In this document: positions 1 through 64,000 of the stretch, piece by piece
How positions within the stretch are numbered: the first letter of the stretch is position 1
Layout: each line of letters begins with the position of its first letter
Source of the DNA: Cyclobacterium xiamenense
Lineage (GTDB): Bacteria > Bacteroidota > Bacteroidia > Cytophagales > Cyclobacteriaceae
Assembly (NCBI RefSeq): GCF_009467825.1
Contig: NZ_WIOK01000006.1
Span: 62,001-126,000, forward strand
Direction: 5' to 3'
DNA length: 64,000 bases
Notes under the pieces: generated by a model
Told to the model about the DNA's origin: nothing
Seen by the model: the letters and a program-made list of their open reading frames with translations, nothing else
Databases searched by the model: none
Translations under genes and position numbers: made by a program

Positions 1-50
1 AAGGGCACACTGAAAACCTGCTCAATTGATTGATGTGCTATTTTTTTCAT
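1..50 (-). CDS. eboD: EboD-like (3-dehydroquinate synthase-like) protein, first 16 codons only
   Basis: An ATG at 50 on the minus strand opens a frame that runs off the window edge (MKKIAHQSIEQVFSVP). It starts 70 bp after the eboC stop, on the same strand. In known ebo clusters the gene after eboC encodes a sugar-phosphate cyclase of the 3-dehydroquinate synthase family, so the call rests mainly on gene order. Sixteen residues cannot prove the family. Confidence 0.5.
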   Translation of the reverse strand, partial: MKKIAHQSIEQVFSVP

Positions 51-120
51 TTTTAATAAGCCGGATTCACCGAACTTTTCATTTCATTATAAATAAGTAA
101 TTTATCCCCTGTTTGGTTCA

Positions 121-1020
121 TCAGGTTACAGCAAATACCCTGGCCAGAAGCAAGGATACCGGCAACAGCAAAAGGATTGCTACCGCCACCATCCAGCCGG
201 CAAAAGCTGCTGCCAGGGATGCGTTGACAATGATCAAGGCGAGTACCGCTGCTTTTACCGATTTCCCTATCAGCGCAGGCTCCTGGGTTTTCAGCGCTTT
301 TATCAATGGGGGAAAAATAAAATACGTCAATAAAACCAGAAAAGGCACCGTTTCCAACCAGTAACTGGCCCGGAAATAGGCCAGCGTTCCGATAAATACC
401 ACGATACCGGCATACAAAAAAAGCCCCCCATACAGGGCACTTTTATTCTTGCCATGCACCTCACCACGACTGACCATGGTAATGGCCGCCACGTACACGA
501 GGGGTACAAAGCCGATGTACCAGAACTCGCGGATGGTCTGCGACATCAGGGTCATTCCGAGAAATAGGTTTCCCGCCCGGCACAAGCCCATATTAATGGG
601 GCCAAATAGCCGTTTATGTTTGCCCCAGGCATCGTACAAAACGGCAAACAGGCCTACCAAAATCGCCAGCAAACCTGCCGTAAAATCAACTTGAAACGCG
701 GCCAAAATCCCGCCTAGCAGTAATAAAGAGGCCATCCAGGCCGCACTCCTGACCGAGGCCTGACCGCTTGGAATGGGCCGCTCGGGACGCTCAATCTTAT
801 CCAGCTTTGCGTCAAAAACGTCGTTGAATGCGACTCCTCCCCCGTACAGGCCAATGGTTGCTAGCACCAGCCAGCCAAGATCCAGCCAAAGCTGTAGAGG
901 GGACTCTTCCAGCAGTATAAAGGCGGCACCTGAAATAGCGGCACCTGCCAAAATATCCGCTATGGCTGTGATGATATTAGCCGGACGTGTAAGCCGGATG
1001 TGCGCAAGGAGGTTTGCCAT
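121..1020 (-). CDS. eboC: UbiA-family prenyltransferase-like membrane protein EboC
   Basis: This is a 299-residue polytopic membrane protein of the UbiA superfamily. The N-terminal stretch LAHIRLTRPANIITAIADILAG is followed by an NDVFDAKLDKIERPERPIPSG segment, which matches the first Asp-rich motif (NDxxDxxxD) that binds prenyl diphosphate through magnesium. About eight hydrophobic segments follow. EboC is the UbiA member of the ebo cluster, which in the cyanobacterium Nostoc is linked to export of a scytonemin precursor to the periplasm; its substrate is unknown. It starts 8 bp after the eboB stop, so the genes are probably cotranscribed. The EboC name depends on its neighbours; UbiA membership is clear from the motif. 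Confidence 0.85.
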   Translation of the reverse strand: MANLLAHIRLTRPANIITAIADILAGAAISGAAFILLEESPLQLWLDLGWLVLATIGLYGGGVAFNDVFDAKLDKIERPERPIPSGQASVRSAAWMASLLLLGGILAAFQVDFTAGLLAILVGLFAVLYDAWGKHKRLFGPINMGLCRAGNLFLGMTLMSQTIREFWYIGFVPLVYVAAITMVSRGEVHGKNKSALYGGLFLYAGIVVFIGTLAYFRASYWLETVPFLVLLTYFIFPPLIKALKTQEPALIGKSVKAAVLALIIVNASLAAAFAGWMVAVAILLLLPVSLLLARVFAVT

Positions 1021-1028
1021 TAACCGAA

Positions 1029-1940
1029 TTAATTCTCAATGATATTGGAAGAATCGTTGTCCACCCTGGGCGTTTGTCCACCACGTAAGACCGTGCTGCC
1101 CCCGTGTTTTTTGGTTTGATCGATGGGCTCTTTCTCCAACCAGTCTTTTTCCTCCATCTGTCCGCTCTGCCCGTAGGCCTTCAGGGCATTTTTGTAGCAA
1201 GTCATTTCCACATGTTCCTTGGGAATCCCTTTTTCCAGCATCAATGCTGCCGTCTTGGGTACCGCCAGGGGATCACTGATGCCCCAATCTGCCGCACTAT
1301 CCACAATGATCCGTTCCGGACCGTATTGGCGAACGATTTCCACCATCCGCTCGCTCCCCATCTTGGTGTGCGGATAGATGGTAAAAGCCGCCCAATACCC
1401 ACGGTCTAGCACTTCCTTGACGGTCTCTTCGTTATTGTGGTCCACGATCACCATGCCTGGATCGAGCCCGTGTTCCTCACTCACATCCATGCTGCGAAGG
1501 GTCCCCTTCTTTTTATCCCGATGCGGGGTGTGGATCATCACAGGCAAGTCCACCTCCTTGGCCAGTTCCAGTTGCAGGCGGTAAAATCGGTCTTCTGCCT
1601 CCGTCTGATCGTCGTATCCGATTTCACCGATGGCCACTACGCCTTCCTTTCCCACATACAAAGGCAACAGCTCCATCACCTCTTCTGCCAGGGGTACGTT
1701 ATTGGCCTCCTTGCTATTTAGTCCGATGGTACAGTAGTGAACGATACCAAACTGCTTGGCGCGGAACCGTTCCCAACCAACCAGGCTGCTGAAGTAATCC
1801 TGAAAACTACCCACTTTGGTCCGGGGTTGGCCCAACCAAAAAGCCGGCTCAATGACCGCAACTATCCCAGCCTTGTGCATGGCTTCGTAATCATCTGTCG
1901 TCCGGGAGGTCACGTGTATATGCGGATCGATGTACATCAT
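1029..1940 (-). CDS. eboB: TatD-family metal-dependent hydrolase EboB
   Basis: A 303-residue TIM-barrel hydrolase. The opening YIDPHIHV carries the HxH metal-binding pair typical of TatD and other amidohydrolase-like enzymes. Further candidate ligands are the Glu in IGEIGYD, the His in VMIHTPH, the His in VIVDHNN and the Asp in IIVDSAADWG. The roughly 45-residue tail after the barrel is hydrophilic and probably disordered. It lies between eboA and eboC, the usual order of the ebo cluster. The natural substrate is not known. The start may be either of the two adjacent ATG codons (1940 or 1937). Confidence 0.85.
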   Translation of the reverse strand: MMYIDPHIHVTSRTTDDYEAMHKAGIVAVIEPAFWLGQPRTKVGSFQDYFSSLVGWERFRAKQFGIVHYCTIGLNSKEANNVPLAEEVMELLPLYVGKEGVVAIGEIGYDDQTEAEDRFYRLQLELAKEVDLPVMIHTPHRDKKKGTLRSMDVSEEHGLDPGMVIVDHNNEETVKEVLDRGYWAAFTIYPHTKMGSERMVEIVRQYGPERIIVDSAADWGISDPLAVPKTAALMLEKGIPKEHVEMTCYKNALKAYGQSGQMEEKDWLEKEPIDQTKKHGGSTVLRGGQTPRVDNDSSNIIEN

Positions 1941-2046
1941 AACTAAACAAATTTATCTGCTAACCTACTCTTTTTTCAATGCAATTCATAGCGATACCCA
2001 GTGAACGGGGCATTTTGTAAGGAAACGGCAAAAATGGGGCCTGAAA

Positions 2047-2934
2047 CTACCTTTCCGCGTCAAATGCCCTTCCAATACCTTCCCAGGAAATAGCTCCCCT
2101 GGCGATCATCTCTTCCAAATCGGGGTATTTTGACAACAGTATCGGGCAGCCAGGATGATCTGCGTCCGAACAGGCAAGTGCGGCTGCCTTTCTTTCCAGG
2201 TTGGTTCCCTCTCCCAGGACTTTTTCCAGCAAGCCCAGGATTTCCTCGTCCACAAAGGGCACCAAAAACCGCCACAATTCCGGTATCACATTTCTTCCGG
2301 CAGACCACCGCTCGTGCACGTAGTCCACCAGGGTCCTGGCCAAGGGTAAATTTGCTCTGCCCTCGGCACCGACTATCCGGTAAAGCGGCCGCTGCATAAA
2401 GATGGCTTTGAGCAGCAACTGATTCCAGGCAGCCTCGTCCAGGTACTCGGAAGGATAGGGATTGTCCAGGGCGACGGCATCAAAAACCGAAGTAATATTG
2501 GTCCGGATTCCTTCTGCTGCCCTCGCGGTGAGTTTTTCGGGAAAGGGGAGCAGGGGAAGGGCCGAGTACAACGCCTCTTGCTCGTGCATGTCCGCTGATT
2601 CAAACAAGCGATCAAGGATCGGAATCCAGTCGTCGTCTTTATCGGATACCACGCCAAGGATCAAAACCGTTCTGGCCGTTTGCAATGCCGTCCAGGTAGT
2701 CAATTGAAATCCGTGCCTGATCTTCCGTGCTTCCAAATTCTTTTCCTCTGATAGCTTTACCACTTCCTTGGGAAAATGTCGGGAGGCCTGACTGAAAGCC
2801 AGAAACAGTTTCATTTGGCTGGGAGATGTCCTGATTTTTTCTTCCTGTACTTCCAGCCAGTCCAATGCGCTAGCGGAGGCCGTTTCGGATAAAACTCCCT
2901 TTAGAAAATGCCTGGTGATAGAAAGGTCCTGCAT
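2047..2934 (-). CDS. eboA: EboA family protein
   Basis: A 295-residue mostly helical protein without signal peptide or membrane segment. It has repeat-like helical pairs, and its position at the head of an eboA-B-C(-D) run identifies it as EboA, the family of unknown function that defines the cluster. The phrase AALACSDADHPGCPILLSKYP near the C-terminus contains a small Cys/Asp/His cluster. A 106-bp gap separates it from eboB. No enzyme motif is recognised. The call is mostly by position and general resemblance. Confidence 0.7.
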   Translation of the reverse strand: MQDLSITRHFLKGVLSETASASALDWLEVQEEKIRTSPSQMKLFLAFSQASRHFPKEVVKLSEEKNLEARKIRHGFQLTTWTALQTARTVLILGVVSDKDDDWIPILDRLFESADMHEQEALYSALPLLPFPEKLTARAAEGIRTNITSVFDAVALDNPYPSEYLDEAAWNQLLLKAIFMQRPLYRIVGAEGRANLPLARTLVDYVHERWSAGRNVIPELWRFLVPFVDEEILGLLEKVLGEGTNLERKAAALACSDADHPGCPILLSKYPDLEEMIARGAISWEGIGRAFDAER

Positions 2935-2990
2935 GTCGTTTTTGTTCCTTTTATTTCATGTGTTTATAATTGTCCCTACGTTGCCACATG

Positions 2991-3009
2991 CCTGCCTGTC
3001 GGCAGACAG
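2991..3009. repeat. Short extragenic palindrome (CCTGCCTGTCGGCAG type)
   Basis: A GC-rich imperfect palindrome, cctgcctgtcggcagacag, in the 308-bp intergenic stretch upstream of eboA (2935-3242). Very similar units occur at 24220-24239 and 24313-24327, so this is a dispersed extragenic repeat. The rest of this intergenic stretch holds only the terminator at 3164-3205. Confidence 0.6.
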
Positions 3010-3163
3010 AGAATCTCGCATGCTTTATAATCATCCCTCCGTGGGTCGCTTGCGTCATGCTCGATTTCATCGTAAATATAACACTTATTCCATTTTCATT
3101 TTTTGAAACTGAGAAGAATCATGGTTGTGCCGCGGAGGGGATAGTAAAACTGGATTACTGTCC

Positions 3164-3205
3164 AAAAAAAAATCCAGGCCAGTTGTGGGATTGCTGGCCT
3201 GGATT
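3164..3205 (-). terminator. Rho-independent terminator after the Gfo/Idh/MocA gene
   Basis: A 12-bp perfect stem (aatccaggccag / ctggcctggatt) with an 11-nt loop is followed on the minus strand by a run of eight T. It closes the sugar locus transcript. Confidence 0.85.
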
Positions 3206-3242
3206 TATCCAAATGGTTACGTGTGAATGAATGGAAGCGGGA

Positions 3243-4397
3243 TTACCAATCCACACCGGTATCTTTCCAGCTTCGGGAAGCCGCTGAATCCAACACTGCC
3301 TGGCAAACCTTTTGGGTTTCGTAGGCGTCCTTGAACGTGGGCGCACAGGGGTCGTCTCCTTCCAGGCTCTTGAAGAAATCCGCCACCTGGTGGATGAAGG
3401 AATGCTCGTAGCCGATGCTGGTACCCGGAATCCACCAGCGGTCCATGTAAGGCTGATCGCCATCCGTCACGTGAATGGAACGCCAGCCCCGGACGATGGA
3501 CTCGTCCCGATGATCGAAGTACTCCAATCGGTTCAGGTCATGCAAATCCCAGCGGATCGACGCATGTTCCCCATTTATCTCAAAGGTATACAATGCCTTG
3601 TGCCCACGGGCGTATCTGGTGGCTTCAAACAAGCCGAGCGACCCGTTGTCAAAATGACAGTGGAACGTACAGGCATCGTCAATTCCTACCTTTTTCTTTT
3701 CGCCGCTGCTTTGGTGGACGCGCTCTTTGATGAACGTTTCGGTCATTGCCGACACATCTTTGATGCCTCCATTCAGCCACATGGCGGTATCGATGCAGTG
3801 CGCCAGCAGGTCCCCGGTTACCCCGGAACCAGCAGCATCCGCATCCAACCTCCATAGGGCATCTCCCCCCTGTGGCAAGTCCGGACTAATGGTCCAGTCC
3901 TGAAGAAAATTTGCCCGGTAGTGAAAGATCTTACCCAATTTACCGGAGTCTACCAGTTGCTTGGCCAAGGTCACGGCAGGTACTCTGCGGTAGTTGTACC
4001 AAACGGTGTTTCGTACACCCGCGCCTTCGATTACCTTCACCATTTCTTCGGCCTCCTCCAGGGTTCGGGCCAATGGCTTTTCGCACAAAATCATTTTTCC
4101 TGCTTTGGCCGCAGCAATCGCGATCTCGGCATGGGTATCGTTGGGAGTACAAATGTCCACCGCATCCACATCGTCCCGCTCAATCACTTTTTTCCAATCC
4201 GTCTCGTAGGAGGCGTAGCCCCATTGTTCGGCAAATGCCCTGCTCTTTTCTTCCCTACGTGAACAGGCAACTTGCAGTACCGGTCGGTAGGCATACTCTG
4301 GAAAGAAATCACCCAACCGTTTGTATCCGTTGGTATGGATTCTGCCCATTAATCCGGTACCTATTAATCCAATTCGTATTTGCTTTTTTTCTGACAT
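3243..4397 (-). CDS. Gfo/Idh/MocA family NAD(P)-dependent sugar oxidoreductase
   Basis: A 384-residue cytoplasmic dehydrogenase. The N-terminal Rossmann fold has the glycine motif GLIGTGLMG (residues 10-18), and the family hallmark EKPLA near residue 115 supplies the catalytic Lys. The C-terminal half is the Gfo/Idh/MocA alpha/beta domain with a long basic segment for substrate. No signal peptide is seen. It is the last gene of the sugar locus, 51 bp downstream of the TIM-barrel isomerase. Members of this family oxidise or reduce a sugar hydroxyl, and beside DUF1080 and xylose-isomerase-like proteins they often act on C3 of a glycoside. That substrate is inferred from context only. Confidence 0.88.
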
Positions 4398-4448
4398 GGT
4401 TAAATTTTTTGTTTGGAAAATGAAAACTATTCAAAACAAGAACCTGAC

Positions 4449-5480
4449 TTAAGCTTTCCAGCCATGTGCCTCTCTAACCTGAATCAAGGCGGCCAGGATA
4501 TTATTCCAGGTATCCTCCTTGCTCATCACGGCATTAGGAAACATACACCCATCCCAGCAGATATGCTTGAATGCTTTGGTAAGTTCTCCTTTTTCATCCC
4601 GTAACCAGTAGCCCGCATCCTCGGCAATGTCCAGTTTCCCGTTGGGGTCATTGGCCAGGCAATGCCGGCCCGTTTTGTCGTGGGACCCGGATCCAAATAC
4701 GGTGGCGTCGTTTTGGGCAACGTGAAAATCAATGGTCCAGGGCCGCAAGGCATCGGTCATTTCCTTAAGGGCGGCTTTCCATACAGACTTGTCTTTCCAA
4801 TCGTATCCTTCGGGAAGAATTCGGTGTTCGGGATAGTTGTAACCCATGGTATAAAGCAAGGTATGCGCCATGTCTGCCTGAAATCCCAGGTAGGGGCTAT
4901 CCACAGACTCCAGCGTTTCCAGCATGGTCTTCCAGCTGTGCATGCCTCCCCAGCAAATCTCGCCTTCGGCGGCCAACTTCTCGCCGTAATTTTCGGCGAT
5001 TTTGCAGGCTTCCTTTAGGGTTTCTACGATGATTTTCTGACTTCCTTTCGGGTCTTTTGCCCATTGCTCGGGACTACTTGCGGTGTCAATCCGCACAATA
5101 CCATTGGGACGAATGCCGGCACTTCGAAGCTTGGAGGCCAGCTTACAGGATTTTTCAAGCAAATCCAGGTAGGTGGCACGATCTTCCTTGGAACCCAGAA
5201 TCGGACCGGACCAAATAGGAGCGACCACGGAGCCAATTTCCAGGTTGTAGGAAGATACCTTCTCAACCAGCTTTTTTACACCGTCATCGTCCATCTCCAA
5301 ATCGATGTGGGGATCGAACAAACCGATATCCACCCCGTCAAACTTTACGCCGTCTACTTCTGCTTTGGCGGTGTTTTCCAACATTTCGTCAAAAGAAATG
5401 ATGGGTTCCGAATCCGGACCTTTACCTACAATCCCAGGCCAGGTCGCATTGTGTAACTTTGGAAAATTATTTTGGGACAT
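4449..5480 (-). CDS. Sugar phosphate isomerase/epimerase-like TIM barrel (AP endonuclease 2 superfamily)
   Basis: A 343-residue xylose-isomerase-like barrel. Candidate metal ligands are the Glu in AAEGEICWGG, the Asp and His in GFQADMAHTL, the His in IDFHVAQND and possibly the Glu/Asp pairs near KFDGVDIG. The length is larger than the usual 260-300 residues, with an insertion around residues 255-300 rich in His and Asp (GSGSHDKTGRHC). It lies between the cupin and the Gfo/Idh/MocA gene on the same strand. In sugar catabolic clusters such proteins act as epimerases, hydratases or 3-keto-glycoside lyases, so the exact reaction is open. Confidence 0.82.
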   Translation of the reverse strand: MSQNNFPKLHNATWPGIVGKGPDSEPIISFDEMLENTAKAEVDGVKFDGVDIGLFDPHIDLEMDDDGVKKLVEKVSSYNLEIGSVVAPIWSGPILGSKEDRATYLDLLEKSCKLASKLRSAGIRPNGIVRIDTASSPEQWAKDPKGSQKIIVETLKEACKIAENYGEKLAAEGEICWGGMHSWKTMLETLESVDSPYLGFQADMAHTLLYTMGYNYPEHRILPEGYDWKDKSVWKAALKEMTDALRPWTIDFHVAQNDATVFGSGSHDKTGRHCLANDPNGKLDIAEDAGYWLRDEKGELTKAFKHICWDGCMFPNAVMSKEDTWNNILAALIQVREAHGWKA

Positions 5481-5613
5481 ACGATTATTTTGTTAGCTAT
5501 GAATAATAAATTAAAATCAGAATTTAAAACTGAGACAAGCTGCCGCCGGGAGGAATGGAAACCCATCCGACCGGAACGCCTTTTCAATTTACACAATATT
5601 GGAAAGAATCCCA

Positions 5614-5639
5614 TAAAAAAGGGGATACTACCCCTTTTT
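5614..5639 (-). terminator. Rho-independent terminator after the cupin gene
   Basis: The hairpin aaaaaggggatactacccctttt has symmetric A and T flanks and sits 11 bp past the stop of the cupin gene on the minus strand. It may act as an intra-cluster attenuator, because the next genes in the same direction begin 134 bp further on. Confidence 0.75.
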
Positions 5640-5649
5640 ACCCTGCTGA

Positions 5650-6855
5650 TTACAGGTTGAGATCCGGATTGCCGGGTCCAAAATGCTTCAGCATTACGAT
5701 AGGATCGGTTTTGGAATGGTTGGTTATTTTCACGCCTTCGCTGGCTGCCTTCTCCGTGACGAAGTATTCGTCATGGGTCAACTGCCCGTAGCGAATCAGC
5801 GCAGGGGTTTCCACATCCCAAACACCCATGGTGCCGTGTCCCTGCATCATGATCATTCCGTACGCCGCCTGATCCTTGATGACCACGGTCTGCCCGGGCA
5901 TTACGGTCAATTCTTTGGCACTGAATGCTTCCGAACGGTAACAAATCCAGTTTTCAACGTACCCTGCTGCCTCCATTTCGCCAATATCCGACACCGGAAC
6001 CGGCGCCATAAACCGTGTTTCCAGAATATTGGGATCCACGTTAAGTTCCCAATCGATCACCTCCATCAGCTGATCGTAATCGCCGATCCGGTCTTTGGGT
6101 GTTCCCTTCCAAAGCAGCTCCTCGGGAATGATGGCTTCGTTTACCAGGGACTGGTACATGGCAAATACATCGGAAGCTTTCTGCGGCTCGTACGTACACA
6201 TACTGCCTGGCGCGTGAAGCATTCCCGGAGGAACATCCCATCCGGTACCGGGATCCAACTTAAAGGCCTGCGAAAAACTGGTAATTTTGTTGTCGCCCTT
6301 CGTGAAGTTCATCAGGCATTCTTTGATTTGTTCCCGGGTGGTTCCAGGTGCGATGCCAAAAAACGTATAGGGAAAATCGCCACCGTGGTTGTTCAATTGT
6401 GGCGGAAAATAGTAGGCTTCGGGCTTTCCTTTCATCCCAATCTTGGCGGCATGCTCGTCGTTGTGGTGGATGTGGTGCGGGAGAGGCCCCATGTTGTCGA
6501 AAAATTTGGAATACATGGGCCAGCTTTTGTGCTCGTCCCATATTCTGCTTCCGATGATTTCTCCCTGTAGTTCGTCGATCAGGTCCTTTAGCAATAGCAA
6601 CTCTTCTTTACCAGGGGCCCCAACCACTACCTTACTCAAGCCTTCGTGTTCGCCCGTCAGCGGTCCGTTTTCGGCGGCTGTGGTAGAGGAAAGCCAACGT
6701 TCGTCGATACCTCCTCTTTCCCCGCCCAACACGTAATAGTCATCCGGGTGTAATTTTATCCTCCTTCCGGGAACACAAAAAGATCTGGGTACCCAAGTAG
6801 GTGCCAGGCGCAAAATACCCTGTCCTTCTTCTAATGCTTTTTTTGCCAAACTCAT
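5650..6855 (-). CDS. Phosphomannose isomerase-like cupin protein
   Basis: A 401-residue protein of the type I phosphomannose isomerase-like cupin kind. Likely metal ligands are in PHHIHHNDEHA (several His, one Glu, near residue 140) and in the segment DVPPGMLHAPGS (His, near residue 218), the typical Q/H..E..H arrangement. A second cupin-like beta region follows in the C-terminal third (VVIKDQAAYGMIMMQGHG). No signal peptide is seen. It lies 34 bp downstream of the DUF4432 gene, which suggests joint action on a free sugar. Whether the substrate is phosphorylated cannot be told. Confidence 0.75.
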   Translation of the reverse strand: MSLAKKALEEGQGILRLAPTWVPRSFCVPGRRIKLHPDDYYVLGGERGGIDERWLSSTTAAENGPLTGEHEGLSKVVVGAPGKEELLLLKDLIDELQGEIIGSRIWDEHKSWPMYSKFFDNMGPLPHHIHHNDEHAAKIGMKGKPEAYYFPPQLNNHGGDFPYTFFGIAPGTTREQIKECLMNFTKGDNKITSFSQAFKLDPGTGWDVPPGMLHAPGSMCTYEPQKASDVFAMYQSLVNEAIIPEELLWKGTPKDRIGDYDQLMEVIDWELNVDPNILETRFMAPVPVSDIGEMEAAGYVENWICYRSEAFSAKELTVMPGQTVVIKDQAAYGMIMMQGHGTMGVWDVETPALIRYGQLTHDEYFVTEKAASEGVKITNHSKTDPIVMLKHFGPGNPDLNL

Positions 6856-6889
6856 AGGTTCTAATTTGATTTATCGTTAGTAATGCTAA

Positions 6890-7960
6890 TTAATTCGTCG
6901 TCACAAAAGATTTAATCCCCTTACTTCCTCCGGTCAGAATATCCACCATCAGTTCATAGGAGCGCTTTTCTCCTGGCTGAAGCAAAATCAGGGAGCCTTC
7001 TTCTCTTGCCTTTGCCTGACCAATCGGCGGATGGGTGGCGGGCTCCAGGGCTGTCACGTACTCGTTTTCTCCCCAATGCTGCCAATTTACCAACCAGGGC
7101 AATTGCCGTTTGTCAAAGGTCATCCGCAGGGCAAAATCCAGGGAAGGATTGTAAATCCCGGCACGGCTGCGGTTGTCTGCTTCCACCTCCGGTTCGATAA
7201 AGGCCACGTCTTCCCCAAAACCATTGTGCGCGTTCATAGGCGGCGGGCAGGATTTGAAATCATTTTTCCCGGAAAAAATCCGGTTATCCGGATCCCCATC
7301 CCTGGACTTCCAGGCTCCCTTCCATACGATGCGGCTCCCTTCATCTACCAAGGGCCAGCCGAAATTTACGTGATACAGTAACATGTGCGGCGCTTCCACA
7401 TTGGATTCGTTGGTTACTTCATCCACAATCTTCAGGTAGGGTTGCCCCAAAATCCCTGAAATGGTTCGCTTCAATACCAAATTCGGACCAAAGACACTGC
7501 TTTCCCGGATGATGCCGCACAGGTGCATGTTTAAATCGCCGCCCAAAATATCGGGCTGCTTTACCGAAATCACTTCGGCCGGACTATTGGAGATCCTTCC
7601 ATGCAGGCCTCGTTGCCCGTATTGGTCTTCTTCGGGACCGCCTACGTGACTCAACCCACAGGTGGTCAAAAGACCTCCTCCGAAAGTGCGCAACCAATTT
7701 ATCCCGGTGTCGGAAAACGGAGAAGCTGGCGCAATTCCCACCTGACTTAGCCAGGCAAGTCCATGGGCACCATAGAATGCACCTCCAATATCCATTCCCC
7801 TGTCAAGGACAACCTGATACCGTAATCCGGCACCGGTGTCCACCCAGGCCACCCGTACGCCCCTGCCGGGACCATTATCCAAAACGGCCGTTTCGATACC
7901 TCCTACCTGATGCACATTCCCTACTTTTCCTGTCCAGGGCTTTTTTCCGGAATTCATCAT
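6890..7960 (-). CDS. DUF4432 family protein (galactose mutarotase-like fold)
   Basis: A 356-residue protein with the features of the DUF4432 aldose-1-epimerase-like family: an early VLDRGMDIGGAFYG motif, GGGLLTTCGLSHVGG, LHGRISN, and MLLYHVNFGWPLVDEGS, with conserved His and Glu in a beta-sandwich setting. These proteins are thought to act on the anomeric centre or on keto-sugars. The gene has its own upstream region with a copy of the CAGGATAGT motif also found before both susC genes, so it may begin a co-regulated transcript that continues into the cupin gene. Confidence 0.82.
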   Translation of the reverse strand: MMNSGKKPWTGKVGNVHQVGGIETAVLDNGPGRGVRVAWVDTGAGLRYQVVLDRGMDIGGAFYGAHGLAWLSQVGIAPASPFSDTGINWLRTFGGGLLTTCGLSHVGGPEEDQYGQRGLHGRISNSPAEVISVKQPDILGGDLNMHLCGIIRESSVFGPNLVLKRTISGILGQPYLKIVDEVTNESNVEAPHMLLYHVNFGWPLVDEGSRIVWKGAWKSRDGDPDNRIFSGKNDFKSCPPPMNAHNGFGEDVAFIEPEVEADNRSRAGIYNPSLDFALRMTFDKRQLPWLVNWQHWGENEYVTALEPATHPPIGQAKAREEGSLILLQPGEKRSYELMVDILTGGSKGIKSFVTTN

Positions 7961-7988
7961 ACGCTTATTTTTGATACAATATACATTT

Positions 7989-8010
7989 CCTGCACCATTC
8001 GACTATCCTG
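7989..8010 (-). promoter_or_regulatory. Candidate operator shared with the two susC genes
   Basis: The minus strand carries CAGGATAGT (8002-8010) and a second half-site TGCAGG (7989-7994), 42 bp upstream of the DUF4432 start. The same 9-mer occurs at 16524-16532 and 21461-21469 upstream of the two susC genes. Recurrence at three promoters of one locus suggests a common regulator or a common promoter element. Confidence 0.45.
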
Positions 8011-8062
8011 TTCTTTCAGGTACCTTTCAAAATGGCTTAAAACGTCGTGGTTAAAAGAGGCA

Positions 8063-8860
8063 TCAAAGCTCTTTCAAGTAGATGTTTCGGTAGGCCACTT
8101 GCATGGGCGGTCCCACGTGGACCTGCATGCCCAGATGCCCTTTCATCGATCGGTTGGCCGGGTCTTCGTCCGTGACGTCACTCATGAGGGTTCCATTTAC
8201 GTAGTGCTGCAGCCGGTTTCCTTTGGCGACGATGTGAATCTCGTTCCAATCGTTGGACCGAACCACTTTTTTCATTTCCTCCCGGTCGCCAAGCTCCTCT
8301 ACTACTTCCAATCCCAACCAGGCATTCCGCTCCACGTTGGCCCGGAGATTTCCTTCCTTTTCTTGCGGATTAATCTTGGTTTTCTGGCCGATATAGGCGA
8401 GAGTCGTTCGTTTTCTTTCTTCGTAGTTTTGACCGGTGTAGTTGTTTTTTCCATCAATGTCCGCCTGATAGCCTCTTAGGGCATGCGAAAGATCCTCTAC
8501 CGGCTCGCTCCGGTAATTCACCCCGGAGTTACCCGCTTCGGTGATTTTGAATTCCGCTTTGAATTCGAAATCAGCGGGCTGTCCTCCCTGCCAAATGATA
8601 AAATGGTTTCGGTCCAATTTGGTCTCTTCGGTGATTTCTCCGACAATTGTGCCGTTCTCCACCCGCCAATACGTGGGGTCTCCGTCCCAACCAGTTAAAG
8701 ACGTTCCATCAAAAATCTGGACAAAACCATCGTTGGAATCCTGAACCTCGATGGCCTCTGCCACACTTTCGGTTTCGGTATCGCTTTGCTGGCCGGATCC
8801 ACAAGCAAAGGCAAGGGCTGAACATACGGCCAGATAGGTTAGTTGAGTAAGTTGCTTCAT
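8063..8860 (-). CDS. DUF1080 (3-keto-disaccharide hydrolase-type) lipoprotein
   Basis: A lipoprotein with one DUF1080 domain. The ATG at 8860 is chosen over the one at 8899 because it gives a clean lipoprotein signal (MKQLTQLTYLAVCSALAFAC) with Cys at residue 20. The mature part shows the family pattern: FVQIFDGTSLTGWDGD, YWRVENGTIVGE, DFEFKAEFKI, NSGVNYRSE, and a final GHLGMQVHVGPPMQVAYRNIYLKEL. DUF1080 is a concanavalin-like beta-sandwich, and characterised members cleave 3-keto-glycosides, by hydrolysis or elimination. It stands between the secreted dehydrogenase and the cytoplasmic sugar enzymes, which fits a periplasmic step after oxidation of the glycoside. Confidence 0.87.
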   Translation of the reverse strand: MKQLTQLTYLAVCSALAFACGSGQQSDTETESVAEAIEVQDSNDGFVQIFDGTSLTGWDGDPTYWRVENGTIVGEITEETKLDRNHFIIWQGGQPADFEFKAEFKITEAGNSGVNYRSEPVEDLSHALRGYQADIDGKNNYTGQNYEERKRTTLAYIGQKTKINPQEKEGNLRANVERNAWLGLEVVEELGDREEMKKVVRSNDWNEIHIVAKGNRLQHYVNGTLMSDVTDEDPANRSMKGHLGMQVHVGPPMQVAYRNIYLKEL

Positions 8861-8937
8861 AACATGCTGATTTAGGGTGAAAATTTTCAGGCCAGACAAA
8901 TGCTGCCCGGCCCGAAAACAAATGTTAATCGTGCTAA

Positions 8938-11577
8938 TTATTGATAAACCTCATGGTTTGGATTCCCTCCCGATACCAGGTAGGCCATCAGATCCTTTAA
9001 TTCCTCTTCGTTCAGGCGATTGACCAAGCCTGGCATCATTACCGATACCTCGGATTCCTTGATACTCGTCACCTGCTCCTTGGGCACCTCTTTGATCACA
9101 TCCGGAGCAAAGGGGTTTTGGGAAACGTAGTAGTTTTCGTCATCTTCCCGAATCAGCCTCCCCACGACCGAGGATTTATCACCCATCACAAATACGGTAG
9201 CCGCATATTGATCAGAAATCACAGCGCTGGGATCAAGCGTGGCTTCGAGAATGTCTTTCGGCGCAAAGCGAGTACCCAATTGGGTCAAATCCGGTCCTAC
9301 CGCTCCACCTTCACCTCCGATGGCATGGCAAGAGCTACAGAGCGCAGCCCCGTACATCGCTTTTCCCTTCTCCAAATCCCGGTTTTCAAGATTTTCCACT
9401 AAAGGAGCTGCTTCGGCAACCGTCCATCGTCTTCCAGGACCCTCGGGCTGAACCTCCGACACAACGATGTCGTTCCCGGAGCCGGTCAGCATTTTGCCTC
9501 CCGAAAGCTCGTCGTAATACGCAAATTTGGATTCAGGGACGGTGCTCAACGCCATTTTTCTAGCCCGATCGATAAAGCCAACATAACTTCTTCCTCCCTT
9601 GTATTGAAAGGCATTGTGCGTCCAGTTGAAATACTTTTCGTAGGATTCCTCATCCCATCCGGCCTTCGCGCCGCCAAGCACCGTCGCATAGTACGTTTGC
9701 TGTGCCGGTGGTACGTTCGCCAGCATGTTGGCGATGTCCAATCCGTATTGGGGATTTCGCATGATCAGATCAGACGAGGCAGTTAAGGTCTTCTGAAAAT
9801 TTGGATCGTCTTCGGCAGTTTCAAGTAAGCCAAGGAGCTCAGGTACCGCAGAAGGTGCCTCCAGGGCCACCAGTACCTTGGCAAGCACGCGGTTTAAGCG
9901 ATTGCTTTCTGCAGGGAAGTGGGTGTCCAGGTAACTGATCAACTGGCTCCTTACTGCACCAGACGGGTTTCCATGACGGGCAATCACTACTTCGATCGCC
10001 CGGGAAAGGTTCATTCGGTCTTCTTCATTCAAACTTCCGTAGTCGATTCCCATCAAGGCTTGCAACATGGCGTTTCGTTGCGTAGCACTGCCGTGCCTTG
10101 CCAGCGCAATCATGGCCTGAGTCAAGGTCCTTGGATCGGTCTCGCTTAGTGCTTTGCTTTGCCATTCGGCCAGCGGCTGCTGTTCCACCGCGATGCGTGC
10201 GGCGTATTGAACGAAGCGATCTTCGTGCTTCAAATACGGCCAGGCAAAGTCAACGGCCCCTGCCTGCGGACCGGAATGATAGGCTTCCAGGCTTCTTCGG
10301 ATTCTGTGCGCCTCCGGCAAATCTGCTTCGGTCAATCCACCATCGACGTCGTCACTCAAATCTCCGGTATAATGCACCCGGTACAGATCTGATTGCAACC
10401 TCCTTCCGCCGGTCATGAAATACAACGCACCATCCGGACCGATCACCCCATCCGTAAGTGGTAGCGGCGATCCTGAAATAAATTCCTCACCGATGGCAGT
10501 ATAGGATCCGCCTTCGGGCCTGAGGTTGATTTTATACATGATGCCAAAACTCCAGTCAAAGGCATACAAGGCATGCCGGTACTCGGAGGGAAATTTCGCA
10601 TTGGTTCCGTAGAATACGTTGGTTGGTGACCCCTGACCAATGTTCAGCACGGCAGGCAAATTATCGGTGTAGTCCGGCGACCATTTTTTATTTCCCGTTC
10701 TCCAGCCGTACTCGCTACCGCTGGTAACATGGTTGATTCGGGTAGGTCGGTACCAGGGCATGCCAAAATCCCATTCCATATCGGAATCGTAGGTAAACAA
10801 ATCCCCCACTTCGTTGAATGCGATGTCAAAGGGATTTCGGTACCCCACACTGATCAATTCCCATCGCTTTCCCTCGGGATCAATTTTGGCTACCCATCCT
10901 CCTGGCGCGCCTCTGCTGTTGGCGTGCCCTCTGGGATCTTTGATTTCAGGGATCAGATTATCGTCCTCCCAAACTCTGGGAATCCGGTAGTGGTCCATCT
11001 CCGGTACATCGATGTGGTTTCCAACCACGATATAAATGGACGTTCCATCGGGAGACACCACCATGCTATGCGGACCGTGCTCTCCCGGACTACCGGTAAA
11101 TTCACGGAGCGTATTAATGGTTTCAAATTGATCGTCTCCATCGGTATCCTGTAGCCGGTAAATCCCTGTGCTCTTGTCAAAATCATCGTTTGCGCGGTGA
11201 TTGACCATGACGTACAAGCTATTAAAGGCATATAAGAGCGCCTGGGCATAGCCCATTCCAATCTTATCGTCTCCGTTTTCTCCTACAATCAGTTTCTCCA
11301 CCTTGGGTGTCAACGAATCGGCACCAATGGCTGGAACCTCCAGCCGGTAAATCGCACCGTACTGATCCACCGTCAATAGCCTGCCCTTGTCGTCAAAGGT
11401 CATGCCTACCCAGGAGCCCTGCTCGTTTTCACCGGGGCTATACAGGTGTTCCGCTTCGAAGCCAGAAGGTAATTTCAACTTGGCAACCTTCGGGTCCACC
11501 TCTTTTTGTTCTCCACCGCCTTCGCCGCATGCGCCCACAATCAGGAGCATCAATACAGCCATCAGCCAGTTTTTCAT
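8938..11577 (-). CDS. PVC-type membrane-bound dehydrogenase with HEAT-like region and C-terminal cytochrome c
   Basis: An 879-residue lipoprotein. The start at 11577 is preferred because it gives a lipoprotein signal with Cys in MLLIVGACGEGG; the upstream ATGs only add a polar extension. Residues about 40-430 form a glucose/sorbosone dehydrogenase-like beta-propeller (GSWVGMTFDDKGRLL, SPGEHGPHSMVVSPDG, DGVIGPDGALYFMTGG). A helical repeat region follows at about 450-650. The C-terminal cytochrome c domain has the haem motif CSSCH and a distal Met in VSVMMPGLVNRLNEEE. Such proteins oxidise sugars in the periplasm and pass electrons to the haem. It is the first of the enzymes after the SusCD genes. 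Confidence 0.85.
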   Translation of the reverse strand: MKNWLMAVLMLLIVGACGEGGGEQKEVDPKVAKLKLPSGFEAEHLYSPGENEQGSWVGMTFDDKGRLLTVDQYGAIYRLEVPAIGADSLTPKVEKLIVGENGDDKIGMGYAQALLYAFNSLYVMVNHRANDDFDKSTGIYRLQDTDGDDQFETINTLREFTGSPGEHGPHSMVVSPDGTSIYIVVGNHIDVPEMDHYRIPRVWEDDNLIPEIKDPRGHANSRGAPGGWVAKIDPEGKRWELISVGYRNPFDIAFNEVGDLFTYDSDMEWDFGMPWYRPTRINHVTSGSEYGWRTGNKKWSPDYTDNLPAVLNIGQGSPTNVFYGTNAKFPSEYRHALYAFDWSFGIMYKINLRPEGGSYTAIGEEFISGSPLPLTDGVIGPDGALYFMTGGRRLQSDLYRVHYTGDLSDDVDGGLTEADLPEAHRIRRSLEAYHSGPQAGAVDFAWPYLKHEDRFVQYAARIAVEQQPLAEWQSKALSETDPRTLTQAMIALARHGSATQRNAMLQALMGIDYGSLNEEDRMNLSRAIEVVIARHGNPSGAVRSQLISYLDTHFPAESNRLNRVLAKVLVALEAPSAVPELLGLLETAEDDPNFQKTLTASSDLIMRNPQYGLDIANMLANVPPAQQTYYATVLGGAKAGWDEESYEKYFNWTHNAFQYKGGRSYVGFIDRARKMALSTVPESKFAYYDELSGGKMLTGSGNDIVVSEVQPEGPGRRWTVAEAAPLVENLENRDLEKGKAMYGAALCSSCHAIGGEGGAVGPDLTQLGTRFAPKDILEATLDPSAVISDQYAATVFVMGDKSSVVGRLIREDDENYYVSQNPFAPDVIKEVPKEQVTSIKESEVSVMMPGLVNRLNEEELKDLMAYLVSGGNPNHEVYQ

Positions 11578-11724
11578 TGAGTTGTTGGTATACATATCGT
11601 TATCATTAATTGGCAATCTGTCCTAAGCAAACGCATCGCCCGGGAACCGTCTTTAAAATTAACCCAAATCCATTGCTTATTAAAGCCAGTAACGTCGAAA
11701 TTACGCCTTTGGTCATATTTAACC

Positions 11725-11759
11725 AAAAAACAGCGGAAAGCGCATGGGCTTTCCGCTGT
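11725..11759 (-). terminator. Rho-independent terminator after the second susD
   Basis: A 12-bp stem (cagcggaaagcg/c type, 11731-11759) with a 5-nt loop is followed on the minus strand by TTTTTT. It separates the second susCD pair from the dehydrogenase gene, so the enzymes below probably have their own promoter or depend on read-through. Confidence 0.85.
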
Positions 11760-11802
11760 AGTCCTCAGGCTGGGCTAATTTATTTCCTGCCGCACGCATC
11801 CA

Positions 11803-13308
11803 TTAGAAGTGAGGCGTAATCTCCGCTTCAGCGGCTGGAAGGGCGTAGTATTTGGTAATATTGGTAAAGGCATTGGATCGGAAGGTAGCTCCGGCTGGAT
11901 AGTAATAATCCAGCGGGTTTGCCAGCGCTCGTGCGCCAAAATCTCCAATGATCTCCTGTACCCGATCCGCCCGGGTAATGTCAAACCAGCGCTTGTTTTC
12001 AAAGGCTAGTTCCACTCTTCTTTCCTTAAAGATGGCTTCCCGCATATCGGTCTGTCCGGAGGCGGTGCTGTTTGCCAACCCGGCACGGTTCCGTACCTGA
12101 TTCAGGTAACCCGCCGCCTCTTCGGTCTTGCCCTGCTCGTTGAGCGCTTCGGCGAGAAACAACAATACCTCGGCATACCGGTAAATGGGCCAGTTTATGC
12201 CGTGGTTCCCATGCAATTCATGGTGTTTGGCGTATTTCTTTATATACGGGTACACTTTATCTTCCCGGTCGCTACCGGAAATTTCCACGTAAGCAATGGA
12301 GGCATCCTTTCGCAGATCGCCATCTTCATAGGCTGCGATGATATCCGGCGTAGGAATGTTATTACCTTCACCATCCAACGGCTGCGGATTAGACGTACCC
12401 GTAATGGGCTGCAACTCCTGCAAAGAAATCGGCCGCGGCATAAAGCTGTACAAGAAACTACTGTTGAGCCCTTCGGGACCTTCCAGAAATTGAATTTCAA
12501 ACAAGGATTCGGCATTGTTTTTATTGCCTACACTTTCAGAAAATACATCCTCGTAGTTGTCGATCAAGGAGTACTCCCCACTACTGATGATGGCTTTTAG
12601 CAGGGTCTCTGCTTCTGCCCAACGCTTCTGGGTGATAAATACGTCGGCCAATAGCATCTGGGCAGCGCCCTTGGATGCCCGGCCCACTCCCTGCTGGGAG
12701 CGTACAGGCAATAGATTAACAGCAGCCTGTATGTCACTGATTAACTGTGCGTAAATCTCTGATTCCGGTGTCAACGGCAAGGCTGCCTCTTCCCGGGTAG
12801 TCACCGGCGTCAGGTGAAGCGGAACACTCCCGAAATACCGGGCCAACTCGTAATACGCGTATCCACGGAGGAAAAGCGCCTGACCCTTCAGGTTGTCTTT
12901 CGAAGCCTGATTGAACTCGATTTCATCGATTTGCGTAAGAATCTGATTCGCCCGAGCAATGATCAGGTAATCCTGCCGGTATTGGTTCAACACGTGTGTG
13001 TTGGTCGTAATTCCCTGATCCTCAGGCAGCGCATGGTCGGAGAGGTCCTCTTGCTGCTCGGTCGCACCAAAGTTGATGTTTCGCGCATAGATGGTATTGT
13101 CCGAACGCATCTCGCACAACAACCAGGAGCGGCTGTTTGCAATGCTTCGTAGCGGTGCGTAGGTTGCATTTACCGCTTGTTCAAAATCAGTTTCTGTCTT
13201 GTAAAACGTGGCAGAACTCAGGGCGGTTTCCGGGGCGATGGTCAAGAACTCTTCGCAACTTGACATCGTCATTCCCAGTAGCGCTATAAAGATTGATATT
13301 TTTTTCAT
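11803..13308 (-). CDS. RagB/SusD family nutrient-binding outer-membrane lipoprotein (pair 2)
   Basis: A 501-residue SusD homologue. The N-terminus MKKISIFIALLGMTMSSCEEF has the lipobox Cys at residue 18, then the typical TIAPETALSSATFYKTETDFEQAVNATY. TPR-like helices follow (GQALFLRGYAYYELARYFGSVPL, KGAAQMLLADVFITQKRWAEAE) and the SusD C-terminal domain ends with the conserved AIFKERRVELAFENKRWFDITR. It caps its partner SusC as a surface lid for oligosaccharide uptake. It lies 29 bp after its SusC partner on the same strand. Confidence 0.95.
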   Translation of the reverse strand: MKKISIFIALLGMTMSSCEEFLTIAPETALSSATFYKTETDFEQAVNATYAPLRSIANSRSWLLCEMRSDNTIYARNINFGATEQQEDLSDHALPEDQGITTNTHVLNQYRQDYLIIARANQILTQIDEIEFNQASKDNLKGQALFLRGYAYYELARYFGSVPLHLTPVTTREEAALPLTPESEIYAQLISDIQAAVNLLPVRSQQGVGRASKGAAQMLLADVFITQKRWAEAETLLKAIISSGEYSLIDNYEDVFSESVGNKNNAESLFEIQFLEGPEGLNSSFLYSFMPRPISLQELQPITGTSNPQPLDGEGNNIPTPDIIAAYEDGDLRKDASIAYVEISGSDREDKVYPYIKKYAKHHELHGNHGINWPIYRYAEVLLFLAEALNEQGKTEEAAGYLNQVRNRAGLANSTASGQTDMREAIFKERRVELAFENKRWFDITRADRVQEIIGDFGARALANPLDYYYPAGATFRSNAFTNITKYYALPAAEAEITPHF

Positions 13309-13337
13309 TTTTCAGTCAATTTTGGATGAAAGGGACT

Positions 13338-16300
13338 TTAGAACGTAAAGTTAGCTCCGACGGTAAAGGTACGTGGAACCGGGTAGCCGGTCAGGTCGAT
13401 ACCAGGGCTTAGATTACCACCGTCTCCCTGACCGTTGTTCTGCTGGCTAACCTCCGGATTGGGTCCTCCCCAATACGGGGTAAAAATATACACGTTCTGC
13501 ACGGAGGCATAGAACCTGGCCGACTTGACCACATTCGCAATGGTTCCAGCATTGTACCCCAGGGTAATGTTTTTGATGGAAAAGAAGGAGGCATCCCAAA
13601 CAAAGTTGCTGTTTGGCCAGTCTCTTTCGATACCGGTCACGTTTCCACCTCCTACGGTAGTTCCGAAAATTCCCTCTCCCGGATCTTCAGGGGAACGGAA
13701 CCGATCGGTTGCTTTGGCCACCATGTTAAACACACCGTCCAGGTTGGCTGTACTAAACAAGTGCCGCATGTACAACTGATTTCCGTGCGATCCGGAAGTG
13801 ATGATGTTCATGTCCCACTTTCCGTACTTAAAGTTGTTGGTGATGCCGTAGGTGAAATCCGGGAAGGGATTTCCAATAATCGTACGGTCGTCGTTGTCTC
13901 CACCTCTCGTAATGATCCCATCACCGTTGATATCTTGCAACTTAATGGACCCTACCGTGGACCGTCCGGGTACCTGAGGGGAACTGTTCAGGTCTTCCTC
14001 GTTCATGTAGTTTCCTAGTTTTACCAATCCATAGAATTGCCCGAAAGGCTGCCCTACCTGCGTGATGTGGACATTACCGTATACACGGTCAATGCCTTCA
14101 GCGAGCTCTTCTACCCGGTTACGGTTAAAAGAAATGTTGGCATTGGTGGTCCAAACCAGCCTTCCCTGGGTATTTCGGCTGGTGATGGCAAATTCATGCC
14201 CCCAGAATTTGATTTCTCCGATGTTATCGGTAATGCTACCAAAACCGGCTTCTTGAGGTATCTGTACGTTGTAGAGCAGGTTGGTGGTGTTTTTGGTGTA
14301 GAAATCGTACACAAACTGAATGCGATCGTCAAACAAGCCCAGGTCCAATCCGATATCAAACTGATGGGTGGTTTCCCATCCCAGGAACGGGTTTTGGAGG
14401 GAGGTAACTGCCGCTCCAGGTACCACAGTATTATTAAAAACGTGGTTTACGGTATTGTTTACCAGCGCATACTGCGTGTAGTTACCAATGTTATTGTTAC
14501 CGGTCACACCGTAGCTACCACGTAGTTTCATAAAGGAAACTTTGTCACTGGTGCTAAGGAATCCTTCGTCAGACATCACCCATCCTGCGGAAACGGAAGG
14601 GAATACCCCCCATCGGTTCTCCGAACCGAATCGGGAAGATCCGTCGGCGCGGATGGATCCGGTCAACAGGTACTTGCCCTTGTAGTTGTAGGTCAAGCGG
14701 CTCAGGAATGAGGTCAACGCCCACTCCTGCACGTCGGAGATGGTTCCTCCTCTGCTAATGTTTAGCGCTCCCTGAACGGTTGGAAGACGATCATCGGCGT
14801 AGGTATCTCCTACCACCTGGGTACGATCCAGTCGGAAGTACTGGTTGGTAAATCCACCCAGCAACTGGAAGTTATGGTCATTGATCGACTTGGTATAGGT
14901 TACCGTGTTTTCGTTCAACCAGCTAAATATTTCCCGGTTATCCCGGGTAGAGCGTGCTACCGTTGGGATTGCCTGGTTCATCCCCGGCGTGGCCGTAGAA
15001 GGATTGAAGTAAAAATACTTGCTATTTCTGATCTCTGCATTGATGGTCGATTTGATCTCCAAGCCTTCGATCGGCTGGTACTGTACGTAGGCATTGGAAA
15101 GTAAATTCGTCTGCTTGGTCTCGTTGGTAATCTCCAAAGCAGACCGTACGTAATTTGGATAGGCAAAGATATTTCCCGTTTCACTGGGAAATCGGTTAAA
15201 AAACGTCAACTCACCGTTGTCGTCATAGATGGGCATGTTCGGCCAGGTATGCAGGGCGTTAAACAATATACCCGTTCCTCTGGATCCATCGGTTCTGGGA
15301 ATGTTGTCACGAATGTAGGTGGGTGCAAGATTGAAGCCTACGGTTAACTTATCCGATGCCTTGTAGTCGGAATTGATTCGCAAGGAAAAACGTTCGTAGT
15401 CGGTGTTCAATACCACGCCTTCCTGATCGAAGTAACCCGCCACAACCGACGTCCGCATCTTTTCGGTGTTGTTATTGATGGTCAGGTTGTAATTGGAAAT
15501 AGGAGCTGTCTGAAGCAAGGCATCGTACCAGTCCTGAGTTTGACCTTCGTATTGAGAGGGGTTCTGGAACATGGCGGGTACCGGACGTCCGGCATCTTCG
15601 AAGTATTCCTTCTTAAACTGTGCAAATTCCACCGCATCCATCATTTCCAGGCGGTTGTAATGGGGCACATTTTGCAGACCCCGGTACACGTTCAATGACA
15701 CCGTGGACTGTCCGGCCTTTCCTCTTTTGGTGGTGATCAGTACCACACCGTTAGCCGCCCGGGATCCATAAAGGGAGGTAGAGGCAGCGTCTTTCAGAAT
15801 GGTGATGTCCTGAATCTCGTCCGGATTAAGACTGGAGATGTCTCCGGTGATCGGAAACCCATCCACTACGTACAAAGGTTCACTACCCGCAGATACGGAT
15901 AACTGTCCCCGGATACGTACGTTCATTCCCCGACCAGGCTGTCCGGTAGTTTGGTTGATTTGCACCCCAGCCAACTGACCCTGCAGTTTCTGCGCCATTA
16001 AGGGAACCGGGATGTCCAGCAGGTCGTCTCCTTGTACGGTCTGAACCGCCCCGGTGATCTCTTTCTTCAACTGGCTACCATACCCCACGACGACCACTTC
16101 GGTGAGGTCGCTCATGGAAGAGGCCAGCACGATTTCATACTCGGTTTGTCCGCCCTGTACGGGTATTTCCCGGGTAGCGTATCCGATGTAGCTGACCGAC
16201 AACACTTCTCCGGCAGCCGCTTCTACCTGAAAGCGCCCGTCCAGGTCGGTGACCGTCCCTCGGGTGGTCCCCTTTACCAAAACGGATACGCCCGGCAGCG

Positions 16301-16433
16301 TTTCATTGTCTCCCTCTGAGCGAACCACGCCAGAGACCGTGCTCTGTGCGTAGGAAACAAATGTCAATAGCATGGCCGCGAGTAAGGTGATCAAGCGCCT
16401 GCTATCCAAAATTGGGTAACAATTTTTTTTCAT
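13338..16433 (-). CDS. SusC/RagA family TonB-linked outer-membrane transporter (pair 2)
   Basis: A 1031-residue TonB-dependent transporter. A signal peptide covers residues 1 to about 29 (ends SYAQS). A carboxypeptidase-regulatory-like beta domain spans about 30-110 (GVSVLVKGTTRGTVTDLDG). The SusC signature SDLTEVVVVGYGSQ introduces the plug (MNVRIRGQLSVSAGSEPLYVVDGFP), followed by the large barrel that ends in an aromatic residue (VGANFTF), as outer-membrane barrels do. It is about 42 codons into the family normal range. It shares the KGTTRGTVT and VVVGYGSQ blocks closely with the neighbouring SusC, which suggests an old duplication. Confidence 0.95.
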   Translation of the reverse strand: MKKNCYPILDSRRLITLLAAMLLTFVSYAQSTVSGVVRSEGDNETLPGVSVLVKGTTRGTVTDLDGRFQVEAAAGEVLSVSYIGYATREIPVQGGQTEYEIVLASSMSDLTEVVVVGYGSQLKKEITGAVQTVQGDDLLDIPVPLMAQKLQGQLAGVQINQTTGQPGRGMNVRIRGQLSVSAGSEPLYVVDGFPITGDISSLNPDEIQDITILKDAASTSLYGSRAANGVVLITTKRGKAGQSTVSLNVYRGLQNVPHYNRLEMMDAVEFAQFKKEYFEDAGRPVPAMFQNPSQYEGQTQDWYDALLQTAPISNYNLTINNNTEKMRTSVVAGYFDQEGVVLNTDYERFSLRINSDYKASDKLTVGFNLAPTYIRDNIPRTDGSRGTGILFNALHTWPNMPIYDDNGELTFFNRFPSETGNIFAYPNYVRSALEITNETKQTNLLSNAYVQYQPIEGLEIKSTINAEIRNSKYFYFNPSTATPGMNQAIPTVARSTRDNREIFSWLNENTVTYTKSINDHNFQLLGGFTNQYFRLDRTQVVGDTYADDRLPTVQGALNISRGGTISDVQEWALTSFLSRLTYNYKGKYLLTGSIRADGSSRFGSENRWGVFPSVSAGWVMSDEGFLSTSDKVSFMKLRGSYGVTGNNNIGNYTQYALVNNTVNHVFNNTVVPGAAVTSLQNPFLGWETTHQFDIGLDLGLFDDRIQFVYDFYTKNTTNLLYNVQIPQEAGFGSITDNIGEIKFWGHEFAITSRNTQGRLVWTTNANISFNRNRVEELAEGIDRVYGNVHITQVGQPFGQFYGLVKLGNYMNEEDLNSSPQVPGRSTVGSIKLQDINGDGIITRGGDNDDRTIIGNPFPDFTYGITNNFKYGKWDMNIITSGSHGNQLYMRHLFSTANLDGVFNMVAKATDRFRSPEDPGEGIFGTTVGGGNVTGIERDWPNSNFVWDASFFSIKNITLGYNAGTIANVVKSARFYASVQNVYIFTPYWGGPNPEVSQQNNGQGDGGNLSPGIDLTGYPVPRTFTVGANFTF

Positions 16434-16523
16434 AATAAAATAGGTTATTTGAATGGATTTTTTTGAAATATCGCGGCAGTATCCGCGAATATTTTCCTAA
16501 ATAAAAAAGATATTTTCGCAAGA

Positions 16524-16535
16524 ACTATCCTGCAC
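16524..16535 (-). promoter_or_regulatory. Candidate operator upstream of susC pair 2
   Basis: The minus strand reads GTGCAGGATAGT 91 bp upstream of the susC start. The core CAGGATAGT is shared with the sites at 8002 and 21461. The 361-bp gene-free stretch 16434-16794 otherwise holds only the terminator at 16719-16769. Confidence 0.45.
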
Positions 16536-16718
16536 TGTGCTGAAAACATTTTCATTCACATCGTAAAACCTCATAAACTCACTTTCTGTAACTCGTTGAA
16601 AACGAGCCATATCTGATTGTATGTTCTGTTTGACTGTAGTAAGCGACGCTTTTTACGAGCAAAACCTTGAGAATCGCACATTTCATAAAATTATCTACTG
16701 ACCCGGAAAGCCGTTAAC

Positions 16719-16769
16719 CAAAAAAAAATCCCCCGGAACTTCCGACAGCTTGCCTGAATTTCCAGGGGA
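16719..16769 (-). terminator. Probable Rho-independent terminator after the first susD
   Basis: On the minus strand, a stem of about ten pairs (tcccctggaa with ttccggggga, allowing one mismatch) encloses a long loop and is followed by eight or more T. The long loop makes it weaker than the other terminators here. Confidence 0.55.
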
Positions 16770-16794
16770 AAATTTTACCAAAGGGAACCTTTTT

Positions 16795-18303
16795 TTAGTA
16801 TCCGGGATTTTGCCTCAATGCCGAATTGATGCGTATTTGGTCCTGCGGAATCGGAAACAGTATCTCGTGCGCTTCAAAGATAAAATCTCCGTTAGAAAAT
16901 GGGATTCCTTCTCTGGAGGTCGTGGGATCTGCTCGCTCGCGCAAACCATAATCATTCAGAAAACTGACCAATTCCTGTGTACCCATCGTACGTTTCAAAT
17001 CAAACCAGCGGTGATTCTCAAAGGCCAATTCGATTCGTCGTTCTTTGAGTACGGCTTCCCGAAATGCTTCCTGGCCCAGGCCACTGAGCGGTTCCAATCC
17101 TGCCCGGTCGCGAACCTGATTCAGGTAACCGTAGGCCAGCCCAGTGGGGCCGTCTTGCTCGTTTATCGCCTCTGCCAGCATGAGCAAAACGTCTGCATAG
17201 CGGATGACGGGCCAATTATCGTTCGTTACACCCCGAATGGAATGGGGGTGATTGAATTTGTTGATAAATGGAACGCCTACGTACGTTCCGTCGAGGTTGG
17301 TGTATCCCTCCTGGAGCGAAACCTCCTTTCGCAAGTCCCCTTCTTCGTAGGCAGCAATGATGTCCTTACTTGGGGTATTCCAGCCGCCGCCTTCCTGTCC
17401 GGGAAAGTCGATCACCGCACCAAAGGATTCCCGAGGAGCAAAGGTGTAGATGAAGTTACTGTTCACGCCAAATTGATTGTCTCCCTGGTACTGAATGTCC
17501 CAGACAGATTCCTGGTGATTTTTGTTTTGGGGATCAAATACGTCCGCATAGTCCGTCAGCAGATCGTAACCGAGCGACGTTACCTGATTCAACGCGTCTA
17601 TGGCTGGCCCGTAATCCCCACGAGTCAGGTGTACCTTTCCTAGCAAACTTAAAGCGGCGCCTTTGGTCACCCGTCCCACGTCATCCGAATCGTAGCTGAC
17701 CGGCAGTGCGTTCACCGCCGCGTTCAGGTCCGACAGGATTTGTTGGTAAACGGTTTCCACCGGTTGCCGTTCGTATTCGAAGGCTTCCGCAGGAGCGGCC
17801 ACCGGTTCGGTAATGACGATTACATCTCCAAAATGTTGAACCAGATGAAAATACAAATACGCCCGAATAAACTTTAGCTCGCCCTCGGACCGGGTTTTAA
17901 TGGCCTCACTTGCCACCGATTCGGGCAATTTTTGAAGGGTGGTGTTCACGTTGACCATCACCCCGTAGGTACTGTTGTATAAGTTGGTGATGTTGGGCGT
18001 AGCGGGATTGTACTGCCAAAACTCCAAAGCCTCCAGGGCCGGCCCCTGTCCACGGTTTCCCGGGTTAAAGTGCAGGGTGGTATTGTCCGAAATAAACTCG
18101 GTGTATTGCCATTGGCTCAGGTGAAGCGGACGCAACTGTCCGTAAACCCCATTCACGGCTTGAATCACCTGGTTTTCGGTCTGGTAGAAATTATCCGCTA
18201 CCAGCACCGTGGGATCGGTCTTGTTTAGAAACTCTTCGTCGCAGGCCGTAAAAGCCAGCAAGGATCCCAAACAAACTAATTTTATATGCATGTATTTTTT
18301 CAT
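16795..18303 (-). CDS. RagB/SusD family nutrient-binding outer-membrane lipoprotein (pair 1)
   Basis: A 502-residue SusD homologue. The lipoprotein signal ends at LLAFTACDEEF with Cys near residue 21, followed by NKTDPTVLVADNFYQTENQVIQ. TPR-like helices (RSEGELKFIRAYLYFHLVQHFGDV, KGAALSLLGKVHLTRGDYGPA) and the closing AVLKERRIELAFENHRWFDLKR mark the family. It follows its SusC partner by 19 bp. It is similar in length and layout to the second SusD at 11803 but clearly different in sequence, so the two pairs may take different chains of the same glycan. Confidence 0.95.
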   Translation of the reverse strand: MKKYMHIKLVCLGSLLAFTACDEEFLNKTDPTVLVADNFYQTENQVIQAVNGVYGQLRPLHLSQWQYTEFISDNTTLHFNPGNRGQGPALEALEFWQYNPATPNITNLYNSTYGVMVNVNTTLQKLPESVASEAIKTRSEGELKFIRAYLYFHLVQHFGDVIVITEPVAAPAEAFEYERQPVETVYQQILSDLNAAVNALPVSYDSDDVGRVTKGAALSLLGKVHLTRGDYGPAIDALNQVTSLGYDLLTDYADVFDPQNKNHQESVWDIQYQGDNQFGVNSNFIYTFAPRESFGAVIDFPGQEGGGWNTPSKDIIAAYEEGDLRKEVSLQEGYTNLDGTYVGVPFINKFNHPHSIRGVTNDNWPVIRYADVLLMLAEAINEQDGPTGLAYGYLNQVRDRAGLEPLSGLGQEAFREAVLKERRIELAFENHRWFDLKRTMGTQELVSFLNDYGLRERADPTTSREGIPFSNGDFIFEAHEILFPIPQDQIRINSALRQNPGY

Positions 18304-18322
18304 TGCTTCGGTAGTTTAAGGA

Positions 18323-21300
18323 TTAGAATCGGATGGTCGCTCCCAGGGTAAAGGTCCTGGGCATGGGGTACGCTTCGTCATCCACGCCAATATTTATCCC
18401 TCCTCTTCGGTTGATCTCCGGATTGGTGCCAGGAAAAGAGGTAAATAGGAAGGGATTCTCCGCACTGAAAAATACCCGGGTGTTGGATAGCACCGGATTT
18501 TTGGGAACGGTGTACCCCAGGGTGATGTTTCGCAGCCATACGTGCGTGGCATCGTACACGTAGCGGGAGTTGGATTCCCGCTGCCATTTCCAGGTATTGG
18601 TGGTGGCACCGCGGCCATCCCCGGGATTCTCGGCAGATCTCCAGCGGTTTACTCCAGACTGCAGAATGTTGAATACCCCGTCCATGTTCATGGTCGTGGC
18701 CTCGATGTTTCGGAACACGTCGTAGTCAAAGGCCCCGGTAAACATAAAGTTAAAGTCAAAGGCTTTGTAATCGCCACCCAGGGTGAAACCCAAAATATAG
18801 GCGGGATGCGGGTTTCCGATTTCGATCATGTCCTGCTGATCGTAGGAGATCACCCCATCGCCATTTGCATCAAAATATTTGTAGGTACCAGGGATGGCTC
18901 CATCCTGGGTGGGCCAGGCTTCGATTTCATCTTCGGTGTTGAAAATACCCACCATACGGAACCCGTGCAGCATGGCCAGCGGACGCCCTACCTGAGAAAC
19001 GTTATACGTGCTGTAGAAACCCCCTGACCATATTTCATCGTTTTCTCCCCGGATCTCCAATACCTTGTTTCGATTGATGGTCAGGTTCAGGTTGCTCCGT
19101 AGGTTCAATTGGCTGATGCGCGTGCGGTAATCCAGCGCAAGCTCCAGGCCCCGGTTTTGCACCTGCCCTACGTTGTCCAACGACTGGGTAAAGCCGGAGA
19201 TAACCGGCATTTCCACGGAAAGCAGCATGTTGTCCGTTAATCGGTTGTAATACTCTGCAGTGAAAATCAGGCGGTTGTCAAACATGGCCAGGTCCAGGCC
19301 AATATCGGTTTGCTGGGATTGTTCCCATCCCAGGTTGGAGTTGGCAAAATTGGACAACACCTGCCCGTTTGCGATGCCTCCTCCCAGTACGTAGTTGGAA
19401 ATACGCATGTTGGAAAGGCTGGAATAATTCCCAATGGCATTGTTACCGGTGATTCCATAGCTGGCTCTCAGTTTCAAATCGGTAATCCAGTTGGTCTGCG
19501 GCATAAAAGATTCCTCGGAAATCCGCCATCCGGCAGAAAAGGCCGGGAAGTTCCCCCATTTGTTGTTGGCACCAAAGCGAGAACTACCTTCCCGTCGGAA
19601 GGATGCCGAAAAGAGGTACTTGTCATTAAAGGAGTAATTGGCCCTGGCAAAATAAGCCATCAGGCTCCAATCGGCCTCACCGGAACTCGATACCTGTCGG
19701 ATGGCCGCACTCAGGTAACGTACCTGATCGTTGGCAAACTCGTTGCCGTTGCCTTGCAGGAATTTAAAGGTTTCTTCCTGGGCAGAAAATCCCAACAAGC
19801 CTTCCACCCGGTGGTTACCCAGGATTTTGTTGTACGAAAGCAGCTGATCCGCAGCGATGTTCAACACCTCGTTGCGTCGCTGAAATAACGTCGCCTCGCG
19901 GGGAGGAGCCTGGTTGAAGCCAGTACCCGCGAGCGTGGATGGACGAAACTCCTTTTGGTCGGTATTTTCCAGGATGGCATTGACCGAGGTCCTGAACTTG
20001 AAATCCTTGAGAAAGGTAAATTCCAGGTACCCGTTGGTCAATAGGTTATTTTCGTTACGGGTGCGCTCCATTTCCATGAGCTCCTGCACCACATTGGCGG
20101 TACCGAATACGCCATGTGTACCGCCGATAAAGGTATTGAAGCTACCGTCCTCGTTGTAGACCGGATAGCGCGGGTCTGCCCAAAGCGACCTGCCGATCAA
20201 TGCACTTCTGCCGTCGGTCGATGCATAGTCTTCCCGGGAATGCGAAGCGGCAATGTTCCAGCCCATGCTGATAAAGTCGTTGATCTTCCCATCAATATTG
20301 GCCCGGACGTTAAACCGTTCAAAACCCGTCTCGATAACGGCCCCCTCCTGATTGACATAGCCCACCGAAACCAGGGATCGAATGTCTCCCTTGCCCGCCG
20401 AAAGGGTGGCGTTGTAATTGTGAAACCGGGCGTTTTGATTCATGATTTCTTCAAACCAATCGGTAGAAACGGTAGTCTGCTCCGGAAACCGGAATTCCAG
20501 TGGAATTTCCTCCAGCGCCGGCTCCCGCTGTTCGAAGTAGCGAATCCGGTCCACAAAACTGTCGTGCTTGAACTGCGCAAACTCCGGTCCGTTCATCATC
20601 CGGGTTCGGCGGCCATCGGGCACGTTCTGAATCCCCTGGTTGACCACGAAATCAAGGTTTACCGTTCCTTCTTTTGCGGATTTGGTCGTGATCAGGATTA
20701 CACCATTCGATCCCCTGGCTCCGTAAATGGCCGTAGAAGCCGCATCTTTCAGTACCGTCATGCTTTCGATATCTGCCGGGTTTAGGTTTTGCCCGAGAGA
20801 GGTACCCACCGGAAACCCATCCACAACGTATAGCGGCTGACTACCGGCTCCCAGTGATCCTATCCCCCGAATCGTGACTTCCATTTCTTCTCCGGGTCTA
20901 CCGGAGTTTTGCCGTACCTGTACCCCAGCGGCCTGTCCCTGCAATAGGCGGGTGACATTCGTTGTGGGCACTTCCCCGATATTCTCCATATTGATCACCG
21001 AAACGGCCGAAGTAATGTCGGCCTTTCGCTGGGAACCGTATCCCACCACGACCACCTCTCCCAGGTCTCCGATGGAGGCGTCCATGCTGATCTCATAGGT
21101 GGTCTGCCCGCCGGTGACCGCCACTTCCCGGGTCTCAAACCCAATAAAACTGACGGTAAGTGTTTCGCCGGAGGCAGCCTGAATGGCAAATTCACCATCC
21201 ATATTGGTGACGGTGCCGCGCGTAGTCCCCTTTACCAGGATGGAAACGCCCGGAAGGGGCTCAGCGTCTTCACTGGCGATGACTCTTCCAGTAATCTGAC

Positions 21301-21397
21301 CCGCATCCTGGGCAAACAGGGAATGGGTCATCACCAAAAGAACAGCCACTACTGCACCCCGAATCCCACGAAGGAGCAATTGGTAACTTATTTTCAT
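18323..21397 (-). CDS. SusC/RagA family TonB-linked outer-membrane transporter (pair 1)
   Basis: A 1024-residue SusC protein. A signal peptide covers about residues 1-29 (MTHSLFAQDAG), then a carboxypeptidase-regulatory-like domain (GVSILVKGTTRGTVTNMDG), the signature DLGEVVVVGYGSQRK, the plug (EVTIRGIGSLGAGSQPLYVVDGFPVG), and the beta barrel ending in TLGATIRF. It is the first gene of the sugar locus. Its upstream region (21398-21631) has the tandem CAGGAT sites. It exports no function other than TonB-driven import of an oligosaccharide bound by the SusD at 16795. Confidence 0.95.
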   Translation of the reverse strand: MKISYQLLLRGIRGAVVAVLLVMTHSLFAQDAGQITGRVIASEDAEPLPGVSILVKGTTRGTVTNMDGEFAIQAASGETLTVSFIGFETREVAVTGGQTTYEISMDASIGDLGEVVVVGYGSQRKADITSAVSVINMENIGEVPTTNVTRLLQGQAAGVQVRQNSGRPGEEMEVTIRGIGSLGAGSQPLYVVDGFPVGTSLGQNLNPADIESMTVLKDAASTAIYGARGSNGVILITTKSAKEGTVNLDFVVNQGIQNVPDGRRTRMMNGPEFAQFKHDSFVDRIRYFEQREPALEEIPLEFRFPEQTTVSTDWFEEIMNQNARFHNYNATLSAGKGDIRSLVSVGYVNQEGAVIETGFERFNVRANIDGKINDFISMGWNIAASHSREDYASTDGRSALIGRSLWADPRYPVYNEDGSFNTFIGGTHGVFGTANVVQELMEMERTRNENNLLTNGYLEFTFLKDFKFRTSVNAILENTDQKEFRPSTLAGTGFNQAPPREATLFQRRNEVLNIAADQLLSYNKILGNHRVEGLLGFSAQEETFKFLQGNGNEFANDQVRYLSAAIRQVSSSGEADWSLMAYFARANYSFNDKYLFSASFRREGSSRFGANNKWGNFPAFSAGWRISEESFMPQTNWITDLKLRASYGITGNNAIGNYSSLSNMRISNYVLGGGIANGQVLSNFANSNLGWEQSQQTDIGLDLAMFDNRLIFTAEYYNRLTDNMLLSVEMPVISGFTQSLDNVGQVQNRGLELALDYRTRISQLNLRSNLNLTINRNKVLEIRGENDEIWSGGFYSTYNVSQVGRPLAMLHGFRMVGIFNTEDEIEAWPTQDGAIPGTYKYFDANGDGVISYDQQDMIEIGNPHPAYILGFTLGGDYKAFDFNFMFTGAFDYDVFRNIEATTMNMDGVFNILQSGVNRWRSAENPGDGRGATTNTWKWQRESNSRYVYDATHVWLRNITLGYTVPKNPVLSNTRVFFSAENPFLFTSFPGTNPEINRRGGINIGVDDEAYPMPRTFTLGATIRF

Positions 21398-21460
21398 AAT
21401 CTTTTGTGTTTGGTTAAGATTGATTTATTTCAATCAAATAAACCTAGAAAACAATACAAT

Positions 21461-21480
21461 ACTATCCTGTACCATCCTGC
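21461..21480 (-). promoter_or_regulatory. Candidate operator upstream of susC pair 1
   Basis: The minus strand carries two tandem near-repeats ten bp apart, TGCAGGATGG and TACAGGATAG, 64 bp upstream of the susC start. The CAGGATAGT core is shared with the sites at 8002 and 16524. Whether it is an activator site or part of the promoter cannot be told. Confidence 0.5.
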
Positions 21481-21631
21481 ATTCGTGCAATTTTATTACA
21501 TAAAAAGACCGAAATTAAGCAGAAAACACCTGTGTTTTAGGGAAAAATCCGTGCAGTAAAATGTGGCCAATTTTAAAGGCTACCCGGAACTCCCGGATAG
21601 AAACCGTCCATCTTTCGAAAAGTAAATCCCA

Positions 21632-21663
21632 TAAAAAAAGGGAGCGTTATGCTCCCTTTTTTT
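21632..21663 (-). terminator. Rho-independent terminator of the rpsP-rplS operon
   Basis: The hairpin gggagcgttatgctccc is flanked by seven A and seven T, 26 bp after the rplS stop. The symmetric A/T flanks would let it work in both directions. Confidence 0.9.
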
Positions 21664-21688
21664 ATGGTGAATGCTAGTCCAGGTATCC

Positions 21689-22054
21689 TTATTTCTTGAC
21701 CCGGATTTTTTCTTTGATTCGGGCAGATTTTCCCTGTCTTCCTCTCAGGTAGAACAACCTCGCTCTTCGGACTTTCCCCTCTCTCAGGACTTCGATTTTT
21801 TCCAGACTTGGGGAAATGATGGGGAATATTCGCTCCACACCGATTCCATTGGAAACCTTTCGAACGGTAAACGTCTCCCCGTTGGTATTGACGTTTTTCC
21901 GCTGGATTACCGTTCCTTGGAATTGCTGTACCCGCTCCTTGTTTCCTTCTGTAATTTTCACGTGAACATTGACCGTGTCTCCCGCTTTGAAAGCTGGGAA
22001 TTTAGACCGGGCGTCTTTGTAATCCTGTTCTACGAATTTTAGTAGTTCGCTCAT
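21689..22054 (-). CDS. rplS: 50S ribosomal protein L19
   Basis: A 121-residue L19. It shows the typical core [56 protein letters not shown] and [21 protein letters not shown]. It is the last gene of the classic rpsP-rimM-trmD-rplS operon and is followed by a strong terminator. Length is normal for the family. Confidence 0.98.
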
Positions 22055-22113
22055 TGCTTTACTCGTTTGCTTATCGCTTTTTCAGACACCAATTACGGGT
22101 GTCCTTACTTGGT

Positions 22114-22839
22114 TCAACTATCGTTTTGTGCTGTAGTATTACCGCCTTTTTCCGAAGAAAATTGCCCGCCTATCAAGTCGGGTCTTCTTTCTTTGGTCCG
22201 GCGTACCGATTCATCAAATCTCCAGGATTCGATATTTGCCGCATGCCCTGAAAGCAACACCTCCGGGACTTTCCATCCGTTGTAGTCAGCCGGTCGCGTA
22301 TACACGGGCGGTGCCAGCAGGCCATCCTGAAAAGAATCCGTCAATGCGGAGGTCTCGTCGTTCAATACTCCCGGAAGCAAACGAATGACGGCGTCTGCCA
22401 CAACAGCAGCAGCCAATTCTCCTCCGGAAAGGACAAAATCACCGATGCTTACCTCTTTGGTGATCAAGTGTTGCCGAACCCGCTCGTCTACTCCTTTGTA
22501 ATGCCCGCAGAGAAGGATTAGGTTCTCTTTGAGCGAAAACGCGTTGGCCATGGGTTGATCAAACGTTTGCCCGTCCGGTGTCATGTAAATGACCTCATCG
22601 TAGGCACGCTCTTTTTTCAACGCTTCCAGGCAGCTGGCGATTGGCTCGATCATCATGACCATCCCCGCTCCACCACCAAACGCATAGTCGTCCAGGGTAT
22701 GCTGCTTTCCGATACCATAGGGTCGTAAATCGTGCACCTTCACCGTGGCCAGGCCTTTTTCTTCCGCCCGTTTCAGGATGGAATGAGAAAAAGGCCCTTC
22801 CAGCAGTCCGGGCAAAACCGTAATGATATCGATACGCAT
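22114..22839 (-). CDS. trmD: tRNA (guanine37-N1)-methyltransferase TrmD
   Basis: A 241-residue SPOUT methyltransferase that makes m1G37 in tRNAs reading CNN and GNN-type codons and so prevents frameshifting. The start at 22839 gives the family N-terminus [17 protein letters not shown]; an upstream ATG at 22872 lies inside rimM. The trefoil-knot S-adenosylmethionine site is visible as [16 protein letters not shown] and [16 protein letters not shown]. It starts 1 bp after the rimM stop, so translation is probably coupled. Confidence 0.97.
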
Positions 22840-22840
22840 G

Positions 22841-23371
22841 TTACGCTTCCAAATAGATGTCAAGCAGGCCATCCGGCAGCCGGCAGAAAACTTTCTTTTC
22901 TGCCTTATTTACTCCTTGCAGGATTCCATCCTGAATGGGAATAAGTACTTCTTTTCCCTGGTAGTCCATGCCGATCAGGTCCTGGGTTTCCAGGTCATAG
23001 ATTACCTTGACTTCTCCTAATTCCCCCAGCGTCTCGTCGATCACCGTATATCCCACCAATTCGTGGTAATAAAACTGATCTTCTTTTAGCTCAGGAAGCA
23101 GGGATAGCGGCAGGTACAAGGCTGCTCCCACCATGGGTTTTACCTGTTCCACCTGGTCAAATTCTTCAAATTTGGCCAGGAATTTATTGTTAGGCTGGGG
23201 CACCATGTGCTCCAGCATAAAGGGCACCAATCGGTTTCCCTTTTCCACAAAGACATGTTCCAGCTCCTCGTAATCCTCGGGATAATCTACGTCGAGGACC
23301 AAAAGCACTTCCCCATGCAATCCATGAACTTTGGCGATATGGCCCAATTGAAAACAATTGTCTTTGTTCAT
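22841..23371 (-). CDS. rimM: Ribosome maturation factor RimM
   Basis: A 176-residue two-domain protein that binds S19 and helps 30S head assembly. The N-terminal RimM beta-barrel begins [21 protein letters not shown], and the C-terminal PRC-barrel has [21 protein letters not shown] and [23 protein letters not shown]. It lies 14 bp after rpsP and overlaps the trmD leader. Length is as expected. Confidence 0.96.
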
Positions 23372-23385
23372 GGCAGGGGGATCGT

Positions 23386-23979
23386 TTAGGCTTTCTCTTC
23401 GTCAGACGCTGCAGCATCCGATGCAGGTGCATCTTCTCCTTCGCTTTCCGCAGGCGCTTCTTCCTGAGGCGCTTCTGCAGCTTTGGCTTCTGCCTCTGCA
23501 GCCGCAACCGCGGCGATGGCTTCTTCTTCCCGCTTTTTGATGGCGTCCAGTCGGGCCTGATTCTTAGCCGCTTCGGCTTCCAATGCAGCCTTCTTGGCGC
23601 TGTCTCTGGCAGACTGGATTTTGTCTACCTTGCTGGCGATGCTCTTCTCTTTACTATCCAACCAGGCCTGAAATTTTTCATCGGCCTGTTCCTGCGTGAT
23701 GGCGCCCTTTACCACACCTATCTGCAGGTGTTTCTTCAACATGACTCCCCGGTAGGAAAGCATGGCTTTTACGGTATCGGTAGGTTGTGCCCCATTCATC
23801 AACCATTTCAACGCGCGGTCGTTGTTGATGGTAATGGTGGCCGGGTCGGTGTTTGGATTGTACGATCCGATTTTCTCGATAAAGCGTCCATCTCGTGGAG
23901 CTCTAGCATCAGCAATTACTACATCGTAGATGGCCATTTTTCTTCGGCCCCGACGTGCTAATCTGATTTTTAATGCCAT
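23386..23979 (-). CDS. rpsP: 30S ribosomal protein S16, with long Ala/Glu-rich tail
   Basis: The start at 23979 gives the S16 N-terminus MALKIRLARRGRRKMAIYDVV; the ATG at 24018 only adds a nonconserved leader. The first 85 residues are ordinary S16 (APRDGRFIEKIGSYNPNTDP, ALKWLMNGAQPTDTVKAML). The remaining 110 residues are a low-complexity Ala, Glu and Lys extension, as is common in Bacteroidota S16. First gene of the operon, with a good promoter at 24036-24067. Confidence 0.96.
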   Translation of the reverse strand: MALKIRLARRGRRKMAIYDVVIADARAPRDGRFIEKIGSYNPNTDPATITINNDRALKWLMNGAQPTDTVKAMLSYRGVMLKKHLQIGVVKGAITQEQADEKFQAWLDSKEKSIASKVDKIQSARDSAKKAALEAEAAKNQARLDAIKKREEEAIAAVAAAEAEAKAAEAPQEEAPAESEGEDAPASDAAASDEEKA

Positions 23980-24035
23980 AATATTTTGACGTTTAGTGAA
24001 TTGATGGATCCCGTCCATCGTTATTTTTTGGACTG

Positions 24036-24067
24036 CAAAGATAAAACATTAAAATCAAAAAGAACAA
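24036..24067 (-). promoter_or_regulatory. Bacteroidota-type promoter of the rpsP operon
   Basis: The minus strand has TTG (24067-24065), a 21-nt spacer and TATCTTTG (24043-24036). This matches the Bacteroidota minus-33 TTG and minus-7 TAnnTTTG pattern. The start codon of rpsP lies 57 bp downstream. Confidence 0.75.
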
Positions 24068-24218
24068 TCTGGCTGTCTTTTATTTGCGTAATAGTAAATT
24101 TATGGTTTAAATTGCGGTGTTTTTTGGGGCTTGCACGGTTGAGCCTACTCAAAAAAGCAACAAATACCGGGTTTACAAAGGTAAATCTAACGCTTTCCTG
24201 AAAGTTAAATGGCCTTGT

Positions 24219-24327
24219 ACCTGCCTATCGGCAGGCAGGGTTCAATGCCCGCCCGGCTCACAACGGTCGGACGGGCCCGCCCGGCTGACGCCAGTCGGAC
24301 GGGGATAGAATACCTGCCTGACGGCAG
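24219..24327. repeat. Cluster of REP-like palindromes
   Basis: Four palindromic units fill the gap between the rpsP promoter and the tRNA: a CCTGCC..GGCAGG unit at 24220-24239, two tandem 28-bp units beginning cccgcccggct and ending gtcggacggg at 24248-24275 and 24276-24303, and a cctgcctgacggcag unit at 24313-24327. Each can form a GC-rich hairpin. The first and last resemble the unit at 2991-3009. Confidence 0.7.
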
Positions 24328-24356
24328 CCATATTGGAAAGTATTTTATAATAATAT

Positions 24357-24428
24357 GGCCTCGTAGTTCAATGGATAGAATAGAAGTTTCCTAAACTTTA
24401 GATGCAAGTTCGATTCTTGCCGAGGCTA
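24357..24428 (+). tRNA. tRNA-Arg(CCT)
   Basis: A full cloverleaf can be drawn: acceptor stem ggcctcg/cgaggct with one G-U pair, D-arm with GG in the loop, anticodon stem gaagt/acttt enclosing ttcctaa (anticodon CCT, reads AGG), and T-arm gcaag-ttcgatt-cttgc. CCA is not encoded. The gene marks the left edge of the AT-richer accessory island, a common position for integrated elements. Confidence 0.93.
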
Positions 24429-24430
24429 CA

Positions 24431-24465
24431 AAAAACCCCTTATACAAGCTGTATTTGGGGTTTTC
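24431..24465 (+). terminator. Terminator after tRNA-Arg
   Basis: A hairpin with aaaacccc pairing to ggggtttt, plus an inner ataca/tgtat stem, begins 2 bp after the tRNA and ends in TTTT. Confidence 0.7.
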
Positions 24466-24469
24466 GTGT

Positions 24470-24493
24470 TTTGGGGGACAGTTTGGGGGACAG
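24470..24493 (+). repeat. Two tandem copies of TTTGGGGGACAG
   Basis: Two exact 12-bp copies lie just after the tRNA terminator, where an element would attach. Their place suggests a remnant of an attachment or recombinase-binding region, but no integrase gene and no second copy of the tRNA 3' end were found in the window. Confidence 0.6.
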
Positions 24494-24691
24494 TTTATCG
24501 AACTTCAAGGAACAAAATTCCATTATTGAAAAATCATTCTTTTTTTAAAAACCAATAACCTTTAAAAAGTCCATCAAGCAATAAAAGGTATACCATCAAC
24601 ATTTCAAACAGGGGGCGGTTAAAAACATAGTGGGCTTTCCACCACGGCGAAGACCCGTTAAATGTCAAACTAAAACTAATACCAGATGGTC

Positions 24692-24970
24692 TTAGTCGCG
24701 GGCATGGTATACTTTTTCAAAATACCCCAACAGTTCATCAAACTTGGGGTTTTTGATGGTGGTATGAGAGGAAAAAAGCTCCACAAGGGATCCGGTTTCA
24801 AATTCCAACAACTCCTGAAGGCTGTATTCGCAGGCATTGAAAAGCTTCATGTAGGCATTGACGGTATTACGGGATATACCCAGGGTTTTCCCGATTTTGC
24901 AGTTACTGTCTCCGTCAAGGCGAAGGGTGATGATTTGCTTGATGTCCATCGGATCAAGTTGAATGGCCAT
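24692..24970 (-). pseudogene. IS21-type transposase (IstA) N-terminal fragment
   Basis: A 92-residue frame that begins like IS21-family IstA: MDIKQIITLRLDGDSNCKIG followed by KTLGISRNTVNAYMKL, a helix-turn-helix for DNA binding. IstA proteins are about 500 residues with a DDE integrase domain; here the frame stops after the HTH and a short linker. No IstB ATPase is next to it. It may still make a small DNA-binding protein, but a relic is more likely. Confidence 0.65.
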
Positions 24971-25221
24971 ATCGTTTTTTATTACGATATAACCGGTTTA
25001 ACATGATTTTACAAAGTGGTACAGTTTGGACTGGAATCACTGGCACGCAAAAACCGGAATGGGTGGCATAAAACGAATCGTGATATCCAAGGGTATTCTT
25101 TTTTCTAAAGCTTTCTAGAAAATTCGAATTTTAAAACACTTGGTTGATTATTTTTTATTAATATGCATTCAATTATTCTATTTAAATTTTCCTTCTAAAA
25201 AAGAACCTTGTTTCAATCTAA

Positions 25222-26076
25222 ATGAAGAATCTTTACCAGGTTTTAGACATCGATCAGAGCGCATCAGCTGAGGAGATTAAAAAGGCTTTTAAGAAACACG
25301 CTAAGAACTACCACCCTGATTTGCACAACGGGAATGAATTTTTCAAAGAGAAGTTCATTGAGATTAAGGAAGCTTATGACGTATTAATAAATCCTACCAA
25401 ACGTAAGGTCTATGATGAAGAGTTTTTTGGAAAATCCCAAAATCAGTCTCAAAATGGAAGATTTGAGAGAAAGACAAATTTTAGGCAAACGGGTTCTAGC
25501 AAATTTAAGGAGCCTAATGAAAGTCAGGAGGAGGAGATCGAAAGAATTTTGAGAAATTCATCAAAAAAACTTAAAAATGATGACCTAAATGGTGCAATTG
25601 AAGAACTTGAAATTGCTGAGTCAAAATATCCAGGTAACGGATTTATTAATTTCATTAAAGGTAATGCTTATCATATTAATGAACTTTACATTCCTGCTTT
25701 GAGAGAGTATAATATGGCTTTGAATAAGGGGCATTATGAAGCAAAGGAACGGATAAGTCAAATTGAAAGAACCCAACACCTAACGATGGAAAACTTTGAG
25801 GATTATCTTTTGTATTACGCTCCCATTGCTTGTCTTTTTGGGACATTGTTATATTTTTTGATTCAAGATTATACTACCGCATTTATTGTAGGAGAGTCTG
25901 TCAATATAATTGGTTCTTTCGTGATTATAAGAATTGGAGTTTCCAAAGTTTCAAAAAACGTATTGAGGAGCCTTGCTTTTAACCGAGACTATATTTCCAC
26001 GGTTACGATTGGAGTACTTGGTGCTATATTTTTTTTACCTCTTGTTATGCTATTAGACTATATAATGGAATTATAA
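25222..26076 (+). CDS. J-domain protein with TPR-like region and C-terminal membrane segments
   Basis: A 284-residue protein. Residues 1-70 are a J-domain (YQVLDIDQSASAEEIKKAF) with the essential HPD motif in NYHPDLH, which stimulates DnaK ATPase. A polar linker follows, then a TPR-like helical pair at about 100-185 (LNGAIEELEIAESKYPG, YIPALREYNMALNKG), and three hydrophobic segments at about 195-280. The GC content is low compared with the flanks of the island. A membrane-anchored DnaK co-chaperone in an accessory region is unusual; the client is unknown. No neighbour is close enough for an operon. Confidence 0.85.
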   Translation: MKNLYQVLDIDQSASAEEIKKAFKKHAKNYHPDLHNGNEFFKEKFIEIKEAYDVLINPTKRKVYDEEFFGKSQNQSQNGRFERKTNFRQTGSSKFKEPNESQEEEIERILRNSSKKLKNDDLNGAIEELEIAESKYPGNGFINFIKGNAYHINELYIPALREYNMALNKGHYEAKERISQIERTQHLTMENFEDYLLYYAPIACLFGTLLYFLIQDYTTAFIVGESVNIIGSFVIIRIGVSKVSKNVLRSLAFNRDYISTVTIGVLGAIFFLPLVMLLDYIMEL

Positions 26077-26158
26077 AGAAATAAACGGATTTCAATTTAA
26101 TTTTAATAACAACCTAATACTAATAGTGTTTCACAAAGAGCATTTAGCCCCCATTACA

Positions 26159-26599
26159 TCAACAGAGCTCCCAAAGGATCTGCAGTGCCTTTATTTTATC
26201 GTGCATCTGAACCGATACACTTGAATCCGTTTTCTTTAACGATTTGATAGCGCCGGATACAGATGGGGCTATTTCTTCGTTGCTCTTCAAACTCCAATCC
26301 TCATTAAAAACTTCGGTGACATCGGAAAAGGCAATTTTTGCCAATTCAGCCAATATTCTTTCCTGGGTAATTCCCAGCTGTTCCAGGATTTCGGAAGAGC
26401 GGGATCGAATGTATTCCTTAATGTAAGGTTTTGTCAGGTTTTCGTAGCCAATTTGCCGGGCCGTGTACTCACTGTAACCTGCAAGTTTTGCAGCCTTCGT
26501 GGCGTTGAAGCCAGCCTCACCCAGGTAATGATTGGCAAATAGGACTTCCCGGGGAGTAAGATCTAATTGCTTGTCGTTTATTTCTACTGAAGCCTTCAT
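26159..26599 (-). CDS. Orphan phage terminase small subunit-like protein
   Basis: A 146-residue protein matching the Terminase_2 small subunit type: LTPREVLFANHYLGEAGFNATKAAKLAGYS is the helix-turn-helix that recognises phage packaging sites, followed by a helical oligomerisation region and ALQILWELC at the end. No large terminase, portal or capsid gene is adjacent, so this is probably a phage relic or a domesticated DNA-binding protein. The coding frame itself is intact. Confidence 0.75.
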   Translation of the reverse strand: MKASVEINDKQLDLTPREVLFANHYLGEAGFNATKAAKLAGYSEYTARQIGYENLTKPYIKEYIRSRSSEILEQLGITQERILAELAKIAFSDVTEVFNEDWSLKSNEEIAPSVSGAIKSLKKTDSSVSVQMHDKIKALQILWELC

Positions 26600-26756
26600 T
26601 ACATTGATTTAGTAAATTGAAGTATTTCCTATGAATATTTTACTAATTTAAGCAACTCAGATCAATTAATTATCCTTTCCCGATAAAACGTTGTCTACTC
26701 CGGCGATGATGGGCGAACAATTCCAGAATAAGAAGTTCCAATCATGAATGAAAGAA

Positions 26757-26970
26757 CAAGCGATTGAATGGTCACCTATCCAGAAAGGAAAACCCCAGCA
26801 GAACGGGGTTGTGGAATGCGTCAACAGGACACTCGGTGAGAACGTACTGGATGCCTAATTATTTACATCTCTTTAAACAGGCGCAGCGAATGACAAAGCG
26901 ATCGGTAGAAGAATACAATGGGCACAGAACACATCAAGCACTCGGATATAAACACCAACCGAACATGTAG
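26757..26970 (+). mobile_element. Degraded IS3-family transposase 3' end
   Basis: Translating from 26757 gives AIEWSPIQKGKPQQNGVVEC then NRTLGENVLDA and a stop; after a frame change EEYNGHRTHQALGYKHQPNM follows. Both blocks belong to the IS3 OrfB DDE domain (the glutamate region and the NHxRPHxxLGY-like end). Frame breaks and the lack of upstream transposase sequence show it is dead. Confidence 0.75.
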
Positions 26971-27253
26971 CAAGGGGTTTCTACAGGGATCCAGCTCGCA
27001 AAATGGCTACAAATAAAGGCTGCTAAGAAAACATTTTGGTCGTCAGATCCGATCCTAGTAGGTTCTGGCCAGCAGAGCGTACGTCCATTTCTAACCGGTA
27101 TAAATTAATTCAAAACAAAAAACTACATTTAAAACCTAACAAAATTCACAGACATTTACCAACTTCCAAAAAGTATACGGGGCCTCGGAGGTTTGATTCC
27201 TAGAAAATGTGTAAAATCGGGTGCAAAGGTAGCGAAAATCCTTCTGACTTTGG
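26971..27253. other. Gene-free stretch after the IS relic
   Basis: No open frame of interest on either strand, no clear inverted repeats. A T-arm-like string near 27186-27203 lacks the rest of a tRNA. On the minus strand a TACCTTTG box lies near 27225, which could be a promoter but has no gene in front of it. Confidence 0.4.
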
Positions 27254-27261
27254 TATCTTTG
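27254..27261 (+). promoter_or_regulatory. Minus-7 box of the sce7726-family gene
   Basis: TATCTTTG fits TAnnTTTG and lies 24 bp upstream of the ATG at 27285. No good TTG at the usual spacing is seen. Confidence 0.5.
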
Positions 27262-27284
27262 AAAGTAAGAAACCAACAGGATAA

Positions 27285-28025
27285 ATGGATTATTCAGCAC
27301 TTGCAAGGTCATACAATGCGTTGAGCTATTCAAATCAGCTTAGGGACTTGCTTTCTGCTTTTTACCAGTCAGATAAATTTCATGGATTAACCAAATATCA
27401 GCTTGCGAAAATCGTAAATGACGTTGTGTTTAAAAATTATGACGGAGAGCAAATTTTGAAATATAAGCTCGCTAAAGAATTTCGAAATAAGAAATATGTC
27501 GGCGCTTTTGAAGTTAAGGCCAAAAGTAGCAGAACGGATTTCTTAGTCATCAATGGCGATACCAAATCATTTGAGGTTAAATCCAAAATTGACACGCTCA
27601 GCAGATTAAATAAGCAAGTCCGGGATTATGGAGATGTATTTGAGTTCAATACCGTGGTCATTGACAAGGTACACCTCTCCAACGTGATTGAAATAATCCC
27701 TGAGTACTATGGCATTTGGTACTTTGAAGGAAGTAAAAAATTAGTTCACAGAGTAGCCGAGTACAGTCCTAAGATCAACGCAGCAGAACAGCTTGGCTTA
27801 TTTAATAAAAGGGAATTGATGAAGTCATTTGGGAAAGTTAATAGGGATGAAATACTTTCGTCAAATGATTCTACAAAAATCAATCAGGAGCTAAAGGGAA
27901 TGCTGAAGAAACGGTATTTCGATAGATGGAACTTTGTTCAAAGCAATTGGAATCAAATTCTGCCCATTGATCTACAGTTCTTCTTTAACACCAATGTTAA
28001 GCCAGAAATAATTTACGGAGTTTAA
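27285..28025 (+). CDS. sce7726-family protein, PD-(D/E)xK nuclease-like
   Basis: A 246-residue cytoplasmic protein of the sce7726 family. Residues 53-100 carry a restriction-like pattern: acidic DGE at 53-55, Asp85 in SSRTDFLVI, and Glu97-x-Lys99 in SFEVKS, matching the E...D...ExK core of PD-(D/E)xK nucleases. No other domain is recognised. It faces the sce7725-family gene tail to tail with a 4-bp overlap, and the two families are often neighbours. Its own promoter box lies close upstream. Nuclease activity and any defence role are inference. Low GC, as in the rest of the island. Confidence 0.75.
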   Translation: MDYSALARSYNALSYSNQLRDLLSAFYQSDKFHGLTKYQLAKIVNDVVFKNYDGEQILKYKLAKEFRNKKYVGAFEVKAKSSRTDFLVINGDTKSFEVKSKIDTLSRLNKQVRDYGDVFEFNTVVIDKVHLSNVIEIIPEYYGIWYFEGSKKLVHRVAEYSPKINAAEQLGLFNKRELMKSFGKVNRDEILSSNDSTKINQELKGMLKKRYFDRWNFVQSNWNQILPIDLQFFFNTNVKPEIIYGV

Positions 28026-29122
28026 GTGCTGCTTCGATGCAGTTCATTTGATTTTATTTTGATTCTCATGCAATACAAATAGTGCTCCATAGCAATCCGC
28101 TTGAATTTAGCCTGACTTTTACCACTTTCGTTTCCTTTTTGAATTTCTAGCAAAGTATTGTACCCTGGATTTAACGGACCAACAAAAGGTGGGGAATTTC
28201 CAAGCATCCTTGCTGTTGCTTCTGAGCCTAAAATGTCGGGAACAATTTTATTTTCAAATTGGCTTAATTCTTTAATGTCGGCTCTGTAACCATAATATTG
28301 ATTCTCGGTTGCGTCATAATAAATAAAGCCTGGACTTATTGTGCCACCAGCAGTAAGGTCATCTTTTTTAATTCCAACAAAATCCCCAGTAGCGTCAACA
28401 CCAAATTCCCCCATTATATCAATGTCAATATGACTGTTATCGGCTTCAAATACAACCTGTCCGTGATCCAATTTCACATTTTGAATATCTGTATTTATGG
28501 CACTTCTCAACAGTATTTTGCAACAACCATTATATGCTTTTAGAGCATTAACAATTGGTCTTAACGGAGGACTTTTAGGATAAGGTGTGATCTGGTCTAA
28601 ATCAACAATTATATAATCATCAGGTCTAGCAAGTTTTTGAACTATCGGAAAATCTACAGAGAACGACAATGGGAAAAGTCTGTATGCCAGCCTTTCGAAA
28701 TTTCCGTTCAATAATTTAAACTGCTGTTCAAGAGTACCTTGCTCTCCCGTTTTAATCAGATAAGATGAAATTACCGGAATGGCCTTCGGATTTGATGGAG
28801 AAAGCCTGTTTAAATATTCACAACGTTTTTCAAGGTTGTTTATCACGCTGAAGGAAAATGAAACAACCTCATCCTTCACTGAACCGGATTGCTTGAGGTA
28901 GACAGGAAGATCAACAAACACACGCTGAGCTGTTATTTCATTAATCAACTCATTGTGGATGTCTTCAAAGCTACGCTGCTTATCGGCTTTTCTTGCCCTG
29001 TCGTGCTCTTTGACAATTTCAAGGAGAGGGTACATTTTGTTTTCAAAATCGAATGATTTTAAGACCAAAACTTCTTGTTGCCTAACTCTGAAAGTTGGCA
29101 TATAGATCAAGTTAGTATCCAT
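28022..29122 (-). CDS. sce7725/beta-protein family protein
   Basis: A 366-residue protein of the sce7725 (phage beta protein-like) type. The N-terminus YMPTFRVRQQEVLVLKSFDF followed by MYPLLEIVKEHDR is characteristic: these proteins open with a short strand, an R..E pair, and PLLEI. Later come DYIIVDLDQI, CKILLRSAINTD and a final YNTLLEIQKG. The pattern of strands and acidic ends suggests a TIM-like fold, function unknown. Its start overlaps the end of the cyclase-like gene by 11 bp, so the two are translated together, and its stop overlaps that of the convergent sce7726-family gene. Confidence 0.72.
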   Translation of the reverse strand: MDTNLIYMPTFRVRQQEVLVLKSFDFENKMYPLLEIVKEHDRARKADKQRSFEDIHNELINEITAQRVFVDLPVYLKQSGSVKDEVVSFSFSVINNLEKRCEYLNRLSPSNPKAIPVISSYLIKTGEQGTLEQQFKLLNGNFERLAYRLFPLSFSVDFPIVQKLARPDDYIIVDLDQITPYPKSPPLRPIVNALKAYNGCCKILLRSAINTDIQNVKLDHGQVVFEADNSHIDIDIMGEFGVDATGDFVGIKKDDLTAGGTISPGFIYYDATENQYYGYRADIKELSQFENKIVPDILGSEATARMLGNSPPFVGPLNPGYNTLLEIQKGNESGKSQAKFKRIAMEHYLYCMRIKIKSNELHRSST

Positions 29123-29975
29123 ACGATATTTTTAATTGTTTTACTGTTTCGATAAATTCATCAGTTGCTTCAAAGTTTTCATCATAGAAAGCCAATGTTG
29201 TGGTGTAGAATTCAATAAATGAGTTGAACTCATCAGCCAACCAGCGATACTTTAAGAAGATGTTCTCAGAAAATTGACTATTGGTCAGGTTTTCAGTGAT
29301 GTTATGGCTGTACCTCTCAAAGAAGTGCTCTTTGTCCTCTACTTTGAAAATATGGTTAAAGACATTCAGGTACTGTATTTCGCAGCTACTCTTAATAAGG
29401 GAAGAGGTAAACAACGAAGTAAATTCCTGGACTCCTTCGCTTGGGTACACTTCAAATTGTTTGATGAAATTTTTGGAAAGGACGATACGTGGAAACACGG
29501 CTTGCGTGGTTTCCATTTTATAAGCAGTTGCCAACGGAACACCCAGGGCAATTGCGGATTTGTCAATAAATAAACCATAGTCAATACCACCTCTGAGAAA
29601 GTATCCCCGCTGCACAAACTCGAAGTACAGTTCAGAAATTACCAGAAGTAATTCAATAAGTGATTTTTCCTCATTGGTATTGAGATTCTTAGCAGTGATG
29701 CAAATGTTGTCGCTAAAAAGATAGTAGCTGAATTTGTCTTGATCCAATTTGGAAATGGCACTGTTAAAAGTCTCAATGAAGTCGCTTGCCTTTTGTGAAT
29801 AGAAAATCGGGCCGTTATTAACATCTTCTTCATCCGAATCCTCCAAACTATCATCATACGTGAAATTATTGCGATACTCAATAGCTTCATCTTCAAACTC
29901 TTTAAGTTTTGACTGAAAGCCAAGTACGTCTAAAAAAGCAACTGCTCTATGTGAATATCTATATTGGTGCTCCAT
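29112..29975 (-). CDS. Nucleotidyl cyclase-like (class III fold) protein
   Basis: I chose the ATG at 29975 because it follows an AGGA-type ribosome site and begins just before the conserved core; an upstream ATG at 30068 adds 31 residues. The 287-residue form has HRAVAFLDVLGF (Asp16), YLFSDNICI (Asp89) and YFLRGGIDYG (Arg128), which align with the two metal-binding Asp and the nucleotide-binding Arg/Gly of class III cyclases and of Pycsar-type pyrimidine cyclases. No other domain is seen. It follows hsdM by 97 bp (4 bp for the longer form) and overlaps the sce7725 gene by 11 bp. Product, activity and role are unknown; cyclase fold is a motif-level inference. Confidence 0.6.
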   Translation of the reverse strand: MEHQYRYSHRAVAFLDVLGFQSKLKEFEDEAIEYRNNFTYDDSLEDSDEEDVNNGPIFYSQKASDFIETFNSAISKLDQDKFSYYLFSDNICITAKNLNTNEEKSLIELLLVISELYFEFVQRGYFLRGGIDYGLFIDKSAIALGVPLATAYKMETTQAVFPRIVLSKNFIKQFEVYPSEGVQEFTSLFTSSLIKSSCEIQYLNVFNHIFKVEDKEHFFERYSHNITENLTNSQFSENIFLKYRWLADEFNSFIEFYTTTLAFYDENFEATDEFIETVKQLKISYGY

Positions 29976-30072
29976 ATCTCGTCCTAAAAATACTTTATTT
30001 TTTATTGCCCTGCATATTTCATAGGTGTATGATTTCAGCGAATAATTCAGCCGGCAGGTTGCCATCATTTGG

Positions 30073-31683
30073 CTATATCGTCTTTAATCCCAGCTCTTTC
30101 AAGAATTCATTGTGCTCCTGGGTTTTCTTTTCAATGCGTTCATTGATGGAAGTCAGTCGCTCATTTACCTCGTTTAAGTCAATTTCAATATCATCTTCAG
30201 CCGTACTCACATATCTGGAAATATTCAGGTTGTAGCCGTTCTTCTCGATCTCCTCTATTGGGACCTTACGGGAGTAGCGGTCGGTTTCCCTCCGGTACTT
30301 GTAGGTTTCGACTATGCTTTCAATGTTCTTTTCATTCAGGGAATTTTGGCGTTTCCCTTTCTCGAAATGTTCACTGGCATTGATGAATAGGACGTTATCT
30401 TCCTTTTTGCATTTCTTCAATACCAGGATACAAACCGGAATACCCGTGGAAAAAAACAAATTGGCAGGCAACCCGATCACGGTATCAATGTGGTTATCCT
30501 TTAAAAGTTTGGTGCGGATGCGTTCTTCAACACCTCCACGGAACAAAACCCCATGTGGCAAAATAATGGCCATGGTACCCTCATTGCTTAAAAAATGAAA
30601 TCCATGCAACAAGAACGCAAAGTCTGCGGCTGATTTTGGGGCAAGTCCATAACTTTTAAAGCGGAAATCCTCAGCCAGTGTATCGTTTGGCTCCCAACGC
30701 AAACTAAAGGGTGGATTGGCAACGATGGCATCAAATTCTGTTTTTTTGGAAGGATTCATTTCGTTTAATAAATCCCAGTGATTGAGCAGGGTGTCCCCAT
30801 GGTAGATCTCAAATTCCGTGTCCTTCATGCCGTGCAAGAGCATGTTCATCCGGGCCAGGTTGTAGGTGGTGATGTTGTTTTCCTGGCCGTAGATTTTGCC
30901 CACGGTTCCGCCATTGTCTTTAATCCGCTTTCGCACATTAAGCAATAGTGAACCAGAACCACAAGCAAAATCCAAAACTTTGTCAAGTTTCCCTTTTTTA
31001 CCTGTGGCTGGGTTCTGACTGTCCAAAGTGACAATCTCCGATAGGATGGTGGAAATTTGTTGTGGGGTATAAAATTCCCCTGCCTTTTTACCTGAACCGG
31101 CTGCAAACTGACCAATCAAGTATTCGTAAGCATCACCCAAGGTATCCGAATCGGTAGAAAAATCCGCTATACCTTCAGAAATTTTTTGGATGATGGTGCA
31201 AAGTTTCTTGTTTCTGTCGGCAGGTGTTCTTCCTAGCTTTTCAGAATTCAGGTTGATCTCTGAAAACAAGCCCTGAAACGAATTGTCGAACGATTCATTT
31301 TCGATGTACCGGAAGCCTTCTTCCAGGGTGAGTAGCAAGTCGGAATCCTGGGTACGGGCCAGTTCGGTGATATTGTTCCACAAATGCTCCGGTTTGATGA
31401 CGTAATGCACCTTTCTACGCATCTGTTTTTCAAATTCGGGTACATCTGCTTCATTCGCTGCGTACCAGATACCCAAAGCGGTCCGTCCGTCATCCGCTCC
31501 CAGTTGGGGGTAATCTGAACCCAATTCTTTTTTTGCCGACTCGTTGTAATTGTGAGAGAGGTAGCGCAAAAACAAAAACGAAAGCATGTAGTCCCGGAAG
31601 TCATCCGCATTCATGGCTCCACGTAGGTTGTCGGCGATTGACCAGAGCGTTTTTCCTAATCTATCTTGATCTTTTTGTGTCAT
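30073..31683 (-). CDS. hsdM: Type I restriction-modification DNA methyltransferase subunit HsdM
   Basis: A 536-residue N6-adenine methyltransferase. Residues 1-140 are the HsdM helical N-terminal domain. The catalytic domain has motif I LDFACGSGSLLLNV (237-250) for S-adenosylmethionine and motif IV NPPF (323-326) for the target adenine. EFYTPQQI (203-210) is also typical. It lies 2 bp after darG, on the same strand as hsdS and hsdR, so modification and restriction genes are separated by a toxin-antitoxin pair. Full length and apparently intact. Confidence 0.96.
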   Translation of the reverse strand: MTQKDQDRLGKTLWSIADNLRGAMNADDFRDYMLSFLFLRYLSHNYNESAKKELGSDYPQLGADDGRTALGIWYAANEADVPEFEKQMRRKVHYVIKPEHLWNNITELARTQDSDLLLTLEEGFRYIENESFDNSFQGLFSEINLNSEKLGRTPADRNKKLCTIIQKISEGIADFSTDSDTLGDAYEYLIGQFAAGSGKKAGEFYTPQQISTILSEIVTLDSQNPATGKKGKLDKVLDFACGSGSLLLNVRKRIKDNGGTVGKIYGQENNITTYNLARMNMLLHGMKDTEFEIYHGDTLLNHWDLLNEMNPSKKTEFDAIVANPPFSLRWEPNDTLAEDFRFKSYGLAPKSAADFAFLLHGFHFLSNEGTMAIILPHGVLFRGGVEERIRTKLLKDNHIDTVIGLPANLFFSTGIPVCILVLKKCKKEDNVLFINASEHFEKGKRQNSLNEKNIESIVETYKYRRETDRYSRKVPIEEIEKNGYNLNISRYVSTAEDDIEIDLNEVNERLTSINERIEKKTQEHNEFLKELGLKTI

Positions 31684-31685
31684 GT

Positions 31686-32720
31686 TTAGACTAATTGCTG
31701 GTTGATGTTTGCCAAGGCTTTTGAGACGAATGCTGGATTTGCGAACATGGACCTTTTACGATCACTCCAAGTTTCCAGTTCATTCAATATTTCGGATTCC
31801 TTTTCCTTTCCCTTTTCTGACTTAATAAAATCAATAGTGGAAAGCAACTCTAAACCAAAAGGTGAATAATAGCCCGAAAGAAACTTTTTGGTTTTGCTTA
31901 CAACTTCTTTGTATTGCTGATTATCCGGAGACTCCAAAAAGGCATTTACTTCCTTTTCAGCATCCATTATTAAACTCAATTCTTCAAAAGGCTTTTTGTC
32001 TTTTGAGCTGTAACCCATCACGTAACTGCCATTGAGGTGATAAAGGACGTGTCTTACTTTACCTGAATACGGGCCATAAAAATTGGGTTTGAATTCTAGC
32101 TTGAAGGAATCCATAGCACCAAAACGTTGAAGAAAGTAAGCTACTTTTTCAGCGGCAAACTCTGAAACAAATTCTCCATTACGTACCAAGTCATACAACA
32201 CAGAAAGCATCATGGCGCGGGCAGGTGTGAGTTTTACGCGCTCTTTCTTCAATGTTTCCTTAATGGAATGCGTAGGTTCATACAAGAAAATGGTGCAGTC
32301 AAGCCCTTGAAGTTTGTCTTCAATCATGGCTCTCACGTTAGTCCAATCTAAACCACCATTGCCTGATCCTAATGGCGGTATAGCAATGGATTCAATTTTC
32401 TTATCCTGGATAACATCCACCAAAGCAGCTAAGCCCTTTTCGATGTACTCGTATTCCGAAGGGTAACGCCAATGGGTTTTAGTAGGGAAGTTGATAATGA
32501 ATTTTTTACCCGATAAAAGCGAATCTTCTTCGGTTACCAACAAGTTACCAATTTTGAGTTCTTTATTCTCACAGGCTTGCTTGTAAACTTTGTAATTATT
32601 TGGAAATTGATTTTTGAACTGCAAGGCAATGCCTTTTCCCATTACACCAACGGTGTTTACGGTATTGACCAAGGCTTGTGCCGCACTTTCCAGAATATTT
32701 CCTGTTAGATACTTTATCAT
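31686..32720 (-). CDS. darG: DarG antitoxin, DNA ADP-ribosyl-glycohydrolase
   Basis: A 344-residue antitoxin. Residues 1 to about 150 form a macrodomain of the DarG/TARG1 kind (YLTGNILESAAQALVNTVNT, VGVMGKGIALQFKNQFP, IAIPPLGSGNGGLDW) that removes ADP-ribose from thymidine in single-stranded DNA. Residues about 155-344 form the C-terminal DarT-binding domain (LTPARAMMLSVLYDLVRNG, GPYSGKVRHVLYHLNG). The gene begins 3 bp after the darT stop, the usual order toxin-antitoxin. DarTG systems stop phages by modifying DNA during infection. Confidence 0.93.
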   Translation of the reverse strand: MIKYLTGNILESAAQALVNTVNTVGVMGKGIALQFKNQFPNNYKVYKQACENKELKIGNLLVTEEDSLLSGKKFIINFPTKTHWRYPSEYEYIEKGLAALVDVIQDKKIESIAIPPLGSGNGGLDWTNVRAMIEDKLQGLDCTIFLYEPTHSIKETLKKERVKLTPARAMMLSVLYDLVRNGEFVSEFAAEKVAYFLQRFGAMDSFKLEFKPNFYGPYSGKVRHVLYHLNGSYVMGYSSKDKKPFEELSLIMDAEKEVNAFLESPDNQQYKEVVSKTKKFLSGYYSPFGLELLSTIDFIKSEKGKEKESEILNELETWSDRKRSMFANPAFVSKALANINQQLV

Positions 32721-32723
32721 GGC

Positions 32724-33347
32724 TTAAAAATATGCGTTTGTTCTAATTCGTATTTGATTCTCTTCTGCTCCAAAGCCCAATAGTCGTGTCTTTGCTGCTT
32801 CATTTCTAACCACAAAACCAAGGACAGCTTGAACAGGTAAATCGCCCAAAAGCAGAAACTCTGCTTGCATTCTTCTCTTTAAATCAAGATCAGTGGGGCT
32901 TTTCCAGTCCCTTACTTTCACTGCTCGAAAATCCACTTGATCATCAATACCACCTACATCCAGTGGTCCAAACTGCGAAGAAAACGAATCAACTGCATGT
33001 CCATTGGTGTAAATAAATTCTTGATTGGAATCAATAACTTTCTGTACTGAAGTTACGCAATAAACTATGTCTTCTGCAGGTGTTACAGTAACTCCATTAA
33101 ATCCTTTTTGAATAACGTAAAGCATGGGCATCCTGGTGCCAAAATAAAATGGAACGTACTCGCCCAGGGTTCGTCCATTTTCCAGCACAAATCCATCTCG
33201 CGTTGAAATTAAAGTAGGATCCCCGATTGGGGAAAAGTTAGGATTGGCATTGGCAGAGGTTCTATGGGTAATACCGTGTACCAAAATATGCGGCACATTG
33301 GCAATGTGCGTCATTCGGTAGAGGTATATTTTGTTTAAATCTGCCAC
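32724..33347 (-). CDS. darT: DarT toxin, single-stranded DNA ADP-ribosyltransferase (DUF4433)
   Basis: A 207-residue toxin of the DarT2 type that adds ADP-ribose to thymidine bases of ssDNA. Typical blocks are YRMTHIANVPHILVHGITHR, SPIGDPTLIS, YVPFYFGTRMPMLY and RMQAEFLL, with the catalytic Glu at residue 163. I place the start at GTG 33347 (reads MADLNKIYLYR). The frame stays open to an ATG at 33410, but that part lies on the fossil hsdM sequence and is therefore unlikely to be native toxin. It forms a pair with darG. Confidence 0.9.
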   Translation of the reverse strand: MADLNKIYLYRMTHIANVPHILVHGITHRTSANANPNFSPIGDPTLISTRDGFVLENGRTLGEYVPFYFGTRMPMLYVIQKGFNGVTVTPAEDIVYCVTSVQKVIDSNQEFIYTNGHAVDSFSSQFGPLDVGGIDDQVDFRAVKVRDWKSPTDLDLKRRMQAEFLLLGDLPVQAVLGFVVRNEAAKTRLLGFGAEENQIRIRTNAYF

Positions 33348-33360
33348 TTCAATTTTAACT

Positions 33361-33448
33361 ATTTTGTTTCCGCCTTCATGGCACCACGCAGCTAATCCAC
33401 AATGTCCCATAGGGTTTTACCCAGTTTATTTTGTTCCTTAGCTGTCAT
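33361..33448 (-). pseudogene. Fossil 5' end of a second hsdM gene
   Basis: From an ATG at 33448 the minus strand reads MTAKEQNKLGKTLWDIVD, then a TAG stop, then LRGAMKAE. This aligns without gaps to the first 27 residues of the intact HsdM at 31683, with 18 identical positions, and then loses similarity just before the darT start. It is not an exact copy, so it comes from a related but different hsdM. It lies 7 bp after the anticodon-nuclease gene, where an hsdM is expected. Confidence 0.85.
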
Positions 33449-33454
33449 GATTAT

Positions 33455-34588
33455 CTAAATAGAGAAATAAAAGGTATCCTTTAAAGTTTTGAATACTTTC
33501 CTGAAAAGAACTTTAGTGTCTCCGCCCATGGGAGATAATTTTTGGGAATATACTCTCTCATGCGATAAAGCATTAATTATATCCGATTTAACATTTGCAT
33601 CCTTGAATGATAGCTTATCCAAGACGTAGCTAAAGCGACCTTCACCAAGAAAAGACGCAATACTCTCCAGAACTTGTCTTAAAAGAACGAAATGATAGGT
33701 ATGTAATTCATCATTTAGGTCTGCATCATTAATTATTTGCAACAACAGTAAATGATAAAGAACAGTACCTTTCTTTCTTCCTCTTAGATGAAAACTATTG
33801 CCATCCCGTTCTAAGAATCGAACCATATATTTATTTTCTTCAACTTCTTTCACTTCTATTTTTCCATCGGCTCGTTGCCTTTCAACCCTTCTCTTAACTT
33901 TAAATTTTGAGGCATTTTCTCCTTTAGACAACCAGTCATAAAGAATTGAAAACAATCCCATGTGATGTGTAGTCAAAATGACCTTTCTTGAATCCGAGTG
34001 TTTTTCAAATAGTTCTAAAATCAATCTTGCAGTTATGAAAACATTATTATCGTCTAGACTTGATACAGGATCGTCAATAAGAATATGCTCGTTCTGCTCA
34101 TCAGCCCAACCTTCTATTTAAAAAAGGGCAAGGAAAAAACACCAAACAAAAATTCGTTCTTCTCCACGCGAAATTTTGATTTGTGTCTCTGGCTCTTCAT
34201 TTAAAAAAAACACCACGGATGCCCATCCTAATTCTGGATCATCTGCTTTTACAGGAACCAGTTTGAAATTGTATTTTGGATTGTAGGGAATGAGTTTCTC
34301 GCGAATTGGTTCTTCGTTATCTATTTTTTTTATGAATTGATTAAGAGAACTATCTAGAATTTCAAGATTAATACTCTCATTATTGTTGGGTTCATCATTA
34401 TCCCATCTGAATAAATCTTCGCTGTAAGCATTGTAATAGACTCCGGCATGCTTACCGCCTTTCTTCTTCGTAATGTTTTTATATTCAACAGAAAACTTGG
34501 TTTTACCAGTTGAATTGAAGGCATAAATCAATATGATCCGCTCTTTATTTGCTCGTATTTGCCGTGCTATTTCTTTTAATGTCGCCAT
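33455..34588 (-). pseudogene. prrC-like: PrrC-like anticodon nuclease / ABC-type ATPase, interrupted by one in-frame TAA
   Basis: One continuous frame of 377 codons with a single TAA at codon 157 (34118-34120). Before the stop: Walker A AFNSTGKT (23-30) and the ABC signature ISRGEERIF (139-147). After it: Walker B HILIDDPVSSLDD (168-180), H-loop ILTTHH, and near the end RQVLE (Arg304, Glu308) and NALSH (His343). The Arg-x3-Glu...His pattern matches the RNase triad known in E. coli PrrC (320, 324, 356, from memory). The part after the stop has a TTG at 34024 that could allow a separate product without Walker A. PrrC guards type I restriction enzymes and cuts tRNA-Lys when they are inhibited. 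A C to T change (CAA to TAA) explains the stop. Confidence 0.75.
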
Positions 34589-34591
34589 CTC

Positions 34592-35800
34592 TTAATTTTC
34601 AATTTTTGGAAACAAACCCTGCATCAAACCCTTTTTATGTTGCTCCAACTGTTCTATTTTCTCCTGCTGGGTAGTGATGAGTTCACCCACAGCCAAAAGG
34701 CAGTAAGCGATTTTTTGTTGTTCTTTCTGGTTCTCAGGTAGAGGTATTGGTATAATGTCTAGTTTTTTTCTGTTCAACTTTGGTTGAGCCATCCCAGTCA
34801 AGAAGTCTTCAATATTTTTGGAATTCAAATACATTTCAACCAACACTTGGGTAAACCAATTTTCAAACTTTAAAACGTGCGCATGATTATTGACCCAAGT
34901 TTTACCAGAAATTGAAAAGGCAATTGGATAAACTCTAGCTATTAGATTCGCACCATCTTCAGAAATGAGCAAAAGGTCTTCATCAAAAATATAGTCTTTC
35001 ACATAATCAATAATTCCTGATGCCCCATAATATGGAATTTCGCCCTTTTCTCTTTGATTGCTTGTAATAGGAATTCTATTAGAATCTAAATTTTCAGCGA
35101 TTTTTCCCAGTTCATTCTCCACCCACTCCCCATCACCTTCAAACTCCGCAAAACGAACCTTAGGCGCCGTTTCGCCTCCTTGCGGGAAAAGGTTTTGCAG
35201 CAAGCCTTTTTTGTGGTCTTTAAGGGCGTCCAGCTTATCCTTGTGGGCGGCTATCAGCTCATCTAAAGAAGAAAGGCAGGAAGCGATTTTTTGTTGTTCA
35301 ATTATTGATGGAATTGGAATTGTTATGTTCGAAAAATTCTGGTAAAACAGATAGCTCCGAATTCCGCCTTCAACATTATTTCCGACTTCATTATAAAAAT
35401 GTGAGGTGTCAAAAAAATATAGTAGGAATTCATCACTTACCTTATCATTTGTTTTAAAACAAACGTATAAGGAGCTTATAATAATGTTGTGAAGATTGCC
35501 GCTATATCCAATTGAACCAATGTTTATTCTTGCTGGATTATAGGCAAATGTATTTTTCTCAATTACCTTGTACAATGATATGTCATAGTTTCTTTTAGAA
35601 CTACTAATACCTTCAAACTGCTCACCTTGCGGTAAGAATCCTTCCTTATTATTAATAGAATATACAGGAAGATTTTTATTCTCCTTGTTTCTTTTTGATA
35701 TGACTTTTGTGAGTCCTCCCAAAGTATCTATTTCCCAATTTTTTGCGTTATTGAACTCAGGAAAACGTAATTCTGGTATCAATTTCAATTCCTTACTCAT
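34592..35800 (-). CDS. hsdS: Type I restriction enzyme specificity subunit HsdS
   Basis: A 402-residue specificity subunit with two target-recognition domains. Each begins with the usual W.. entry (ELRFPEFNNAKNWEIDTLG and VRFAEFEGDGEWVENELG), and each is followed by the conserved coiled-coil spacer (AAHKDKLDALKDHKKGLLQNL at about 185-205 and EKIEQLEQHKKGLMQGLFP at the end). This internal symmetry is normal for HsdS and gives a bipartite target. It overlaps hsdR by 8 bp and ends 3 bp before the anticodon nuclease gene. The target sequence cannot be read from the protein. Confidence 0.94.
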   Translation of the reverse strand: MSKELKLIPELRFPEFNNAKNWEIDTLGGLTKVISKRNKENKNLPVYSINNKEGFLPQGEQFEGISSSKRNYDISLYKVIEKNTFAYNPARINIGSIGYSGNLHNIIISSLYVCFKTNDKVSDEFLLYFFDTSHFYNEVGNNVEGGIRSYLFYQNFSNITIPIPSIIEQQKIASCLSSLDELIAAHKDKLDALKDHKKGLLQNLFPQGGETAPKVRFAEFEGDGEWVENELGKIAENLDSNRIPITSNQREKGEIPYYGASGIIDYVKDYIFDEDLLLISEDGANLIARVYPIAFSISGKTWVNNHAHVLKFENWFTQVLVEMYLNSKNIEDFLTGMAQPKLNRKKLDIIPIPLPENQKEQQKIAYCLLAVGELITTQQEKIEQLEQHKKGLMQGLFPKIEN

Positions 35801-38800
35801 ATGCGGCTAATCCAGATATTTCACGCCCTTGGGCTAGTTTATTTAATTGCGGCACCAGGTCTTCCATCAAGGCCAGTTCTTTGGTCCGGCGTTCTTTCCA
35901 GCTCAATTCCAATGGTTCCAGCAAATCGGTAAGTTGCTCTCCGTCAAAAATCATCCGATTCATGATTTTTTCTACAAAGGTTTTGAGTTCCGCTGTTTGC
36001 AAGCCGTGCTTATGGGCAATGTCGGCCAGTTCTTTGTCGTACTTGTCTGCTTTGTAGGTTTCAAAGTTTTGCTTCAGTTCCTCCGCCGTTTGCCCAACGC
36101 TCCAGTCCACCTGGTTGATGTAGTCCGTCAGGTCTTCCTCTTCCTCCATCAAGTTAGCGTTGGATTTCAGCAAACTGATCACCTGGGCCTTGGTCATTTT
36201 CTGTTTGGAGGGCTTCCGTTGGGTGCTGTCGGCAATCAGGCCCATGATGTAGTCGTAATCAATCACCGCAGAGGAAAAGAGTACAAATTCAAAATCCAGT
36301 TGCTGAATGTCATCCGATGCCTCATCACCTTCTTTTTGCTGAATTTCCCGCAATTGCTTGGCGGTTTCCAGGTACGAGCTCCGGAACTCCTGTAAGGTGT
36401 CTTTGGGCAGTATCTTCTCAATTTGGGCCTGCTGCTCGGGATCCAGATCGGTGTATTGATCCAGCTGGGTTTTGAGTCGCTGCACCTCTTTGAAGTTTTT
36501 CACAAAAGCGATCCGGGCCGCATCTCCTTTCAGGTTGTAGACTTCCTGGGGTTCCACGGCCAGATCCTGTTCCTGCATGAAGTCCCCCAACTTTTCTACG
36601 GCTTCCTGGTAGTTGGTAATCACCACCGGAGCAGGATCCACCATCCAGATTTCTTTGGCCTTACCACCGTCTTCACCAGAGAACAGCGTAATGGCCTGAT
36701 TTACGGCCTCCTGTTGGGAACGGAAGTCCAAGATATTGCCGTAAGGTTTGGTATCGTTCAGTACCCGGTTGGTGCGTGAAAATGCCTGAATCAGTCCATG
36801 GTATTTCAAGTTCTTGTCTACGTACAGGGTATTCAGGTACTTGCTATCAAAGCCCGTAAGCAGCATGTCTACCACGATGGTCAGGTCAATCTTGTTTTTG
36901 CGCAGATAATCTTTGTTACTGTATTTCTGATTTTTGATGCGGCTTTGAATATCCTGGTAGTATAGGTCAAAATTGTTAATATCGTGATTGGTACCGTATT
37001 GGGCATTAAAGTCGGAAATGATCTCCATTAACGCGGCTTTCTTCTCTTCCGGATTTTGTTTGTTGTCTTCTTTTTCCTGCGCTAAATCTTCCTGCAATTG
37101 CCTGATATCAGCAGCATTCTTTTGGCTTTGTTGATCGCCATTGCTCCCAATCAACTGTGCCGGCGGTGAAAATACACAAGCGATATTTAGCGGCACATAA
37201 TCGTGTCCTTCCGATTCGCTCAGGGCACGTTTTTGCTTTTGAATCGCTTTGAACAAGCGATAGTATTCTATGGCGTTATTGATAGAAGCCGTTGCCAAAA
37301 TGGCATTGAACTTCCGTTGATTAGTAGCTCGATCGTGCTTGTCGATAATGGCTTCCGCCACCGCTTGCTGAGCAATCGCCTCACCAGGCTTGACCTCCAC
37401 TGAACCTTTCCCTTTGAAGTAATCGATATGAAATTTCAAGACGTTGCGGTCTTCTATGGCATGGGTAATGGTATAGGCGTGCAACTGCTTTTCAAAAATG
37501 TGTTCTGTGGTTTTGTAGGTTTCGAATTGATCTTCGCGGATCTTTTGGGTAGAATTTTGGTCAAAAATGGGCGTGCCGGTAAACCCAAAGAGCTGCGCAT
37601 TTGGAAAAAAGGCTTTGATCGCTTGATGGGTATCACCAAACTGAGAACGGTGGCACTCATCAAAAATGAATACCATGCGCCTATCTCGCAAGCGTTCGAG
37701 GCGTTCTTTGTAGTTTCTTGTCCTGAGCGAAGCCGAAGGGTTCTTGTAGGTACCATCCAGTGCCAATCCCAATTTTTGGATGGTGGTTACAATCACTTTG
37801 TCTGCATAATCGGTCGAAAGTAAACGCCTTACCAGGGTTTCGGTATTGGTGTTTTCTTCCACACTGCCTTCCTGAAATTTATTGAATTCCTCCCGGGTTT
37901 GGCGGTCCAGGTCTTTTCGGTCCACCACAAACAGGCATTTTTCAATCTCGGAATTGAGTTTAAGCAGGGTAGAAGCCTTGAACGAAGTCAGGGTTTTGCC
38001 GCTTCCGGTAGTATGCCAGATGTAGCCATTGCCTCGATTTTGCTTCACGCATTCATCTATGGCTTTTACTGCATAGATTTGGTAGGGGCGCATCACCAGG
38101 AGCTTTTGTTCGGTTTCCACCAGCACCATGTACTTGCTGATCATTTCGCCCAGTGTGCACTTTTTGAGGAACCGCTCCGTGAAATCCTCCAGATGTTTGA
38201 TTTTGTTGTTCTTCTCATCCGCCAGGTGATAAATGGGCAAGAATTGCTCATCTGCATTGAATTGAAAATGCTGCTTTTTGTTGTTGGCGAAGTAGATGGT
38301 ATTGGACCGGTTGCTGACAATAAACAACTGCATGTAGCACATGAGCGAGTTGCCATACCCGTTGCCGGGTTCGTTTTTATAGTCGACGATTTGCTGCATG
38401 GCCTTTCGCGGGGAAATGTCCAGGCGTTTCAACTCTACCTGCACCATGGGCAGGCCATTGATCAGCAGAATGATGTCGTAGCGTTGGTTGCTGTTTTCGG
38501 TATTGATGCGCAATTGACATACGACCTCATAATCATTTTTGCACCAGTCTTTGTTATTGACCAGGGTGTAGTGCAGCGGTGTGCCGTCCTCCCGCTGGAA
38601 AAATTGCTGCTCCCTGAGTTTCTTGGACGCCTGAAACACATCCGGTTCAATGATCTCTTCGCGCAATCGCAGGAATTCACTATCAGACAAACGTACCCGG
38701 TTGAGCGCCTCGAATTTCGCCTTGAAGTTCTGTTCAAGTGTCTTCCGATCGACAATATCCGGCCGATGGGTGTATTTCAGTGCAGAAAGCTGCTTGATAA

Positions 38801-38831
38801 GATTTTCTTCTATTTGATTTTCTTTGGTCAT
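35793..38831 (-). CDS. hsdR: Type I restriction enzyme endonuclease subunit HsdR
   Basis: A 1012-residue translocase/nuclease. The start at 38831 (MTKENQIEENLIKQLSALKY) is preferred to an ATG ten codons earlier. The N-terminal nuclease domain has MVQVELKRLD (ExK) preceded by a YDIILLINGLP strand with the Asp. The helicase motor has Walker A WHTTGSGKTLTS, the DECH box in FIFDECHRSQ, and FTGTPIF. The C-terminal helical domain contacts HsdM. It is the first gene of the operon. A short extragenic repeat lies in frame inside it at 37717-37740, adding about eight residues before the DECH box. Confidence 0.95.
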   Translation of the reverse strand: MTKENQIEENLIKQLSALKYTHRPDIVDRKTLEQNFKAKFEALNRVRLSDSEFLRLREEIIEPDVFQASKKLREQQFFQREDGTPLHYTLVNNKDWCKNDYEVVCQLRINTENSNQRYDIILLINGLPMVQVELKRLDISPRKAMQQIVDYKNEPGNGYGNSLMCYMQLFIVSNRSNTIYFANNKKQHFQFNADEQFLPIYHLADEKNNKIKHLEDFTERFLKKCTLGEMISKYMVLVETEQKLLVMRPYQIYAVKAIDECVKQNRGNGYIWHTTGSGKTLTSFKASTLLKLNSEIEKCLFVVDRKDLDRQTREEFNKFQEGSVEENTNTETLVRRLLSTDYADKVIVTTIQKLGLALDGTYKNPSASLRTRNYKERLERLRDRRMVFIFDECHRSQFGDTHQAIKAFFPNAQLFGFTGTPIFDQNSTQKIREDQFETYKTTEHIFEKQLHAYTITHAIEDRNVLKFHIDYFKGKGSVEVKPGEAIAQQAVAEAIIDKHDRATNQRKFNAILATASINNAIEYYRLFKAIQKQKRALSESEGHDYVPLNIACVFSPPAQLIGSNGDQQSQKNAADIRQLQEDLAQEKEDNKQNPEEKKAALMEIISDFNAQYGTNHDINNFDLYYQDIQSRIKNQKYSNKDYLRKNKIDLTIVVDMLLTGFDSKYLNTLYVDKNLKYHGLIQAFSRTNRVLNDTKPYGNILDFRSQQEAVNQAITLFSGEDGGKAKEIWMVDPAPVVITNYQEAVEKLGDFMQEQDLAVEPQEVYNLKGDAARIAFVKNFKEVQRLKTQLDQYTDLDPEQQAQIEKILPKDTLQEFRSSYLETAKQLREIQQKEGDEASDDIQQLDFEFVLFSSAVIDYDYIMGLIADSTQRKPSKQKMTKAQVISLLKSNANLMEEEEDLTDYINQVDWSVGQTAEELKQNFETYKADKYDKELADIAHKHGLQTAELKTFVEKIMNRMIFDGEQLTDLLEPLELSWKERRTKELALMEDLVPQLNKLAQGREISGLAAYE
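37717..37740 (-). repeat. Extragenic-type repeat inserted in frame in hsdR
   Basis: The minus strand reads CCTTCGGCTTCGCTCAGGAC, then AAG, a dispersed repeat I recognise from many Bacteroidota genomes, where it is usually between genes. Here it encodes PSASLRTR between DGTYKN and NYKERLERLRD. Flanks AAGAAC and AAGAAAC are near-identical, like a target duplication. Confidence 0.65.
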
Positions 38832-39005
38832 GTAAACTTTCCTACCGTAATCGTGATCCAAACGTAATTTACAATTATTTCATAATATAAGGCATGTATG
38901 AACCAATAGCTTTAAGCGATTACTATTCGCAGGAATGGATTCCCCCGAGCTCAGGAGAGTGCAGGTTAGAATTGGTTGGCCAGGTTGAAAATTTCGTGCA
39001 CACGT

Positions 39006-40022
39006 TCAATTCCCCCCATGTTGCCAGCATTTCTGGTTGCGGGAAAGGGTGTTTCGCTTGCAGCGGGCACCACTTTTTGTGGTGCCGATGCATCGGACGG
39101 ACGTGGTTCGTTTTTTCGGGGCGGTTGCCGGCTTTTGCATTCCTACGGAACTCCCCTCGTGCAAATGGCAATACCCGGTTTCGCTTTTCGTTCGGTTCCG
39201 ACACCGCAGGCCTTTTTGGGTAATGCCTGCACATTGCCGGGCCGGGATCGCCGTGCTTTTTCCGGTACGCGTCACGGGCGCTGCCCGCCAGTCCCAGTAC
39301 CCTGGATCGATCTTCTTCTCCACGATGGTTTCGATCGAATCAGGCAGCTGGGAGTAAAAATCGATGCCGGTAAGCCGCTCCACCTCATCTACAGAAACCG
39401 CATAGGCCGCAAGGGGTCCTTGCCCTTTTCGGTTAGGAAGGATAAACCCAATTGCCGAATAGGATCCGTTTTCTTCGTCGTAATCCAGCAGCACCTTGTA
39501 GAAACGATTTGGAATGCTAACCTGATTCGGTCCGATGCGCCGCAAGCCGGGCTCCAATACCGGCCCGGTGGCCACATACAAGACGGACTGACCCACCGCC
39601 CAGGATCGAACCAAGCCTTCCAGTTGCTTCCATACACCTCTGTTAAATGACGGGTGTTGCGGACTCATGTTGCTCAGGTAAAAACTCTCCGACATGGCAG
39701 TCATACTGAAGGCCATGTCTCCCGCCGGTGCCAAATGACCCCGGTCGTATCCCGATGCCCGGTAATCGGACAGAGAGGCACTTCCCGTGGTGACCTTCGG
39801 ATTCTCTCTGAAATTATCCGTTCGCTCGTACCTGCCGCTGCTCGCCTCGTAGGCGGTCAACTCGTAATACACCCAACTTGCCTGCTCGTGGTCCTCCGCA
39901 TAACACAAGCTGTAATGCCGGTGATGAATGACCTGCCCCGAAGGAGCGGCAGGCAAAAACGCCTGAGCAAAAAGCCCCAAATGGCTTGAAAGAAAAAGTA
40001 GAATATACCCGAAAAACTTCAC
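39006..40022 (-). CDS. Secreted NUC1-type DNA/RNA non-specific endonuclease with two C-terminal Cys/His modules
   Basis: A 338-residue protein. A signal peptide (residues 1-19, ending LGLFAQA) directs export. The nuclease domain has the His-Me finger motif YDRGHLAPAGDM (His catalytic, near residue 113) and the later Asn block FYLSNMSPQHPSFNRGVWKQLE. After residue 260 come two copies of a C-X9-C-X10-C-X2-H pattern (QCAGITQKGLRC..CHLH and RCIGTTKSGARC..CWQH), probably metal-binding, similar to the DUF5763 kind. Neighbours are unrelated and it is monocistronic. It may salvage DNA or degrade extracellular DNA; toxin use is possible but no immunity gene is next to it. Confidence 0.88.
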   Translation of the reverse strand: MKFFGYILLFLSSHLGLFAQAFLPAAPSGQVIHHRHYSLCYAEDHEQASWVYYELTAYEASSGRYERTDNFRENPKVTTGSASLSDYRASGYDRGHLAPAGDMAFSMTAMSESFYLSNMSPQHPSFNRGVWKQLEGLVRSWAVGQSVLYVATGPVLEPGLRRIGPNQVSIPNRFYKVLLDYDEENGSYSAIGFILPNRKGQGPLAAYAVSVDEVERLTGIDFYSQLPDSIETIVEKKIDPGYWDWRAAPVTRTGKSTAIPARQCAGITQKGLRCRNRTKSETGYCHLHEGSSVGMQKPATAPKKRTTSVRCIGTTKSGARCKRNTLSRNQKCWQHGGN

Positions 40023-40217
40023 CTGCTTTGTTTAATTACGCTCAACCAACGCACTTATCGTTTGTTCTGTTTATCGCTGCATCGTCAATCCACGGTTTTC
40101 ACAAGATTTTCCTGAACGAATCTGCTGGATTTTACCTGATTTGCCTGCGCCAAACACCCATTTAATACCGGTTAGACCAACCCCAACCCAAGCCGGAAGA
40201 AGACCGGCACCACCCCC

Positions 40218-40997
40218 TCATTTTCTCCCCAACCACCGAAGCAAGGTGTTGTACCGCCGGGACCAGGAGCGCTGAAAGCGCAGCGGACCATTAAGCTCTT
40301 GTTGAAAAAAGTCCGCATGCTTTTTATTCAAATAGGCGATTCGCTCCCGCTTTTTTTGCCGGGTTCCCGTTTTCTTTCGTTTGCTACCGGGAGTAAGCCG
40401 GTAATAAAAACCCACAAAAGGCAATTGCACCACTTCTCCTCCATTTTTGAGAATTTTTATCCAAAACTCCCAATCCTCCCGGCCCATGTGCATGTCTTCT
40501 GAGAATCCCCCCACAGCGTCGGCATCCGATTTGCGCAGCAGCGCCGCTACAAATATCATGTTATCCCGGGCCAATGCCCGCAGACTAAAGGGCTTTAACT
40601 TCCATGCCTTCTCACCGGCCTCCGAAAATTTCACCGCCCGACAGTACACGACCTTTACCTCCGGACGCTGCTGCAGCACGGATACGGCTTCGGCGATGTA
40701 GGCGTCAGATACCGTATCGTCTCCATCCAGTGGCAGCACAAATTCCCCCTGCGCTGCCCGAATCCCGGTATTTCGCGCCCGGGCCACCCCTCCGTTCGGC
40801 TGATCAATGACACGAACTTCCGGGTGCTTTTTTTCCAGCGAACGCGCTCTTTCCAGGGAATCATCCGTGGACCCGTCGTTGACAAGCAGCAGTTCCAGGG
40901 GCCGATAGGTAGATGCCAGGACGGAACGGACGGTTTCCTCCAGGTACCTGCCCTGATTGTAGCAGGGGATGACCACGGAAACCCATCCCGGCCTCAT
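40218..40997 (-). CDS. Family 2 glycosyltransferase
   Basis: A 259-residue GT-A fold enzyme. It starts VSVVIPCYNQGRYLEETVRSVL, has LLVNDGSTDDSLE (nucleotide-binding Asp), GGVARARNTGIRAAQGEFVLPLDGDD (DxD metal motif near residue 92) and GREDWEFWIKIL (catalytic ED region). Soluble and cytoplasmic, it adds sugar to a cell-surface glycan. Its start overlaps the end of the FkbM methyltransferase gene by 4 bp (ATGA), so the two act in one transcript. Substrate unknown. Confidence 0.93.
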   Translation of the reverse strand: MRPGWVSVVIPCYNQGRYLEETVRSVLASTYRPLELLLVNDGSTDDSLERARSLEKKHPEVRVIDQPNGGVARARNTGIRAAQGEFVLPLDGDDTVSDAYIAEAVSVLQQRPEVKVVYCRAVKFSEAGEKAWKLKPFSLRALARDNMIFVAALLRKSDADAVGGFSEDMHMGREDWEFWIKILKNGGEVVQLPFVGFYYRLTPGSKRKKTGTRQKKRERIAYLNKKHADFFQQELNGPLRFQRSWSRRYNTLLRWLGRK

Positions 40998-41836
40998 GAC
41001 GCAACATACGTTTGGTACAGGGGTTCGCCCTTTTTTAGCGCCAGGGTGTTCGGACCAAACTTACGGGTGCCGTAGCCGTTGGCCTGCAAGAGGGCCAGGC
41101 AGCTGGCGTAATCCGTTTCGTTTAATCCCACGTTCTCAAAAACGATGGCAGCGGGCTGACTGAACGGCAGATCGAAAATTCGGATCACTTCCAGGTCGTA
41201 GCCTTCGGCATCGATTTGCAAGAGATCGATCTTGGAAATCCCGTAGCGCTGCATCAGGGTGTGGGGAGCGATCACCGCTACTTCCTCCTCGCTGATCCAT
41301 TCCTCCCTGTCTTCCGGAATATCGATACCAAACTTCGTACAATTGGCCGCTACAATGCCCTCCTCGAATGCGCTTTCAATTTTTTCCCGGGAGAAGGAAG
41401 ACAAGCCCGTAGCCCAGCGCATATCGGAAAAGCCGATCTTATAGATCGGCTGGGCACCGTCTTTTTCCCCGATGGCCGCACACACCGTTGTAATTCCTTC
41501 GTTTTTGGCGTAGATCTCTTTTAAGAACTGGTGGAACACCTGAGGTTGTGGCTCCAGCAAGACTCCCTTCCAGCCGTCTCGTTTGATAAATTTGTGGATC
41601 GGGTCGTGGGTAATGCCGTCGTTAGCGCCTATCTGAATCACGGTAAAATCACCCCTTTTTGACTGGGAATAGTGGTGCAGAAATGCGCTCAGGCTGCCCT
41701 TTCCTGGCGTATAGAGGTACCGGTAAAAGCCGATAAAAAGCGGATGATTGGAAGCACTCAAGCGAAAACGCAATGCTTTCCATTGGCGTTGGAGTTTTCT
41801 TTTTACGGGTAGGATTGCTTTTTTCATGGGCGTCAT
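40994..41836 (-). CDS. FkbM family methyltransferase
   Basis: A 280-residue S-adenosylmethionine-dependent O-methyltransferase of the FkbM type. The motif I strand is TVIQIGANDGITHDPIHKFI (about 71-90) with the family Gly-Ala-Asn-Asp, and DLLQIDAEGYDLEVIRIFDL contains the conserved ID.EG..L block. The start could also be an ATG four codons in. It overlaps the family 2 glycosyltransferase gene by 4 bp, so it probably methylates a sugar or the same surface polymer. Confidence 0.92.
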   Translation of the reverse strand: MTPMKKAILPVKRKLQRQWKALRFRLSASNHPLFIGFYRYLYTPGKGSLSAFLHHYSQSKRGDFTVIQIGANDGITHDPIHKFIKRDGWKGVLLEPQPQVFHQFLKEIYAKNEGITTVCAAIGEKDGAQPIYKIGFSDMRWATGLSSFSREKIESAFEEGIVAANCTKFGIDIPEDREEWISEEEVAVIAPHTLMQRYGISKIDLLQIDAEGYDLEVIRIFDLPFSQPAAIVFENVGLNETDYASCLALLQANGYGTRKFGPNTLALKKGEPLYQTYVAS

Positions 41837-41932
41837 GGACCAAAACTAAGAAAATATATGCACATCTACGGGCTATATCCCCACAGGCGACACCTTTGGG
41901 CGGCGCCAACATGGGGAGCCCGCAGGAAAAGC

Positions 41933-42961
41933 TTAGAGCAGCCCCTTAAATTGTTGCAAAAAGCGGATGTCGTTTTCGGTAAACAGCCGCAGGTCGTTGA
42001 TCTGGTACTTGAGCATGGCAATGCGTTCGATACCCATACCAAAGGCAAATCCGGTATATTTCACCGAATCGATGCCGCAATTTTCCAGCACGTTGGGATC
42101 CACCATGCCCGAACCGCCAATTTCCACCCAACCGGTACCCTTGCAAATGTTGCATCCTTTGCCCCCGCAGAGCTGGCAGGAAATATCGATTTCCGCACTG
42201 GGCTCGGTAAACGGGAAAAAGGAAGGCCGGAAGCGCACCTGTGTGTGCTTTCCAAACATTTCTTTTGCGAAATGATACAGGGTTTGTTTCAGGTTGGAGA
42301 AGCTCACGTTTTCGTCCACATACAATCCTTCCACCTGGTGAAAAATGCAATGTGCCCGGGCGGAGATCGCCTCGTTGCGAAACACCCTTCCCGGCGATAA
42401 GGTCCGGATGGGCGGTTTTTGGTTTTCCATGACCCTCACCTGAACGGATGAGGTATGGGTTCTCAACGCGATGTCCGGATTCTTTTCAATAAAAAACGTA
42501 TCCTGCATTTCCCTGGCCGGGTGATTTTCCGGGAAATTTAACGCCGTGAAGTTGTGCCAATCGTCTTCTATTTCGGGCCCTTCGGACAGGTTAAAGCCTA
42601 TTCGCTCAAAAATCTCCACGATGCGTTGCCGGGTAGCCGTCAGGGGATGAATACCTCCAACAGGCCAGGTGGTCGGAGGCAGGGTAAGGTCTGGACGGGG
42701 TCCTTGCTTTCCCTTCGAACCGCTCTCCACGGCATCTATCAGTTCCTTGAATTTCTCTTCCGCCAGTTGTTTTACCTCGTTGACCGCTTGTCCAAATGCT
42801 TTTTTTTGCTCGTTGGGGATGGATTTCATTTCGGCAAAGAGTGCTCCAACCACACTCTTTTTACTAATAAACCGCATCCGGTAGGATTCCAGCTCTGCTG
42901 CCGTTTCGGCACGCGCTGCAGCAATTTCAGCTTTGATCTGGTCTATTTTCTGGCTTTGCAT
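41933..42961 (-). CDS. pheS: Phenylalanyl-tRNA synthetase alpha subunit
   Basis: A 342-residue class II synthetase subunit that charges tRNA-Phe with PheT. The N-terminal coiled coil (IDQIKAEIAAARAETAAELESYRM) is followed by HPLTATRQRIVEIFERIGF, motif 2 VFRNEAISARAHCIFHQVEGLYVD, and motif 3 AFGMGIERIAMLKYQINDLR. A four-Cys knuckle near residue 265 (CQLCGGKGCNICKGTGW) is an insertion seen in some bacterial PheS. The start is the second of two near ATGs. pheT is not in the window. Confidence 0.96.
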   Translation of the reverse strand: MQSQKIDQIKAEIAAARAETAAELESYRMRFISKKSVVGALFAEMKSIPNEQKKAFGQAVNEVKQLAEEKFKELIDAVESGSKGKQGPRPDLTLPPTTWPVGGIHPLTATRQRIVEIFERIGFNLSEGPEIEDDWHNFTALNFPENHPAREMQDTFFIEKNPDIALRTHTSSVQVRVMENQKPPIRTLSPGRVFRNEAISARAHCIFHQVEGLYVDENVSFSNLKQTLYHFAKEMFGKHTQVRFRPSFFPFTEPSAEIDISCQLCGGKGCNICKGTGWVEIGGSGMVDPNVLENCGIDSVKYTGFAFGMGIERIAMLKYQINDLRLFTENDIRFLQQFKGLL

Positions 42962-43047
42962 GTACAATTTGGTCTTTTTACGAGCGCAAATCTAAAATAA
43001 ATTATTGAGGCCACCTACCATTTAAAACAGGGAAACGCGCGTTCGTG

Positions 43048-46000
43048 CTATTGCGTCCCTTCCTCCTCCTCTTTTCGGGGAATCTTTGGCTGCATCAGAC
43101 CTGAACTTCCCATGAGTCCGGAAAACGTGGCTTTCCAGAGGTAATTGAAGACAAATTTATGGTGAATGCGCTCATAATAAATGGGCGAAGCGACCAGGCG
43201 CCGGAAAATGGGCCGGGGATTGTTTTTCCGCATGGCGAGGGCATTGATCACAAAGGTAAGGATACCCTTTCGGCCTCCTGCTTCCCGCAAGGTTCGCTCT
43301 TCCAGTAGCCTTACTTTCAAATCGTTGTATTTGAGTGTCATCTCTCCGATGGCATGATCCTGATCGGCGACAAACTGCCATTCCCCTTCCCGAACCAGCC
43401 CTCGTTCTACGGTGACAAAAGCATTGGATTCCAAAATGGAATTGATGACCGGCAGTTCAAACGCACCCACACGGGCCTTCACGGCGATGGGGTAGGGAGA
43501 AGCGAAGCTCATGGACAGGTCCACGTCCAGTTCTGCTGTATCGTTGATCTGAAAGCTCGCTTCCACCAGGGCCGAATCCCGCTCCTGTTCGATCGGCCCC
43601 AGACGAAAGGGATACATGCGCGCATTCATCCGACCAAAAGTAATCTCACCCGGGACCATTCCTTTTTCCGGAAATTCCCGGTACCGGAGGCGCCCGTTGG
43701 TTACGATCAGGGTATCCAGATCGAATACCCTGCCCATCGCCTCCATTACCTGCTGAGGCATGGGTTTCACCACGGTGGTGTCCTCGGTAACCCGTTTGTC
43801 CCGAAATATCTCGGCATAGGGAGAGAAAACGGTCATGGACCGCGCGATCAGTTTTTCTTCGGCGATAAACCTACTCGCATCCAACCCCTCGACCAGCAGC
43901 CGGGGGATGTACACGTCTGCTACGTCCGTTTGCTTGCCCACCTGCCTGGCATAGGCGTAGGTTCCCCCTTTTGGGAAAAACCGAAGGTCGTTAAGTTCGA
44001 GTTCATTTTCGGAAATCAATACCCGGCCAATCCGCAGCATGTTTAAACTATCCGGTAGCTCCAATTCATAATCTTTGAGCTCGAACTGAAAGTCTTTGTT
44101 GAAAAAAAACGCCGAAGAAATATTCTGCTTTTCGGTAAAATCAAAATTCAAGTCGCTTAGCATCAGGCTAAGGTTTTGGAAAGCCGTCACTCTGCTGGTA
44201 TCTGCCTTGTCTATGAGGGATAACCTCCCCCCGGTAAGCGAGAAATCGCGGATAAGCAACTGCTCCAAAACCTTTTGAATGACCTCTTTTTCTTGCTCTG
44301 GCTGCAGCAGCGTAATGGCTTCCTCTTCGTCCAGGTAAATACGCACCTCCGGGTCAGTCAGTCGGAGAAGCGACACATCCAGGCTTCCCGTGCGTTGAAA
44401 ACTCTGCAGGGAACGGGTGTTGATCGAAACCCGAGGAACATTGGCCCGAATGATGGGTACGCCCCGTATACCTTCGAGCTGATTGGGCAGGATCCGCAGA
44501 TTTTCCACCAAAATCTCCTCTTCCCCCGAATCAAATCCGATCCTGGAAAAATTGAGCGTATGAATACTATCCTTTAAGGCCAGGGAAAAGTCATCCACCT
44601 CCAGGCTAATGTTTGAGAAAAAGCTGGCGATGTCTCCCTCGGAAAGCCGGGCTGAGTCCAGGAGAAAGCCTGCGACGGATAAGTTGATGCCTGTCCGGAT
44701 CAAATCCAGGTCTTTTCCTTCCTGGTAATAGGCCACATTGAAGGAGGCATTGGAAGTCAGAATGGAATCGATTTGGATGACCTCGATGGTCTTGGGCAGG
44801 TTGCGGGAGGATCGCGGTTCTTCTTCCTCTGTATCGGCTTCTTCCTGTCCGTAGGCCCTGTTAATGGACAATTTCACTCCTGCATCGGTGAGTTTTAACT
44901 GGGAGAGCGACAAGGTATTGTCAAACAAAAAGGCTTCCAGGTCTACACCCCGAAAGCTCAACTCTGGGATGCTGGCTTCAATGCTTACCTTGGAGTCCAG
45001 GTAGCGGTTGGGATTGAGTCGTACATTGAAGGTATTGATTTCCTCTCGGGCAGAATTGAACGTAATTCGTTCGGCCACGATGCTGTATTTTCCGTTGGCA
45101 ATATTGAATAGGTAATTCTTTAGGTTTACATCCACTTCTTCCGCAAACAGGGTGCGGTTATCGGCAAGATCTACGGTTTCATCCAGGTAGAAATTCCGAA
45201 TATTGACGGCAATATCGTTCTCTGCAAAAGACCGAAACCGTTCGTTGGCAAAGTTGTCGTAGACAAACGAACCCTCATTGATACTCAGGGAGTCGATCCG
45301 TACCACCGAGAAATAATTGGTGATTAGGTTCAAAATATCGCCGCGCTCCAATTTTGCCTGCTCTTCGTCGTCTTTTGGAATGTATTTGGTCCATTGGATA
45401 TCCGGGCCAGGTATATCGATGTGGTTGATGAATAACTTTTCCTGGAAATAAGCCTGATTGATGTCTACACCTGTAGCCAGAAATTCGGGTATTTCTATGT
45501 CCAGGACGGTGGTCCTTCCGTACCGTTCCAACAGTTGCAGCACCTCTTCGGGAGAATGGGGCTGTAGCCGAAAGCCGTTGATTAGCAGTTGCTCTTGCCT
45601 GGTATCGATACGGATTCTGTCTGCGGAAAACAGGTGCAGGTTATCGGACAGCTTGAGTGCGTAGTCTTCTATCTCCAGTTGGAGGTTTTCTGCCAGAAAA
45701 ATTCTGGAGGAGGAGTCGCTGCGTTGCTGTTCGTCCAGCTGAAAATTCTCGAGTACAAAATCGATTTTCCCAAAAGAAAGGCTATCCTGCCGGACCCGGA
45801 GGTGGTTGTCCAGCACCAGGCTTCCTTCCTCCATTTCCAATCGCTGTATATAAATGGCTTTTAAAAAACCCTGGGTTAGCTGCTGCAGGGAGGAAAGCTT
45901 GGGGGCTTCCTCTGGGTTCCCGGAGCTTCCCAGAATATCTCGAATAGCCACTTTGGGTGCCCGAATCATGAGTTCCCCGATATCCACTATTTTCTCGTTG

Positions 46001-47385
46001 TACACTTTTCTCAGGTTGGCGTTGGCAAAATCCAACTTGGGTACTTTGACCTCAAACAAGGAGATATCGGTGAGGCTATCTTCGTCTACAATGGGGTTGA
46101 TTTCCACCTCACTGATCGTTACCCGGTCTTCGGCGGAGGACAAGTAGATATTCCGCCCGGTCACCCAATGAATTTCATCCGCCAGGGATATCCTGGCCCG
46201 GTCAATTTCTAAAACTGCATCCCTGGAGTAGAAGAAGCTATTTTCTTTCAACGCTTCATCCTGTCCTATATACACTTCGTCCATGGAAAAATGGATATCT
46301 TCGGCTTCTATGCGATTTTTGTTGGGGTTATTGACGCCTCGCTGTAGAAATTGCCCCCGGTCAATGGTAAGGTCCTTTACGGAAATAGAGGTAAGCACGT
46401 CCCGAATCAGTTCGTACAAATCCGTCGTTCTTCGTTCGTTTTCGAGGGCTGTGCGGTCGGTATACAGCACAAAATCGGGGCCCTCCAGGTTCAGTGAGCC
46501 CACCTTGACCTCTGCTGTCCGAAACATTTCCATGATGTCTGCATCTTCCAGCAGAAGTTGGTCCAGGGAAATTTCGTAGTAGACATCGGCAGACTTTTCG
46601 AGGTCCGGAACCACCTGCAAGGTTTGGGCACTGATTTGCTTGTCCAGGGAAGATACCGCTACCTTCGCTGCCGTAACCCGGTGTATGCTGTCGGATAACA
46701 CGATCTCAAAATCGTCGAAATCCAGGCGGAATCCCTGTAGTCCAAATGGCAGGGCCACTTGCTGTTCTCCACCGACTTGAATGTTCCTGACGTACAAGTT
46801 GGTATTTGAGGCTGAAATCGACTTTTGACTGATGAAGTTTTCTATCAGCAAATTGGCCTGATCCACGTAAAAATCCCCGACCACAATCTCCCGGATTTGC
46901 GTGCCCAGGGATTTTTGAATCTCGTTTTCGAGCAATTGCAGGGGGCTCTCCTCGCTTTCTTCCGCCTCTCCGGATTTTTGGCGGGATTGTACGCTTGGCG
47001 AAGTCAGGCGCAAAGTACCAATGGAAAGGCGGCCGGAGGTTCGGGAATAACCCAAACCCAGCAAATCCAATTGATCGATGGCTATCCGGTAATAGGGGAT
47101 TTTCTCTGCATCAAAAATGGCTGGATCCGTCGGCGTCAGCGAAAAACGCTCGACAAAAATACCCCGCTGAAAAAGCGACAGGTAAATCCGATCAAAGTCG
47201 ACGGCATACTTTCCCTGGGAGACTTCGGCTACCTGCCGCTTGATGAATTCCCTAAAAAGCCAGTCTCCACCAAAATACAAGGTTGCCTGCAACAGCAAGC
47301 CCAGGAGCAAGAGGACACCCAAAACCTTCAACGTGCGTCCCCGGTTTTTTTTCTCCTGCTTGGTATGTACGTTTTCTTCCTCCAT
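43048..47385 (-). CDS. AsmA-like giant beta-rich envelope protein
   Basis: A 1445-residue protein with one N-terminal membrane segment (about residues 19-42, VLGVLLLLGLLLQATLYF) and a long periplasmic part. The part after it begins AEVSQGKYAVDFDRIYLSLF, as in AsmA/TamB-type proteins, and then repeats short strand blocks of the kind LEIEDYALKLSDNLHLFSADRIRID at least eight times (near 350, 560, 720, 930, 1080 and others), each ending in an N-R or P turn. The repeats suggest a long beta-groove of the bridge-like lipid-transfer fold. No tandem partner is adjacent. Role inferred as envelope lipid transport; not proved. Confidence 0.6.
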   Translation of the reverse strand: MEEENVHTKQEKKNRGRTLKVLGVLLLLGLLLQATLYFGGDWLFREFIKRQVAEVSQGKYAVDFDRIYLSLFQRGIFVERFSLTPTDPAIFDAEKIPYYRIAIDQLDLLGLGYSRTSGRLSIGTLRLTSPSVQSRQKSGEAEESEESPLQLLENEIQKSLGTQIREIVVGDFYVDQANLLIENFISQKSISASNTNLYVRNIQVGGEQQVALPFGLQGFRLDFDDFEIVLSDSIHRVTAAKVAVSSLDKQISAQTLQVVPDLEKSADVYYEISLDQLLLEDADIMEMFRTAEVKVGSLNLEGPDFVLYTDRTALENERRTTDLYELIRDVLTSISVKDLTIDRGQFLQRGVNNPNKNRIEAEDIHFSMDEVYIGQDEALKENSFFYSRDAVLEIDRARISLADEIHWVTGRNIYLSSAEDRVTISEVEINPIVDEDSLTDISLFEVKVPKLDFANANLRKVYNEKIVDIGELMIRAPKVAIRDILGSSGNPEEAPKLSSLQQLTQGFLKAIYIQRLEMEEGSLVLDNHLRVRQDSLSFGKIDFVLENFQLDEQQRSDSSSRIFLAENLQLEIEDYALKLSDNLHLFSADRIRIDTRQEQLLINGFRLQPHSPEEVLQLLERYGRTTVLDIEIPEFLATGVDINQAYFQEKLFINHIDIPGPDIQWTKYIPKDDEEQAKLERGDILNLITNYFSVVRIDSLSINEGSFVYDNFANERFRSFAENDIAVNIRNFYLDETVDLADNRTLFAEEVDVNLKNYLFNIANGKYSIVAERITFNSAREEINTFNVRLNPNRYLDSKVSIEASIPELSFRGVDLEAFLFDNTLSLSQLKLTDAGVKLSINRAYGQEEADTEEEEPRSSRNLPKTIEVIQIDSILTSNASFNVAYYQEGKDLDLIRTGINLSVAGFLLDSARLSEGDIASFFSNISLEVDDFSLALKDSIHTLNFSRIGFDSGEEEILVENLRILPNQLEGIRGVPIIRANVPRVSINTRSLQSFQRTGSLDVSLLRLTDPEVRIYLDEEEAITLLQPEQEKEVIQKVLEQLLIRDFSLTGGRLSLIDKADTSRVTAFQNLSLMLSDLNFDFTEKQNISSAFFFNKDFQFELKDYELELPDSLNMLRIGRVLISENELELNDLRFFPKGGTYAYARQVGKQTDVADVYIPRLLVEGLDASRFIAEEKLIARSMTVFSPYAEIFRDKRVTEDTTVVKPMPQQVMEAMGRVFDLDTLIVTNGRLRYREFPEKGMVPGEITFGRMNARMYPFRLGPIEQERDSALVEASFQINDTAELDVDLSMSFASPYPIAVKARVGAFELPVINSILESNAFVTVERGLVREGEWQFVADQDHAIGEMTLKYNDLKVRLLEERTLREAGGRKGILTFVINALAMRKNNPRPIFRRLVASPIYYERIHHKFVFNYLWKATFSGLMGSSGLMQPKIPRKEEEEGTQ

Positions 47386-47465
47386 TTCCGGATCAAGAAT
47401 ACAAAATAAAGTGGATATTATTCAAAATTTGCAGACAAAAGAAGCTTTTATAACAGGGTCTTGAC

Positions 47466-47509
47466 AAAAAAAATCCGGCAACTTCCGTAAAAGGCAAGTT
47501 GCCGGATTT
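47466..47509 (-). terminator. Rho-independent terminator after the tRNA-like RNA
   Basis: A perfect 14-bp stem (aaatccggcaactt / aagttgccggattt, 47471-47508) is followed on the minus strand by a T run. It lies 12 bp past the 3' end of the tRNA-like RNA and supports transcription of that RNA from the minus strand. Confidence 0.9.
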
Positions 47510-47520
47510 CACAAAACCGC

Positions 47521-47661
47521 TGTAGGAGAAGGACTCGAACCTCCACGGAGCTGTTAGGCAACACATTGAGCTCGATGTGTGCTTTATCCAGTACACCGGA
47601 TAAATCCGGATCCTCCACCCCCGAGACAGGAGGGCTTGTCTGCCAATTTCAACATCCTACA
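47521..47661 (-). ncRNA. tRNA-like RNA, class II form with 73-nt branched variable region, anticodon-like GUC
   Basis: On the minus strand: acceptor stem TGTAGGA/TCCTACA, seven pairs (47661-47655 with 47527-47521); D-arm TTG-11 nt-CAA with GG, of the tRNA-Leu kind; anticodon arm CCCTC-CTGTCTC-GGGGG (47634-47618); and T-arm GGAGG-TTCGAGT-CCTTC (47544-47528). The variable region is 73 nt (47617-47545), where 11-23 is usual for class II tRNAs, and seems to be a GGAG/CTCC stem closing two hairpins (CCGGAT-TT-ATCCGG and ACACAT-8 nt-ATGTGT). Base 37 is T, uncommon in working tRNAs. No CCA is encoded. A strong terminator follows. It is not tmRNA (no resume frame) and not tRNA-Sec (anticodon). Confidence 0.65.
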
Positions 47662-47876
47662 GGATAGACTCAAAATCAATTCAGAACCATTACTCGTCAC
47701 GAGGAGTTGCCAAATTTTGTTTTGATTCCTCAAATGTAATAAAACTCGCCTTTGGAAGAAATATTTTCATCAGAAAATGTAGATTTTTTCAGATCGTTCA
47801 ATTCTTTGACCAAAAACAAGTCATTTCTATAAAAATTACGCCGATTTAAAACTTTGGATTAACAAATCAATAACTG

Positions 47877-48911
47877 TCAACCGTCGACTTGAACGTAATT
47901 TCGCCATTTTTCTATCACTGAGGCCATGTCTTCGGGTAATTCACACTCGAAATACAGCTGTTCCCTGCTGATGGGATGAATAAAACCCAGCGATTGTGCA
48001 TGCAGGGCCTGTCGGGGAATGAGTTTGAAGCAATTGCGGACAAAGGAAGTGTACCGGGCATATTGGGTGCCCTTTCTGATTTTATCCCCGCCGTACACGG
48101 CATCGTTAAATAAGGGATGCCCAATGTATTTCATGTGTACGCGTATTTGATGCGTTCTGCCGGTTTCCAGGGAACAACTTATCAAACTCACGTATCGGAA
48201 CTTTTGAAGCAACTTCCAATGGGTGACGGCCGATTTTCCTCCGGTGCCTTCCGGATAGGCCTGCATGATTTTTCGGTCTTTTATCCCCCGGCCTATCGAA
48301 ACATCCACCGTCCCTTCGGCGGTCGCCGGCTCGCCCCATACCAGGGCCAGGTAGGTTCGCTGAATGCTGTGATCAAAAAACTGGCCGGCAAGGTCCGCCA
48401 TCGCCTGTTCGGATTTAGCCACCACGAGCAAGCCGGAGGTATCCTTATCGATTCGGTGAACCAAACCAGGCCTGCCTGTATTGCCGGGAAGTTCGGGAAG
48501 TTGATTGAAGTAATACGCCAGCCCGTTGACCAGCGTACCTGTCCAGTTTCCGTGCGCCGGATGCACCACCATGCCCGCCGGTTTGTTGACTACTAGCAGG
48601 TGATCGTCTTCGTAGCGGATATCCAATGGGATGCGCTCCGGAATTACGTCCGTATCTTTTCGGCTCCGCTCCAATACGAAATAAATGATATCTCCAGCCT
48701 TCGTTTTGTAATTGGCTTTTACAGGTAGCCCATTTACTTTGACAATCCCTGCAGAAATGCTTTGTTGTACCTTGTTTCGGGTACTGTTGGCCACTTTGTC
48801 GGTAATAAACTTATCGATACGCAAGGGCCGCTGCCCGGGATCTACCCGCAGCTCGTAGGGCTCAAAATAGGATTCCTCCTCGGGCAATTCTTCTTCGTGG
48901 GATTCAGTCAT
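47877..48911 (-). CDS. rluD: Ribosomal large subunit pseudouridine synthase D-like (RluD)
   Basis: A 344-residue RluA-family enzyme. An S4-like RNA-binding domain spans about 22-80 (RIDKFITDKVANSTRNKVQQSI). The catalytic region has GRPGLVHRIDKDTSGLLVVAK, with the essential Asp in RIDKDTSG. ETGRTHQIRVHMKYIGHPLFNDAVYGG is the second family block. It makes pseudouridines in helix 69 of 23S rRNA. Divergent to the PLP enzyme at 48978. Confidence 0.93.
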   Translation of the reverse strand: MTESHEEELPEEESYFEPYELRVDPGQRPLRIDKFITDKVANSTRNKVQQSISAGIVKVNGLPVKANYKTKAGDIIYFVLERSRKDTDVIPERIPLDIRYEDDHLLVVNKPAGMVVHPAHGNWTGTLVNGLAYYFNQLPELPGNTGRPGLVHRIDKDTSGLLVVAKSEQAMADLAGQFFDHSIQRTYLALVWGEPATAEGTVDVSIGRGIKDRKIMQAYPEGTGGKSAVTHWKLLQKFRYVSLISCSLETGRTHQIRVHMKYIGHPLFNDAVYGGDKIRKGTQYARYTSFVRNCFKLIPRQALHAQSLGFIHPISREQLYFECELPEDMASVIEKWRNYVQVDG

Positions 48912-48977
48912 GGCACAAAATTAGGATATGATAAAAAACTATAAGACTTTTAACGCAAAATCACCAAATTATTTCCC

Positions 48978-49886
48978 TTGGAACCTGCCAATAGTCCCCT
49001 GTACCAACCCCTTCACCTGCCTATTCTTGAAGAAAAGGAGGTGCAGGTGACGGTAAAGCGACTGGATCGGATGCATCCCAGCCTGCAGGGCAATAAGTAC
49101 TACAAGTTACGCTACAATATCCGGGAAGCAATAAAGCAGGACGTTAAAACGGTTTTAACATTCGGAGGCGCTTATTCCAACCATATCCATGCCACTGCTT
49201 TCGCCTGCAAGCAGGCTGGACTGCGGTCCATTGGTCTCATACGGGGAGAAATCTCCCAGCCCCTCAACCCGACCCTTTCCGACGCCGTCAAAAACGGCAT
49301 GGAATTACACCCGCTCTCGCGCTCGGAATACCGGGAAAAACAATCCCAAGCCCTATTGGAGTCACTCGGACGGAAATTTGGGGAGTTTTACCTGATCCCT
49401 GAAGGCGGCACCAACGCGCTGGCCATTCAGGGCACGCAGGAAATTTTGACGGGAGCCGACACTTCCATGGACGTTATCGCCTTGCCCGTGGGTACCGGAG
49501 GCACCTTTGCCGGCGTAGCCAGTCGTGCACGGCCCGGGCAACAGGTCCTTGGTTTCTCTGCACTCAAAGGCGACTTTATTCGCAAGGAGGTAGCCCAACT
49601 CATGCATACGCACGGAATTCAGCCCCGCTGCACCTGGGAAATTCGCACAGACTTCCACTTTGGCGGCTATGCCCGGTTCAATACAGAGCTGATTGATTTT
49701 CTCCGAGACATGCGCCTGCAGGCAAAACTACCCCTGGACCCGGTATATACTGGGAAAATGGTATGGGGTCTGCTGGCATTGGTCCAGGCAGATCATTTCC
49801 CGAAAGGCAGCCGCTTACTGGTCTTGCATACGGGAGGGTTACAAGGAATTCGGGGATTCAACGAGCGGCATGGATCGCAGCTTTGA
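48978..49886 (+). CDS. PLP-dependent ACC deaminase/D-cysteine desulfhydrase family protein
   Basis: A 302-residue fold-type II PLP enzyme. The catalytic Lys is in SLQGNKYYKL (near residue 39), followed by LTFGGAYSNHIHATAFA (Ser/Asn phosphate site) and FYLIPEGGTNALAIQG. The glycine-rich PLP phosphate loop is IALPVGTGGTFAGV. Members remove the amino group of D-cysteine or 1-aminocyclopropane-1-carboxylate; which one cannot be told. It ends 5 bp before the convergent kynurenine monooxygenase gene. Confidence 0.88.
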   Translation: MEPANSPLYQPLHLPILEEKEVQVTVKRLDRMHPSLQGNKYYKLRYNIREAIKQDVKTVLTFGGAYSNHIHATAFACKQAGLRSIGLIRGEISQPLNPTLSDAVKNGMELHPLSRSEYREKQSQALLESLGRKFGEFYLIPEGGTNALAIQGTQEILTGADTSMDVIALPVGTGGTFAGVASRARPGQQVLGFSALKGDFIRKEVAQLMHTHGIQPRCTWEIRTDFHFGGYARFNTELIDFLRDMRLQAKLPLDPVYTGKMVWGLLALVQADHFPKGSRLLVLHTGGLQGIRGFNERHGSQL

Positions 49887-49891
49887 TTGCA

Positions 49892-51244
49892 TCAAACGGC
49901 ACCGGCGACCTCGACCTGATGCAGGATGTCTTCGTAATCCAGCCGATCCCAGTTTTGGGTGATCAGTGGATCACGCATCACCTGATCCATTACTTTCTCC
50001 TGTATTTTTCCGATAGCATACGCTTCCGAATACTTCATGTCCGAAAAGGTAACCATGCTGTACAAGGGCACCCATTCTTTAGGAAAGAGTTCGTGTAGGC
50101 GTGCTTCAATCTTTTTTCGGATCAAAAATTTCGGATCGGCCACATTGTCACTCATTTCTACGAAATTGTCCATCGCCAGCTGACAGATGGCATCGGTGTC
50201 GGGTTTTCTGCCTTTCTGAAATTTTTCAAAAACCAAATCCCAGGAAAACGTACCGTATTTTTCCACCAATCCATCCAAAATGTAGCAGTCTTCAAAACCA
50301 CAGTTCATGCCCTGTCCGTAAAACGGCACCATGGCATGGGCTGCATCCCCGATCAACAGGGCATTGTTTTCGGTCCAGGGATAACATTCGGTATTGATTA
50401 AGGCCGCCGTGGGATTTCTCCGGAAATCTTCCAGAAGATTTGGCATCAGCGCATGGGCATCGTTGAAATGCGTTTTAAACACCTGGTCCACGTCCTGATC
50501 ATCGTGTATGTTTTCAAAACTCACTTTGTATCCTTCAAAAGGCAAAAACAGGGTGCAGGTGAAGGATTTGTCCAGGTTTGGCAAGGCAATTAGCATAAAT
50601 TTGCCCCTGGGCCAAATGTGCAAGGCGTTTGGATCCATGGCAAAGTCCCCGTTTGGTGCAGGAGGAATCGATAGTTCCTTATAGCCGTGGGAAATGTATT
50701 GCTGTTTGAAGTTAAAGCGAAGTTGGCTTTGGAAGGCATTCCTCAGAGAAGAATAGGCACCATCCGAACCGATCAACACCTCAGAGAGGACGGTTTTTGC
50801 ACTACCATCCGGTAAACTAAACCTGACTTCCCGGTTGCCTACCTGCACGTGCTCCACCTTGTGTTCGAAATGAAGCCGGGCCCCCTGCGCCTCCGCTTCG
50901 TCCAGCAAAAGCTTATTGAAGGAATTTCTACTAATGGAATAGATGGCTTGGTTGTCCTTCCCATAGGGTTGGAAAAACGTATTTCCATGCTCGTCGTGGA
51001 TCCTCCTTCCGTACATGGGCTGGGTGTAGGGCAAAACTTTTTCACGGATACCGGCTTTTTCCAGGGCTTTCCAGCCCCGGAAACTCAAGGCCATATTGAT
51101 TGAGCGCCCTTCACCGGATGAATCCATCTTCCGCCAATCTTTGCGCTTTTCGTAAATGGAAACGTCCAGGCCTCTTTTTCTCAGGTAGATGGCCAGCAGG
51201 GAACCAATCAATCCTGCCCCCAATAGGTCAATTTTTTCTTTCAT
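49892..51244 (-). CDS. kmo: Kynurenine 3-monooxygenase
   Basis: A 450-residue FAD enzyme. The start at 51244 gives MKEKIDLLGAGLIGSLLA with the FAD Rossmann glycines (GAGLIGS); the ATG at 51256 adds four residues. GEGRSINMALSFRGWKAL is the KMO substrate/FAD block, VLIGSDGAYSSLRNAF is the DG motif, and ALLIGDAAHAMVPFYGQGMNCGFEDC is the GD motif that binds FAD ribitol. It hydroxylates kynurenine using NADPH and O2. It follows kynureninase by 34 bp on the same strand, with 3-hydroxyanthranilate dioxygenase before that, so it is a kynurenine operon. A C-terminal membrane segment, seen in eukaryotic KMO, is not obvious. Confidence 0.93.
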   Translation of the reverse strand: MKEKIDLLGAGLIGSLLAIYLRKRGLDVSIYEKRKDWRKMDSSGEGRSINMALSFRGWKALEKAGIREKVLPYTQPMYGRRIHDEHGNTFFQPYGKDNQAIYSISRNSFNKLLLDEAEAQGARLHFEHKVEHVQVGNREVRFSLPDGSAKTVLSEVLIGSDGAYSSLRNAFQSQLRFNFKQQYISHGYKELSIPPAPNGDFAMDPNALHIWPRGKFMLIALPNLDKSFTCTLFLPFEGYKVSFENIHDDQDVDQVFKTHFNDAHALMPNLLEDFRRNPTAALINTECYPWTENNALLIGDAAHAMVPFYGQGMNCGFEDCYILDGLVEKYGTFSWDLVFEKFQKGRKPDTDAICQLAMDNFVEMSDNVADPKFLIRKKIEARLHELFPKEWVPLYSMVTFSDMKYSEAYAIGKIQEKVMDQVMRDPLITQNWDRLDYEDILHQVEVAGAV

Positions 51245-51278
51245 GATGTTGTTCAATAGGTTATTGGACCTTCACTTG

Positions 51279-52559
51279 CTAACGTTTCAGCGATTCCGAC
51301 AGGATCTCTCCAAATGCGTAGACATCCTGAAAACTGTTGTAAAGCGGCACCGGTGCGAGCCGAACCACGTTGGGATTTCTCCAGTCGGCTACCAGTCCGT
51401 TTTTAGTCCATGTATCGACTAGTGTTTTGCCTCCTTTGTGTACAAGAAGCGACAATTGGCACCCTCTATCCGTTGGTTTTGAAGGGGTTATTATTTCAAA
51501 CACATCCCGGGCAGCAATTGTTTCACGGATTACAAACTCCAGATAACCGGTCAATAGTTCAGATTTTGCCCGTATTTTTTCCATGCCGGCCGCTTCAAAA
51601 ATATCCAGGGATGCCTGCAGTGCCGCCAACCCAAATACCGGGTCGTTGCTCAAGAGCCAGCCATCCGCCCCTGACATGGGGATAAAGCCCTTTTCCATCG
51701 CAAAACGCTTTTCCTCCAAATGTCCCCACCATCCGGCAAACCGCGGAATTCCGGGATCCTTGCCATGCTTGCGGTGAACAAAAATGCCGGACACGTTCCC
51801 AGGGCCTGCATTCAGGTATTTGTAACTGCACCAGGTAGCAAAGTCCACCTCCCAGTCATGCAGGGACAAGGGTACGTTGCCGATGGCATGCGCCAAATCA
51901 ACGCCCACCGGTATTCCGTAAAGTCGCGCTTCCCTGCTGATGGCTGCCATGTCAAAGCACTGCCCGGTGTAGTACTGCACTCCGGGAAGCATGACCAGGG
52001 CCAGTTCCTCTTTGTGTTGGCGAATCGTCTCCAGAATATCGGCCGTATGGAGCAGGTGTTCTCCCGGTCGCGGTGCAATTTCCAACAGGGCTTCGTCCGG
52101 CTGGTACCCATGGTAGCTGACCTGGGATTCCAGTACGTACTGATCCGAGGGGAAGGCTCCCGCTTCGCACAGCACCTTGAATCGTTTGCCCTGCGGACGG
52201 TAAAAGGAGACGAGCAAAAGGTGCAAATTAACGGAGAGCCCATTCATGGCCACCACCTCATCGGGCGCTGCGCCAAGCAAACGGGCAAGCTGCGGCTTGG
52301 ATGGCTTGCGTGCATCCACCCAGGGCACCTCCCCTTCAAAATGACCGTCAACGCCCTTATCCGCCCATTTTTGCAGTTCGGCATCCAGGTAGGAGGCCAC
52401 CGTGCGGGGCTGCAGCCCCAGGGAATTGCCGCAAAAATAGATGGCCGTCTTCCCCTTTTTTTGGGGAAGAAAAAACTGATCCCGAAAGCCTTTCAATGGA
52501 TCTTTTTTATCCATTTCCTCGGCAAATTCCCGGGTTAACTCGTAGGCAGCGTTGGGCAT
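51279..52559 (-). CDS. kynU: Kynureninase
   Basis: A 426-residue PLP enzyme that splits kynurenine or 3-hydroxykynurenine into alanine and (3-hydroxy)anthranilate. Family blocks are IYFCGNSLGLQPRTV, PWVDARKPSKPQLARLLGA, VGVDLAHAIGNVPLSLHDW (PLP ring Asp) and FATWCSYKYLNAGPGNVSG (PLP Lys). The C-terminal domain ends VVRLAPVPLYNSFQDVYAF. Length is normal. Middle gene of the three-gene kynurenine operon. Confidence 0.96.
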   Translation of the reverse strand: MPNAAYELTREFAEEMDKKDPLKGFRDQFFLPQKKGKTAIYFCGNSLGLQPRTVASYLDAELQKWADKGVDGHFEGEVPWVDARKPSKPQLARLLGAAPDEVVAMNGLSVNLHLLLVSFYRPQGKRFKVLCEAGAFPSDQYVLESQVSYHGYQPDEALLEIAPRPGEHLLHTADILETIRQHKEELALVMLPGVQYYTGQCFDMAAISREARLYGIPVGVDLAHAIGNVPLSLHDWEVDFATWCSYKYLNAGPGNVSGIFVHRKHGKDPGIPRFAGWWGHLEEKRFAMEKGFIPMSGADGWLLSNDPVFGLAALQASLDIFEAAGMEKIRAKSELLTGYLEFVIRETIAARDVFEIITPSKPTDRGCQLSLLVHKGGKTLVDTWTKNGLVADWRNPNVVRLAPVPLYNSFQDVYAFGEILSESLKR

Positions 52560-52602
52560 AGGTTCGTTGGTAAAGGCAAGGTGGTGACGGAAGTGACCCC
52601 TG

Positions 52603-53115
52603 CTATTTCTTCATAACGGTCCCGCATTTCTCGCAGGTAGTATGCGTGGGGTGGGCCCAAAAGCGTTCCATAATCGGAGGCAATTGGTTGACGATATCCG
52701 TGATGGTTGCGTATTCCTCGTATAATTTATGCCCGCAGTTTTCACAAAACCACAAAAATCCGTCCTTTTCTCCCGGGTTGCGGTACCTTTCAATGACCAG
52801 GCCAACGGTATTGGCTGGTCTGCGAGGGCTATGGGGGGTTCGCGGAGGCAATAAAAACACCTCTCCTTCTTTTATGGGTATGTCTTTCATGACGCCCTCG
52901 TCCACCACCTTCAAGGTAATATCTCCCTCCACCTGGTAGAAAAATTCCTCCCCTTCGTTGTAATGGTAATCTTTTCGGGCATTGGGACCGCCAACGACCA
53001 TGACGATAAAATCCTCGTTTTTGAGGTACATCTGCTGATTTCCTACCGGGGGTTTGAGCAGGTGGCGGTTATCGTCAATCCATTTGGTAAAATTAATTGG
53101 TTGGGAAATGGGCAT
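52603..53115 (-). CDS. nbaC: 3-hydroxyanthranilate 3,4-dioxygenase
   Basis: A 170-residue cupin dioxygenase that opens 3-hydroxyanthranilate to 2-amino-3-carboxymuconate semialdehyde. The iron ligands are in YHYNEGEEFFYQVEG (His, Glu) and LPPRTPHSPRRP (His). The C-terminus has the second, rubredoxin-like metal site formed by FCENCGHK and TTCEKCGT, present in bacterial enzymes. First gene of the kynurenine operon; its product can become quinolinate for NAD or be broken down further. Confidence 0.95.
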   Translation of the reverse strand: MPISQPINFTKWIDDNRHLLKPPVGNQQMYLKNEDFIVMVVGGPNARKDYHYNEGEEFFYQVEGDITLKVVDEGVMKDIPIKEGEVFLLPPRTPHSPRRPANTVGLVIERYRNPGEKDGFLWFCENCGHKLYEEYATITDIVNQLPPIMERFWAHPTHTTCEKCGTVMKK

Positions 53116-53376
53116 GGCATCTGTAATTTATGTGAACATTCTCCTCGGAACACCGGATAGCACCGATAGAAGGCAACGGGAATCCAAGCCAGGATCCGCG
53201 ATCAACCTTCGCTTTCTCCGATTTTTCGTCCCGCGTCTCGCTGCCAAAATTATAAAAAAAATCCAATTTTACACCCGAAGTACTGCAGCAATTCTTTTTT
53301 ACAAAAAATCAGCGGGGGAATATCCGGAACCAACACCCAAAAACGCCCTCTCCGATGAAAATAAGGGAAAATTACG

Positions 53377-53384
53377 TAGTTTTG
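53377..53384 (+). promoter_or_regulatory. Minus-7 box before the TPK-like gene
   Basis: TAGTTTTG fits TAnnTTTG and lies 44 bp before the ATG at 53429. It supports that start rather than the long open extension to 53054, which runs antisense over the dioxygenase gene. Confidence 0.5.
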
Positions 53385-53428
53385 CCCCGACTATCGACAC
53401 GCTCCCTGTAAAAATCCATGATGCATCC

Positions 53429-54049
53429 ATGTCTTCCCACCACGTAGTACGCGAACAGCAGGAACCGGCCTTGTTGCTACTCGGTCCGGCGGACTGGAAC
53501 ATTGCGGAACTTCCTCAATTGTTGGAATGGGTTCCGACGATCCTCGTCACCGAAGAAAACGTGCAAGAAGTAAGCTCAACGGGCATCAAGGTAGATGTGG
53601 TCCTGGCCGATCCCAACTTTGCGAAACAACATCCCAACCTGGCGGAGGAACAGTTCCCCCTGCGTTTTCTTCCGGCCAAAAAAACGCATTACCTGCCTGT
53701 CGCCCTGGATTTTCTGATCCGATCCGGGCATGCTGCGGTCAATATCCTGCCCTTTGACCCGCTGCACTGTTCCCAATTGGAGCCGTATTTTGCCCAACTG
53801 GATCTTGTCTTCTTCAACAGTGGCGTGCGGTATTTCCCGGCCAAAGACGGTCGTCTAAAAAAATGGTTGCCTGCCTGCACCCTTCAGGTGCTTGGAGAAG
53901 AGGGACAGCTTATCGAACACCGTTCACCCGAAGGCAGCGAAATCTTTCCCATTCGGTACCTTACCAGCCTGGAGCTGACAGAGGGTCTGCATGCCTTTTC
54001 CAGCAACCGTCCTTTTTGGCTGGGCGCCGCTGCTAGCGACTCAGGATAG
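53429..54049 (+). CDS. Thiamine pyrophosphokinase-like protein lacking the catalytic aspartate motif
   Basis: The chosen start gives MSSHHVVREQQEPALLLLG, which resembles the start of Cytophagales thiamine pyrophosphokinase-like proteins (206 residues). The middle follows their layout (LLEWVPTILVTEENVQEV, then GIKVDVVLADPN), but the usual GDxDS Mg/ATP motif is replaced by ADPN, and the KTDLEKA block reads KKTHYLPVA. So the fold may be kept while the kinase activity is lost. It overlaps prmC tail to tail by 9 bp. The long extension upstream is discarded because it has no family match. Assignment by recalled pattern; moderate certainty. Confidence 0.5.
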   Translation: MSSHHVVREQQEPALLLLGPADWNIAELPQLLEWVPTILVTEENVQEVSSTGIKVDVVLADPNFAKQHPNLAEEQFPLRFLPAKKTHYLPVALDFLIRSGHAAVNILPFDPLHCSQLEPYFAQLDLVFFNSGVRYFPAKDGRLKKWLPACTLQVLGEEGQLIEHRSPEGSEIFPIRYLTSLELTEGLHAFSSNRPFWLGAAASDSG

Positions 54050-54880
54050 TTGCCCCCAGACAATGCGGTCTTTACCCTGTAAATCCTGGTAGATACGAAT
54101 CGCCGTCATCCCCGCCTCCTCCATCAGGCTGGCTACCTCAGCTCCAAATTGTTCGTTGATTTCCACATAAAATAGGCCCCCTGTCTTGAGATGGTTCCGT
54201 GCATGACGGACCAGGGCCCGGTAGTACCGCAGCGGATCCTCGTCTGGAACAAACAGGGCCCCATGCGGCTCGTGATCGAGTACGTTGGGATGCATGAGTG
54301 CCTTTTCCTGATTCCGAACGTAGGGTGGGTTACTGACCATCAGGTCCAGGGTTCCAAGCGGCAAACGCGGGGCCAACATATCCGCCAAAATAAAGTCCAG
54401 GGAAGCGTTCAGCAGTGCGGCATTTTTCCGGGCCAGCGCCAGGGCCTCCGGACAGTTATCCAGCGCGGTCACACTGGCTTCCTTCCATTCCAGCGCCAGG
54501 CTGATGCCGATGCAGCCCGACCCGGTACCGAGGTCCAGAACCTTCATTTTTCCGGACGCACTTTTTAAAATCAGGTGCACCAGCTCCTCCGTTTCCCGCC
54601 GGGGAATCAGCACCTCAGGGCCCACCAGAAATTCCCTCCCATAAAAAGGCGCCTTTCCAAGAATGTATTGAATGGGGACACCCTGCTTTAGCCGATTGAG
54701 CGCCGCTTCCATGGCCGGGGGAATGGTTTCTACCGATCTGTCAGAAAGCAGATCGGTGGCCCTGGTGCCAAGATAGGCCTCCATCAGCCAGCTTGCCAGA
54801 CTGCCCGCCTCCTCTGGAAGATAGGTTGTGGATAATTCTCCACTATAGCGCTTATGTATCGCTTTAAGCTTAATGGCCAT
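54041..54880 (-). CDS. prmC: Peptide chain release factor N5-glutamine methyltransferase PrmC
   Basis: A 279-residue enzyme that methylates the GGQ glutamine of release factors. The S-adenosylmethionine motif is VLDLGTGSGCIGISLALEW, the catalytic motif is VSNPPYVRNQE, and VLIPRRETEELVHLIL and QYILGKAPFYGREF are typical N-terminal signatures. Length and start are normal. It lies 10 bp after the small membrane protein gene on the same strand. Confidence 0.95.
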   Translation of the reverse strand: MAIKLKAIHKRYSGELSTTYLPEEAGSLASWLMEAYLGTRATDLLSDRSVETIPPAMEAALNRLKQGVPIQYILGKAPFYGREFLVGPEVLIPRRETEELVHLILKSASGKMKVLDLGTGSGCIGISLALEWKEASVTALDNCPEALALARKNAALLNASLDFILADMLAPRLPLGTLDLMVSNPPYVRNQEKALMHPNVLDHEPHGALFVPDEDPLRYYRALVRHARNHLKTGGLFYVEINEQFGAEVASLMEEAGMTAIRIYQDLQGKDRIVWGQLS

Positions 54881-54890
54881 AACTGGATGA

Positions 54891-55256
54891 TTACGTTTCG
54901 TTCTGTTTTTTATTGATCAGTCCGTAAAAATACACCGAACCCAGGAAATAACAGCCAACATCCCAGGGATCGCGAACATAGGTGACTGACCAGGCCGGTA
55001 GCAATACTTCAAATAATAGACTGATGTACAAAAACCCCACCAGCACCTGCTTGATTGAAAAAACCAGGCGTTCCTTTCTGGGATGAATCCAGCGGTACAG
55101 CTGCAATGTCAAACCCAAAATTACCGGCATGGCCAACAAATCATCCAGGTAACTGTGCACCAGAGGAAAATAAATCCCTTGCACCCGTTCCAGGTATTGG
55201 TTGATCCAGAACGTTATGGCCGGAAGTAAAAACCAGGGATTGCTGTAAACAGGCAT
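54891..55256 (-). CDS. Small hydrophobic membrane protein
   Basis: A 121-residue protein with about four hydrophobic segments (NPWFLLPAITFWINQ, LLAMPVILGLTLQLYRW, VLVGFLYISLLFEVLLPAW, CYFLGSVYFYGL). I do not recognise a family by motif. Its ATG (55256) overlaps the stop of the zinc-ribbon gene by 1 nt as TAATG, so translation is coupled. A longer open frame to 55508 lies over that gene in another frame and is rejected. Confidence 0.7.
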   Translation of the reverse strand: MPVYSNPWFLLPAITFWINQYLERVQGIYFPLVHSYLDDLLAMPVILGLTLQLYRWIHPRKERLVFSIKQVLVGFLYISLLFEVLLPAWSVTYVRDPWDVGCYFLGSVYFYGLINKKQNET

Positions 55257-55540
55257 TATCCCGGTAAGGCGGCGATTAGCCAGGCAATAAAGGTGATGAT
55301 GGCAATGTAGATGGTGTAGAAAAAATTGCCTGCGGTTTTTAATCGCTTTACCAGGGTACTGTCGCTTTCCTTTATGTAAAAAACCCATTGCTCTTCGTTG
55401 GCCTTTTCCTGGGCGGCTCTCTTTTCCTGGTATTCCAGGTCGGTGCCTCCCAATGGTTTGCCACAGTGGGTACAGGTATCGGTATAATTCTGGTTCCAGT
55501 CGGACCATTTACCGCAATGAGGACATTTCTTTTCTCCCAT
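55256..55540 (-). CDS. Zinc-ribbon protein with C-terminal membrane segment
   Basis: A 94-residue protein. The N-terminus has a CX2C-X14-CX2C zinc ribbon (KCPHCGKW..DTCTHCGKPLGG, residues 6-28). A charged helix follows, and a hydrophobic segment at about 72-93 (YTIYIAIITFIAWLIAALPG) anchors it. Function is unknown. It is coupled to the next membrane protein gene by a TAATG overlap. Confidence 0.8.
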   Translation of the reverse strand: MGEKKCPHCGKWSDWNQNYTDTCTHCGKPLGGTDLEYQEKRAAQEKANEEQWVFYIKESDSTLVKRLKTAGNFFYTIYIAIITFIAWLIAALPG

Positions 55541-55629
55541 AGGCTCAAATCTACCAAAATTAGGCCAATTTCTAAAAGTCCCGCCAGGCTCTGTGCGGTG
55601 GGCCGCCCATTTTCCCTGGTAAATTTACG

Positions 55630-55637
55630 TATATTTG
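55630..55637 (+). promoter_or_regulatory. Minus-7 box of the RsmB-like gene
   Basis: TATATTTG fits TAnnTTTG, 23 bp before the ATG at 55661. No clear TTG at the usual distance. Confidence 0.45.
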
Positions 55638-55660
55638 CCAGCACATACCAAAGATGATTT

Positions 55661-56851
55661 ATGAAGCTTTTTCCGAATACGGTCAACGGAGTAGTCCGGG
55701 CGCTAGAAGATATTTTTGACAATAACCACTATGCCGACAAAGTGATCGAACGTGTTTTAAAATCAAACCCCAAGTGGGGCGCCAGAGATCGGGCATTTAT
55801 CGCCGAAAGCGTTTACGAAATCGTCCGTTGGAAGCGGTTGATTGAACACCTGAGTCCGGGAAAGGATTACTATCAGTGGTTTGGCACCTACTGGGTACAG
55901 CAAGGCAGGGCATTACCGGACTGGAAGGAATTCAAGGGAATCGATGCACAAGCCATCGCCCGAAAAAAAGAAAAAATCAGCAGTCGGGCCCTGTTGCAAT
56001 CCATACCGGATTGGCTGGATGAAATGGGCCAGCAGCAACTGGGAGACAACTGGGCGGATGAACTTACCGCTCTCAACCAGGTTGCGGAAGTCGTACTGCG
56101 GGTAAACACACTAAAAACCGGCCGATCCAAGCTACGGGAGCAATTGGAGGCGCTGGATATCGGCAGCCAACCCGCCAAGGGTTACCCGGATGCCCTGATC
56201 CTCCAGCAACGAAAAAACGTGTTCCGCACCCCCCTTTTCAAAGAAGGTCTCTTTGAGGTACAGGATGCTTCGTCCCAGCTGGTGGCCCGGGCCCTGGATG
56301 CCGAACCGGGCATGCGGGTAATTGACGCCTGTGCAGGAGCCGGAGGAAAATCCCTGCACCTGGCAGCACTTATGGAAAACAAGGGCCGCATCTTATCGAT
56401 GGACACCGAAGCATGGAAGCTTAAAAACACCAAACTTCGGGCGCGCCGAGCCGGGGTTTCCATCATCGAAACCCGACTCATCGAAGGTAGCAAAACCATC
56501 AAGCGTCTTCAGGAAAGTGCCGACCGTCTCTTACTGGATGTTCCTTGTTCGGGATTGGGGGTGCTTCGGCGCAACCCGGACACCAAATGGAAGGTGAGCC
56601 CCGAATCCATTGCCAGCGTTCGGGAAGTACAGCGCAACATCCTGGCCCAATACCCCTCCATGTTGAAGCCCGGGGGACTGTTGGTCTATGCCACCTGTAG
56701 CATCTTGCCGGCAGAAAACAACGAGCAGGTGCAGGCATTTTTACAAAGCCCTGCCGGAGTTGCCTTTGAGCTGTTGGAAGAGAATCAGGTACTGGCACAG
56801 GAAAGTGGTTTTGATGGCTTTTACATCGCCAAACTGAGGAAAAGGGAATGA
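55661..56851 (+). CDS. RsmB/NOP2-family rRNA cytosine-C5 methyltransferase
   Basis: A 396-residue m5C methyltransferase. An NusB-like helical region spans about 1-150. The S-adenosylmethionine site is VIDACAGAGGKSLHLA, the catalytic blocks are LLLDVPCSGLGVLRRNPDTKW (PCS) and LLVYATCSILPAENNEQV (second TC Cys). It most resembles RsmB, which modifies C967 of 16S rRNA, but RsmF-type relatives use the same motifs. It overlaps the next gene by 4 bp (ATGA). Confidence 0.88.
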   Translation: MKLFPNTVNGVVRALEDIFDNNHYADKVIERVLKSNPKWGARDRAFIAESVYEIVRWKRLIEHLSPGKDYYQWFGTYWVQQGRALPDWKEFKGIDAQAIARKKEKISSRALLQSIPDWLDEMGQQQLGDNWADELTALNQVAEVVLRVNTLKTGRSKLREQLEALDIGSQPAKGYPDALILQQRKNVFRTPLFKEGLFEVQDASSQLVARALDAEPGMRVIDACAGAGGKSLHLAALMENKGRILSMDTEAWKLKNTKLRARRAGVSIIETRLIEGSKTIKRLQESADRLLLDVPCSGLGVLRRNPDTKWKVSPESIASVREVQRNILAQYPSMLKPGGLLVYATCSILPAENNEQVQAFLQSPAGVAFELLEENQVLAQESGFDGFYIAKLRKRE

Positions 56852-57513
56852 GGTGTGTTTTTCGTTACTTCCTGGTACTGGCAGTAGGATTGGCAGGCTG
56901 CGAATCGGATGAAGCGCCACCTGTTGCCATCGAACGAATTCTGGTCATCGGCAACAGCATCACCTATCACCCACCCGAACCGGCCATTGGCTGGAATGCC
57001 GACTGGGGAATGGCGGCCAGCTCGCCGGAAAGGGACTATTTTTCCAGGCTGAAGGACAGCCTCCAGCTCCATATGCCTGATTTGGAAATGATTCGTGAAA
57101 ACGTATTCCCCTTTGAACGATCGTTTGCCAGCCTGGACCAGTCCCAGTACCAGGAGCTCAGGGAGTTTGATGCGGACCTATTGGTCATCCGTCTGGGCGA
57201 AAACGTATCTCCATCCGCGTTGCGGGAATGGAATTTTTCGGAAGCTTTGCAAGATTTTTCCGCCTACCTGGTCCCCTCAGAAGCCAGGGTGATTCTCACC
57301 ACTACCTTCTGGCCCAACCCGGAGGTAAATCAACACTTGCGGCATGCCGCTTCCCAACAAGGCTGGGAAGTGGTCGAACTTTCGGACCTGGGCCAAGAGG
57401 CGCGCTACATGGCCTTGGGAGGCTTTTCCACCGAAAGTGTGGGAAGGCACCCCAATGACCTGGGAATGGCCGTCATCTCCCAGCGGCTGACCCGGCAAAT
57501 ACTGAATCCGTAA
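56848..57513 (+). CDS. SGNH/GDSL-type hydrolase lipoprotein
   Basis: A 221-residue lipoprotein. The signal ends at LVLAVGLAGCESD (Cys near residue 18). The SGNH blocks are ILVIGNSITYHPP (Ser), VIRLGENV (Asn) and GRHPNDLGMAVI (Asp and His). Such periplasmic enzymes remove acyl groups from sugars or lipids. Coupled by overlap to the RsmB-like gene. Substrate unknown. Confidence 0.82.
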   Translation: MRCVFRYFLVLAVGLAGCESDEAPPVAIERILVIGNSITYHPPEPAIGWNADWGMAASSPERDYFSRLKDSLQLHMPDLEMIRENVFPFERSFASLDQSQYQELREFDADLLVIRLGENVSPSALREWNFSEALQDFSAYLVPSEARVILTTTFWPNPEVNQHLRHAASQQGWEVVELSDLGQEARYMALGGFSTESVGRHPNDLGMAVISQRLTRQILNP

Positions 57514-57592
57514 GCCGGAGGCAACAATCCAAAGAAAATTCCACGAACGGGCCCGATCCGGGACCATTCGTATATATTTTTTCTTTCAAGTA

Positions 57593-57624
57593 TTGATTTG
57601 CATGGAAAAAACAGCGTATCTTTG
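57593..57624 (+). promoter_or_regulatory. Bacteroidota-type promoter of guaB
   Basis: TTG at 57593-57595, 21-nt spacer, TATCTTTG at 57617-57624. The start codon of guaB is 31 bp downstream. A good match to the minus-33/minus-7 pattern. Confidence 0.8.
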
Positions 57625-57654
57625 ACGGGCAAATAGGGTTACTAACCATTTGCC

Positions 57655-59133
57655 ATGAATCCACATACAGATAAATTCCTCTTCGAAGCACTCACCTATG
57701 ACGACGTGCTTCTTGTACCCGGATATTCCGAGGTACTCCCACGCGACACCAAAACCTCCACACAACTTACCAGAAATATCCGACTGGAGATTCCGCTGGT
57801 CTCAGCAGCTATGGACACCGTCACCGAAGCGGAGTTAGCCATTGCCATTGCACTCGAAGGTGGACTGGGTTTTATCCATAAAAACATGTCCATTGACATG
57901 CAAGCGGCTCAGGTTCGCAAGGTCAAACGCTCGCAAAGCGGGATGATTCTGGACCCCATCACCTTGAATATTGATGCGCTGGTTCGGGATGCGGAGGCGA
58001 TCATGAGCGAATACAACATTGGAGGCATACCGGTAGTCGATGAGGACCGCTACCTGAAGGGGATCATCACCAACCGGGACCTGCGCTTTATCAAAGACCT
58101 GAATCGACCGGTACGGGAAATCATGACCAAAGACCATCTCTTTACTGCAAAAGCCGGTATAAGCCTGGAACAGGCAGAAGAGATTCTTCAGGAATACAAA
58201 ATTGAAAAATTGCCCATCGTAGACGAAGACTACAAGTTGACCGGGCTGATCACCTACAAAGACATTCTCAAACGAAAGGACAAGCCATTTGCCTGTAAGG
58301 ACGAATTCGGGAGGCTGCGCGTAGGTGCAGCAGTGGGTGTAACGCCGGACATCGTGGACCGGGTGGAGGCCCTGAAAGCCGCCGGTGTAGACGTGGTGTC
58401 CATTGATACCGCACACGGGCACTCCAAAGGTGTGATCGAAACCTGCAAACGGATCAAAGCTACCTTCCCGGATTTGGAGGTGATCGTTGGAAACATCGCG
58501 ACTGCCGAGGCAGCGATCGCCCTGGCAGATGCCGGCGCAGATGCGGTCAAGGTGGGCGTAGGTCCCGGTAGTATCTGCACCACGCGGGTAATCGCTGGTG
58601 TAGGCATGCCTCAATTGTCCGCAGTCATGGAATGCGCCAAGGCGTTGAAAGAAAGAGGCGTACCGGTAATCGCCGACGGGGGTATCCGCTATTCCGGAGA
58701 CGTGGTAAAAGCCCTGGCGGCAGGAGGCAGTTCGGTAATGATCGGTTCCATTCTGGCCGGTACCGAAGAGGCTCCGGGAGAAATCATCATCTTCGAAGGT
58801 AGAAAATTCAAATCCTACCGGGGAATGGGTTCCCTGGATGCCATGGAATCGGGGTCGAAGGACCGGTATTTTCAGGATGCCGAGGACAATGTCAAGAAGC
58901 TTGTTCCGGAAGGAATCGTCGGAAGGGTTGCGTTCAAGGGGCTGGTCTCCGAAGTGCTGTATCAGCTGGTAGGAGGACTGCGCGCCGGCATGGGCTATTG
59001 CGGAACCGCCACCATCGAAGACCTGATGAACAAGGGCAAGTTTGTCAAAATTACCGCCGCTGGTGTCAGGGAATCCCATCCCCACGACGTCAGCATCACC
59101 CGAGAGGCGCCCAACTATAGCGCAAAAATGTAA
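57655..59133 (+). CDS. guaB: Inosine-5'-monophosphate dehydrogenase
   Basis: A 492-residue enzyme that oxidises IMP to XMP, the first step to GMP. The N-terminus [18 protein letters not shown] and [21 protein letters not shown] are typical. Two CBS domains lie at about 105-215 ([27 protein letters not shown]). The catalytic Cys is in [11 protein letters not shown], and the flap-region Arg-Tyr in [10 protein letters not shown]. Own promoter and terminator, so monocistronic. Confidence 0.98.
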
Positions 59134-59158
59134 GCGAAAAGCCGTTAAGGCGAACAAT

Positions 59159-59193
59159 CGGCTGTCTCATCGGGAGAGACAGCCGCTTTTTTT
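59159..59193 (+). terminator. Rho-independent terminator of guaB
   Basis: A ten-pair stem (cggctgtctc / gagacagccg) with a short loop is followed by a T run, 26 bp after the guaB stop. Confidence 0.92.
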
Positions 59194-59194
59194 G

Positions 59195-59391
59195 GTGTTC
59201 GGTTGATTTTATGTCTCAGAAACTCCTGCAACAGGGAAAAATCCCAGCCACTGCGGCCTTGTGCGCCGTCAACACATGCTGCACCGGTAATCTCCTGTTT
59301 TCCATGGCAAGTCGGCGGTATTCTTCAAGCTTTCCGTCGTGGATTCGACGTTTTCAGCCTACCCCTGGCTGGTGTTGGGATTCGAATAAAC
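59195..59391. other. Gene-free stretch between guaB and FKBP genes
   Basis: About 200 bp between two terminators with no coding signal, repeat or structured RNA that I can recognise. Confidence 0.4.
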
Positions 59392-59422
59392 CAAAAGAAC
59401 CCAGATAAACCGGGTTCTTTTG
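59392..59422 (-). terminator. Terminator of the FKBP cluster
   Basis: The hairpin caaaagaaccc / cgggttcttttg has A/T flanks and lies 26 bp past the last FKBP stop on the minus strand. It could work in both directions. Confidence 0.85.
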
Positions 59423-59448
59423 CATGCTAGTGTAGGTATGCCAGCTCG

Positions 59449-60012
59449 CTAATCCATTCCCAGAAATTCCACATCGAATACCAGTACGGAGTTTGCCGGT
59501 ACCCTGGGCACATTTTCATTGTCTTCGTAGCCGTAGGGAGAAGGAATGATGATGCTTCCCTTCGCGCCGCTTCGCAGGCGTTTGAAGCCCAGACTAAAGC
59601 CTTGGATCGCTCCCCCCTGAGAGGGAGGCAGATCGACGAAAAACGAAAAGATTCTATAATTCCGCTCTTCATCATAAATGCCGTTTTCCTGAGCCACATC
59701 TTCCCTATTTGAGTCAAACACACTACCGTCCAGCAAGTAGCCGGTATAGTTTGCATACACCACATTGCCGGATTCCGGTCGGGAACCGTTTCCTTCCTCT
59801 GTTACGATCACCACTACTCCGGAGGGATCATGTATCCGATACAGACTATCGTACGGTGCGGTTTCCAGGTAGTCTGCGATGATTTCACGATCAATCGCGA
59901 GATTTCCCTCCCGGTCGTAGACCGGACCACCAAAGCGGTTCAACTGATCTTCACAGGAAAAACCCAGCAAAACAACAAAAAATAAACTAACTAACTTAAA
60001 TACGTTTCTCAT
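59449..60012 (-). CDS. FKBP-type peptidyl-prolyl isomerase lipoprotein 3
   Basis: A 187-residue lipoprotein (LFFVVLLGFSCEDQ, Cys near residue 20). One FKBP domain covers the C-terminal 110 residues: VVYANYTGYLLDGSVFDSN, IQGFSLGFKRLRSGAKGSIIIPSPYGYE, ANSVLVFDVEFLGMD. It helps fold periplasmic or outer-membrane proteins. Third of three similar genes in a row, 20 bp downstream of the second. Confidence 0.92.
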   Translation of the reverse strand: MRNVFKLVSLFFVVLLGFSCEDQLNRFGGPVYDREGNLAIDREIIADYLETAPYDSLYRIHDPSGVVVIVTEEGNGSRPESGNVVYANYTGYLLDGSVFDSNREDVAQENGIYDEERNYRIFSFFVDLPPSQGGAIQGFSLGFKRLRSGAKGSIIIPSPYGYEDNENVPRVPANSVLVFDVEFLGMD

Positions 60013-60032
60013 GGAAGGATGCTTTCTGATAA

Positions 60033-60569
60033 TTAGGGCTGATAGGGTCGTACTTCGACCAATTCAAGATCAAACACCAACACCGAGTTAGCGGGAATCG
60101 GGCCATTGGCCTGACTACCATAGGCATAGGCCGACGGGATCAAGGCGATTGCTTTTTCCCCTTCCTTCATTTGGGAAAGTGACCAATGCCAGCCGTTGAT
60201 AACATTCGAGATCCCCAGAATGAGCTGGAAGGGCTCGTAGGTTCGATTGGCATTGAATACCCCATTGTCCTGAGCTACCTGCTCAACGGAGGTATCGAAT
60301 ACCGTACCGTCCAGCAACTTCCCCGTGTAATTCACAAAGAGCGAATCCCGTACCTGTGGTAATTCCTCAGACTCCACCTCTTCGGTAAATAAAAGCACAA
60401 TACCGGTTTCTTCGATCGTCTCCCTACGGGAATACTCGGTATCTACTGTTTGAATGTATTCTTCGATTTTCTGAAGATCCTGTTCAAATTGTACATCCAG
60501 GTTTTCCTCGTCGGAGATACAGGAACCCAGGGCGGCCAGTAGTGCCAAAACGAATGGGAATTTTCTCAT
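60033..60569 (-). CDS. FKBP-type peptidyl-prolyl isomerase lipoprotein 2
   Basis: A 178-residue lipoprotein (LALLAALGSCISDEEN). The C-terminal FKBP domain has LFVNYTGKLLDGTVFDTSVE, INGWHWSLSQMKEGEKAIALIPSAYAYG and ANSVLVFDLELVEV. An acidic linker precedes it (about 25-60). Middle gene of the trio; 45 bp downstream of the first. Confidence 0.92.
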   Translation of the reverse strand: MRKFPFVLALLAALGSCISDEENLDVQFEQDLQKIEEYIQTVDTEYSRRETIEETGIVLLFTEEVESEELPQVRDSLFVNYTGKLLDGTVFDTSVEQVAQDNGVFNANRTYEPFQLILGISNVINGWHWSLSQMKEGEKAIALIPSAYAYGSQANGPIPANSVLVFDLELVEVRPYQP

Positions 60570-60614
60570 GGTAGTAATTTTGGTTAAGTGGCTTCGCTTT
60601 GTGGAGCGGCTGCC

Positions 60615-61544
60615 TTATTGCTTTTCAACGTCTGTTACTTCTACGTCGAAAACCAGGATGGAGTTGGGTACAATGACCGCTCCACGCTGACTGGGACCGT
60701 ATGCCAACGGTGAAGGGATCAATAGTTTGGCTTTGGAACCCTTCTTCAGTAGCTGCAATCCTTCGTCCCATCCCGGAATCACCATTCCTTCGCCTACGTT
60801 AAAGGTAAAGGGTTCGTAAGGGCGGTTTTCATCGTAGGTGTTGGCCTCTTTTGCTTTGCTCTCCACGCTGGTGTCAAATACGGTTCCGTCCAGTACGTAG
60901 CCGGTATAGTTTACAGAGATTTTATCTCCCTGCTCTACCTGCGCTCCGGAACCCTCTTCTTCTATGACGTAAAAGAGACCCGATTCCGTCCTGTTTGCCT
61001 CTAAATTATTTTCTTCAATGTAGGATTCGATGGTCTTTACGTCCTCTTCAAGCATTACTCCCGCCTCTTCGGCTTGCTTTTTTTGTTGCGCTGCCACCAG
61101 GTCGTTGAAGTAGTCTTCAAAAACGGCCTCTTCGAGTACGTTAATGACGCCAATATGAATGGTCACCGTTTCGTCATTTTCCAAAAACGGGGGAACGCCT
61201 TCCGGGGTAAAGATTTTCTCCGCGGTAGAGGTTACAACAATACTGTCACCGTTATTGAGATTCAGGAAAATTTCGTCAATTCCGGTCCTTGCCTCGGCAG
61301 AGTCCAGGTGCTGCAAATAAGGAGGTACCGGCTGATCGTAGCTGGATATAAACAGCGAATCGCTGCCGGTTTTGGCGGTAAAATGGTACACGACAAATTC
61401 CCCATCTTTGGTCACTTTGTCTCCTTGCTTCACGTAGGTATACTCAATACCGTCGGAAGTCGTTTCGGTCTTTTTACACGAATACATCAGGGTACTCGCG
61501 GCCAGCATAAGGGCACCTAAAACTAGATTATTGATTTTTCTCAT
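60615..61544 (-). CDS. FKBP-type peptidyl-prolyl isomerase lipoprotein 1, longer form
   Basis: A 309-residue lipoprotein (LMYSCKKTETTS, Cys near residue 23). Residues about 30-170 form an extra N-terminal domain that looks like a degenerate FKBP (FVVYHFTAKTGSDSLFISS, GVPPFLENDETVTIHIGVINV). The C-terminal FKBP is well conserved (ISVNYTGYVLDGTVFDTSVE, VIPGWDEGLQLLKKGSKAKLLIPSPLAYG). First of three tandem genes, and its start overlaps the DHH gene end by 17 bp. Confidence 0.92.
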   Translation of the reverse strand: MRKINNLVLGALMLAASTLMYSCKKTETTSDGIEYTYVKQGDKVTKDGEFVVYHFTAKTGSDSLFISSYDQPVPPYLQHLDSAEARTGIDEIFLNLNNGDSIVVTSTAEKIFTPEGVPPFLENDETVTIHIGVINVLEEAVFEDYFNDLVAAQQKKQAEEAGVMLEEDVKTIESYIEENNLEANRTESGLFYVIEEEGSGAQVEQGDKISVNYTGYVLDGTVFDTSVESKAKEANTYDENRPYEPFTFNVGEGMVIPGWDEGLQLLKKGSKAKLLIPSPLAYGPSQRGAVIVPNSILVFDVEVTDVEKQ

Positions 61545-62577
61545 CGACTAATGCTAATTGATTGAATAAAATATGTTTGTTTTCGCTTACTAATTTTTCA
61601 AAACGCTGCATGGTTTCCTCCAGGGGAAGTTTGGAAATGCCCCCCGAGGCATTTTTATGCCCTCCGCCTTCAAAATAGGTGGCGGCAAACTTATTTACAG
61701 CCACCTCTTCGGAGGAGCGAAAGGAAATCTTCACGCCATCTTTTCGCTCGGTAAAGAGGGCGGCGATCTTGATTCCATCCAGGGAAAGGGCATAATTGAC
61801 CAGCCCCTCTGTATCACCGGTTTGCGACTGGTACTTCCTCAGGTCCTTTTTACTGATTCCGAAATAGGCGGTGTTTAAATCCGGCAAAATGGTCAGCCTT
61901 CTGGTAAGGGCAAAACCAAGAAATTTGAGTCGATTGACCGAATAGGTGTCGTAGATCAACCGGGAAATTTTCGAATTATCGGCTCCCAGATCAATCAATT
62001 CAGCCGTGACCAGGTGCACGTTTTTCGTGGTATTGGGATGCCTGAAGCCACCAGTATCGGTCATGATGCCCGAGTAAAGGCACTCCGCAATGTCTTTATC
62101 GATCAATTCCTTGTCACCTACCTTCACGATCAGGTCGTACAGGAGTTCGCAGGTAGCAGCTGCTTTGGTACTGCTAAAACAAAAATCCGCAAAATCGTCG
62201 GGATCTTGGTGATGGTCGATGTTTACCATGTATGCATCCGCCTCCCGCACGGATTTTTCCATCCCTTGCAAGCGGCCGAGGTTTGAAAAATCAAGGCAAA
62301 AGATAATATCCGCTTCCCGTATCAGTTCCCGGGCCCGTTCCACCTGCTGTGCGTCTTCATAATTTACCACGTGTTCGTTTCCTTTCATCCAGTGAAGAAA
62401 AGAAGGGTAGTCCGACGGCGTGACCACCGTTACCTGGTGGTTTTTCTTTTGCAAATAAAGCGCGAGCGCCAGGGAGGATCCCAGGGCATCTGCGTCAGGT
62501 TTATGATGGGTGGTGATGATAATTCTTTTGGACGAAGCGGATGAAATCTGTTCTTTAAATAGATCTAATTTCTGCAT
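61528..62577 (-). CDS. DHH-family phosphoesterase (NrnA-like oligoribonuclease/pAp phosphatase)
   Basis: A 349-residue enzyme. The start at 62577 (MQKLDLFKEQISSAS) is preferred to an ATG 18 codons earlier because the family core begins right after it. DHH motifs: IITTHHKPDADALGSSLAL, IIFCLDFSNLGRL, VNIDHHQDPDDFADFCFS. The DHHA1 part has EGGGHKNASGGISKLP. It degrades nanoRNA and removes phosphate from pAp, or c-di-AMP breakdown products. The gene overlaps the FKBP gene by 17 bp. Confidence 0.92.
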   Translation of the reverse strand: MQKLDLFKEQISSASSKRIIITTHHKPDADALGSSLALALYLQKKNHQVTVVTPSDYPSFLHWMKGNEHVVNYEDAQQVERARELIREADIIFCLDFSNLGRLQGMEKSVREADAYMVNIDHHQDPDDFADFCFSSTKAAATCELLYDLIVKVGDKELIDKDIAECLYSGIMTDTGGFRHPNTTKNVHLVTAELIDLGADNSKISRLIYDTYSVNRLKFLGFALTRRLTILPDLNTAYFGISKKDLRKYQSQTGDTEGLVNYALSLDGIKIAALFTERKDGVKISFRSSEEVAVNKFAATYFEGGGHKNASGGISKLPLEETMQRFEKLVSENKHILFNQLALVDEKNQ

Positions 62578-62759
62578 GTGTAATAGTTGACTGCCGTATT
62601 TTTCAAAAACACGGACGACAAAGTTCCACATAATTTTCTGAAATTCCCAATGGCATTTTCCATGGGCGCAGGCTGTTTCTGCGGAAATGGAACCTTTCCT
62701 TCGGTCTTTTCAGGAAAAGGCGTAATTTTACGCCCAAATCAATCAATAGCAATTCATTT

Positions 62760-63182
62760 ATGGCTACCAACAGAACCTTTACCATGATCAAGCCGGATGC
62801 CTTCGGCGCAGGAAATACCGGTGCAATTTTAGAAATGATCGAATCCGCAGGTTTTCGGATCATCGCCCTAAGAGCCACCCGCCTTAGCCCTGAACTTGCC
62901 GGCCAATTTTACGAAGTACACAAAGAAAGACCCTTCTATGCCGATTTATGCCAATACATGTCCTCCGGACCTATCGTGGCCGCCATCCTGGAGAAAAGCA
63001 ATGCCGTAGCTGATTTCAGAAGCTTAATCGGAGCCACCAATCCGGAAAATGCTGCCGAAGGCACCATCCGGAAGCGCTTCGCCACCTCCCTGGAAGCCAA
63101 TGCAATCCACGGATCGGATTCCGACGAGAATGCCCTCATTGAAAGCAATTTTTTCTTTAGCGCTTTCGACCAAATAGGGTAA
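62760..63182 (+). CDS. ndk: Nucleoside diphosphate kinase
   Basis: A 140-residue [26 protein letters not shown] is the start of the fold, [21 protein letters not shown] carries the ATP-site loop, and [12 protein letters not shown] holds the catalytic His that is phosphorylated. It keeps the NTP pools in balance. Divergent from the DHH gene, with its own terminator. Confidence 0.97.
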
Positions 63183-63189
63183 ACCAAGC

Positions 63190-63230
63190 TCCCTTCCTTT
63201 TGCAGAACTAGCGAAAGGAAGGGAGAAATT
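63190..63230 (+). terminator. Rho-independent terminator of ndk
   Basis: A stem of about 13 pairs (ctcccttcctttt / gaaaggaagggag) with an 11-nt loop is followed by a T-rich string, 7 bp after the ndk stop. Confidence 0.88.
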
Positions 63231-63328
63231 TTAGGATTTTTTAACATTTACAGCCGGACCAACCGGTTTTTTTTACGCTGTTTTCGTTTTTTCCTATCTT
63301 GCATGCAGGCATTAACCCTGCAGTCTCC

Positions 63329-64000
63329 ATGAACTTAAAATCATTTCTTGCTTTCCTTCTGGCATTGCTCCCGCTATCCCTTCTCTACGGGCAGCAGCCC
63401 TTACCGCGTTTGCAGGTAGCTACCAACCAGCGCTTTTTGGTAACCGAAAACGGGGATCCTTTTTTTTGGATGGCGGATACTGCCTGGGAACTCTTTCACC
63501 GCTGCGACATGGAAGAAGCGGCGTATTACCTGAAAAAAAGAGCCGATCAGGGCTTTAACGTGGTTCAGGCCGTGGTATTGGCGGAAATTGACGGACTCGC
63601 CGATCCCAACCCCTATGGCGACCTACCGCTGGTAAACCTGGACCCCAACCAGCCCAACCCCGCCTACTTTGCCCACGTGGATGCTGTTTTGGAGATGGCC
63701 GCGGAGTTTGGGATGTACGTTGCCCTGCTACCTACCTGGGGAGATAAGGTGTTTACCAATTCCTGGGGCAAAGGGCCCGAGGTATTCACCGTCGAAAACG
63801 CCCGCTCTTTTGGGGCCTGGCTGGGAAACCGATACAAGAATGAATCCCACCTGATTTGGGTGCTGGGTGGAGACCGTAACCCTAGGAAAGGCAGTACGGA
63901 TGAAGCCATCTGGAGGGCCATGGCACAGGGGCTAACCGAGGGCATGGGTTCTGAGAGCCGCGCACTGATGAGCTTTCACCCGCAGCCGGCAGCCCCGGGC
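63329..64000 (+). CDS. GH140-like (DUF4038) secreted glycoside hydrolase, 5' part
   Basis: The ATG at 63329 opens a frame to the window end. It has a signal peptide of about 21 residues (LLPLSLLYGQQPLP) and then the DUF4038 barrel: RFLVTENGDPFFWMADTAWELFHR, YYLKKRADQGFNVVQAVVL and HLIWVLGGDRNP (candidate acid region). GH140 members include apiosidases that cut rhamnogalacturonan II side chains. The substrate of this one is not known. Partial at 64000. Confidence 0.82.
   Translation, partial: MNLKSFLAFLLALLPLSLLYGQQPLPRLQVATNQRFLVTENGDPFFWMADTAWELFHRCDMEEAAYYLKKRADQGFNVVQAVVLAEIDGLADPNPYGDLPLVNLDPNQPNPAYFAHVDAVLEMAAEFGMYVALLPTWGDKVFTNSWGKGPEVFTVENARSFGAWLGNRYKNESHLIWVLGGDRNPRKGSTDEAIWRAMAQGLTEGMGSESRALMSFHPQPAAPG

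Follow-up and report, generated by a model that had tools for sequence, protein, structure and literature searches.

What purpose is served by an RNA that keeps all arms of a tRNA and inserts a variable region several times longer than that of other tRNAs? This question is raised by a locus in the window, the whole stretch of 64,000 nucleotides from Cyclobacterium xiamenense (contig NZ_WIOK01000006.1, positions 62,001 to 126,000) that was analysed here, and for which a sequence-only reading had described such an RNA without being able to assign it to a class. Our analyses lead us to propose, with a probability of roughly two in three, that this giant tRNA is a dedicated and probably non-decoding tRNA for tRNA-dependent asparagine biosynthesis, which would be aminoacylated by AspRS and then amidated by GatCAB. 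An earlier description of this RNA was not found in the open-access literature.

The RNA in the window and its covarying structure

The RNA is encoded on the minus strand from 47661 (position 1) to 47520 (G73) and comprises 142 nt including G73, with position 72 at 47521 and an encoded C74 at 47519. The sequence-only reading had placed a 141-nt tRNA-like RNA at 47521-47661, which is right, and had given no strand. The parts it listed are all present: intact arms, a canonical T loop, two hairpins in a variable region of 73 nt, a D arm resembling that of tRNA-Leu, a GUC anticodon, and a pyrimidine at position 37, which is U37 in the window copy (Table 1). The strong terminator noted downstream is also real and lies on the same strand. 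A simple consensus scan for promoters and terminators reported nothing at the RNA of the window and missed this terminator, whose 11-nt loop exceeds the scanner's limit of 8. The promoter-like element upstream was matched to TAnnTTTG, which we take to be the Bacteroidota -7 promoter element, and about 70 nt upstream of family copies TTACCTTTG (17 loci) and TTACATTTG (14 loci) recur. The RNA is flanked by an AsmA-like ORF of 1445 aa and an rluD-like ORF, both identified by eye. According to BLAST, the source genome contains four copies of the giant tRNA, and the window copy has matches of 90-99% identity over nearly its whole length in 12 other genomes, so that a strain-specific insertion, which had been named as a ground for refutation, does not hold.

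Table 1. Features of the giant tRNA locus in the window.
Feature	Position	Strand	Basis
tRNA-like RNA, nucleotide 1 to G73	47520..47661	-	sequence; covariance-model match of 131.4 bits at 47519-47662
Acceptor stem, 5' strand UGUAGGA (U1-A72, G2-C71)	47655..47661	-	cells paired 100% in 131 copies; 6 of 7 pairs changed on both sides
D arm, Leu-like, 3-bp stem, GGCAGA loop without U20a	47636..47652	-	
Anticodon arm CCCUC-CUGUCUC-GGGGG (anticodon GUC, U37, C38)	47618..47634	-	4 of 5 pairs changed on both sides; U35, C36, C38 in 131 of 131
73-nt variable domain: stem UGGAG/CUCCG, hairpin 1, internal loop GGAUAAA/CUAAC, hairpin 2	47545..47617	-	stem: 3 of 5 pairs changed on both sides
Hairpin 1 of variable domain, CCGGA-UUUA-UCCGG; only in part of the family	47596..47609	-	alignment A1
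Hairpin 2 of variable domain, length variable, palindromic tip GAGCUC	47558..47582	-	
T arm GGAGG-UUCGAGU-CCUUC	47528..47544	-	4 of 5 pairs changed on both sides
Acceptor stem, 3' strand UCCUACA	47521..47527	-	covariation alignment
Intrinsic terminator: 14-bp stem 47509-47471, 11-nt loop, T-run ending 47466	47466..47509	-	starts 10 nt after G73; sequence
TACATTTG, promoter-like, fits Bacteroidota -7 element TAnnTTTG	47731..47738	-	about 70 nt upstream of RNA; sequence

Standard tRNA finders overlook this RNA, which is found in many genomes. In the window, neither ARAGORN nor the Rfam tRNA model detects it; the only tRNA that they return there is an ordinary tRNA-Arg (CCT) at 24357-24429 on the plus strand. 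No family of Rfam release 15 scores above its gathering threshold at the giant tRNA, in agreement with the earlier statement that it matches no known class. The Rfam tRNA search of the whole source genome gave 36 places, an ordinary tRNA-Asp with the loop CUGUCAC among them, and none of these is any of the four giant tRNA copies. Folding of the single sequence was not significant for the minus strand (z = -1.32, 20 of 200 shuffles equally good) and gave z = -2.38 for the plus strand; as the single-sequence signal is weak, the proof of structure has to be comparative.

In 131 distinct copies, 97.0% of the pair cells hold standard pairs (shuffles 84.8%, slid controls 50.7-58.8%), 22 of 28 pairs are changed on both sides (no slid control exceeding 11), and the covariation score is 0.407 (shuffles 0.169, slid controls at most 0.122), all in an alignment fitted to a covariance model, which favours the pairs of that model. 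The MAFFT alignment A1, containing 54 of 63 distinct copies, has 98.1% paired cells, both-side changes in 10 of 28 pairs and a score of 0.231, against at most 0.089 for slid controls; alignment A5 comprises 100 loci, and its E-value limit excludes ordinary tRNAs. Covariation of the acceptor, D, anticodon and T stems and of the base of the variable arm is strongly supported by these aligned sequences. Loss of the acceptor or T stem, or a lack of compensatory changes, had been named beforehand as evidence against the RNA; the homologues keep both stems, and compensatory changes are abundant.

The covariation check that had been suggested for the variable region gave a positive result for its base stem, with three of five pairs changed on both sides. 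This stem is followed by the internal loop GGAUAAA/CUAAC, which is strongly conserved (54 copies), and by a hairpin of very variable length, and the total length of family members reaches up to 195 nt. A 78-nt homologue without variable domain and with A34 is found at L305:938-1015, in a genome (G048) that has AsnA and no GlnRS. Palindromes of at least 8 nt occur in 49 of 130 variable domains (shuffles: mean 26.4, maximum 44 in 200), often at hairpin tips, and the motif GACCAC occurs in 57 of 130; these elements might engage in loop-loop pairing. Several phage copies (L210, L221, L244, L261 and others) and one bacterial copy (L045:8170-8339) contain an insert in the D loop that resembles a hairpin.

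Nucleotides of aspartate identity and amidation

U35, C36, C38, G73, C74 and the pair G2-C71 are invariant in all 131 copies, the pair U1-A72 is present in 130, and G34 is present in 126, the other five copies having C, U or A. U20a is absent, with CAG following G18G19 in 129 of 137 rows (8 rows were unparsed), and base -1 can be C, U, A or G. Some of the copies were collected with a pattern requiring GUC and C38; the 54 BLAST-found copies of A1 and 50 copies found with the covariance model, chosen without this rule, agree with the nucleotide pattern except at G34 (46 of 50). A review assigns bacterial aspartate identity to G73, G34, U35, C36 and C38, joined by G10 and G2-C71, and names U1-A72 as the determinant of Asp-tRNA amidation and G1-C72 and U20a as the features that prevent it (PMC9976931). 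Judged by its nucleotides, the giant tRNA combines the aspartate identity set, minus G10, with the base pair that marks Asp-tRNA for amidation by GatCAB. That G10 is not conserved in the family counts against our proposal, as does the replacement of G34 in 5 of the 131 copies. Encoded C74 is found in all 26 ordinary tRNAs inspected (of 36) in the source genome, and the giant tRNA thus obeys the same maturation rule.

A GUC anticodon would also be expected of a decoding tRNA-Asp isoacceptor that has an odd variable arm and serves under special conditions, and the phage copies indeed adjoin ordinary tRNA genes. However, position 33 is U in only 101 of the 131 copies and G, C or A in the other 30 (15, 8 and 7, respectively), position 37 is U (118), C (10) or G (3) but A in no copy, the source genome also encodes an ordinary tRNA-Asp, and asparagine made on the giant tRNA would lead to misreading of Asp codons. 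We therefore regard such an isoacceptor as highly improbable. The suggestion of the sequence-only reading that the RNA may not decode fits the free position 33 and the missing A37, and we consider the giant tRNA to be probably non-decoding.

In the mechanism that we propose, AspRS would recognise G73 and the GUC loop with its C38 and would charge the giant tRNA with aspartate, and GatCAB would recognise U1-A72 and the absence of U20a and amidate the Asp-RNA to Asn-RNA. As asparagine on a GUC anticodon would result in asparagine at Asp codons, the RNA must stay out of decoding, which may be achieved by the large variable domain together with the unconstrained position 33 and the missing A37. 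Asparagine would then be released from the Asn-RNA to supply AsnRS and other metabolic uses, and AsnC would sense it. Charging, amidation, asparagine release, exclusion from the ribosome and the function of the variable domain are the steps that we infer, and the large variable arm might be a hindrance to AspRS.

GatCAB, asparagine synthetases and AsnC

Because the aspartate identity set is combined with the amidation pair, GatCAB was predicted to accompany the RNA ahead of the search for gatB. The comparison covered 78 genomes, namely 41 with the RNA (40 of the phylum sample described below, and G048) and 37 RNA-negative genomes that we chose from the same class. Of these 37, 16 come from the 20 class members listed without match, and 21 have matches that all stay below 60 bits and were taken by score for ordinary tRNA-Leu; the search that defined the RNA-negative genomes used stricter filters. 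Judged by gatB alone, GatCAB is present in all 41 RNA-positive genomes and in 2 of the 37 RNA-negative ones (Fisher test, 3.7e-20 by genome and 8.5e-13 by genus, with shared ancestry ignored and the genomes being related). Within family f22, gatB is found in 7 of 7 RNA-positive versus 0 of 3 RNA-negative genomes, and within f23 in 11 of 11 versus 0 of 2; the comparison covered the class of the source genome and one outside family. The two RNA-negative genomes with gatB are G099, which has no GlnRS, and G210, in which an ORF reading as gatA is followed by a 1110-aa ORF reading as a GatB-AspRS fusion (L338:1896-6628), with a His at a position that is L, K, F or M in the 20 further AspRS of the comparison.

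AsnRS is encoded in all 78 genomes and GlnRS in 33 of the 41 RNA-positive (8 lack it) and 36 of the 37 RNA-negative genomes, and in those 33 genomes Asn-tRNA and Gln-tRNA can thus be formed without GatCAB. With the protein of G386 as query, E. coli-type AsnB is found in none of the 41 RNA-positive versus 30 of the 37 RNA-negative genomes; 28 of these 30 matches have at least 67% identity, one has 50% and one 40%, and the copy of G087 contains two internal stops. AsnA shows no difference (5 of 41 versus 6 of 37), and the broad AsnB family TIGR01536 does not separate the groups either, as all 78 genomes match and 70 exceed the cut-off. Another AsnB-family protein above this cut-off is encoded in 36 of the RNA-positive genomes and might be an asparagine synthetase. 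Five RNA-positive genomes (G375, G304, G046, G324 and G206) have neither an AsnB-family protein above the cut-off nor AsnA, so that the RNA with GatCAB is the only route visible there; three RNA-negative genomes (G075, G103 and G172) have no gatB, no AsnA and no E. coli-type AsnB. The source genome has AsnA and lacks GlnRS, which counts against our proposal: GatCAB is needed there for Gln-tRNA, and as the giant tRNA is not the only visible asparagine route, this genome is a less clean case, in which the giant tRNA may share the task with a second route. We considered an LPG_synthase_C (DUF2156) enzyme of lipid aminoacylation as a consumer of the RNA and rejected it, PF09924 being found in 2 of 41 RNA-positive and 7 of 37 RNA-negative genomes, with one of these seven scoring under the cut-off.

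Bacteroidetes have already been listed among the genera that combine AsnRS, GlnRS and GatCAB with the lack of an asparagine synthetase, and the guess published for such bacteria with one AspRS is a non-discriminating AspRS acting on tRNA-Asn, which would also explain GatCAB (PMC4206432). If asparagine were made on ordinary tRNA-Asn, the giant tRNA would not be a substrate, and might be a scaffold or regulator of the complex or a decoy for AspRS or GatCAB. The same co-occurrence with gatB and AsnB would be expected, and the tRNA-Asn of the source genome has U1-A72. A precedent is provided by the Thermus transamidosome, which contains scaffold tRNAs. A second, dedicated AspRS was looked for and not found, each genome except G210 having one full-length aspS. 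In the AspRS of 12 RNA-positive and 7 RNA-negative genomes, a single alignment column separates the groups; it lies near the C-terminal end, outside the anticodon domain, and within that domain there is no consistent difference. The RNA-negative enzymes should discriminate, as gatB is absent, and the missing difference in the anticodon domain might mildly favour a discriminating AspRS, with which a separate carrier would be needed. The giant tRNA, moreover, retains a full acceptor end, an encoded G73-C74 and the amidation pair. Synthesis on tRNA-Asn with the giant tRNA as bystander is for these reasons unlikely, and we retain the giant tRNA as the putative carrier.

Of 193 distinct bacterial clusters whose upstream sequence spans at least 450 bp, 94 have an AsnC-like gene oriented divergently from the giant tRNA, related species being counted apart. 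The gap has a median of 157.5 bp and lies within 120-350 bp in 93 of the 94 cases, and none of the 193 clusters has an AsnC-like gene in any other orientation. The arrangement occurs in several families, one of them outside the class (L380); it was not seen at the Cyclobacterium loci examined or at three loci (L382-L384) of the family that includes Portibacter, and 99 of the 193 clusters, including that of the window, have no adjoining AsnC gene. For four AsnC-like proteins that were scanned, the best NCBIfam model was AsnC with 155-175 bits (curated cut-off 227), any other model reaching at most 87, and the one protein aligned with E. coli AsnC shares 44% identity with it. E. coli AsnC is an asparagine-responsive regulator, and asnC is divergent from asnA there, with a gap of 151 bp; AsnC was not found beside asnA at 12 asnA loci of the genomes studied here. 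AsnC probably controls the giant tRNA in many lineages.

Distribution, trailers and relation to known tRNAs

BLAST detected giant tRNA matches in 46 of 59 relatives, and the covariance model gave a match above 70 bits in 40 genomes of a phylum sample of 395 Bacteroidota. Bacterial copies are single or arranged in arrays, 204 distinct clusters containing 1 to 5 copies each. A pattern scan of named genomes returned at least 118 stretches, and among the 80 matches listed most are from Cytophagales and Saprospiraceae, with a few named Flavobacteriales or Chitinophagaceae. The identical pattern matched in 57 IMG/VR contigs, and the covariance model R1, built on 54 copies, confirmed copies in all 57 viral loci, 56 with at least 67 bits and one, clipped by the contig end, with 54.7 bits. 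Named phages of INPHARED gave no match with one phage copy as query. ARAGORN, applied to 24 of the 57 viral loci (mostly those with additional weak matches), found ordinary tRNAs in all 24, ordinary tRNA-Asp in 7, and tmRNA in 6 and doubtfully in one more. The many additional R1 matches of 84-89 nt, with at most 62.4 bits, are taken as ordinary tRNA-Leu because, in phages, R1 matches of about 50 bits fall on genes that ARAGORN calls tRNA-Leu. Some phage RNAs have acceptor, D and T arms like those of tRNA-Leu (L215:5129-7831, L217:4906-5974, L246:38-154, L253:3169-3299, L254:5064-5413, L257 and L258), and in these a long unrelated sequence, which differs between copies within one phage, replaces the anticodon and variable region. 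The presence of the giant tRNA in large phages with tRNA arrays, and its loop like that of tRNA-Asp, could suggest a decoy for a tRNA-cleaving toxin or a function in phage defence, but we find this hardly credible, as the associations with GatCAB, AsnB and AsnC would be unexplained.

Many Cyclobacteriaceae copies (L031, L032, L033-L036, L108 and others) are followed 3' by a near-invariant 31-nt trailer and a terminator; 52 trailer sites were found, 48 of them without mismatch, and viral contigs gave no exact match. The trailer is also found 3' of half-tRNAs, apparently of one protein gene (L315), and of a stretch without tRNA part (L316, L317 and L321). The half-tRNAs have the acceptor stem and T arm of the giant tRNA, no D or anticodon arm, and the same trailer at the end (L108:344-415, L135:5760-5818, L163:3148-3256, L173:4993-5100, L186:2372-2439, L314, L318, L319 and L320). 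A regulatory RNA, in which the tRNA fold would stabilise a leader or trailer RNA and serve its processing, could account for this trailer with its terminator and for the half-tRNAs. However, the trailer pattern (up to 3 mismatches) is present in 16 of the 59 relatives, and the window, in which it was searched, lacks it, the other three copies of the source genome carrying it; the aspartate and amidotransferase nucleotides, GatCAB and AsnC would, moreover, be left unexplained. We judge a regulatory RNA to be distinctly unlikely. The sequence-only reading had considered a regulatory tRNA mimic or a domesticated tRNA; the first is unsupported as the main reading, and the second comes close to the asparagine tRNA proposed here.

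A more far-reaching version of our proposal, which we see as evenly poised, is that the giant tRNA is a cofactor of amino acid biosynthesis that yields free asparagine by means of the normal AspRS and GatCAB, is controlled by AsnC and never enters the ribosome, with a branched variable domain that assembles the enzymes and blocks decoding, and with copies in large phages that sustain the asparagine supply. If our reading is true, a tRNA is devoted to the production of an amino acid instead of decoding, the asparagine source is explained for Bacteroidota with AsnRS, GlnRS and GatCAB and without E. coli-type asparagine synthetase, and the retention of GatCAB is understandable, as is a tRNA gene occupying the place of the synthetase beside AsnC; an RNA cofactor would join the cargo of large phages. 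The chemistry of the pathway is known; what appears, to our knowledge, to be new is a separate tRNA for this purpose that is conserved widely and apparently does not decode.

Among known tRNAs, tRNA-Asp (GUC) shares G34, U35, C36, C38, G73 and G2-C71 with the giant tRNA, and the loops CUGUCAC (source genome) and CUGUCUC (giant tRNA) are alike, whereas the giant tRNA has U1-A72 instead of G1-C72, no U20a, a free position 33 in place of U33, no A37 and not the purine 37 of ordinary decoding tRNA-Asp, a Leu-like D arm, and up to 195 nt. With the class II tRNAs (Leu, Ser, Tyr), and with tRNA-Sec and allo-tRNA, it shares the long variable arm with a base stem and the Leu-type D arm with a 3-bp stem, L305 without arm being the exception; its variable domain is several times longer and often branched, and the acceptor stem of 7 bp, the T stem of 5 bp, G73 and the GUC loop differ. 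Assignment to tRNA-Sec or allo-tRNA was rejected, as an acceptor stem of 8 or 9 bp and a 13-bp or 9/3 branch would be expected, and assignment to tmRNA, for which a tag reading frame and no anticodon arm would be expected, was rejected, as the giant tRNA has a covarying anticodon arm. Staphylococcal tRNA-Gly, which serves the cell wall, and the Bacillus cereus pseudo-tRNA are both tRNAs used outside translation, as proposed here, and differ in amino acid, structure and proposed pathway. The known pathway of tRNA-dependent asparagine synthesis, in which a non-discriminating AspRS and GatCAB act on tRNA-Asn (Deinococcus, Thermus, Staphylococcus, Bdellovibrio), resembles the proposed one in the attachment of aspartate to an RNA with U1-A72 and its amidation by GatCAB, in the presence of AsnRS and in the missing E. 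coli-type AsnB, and the giant tRNA has the sequence features of a GatCAB substrate, namely U1-A72 and no antideterminants, with gatB in each RNA-positive genome. In contrast to that pathway, the carrier here would be a separate tRNA with the anticodon loop of tRNA-Asp that need not take part in translation, and the single AspRS may discriminate.
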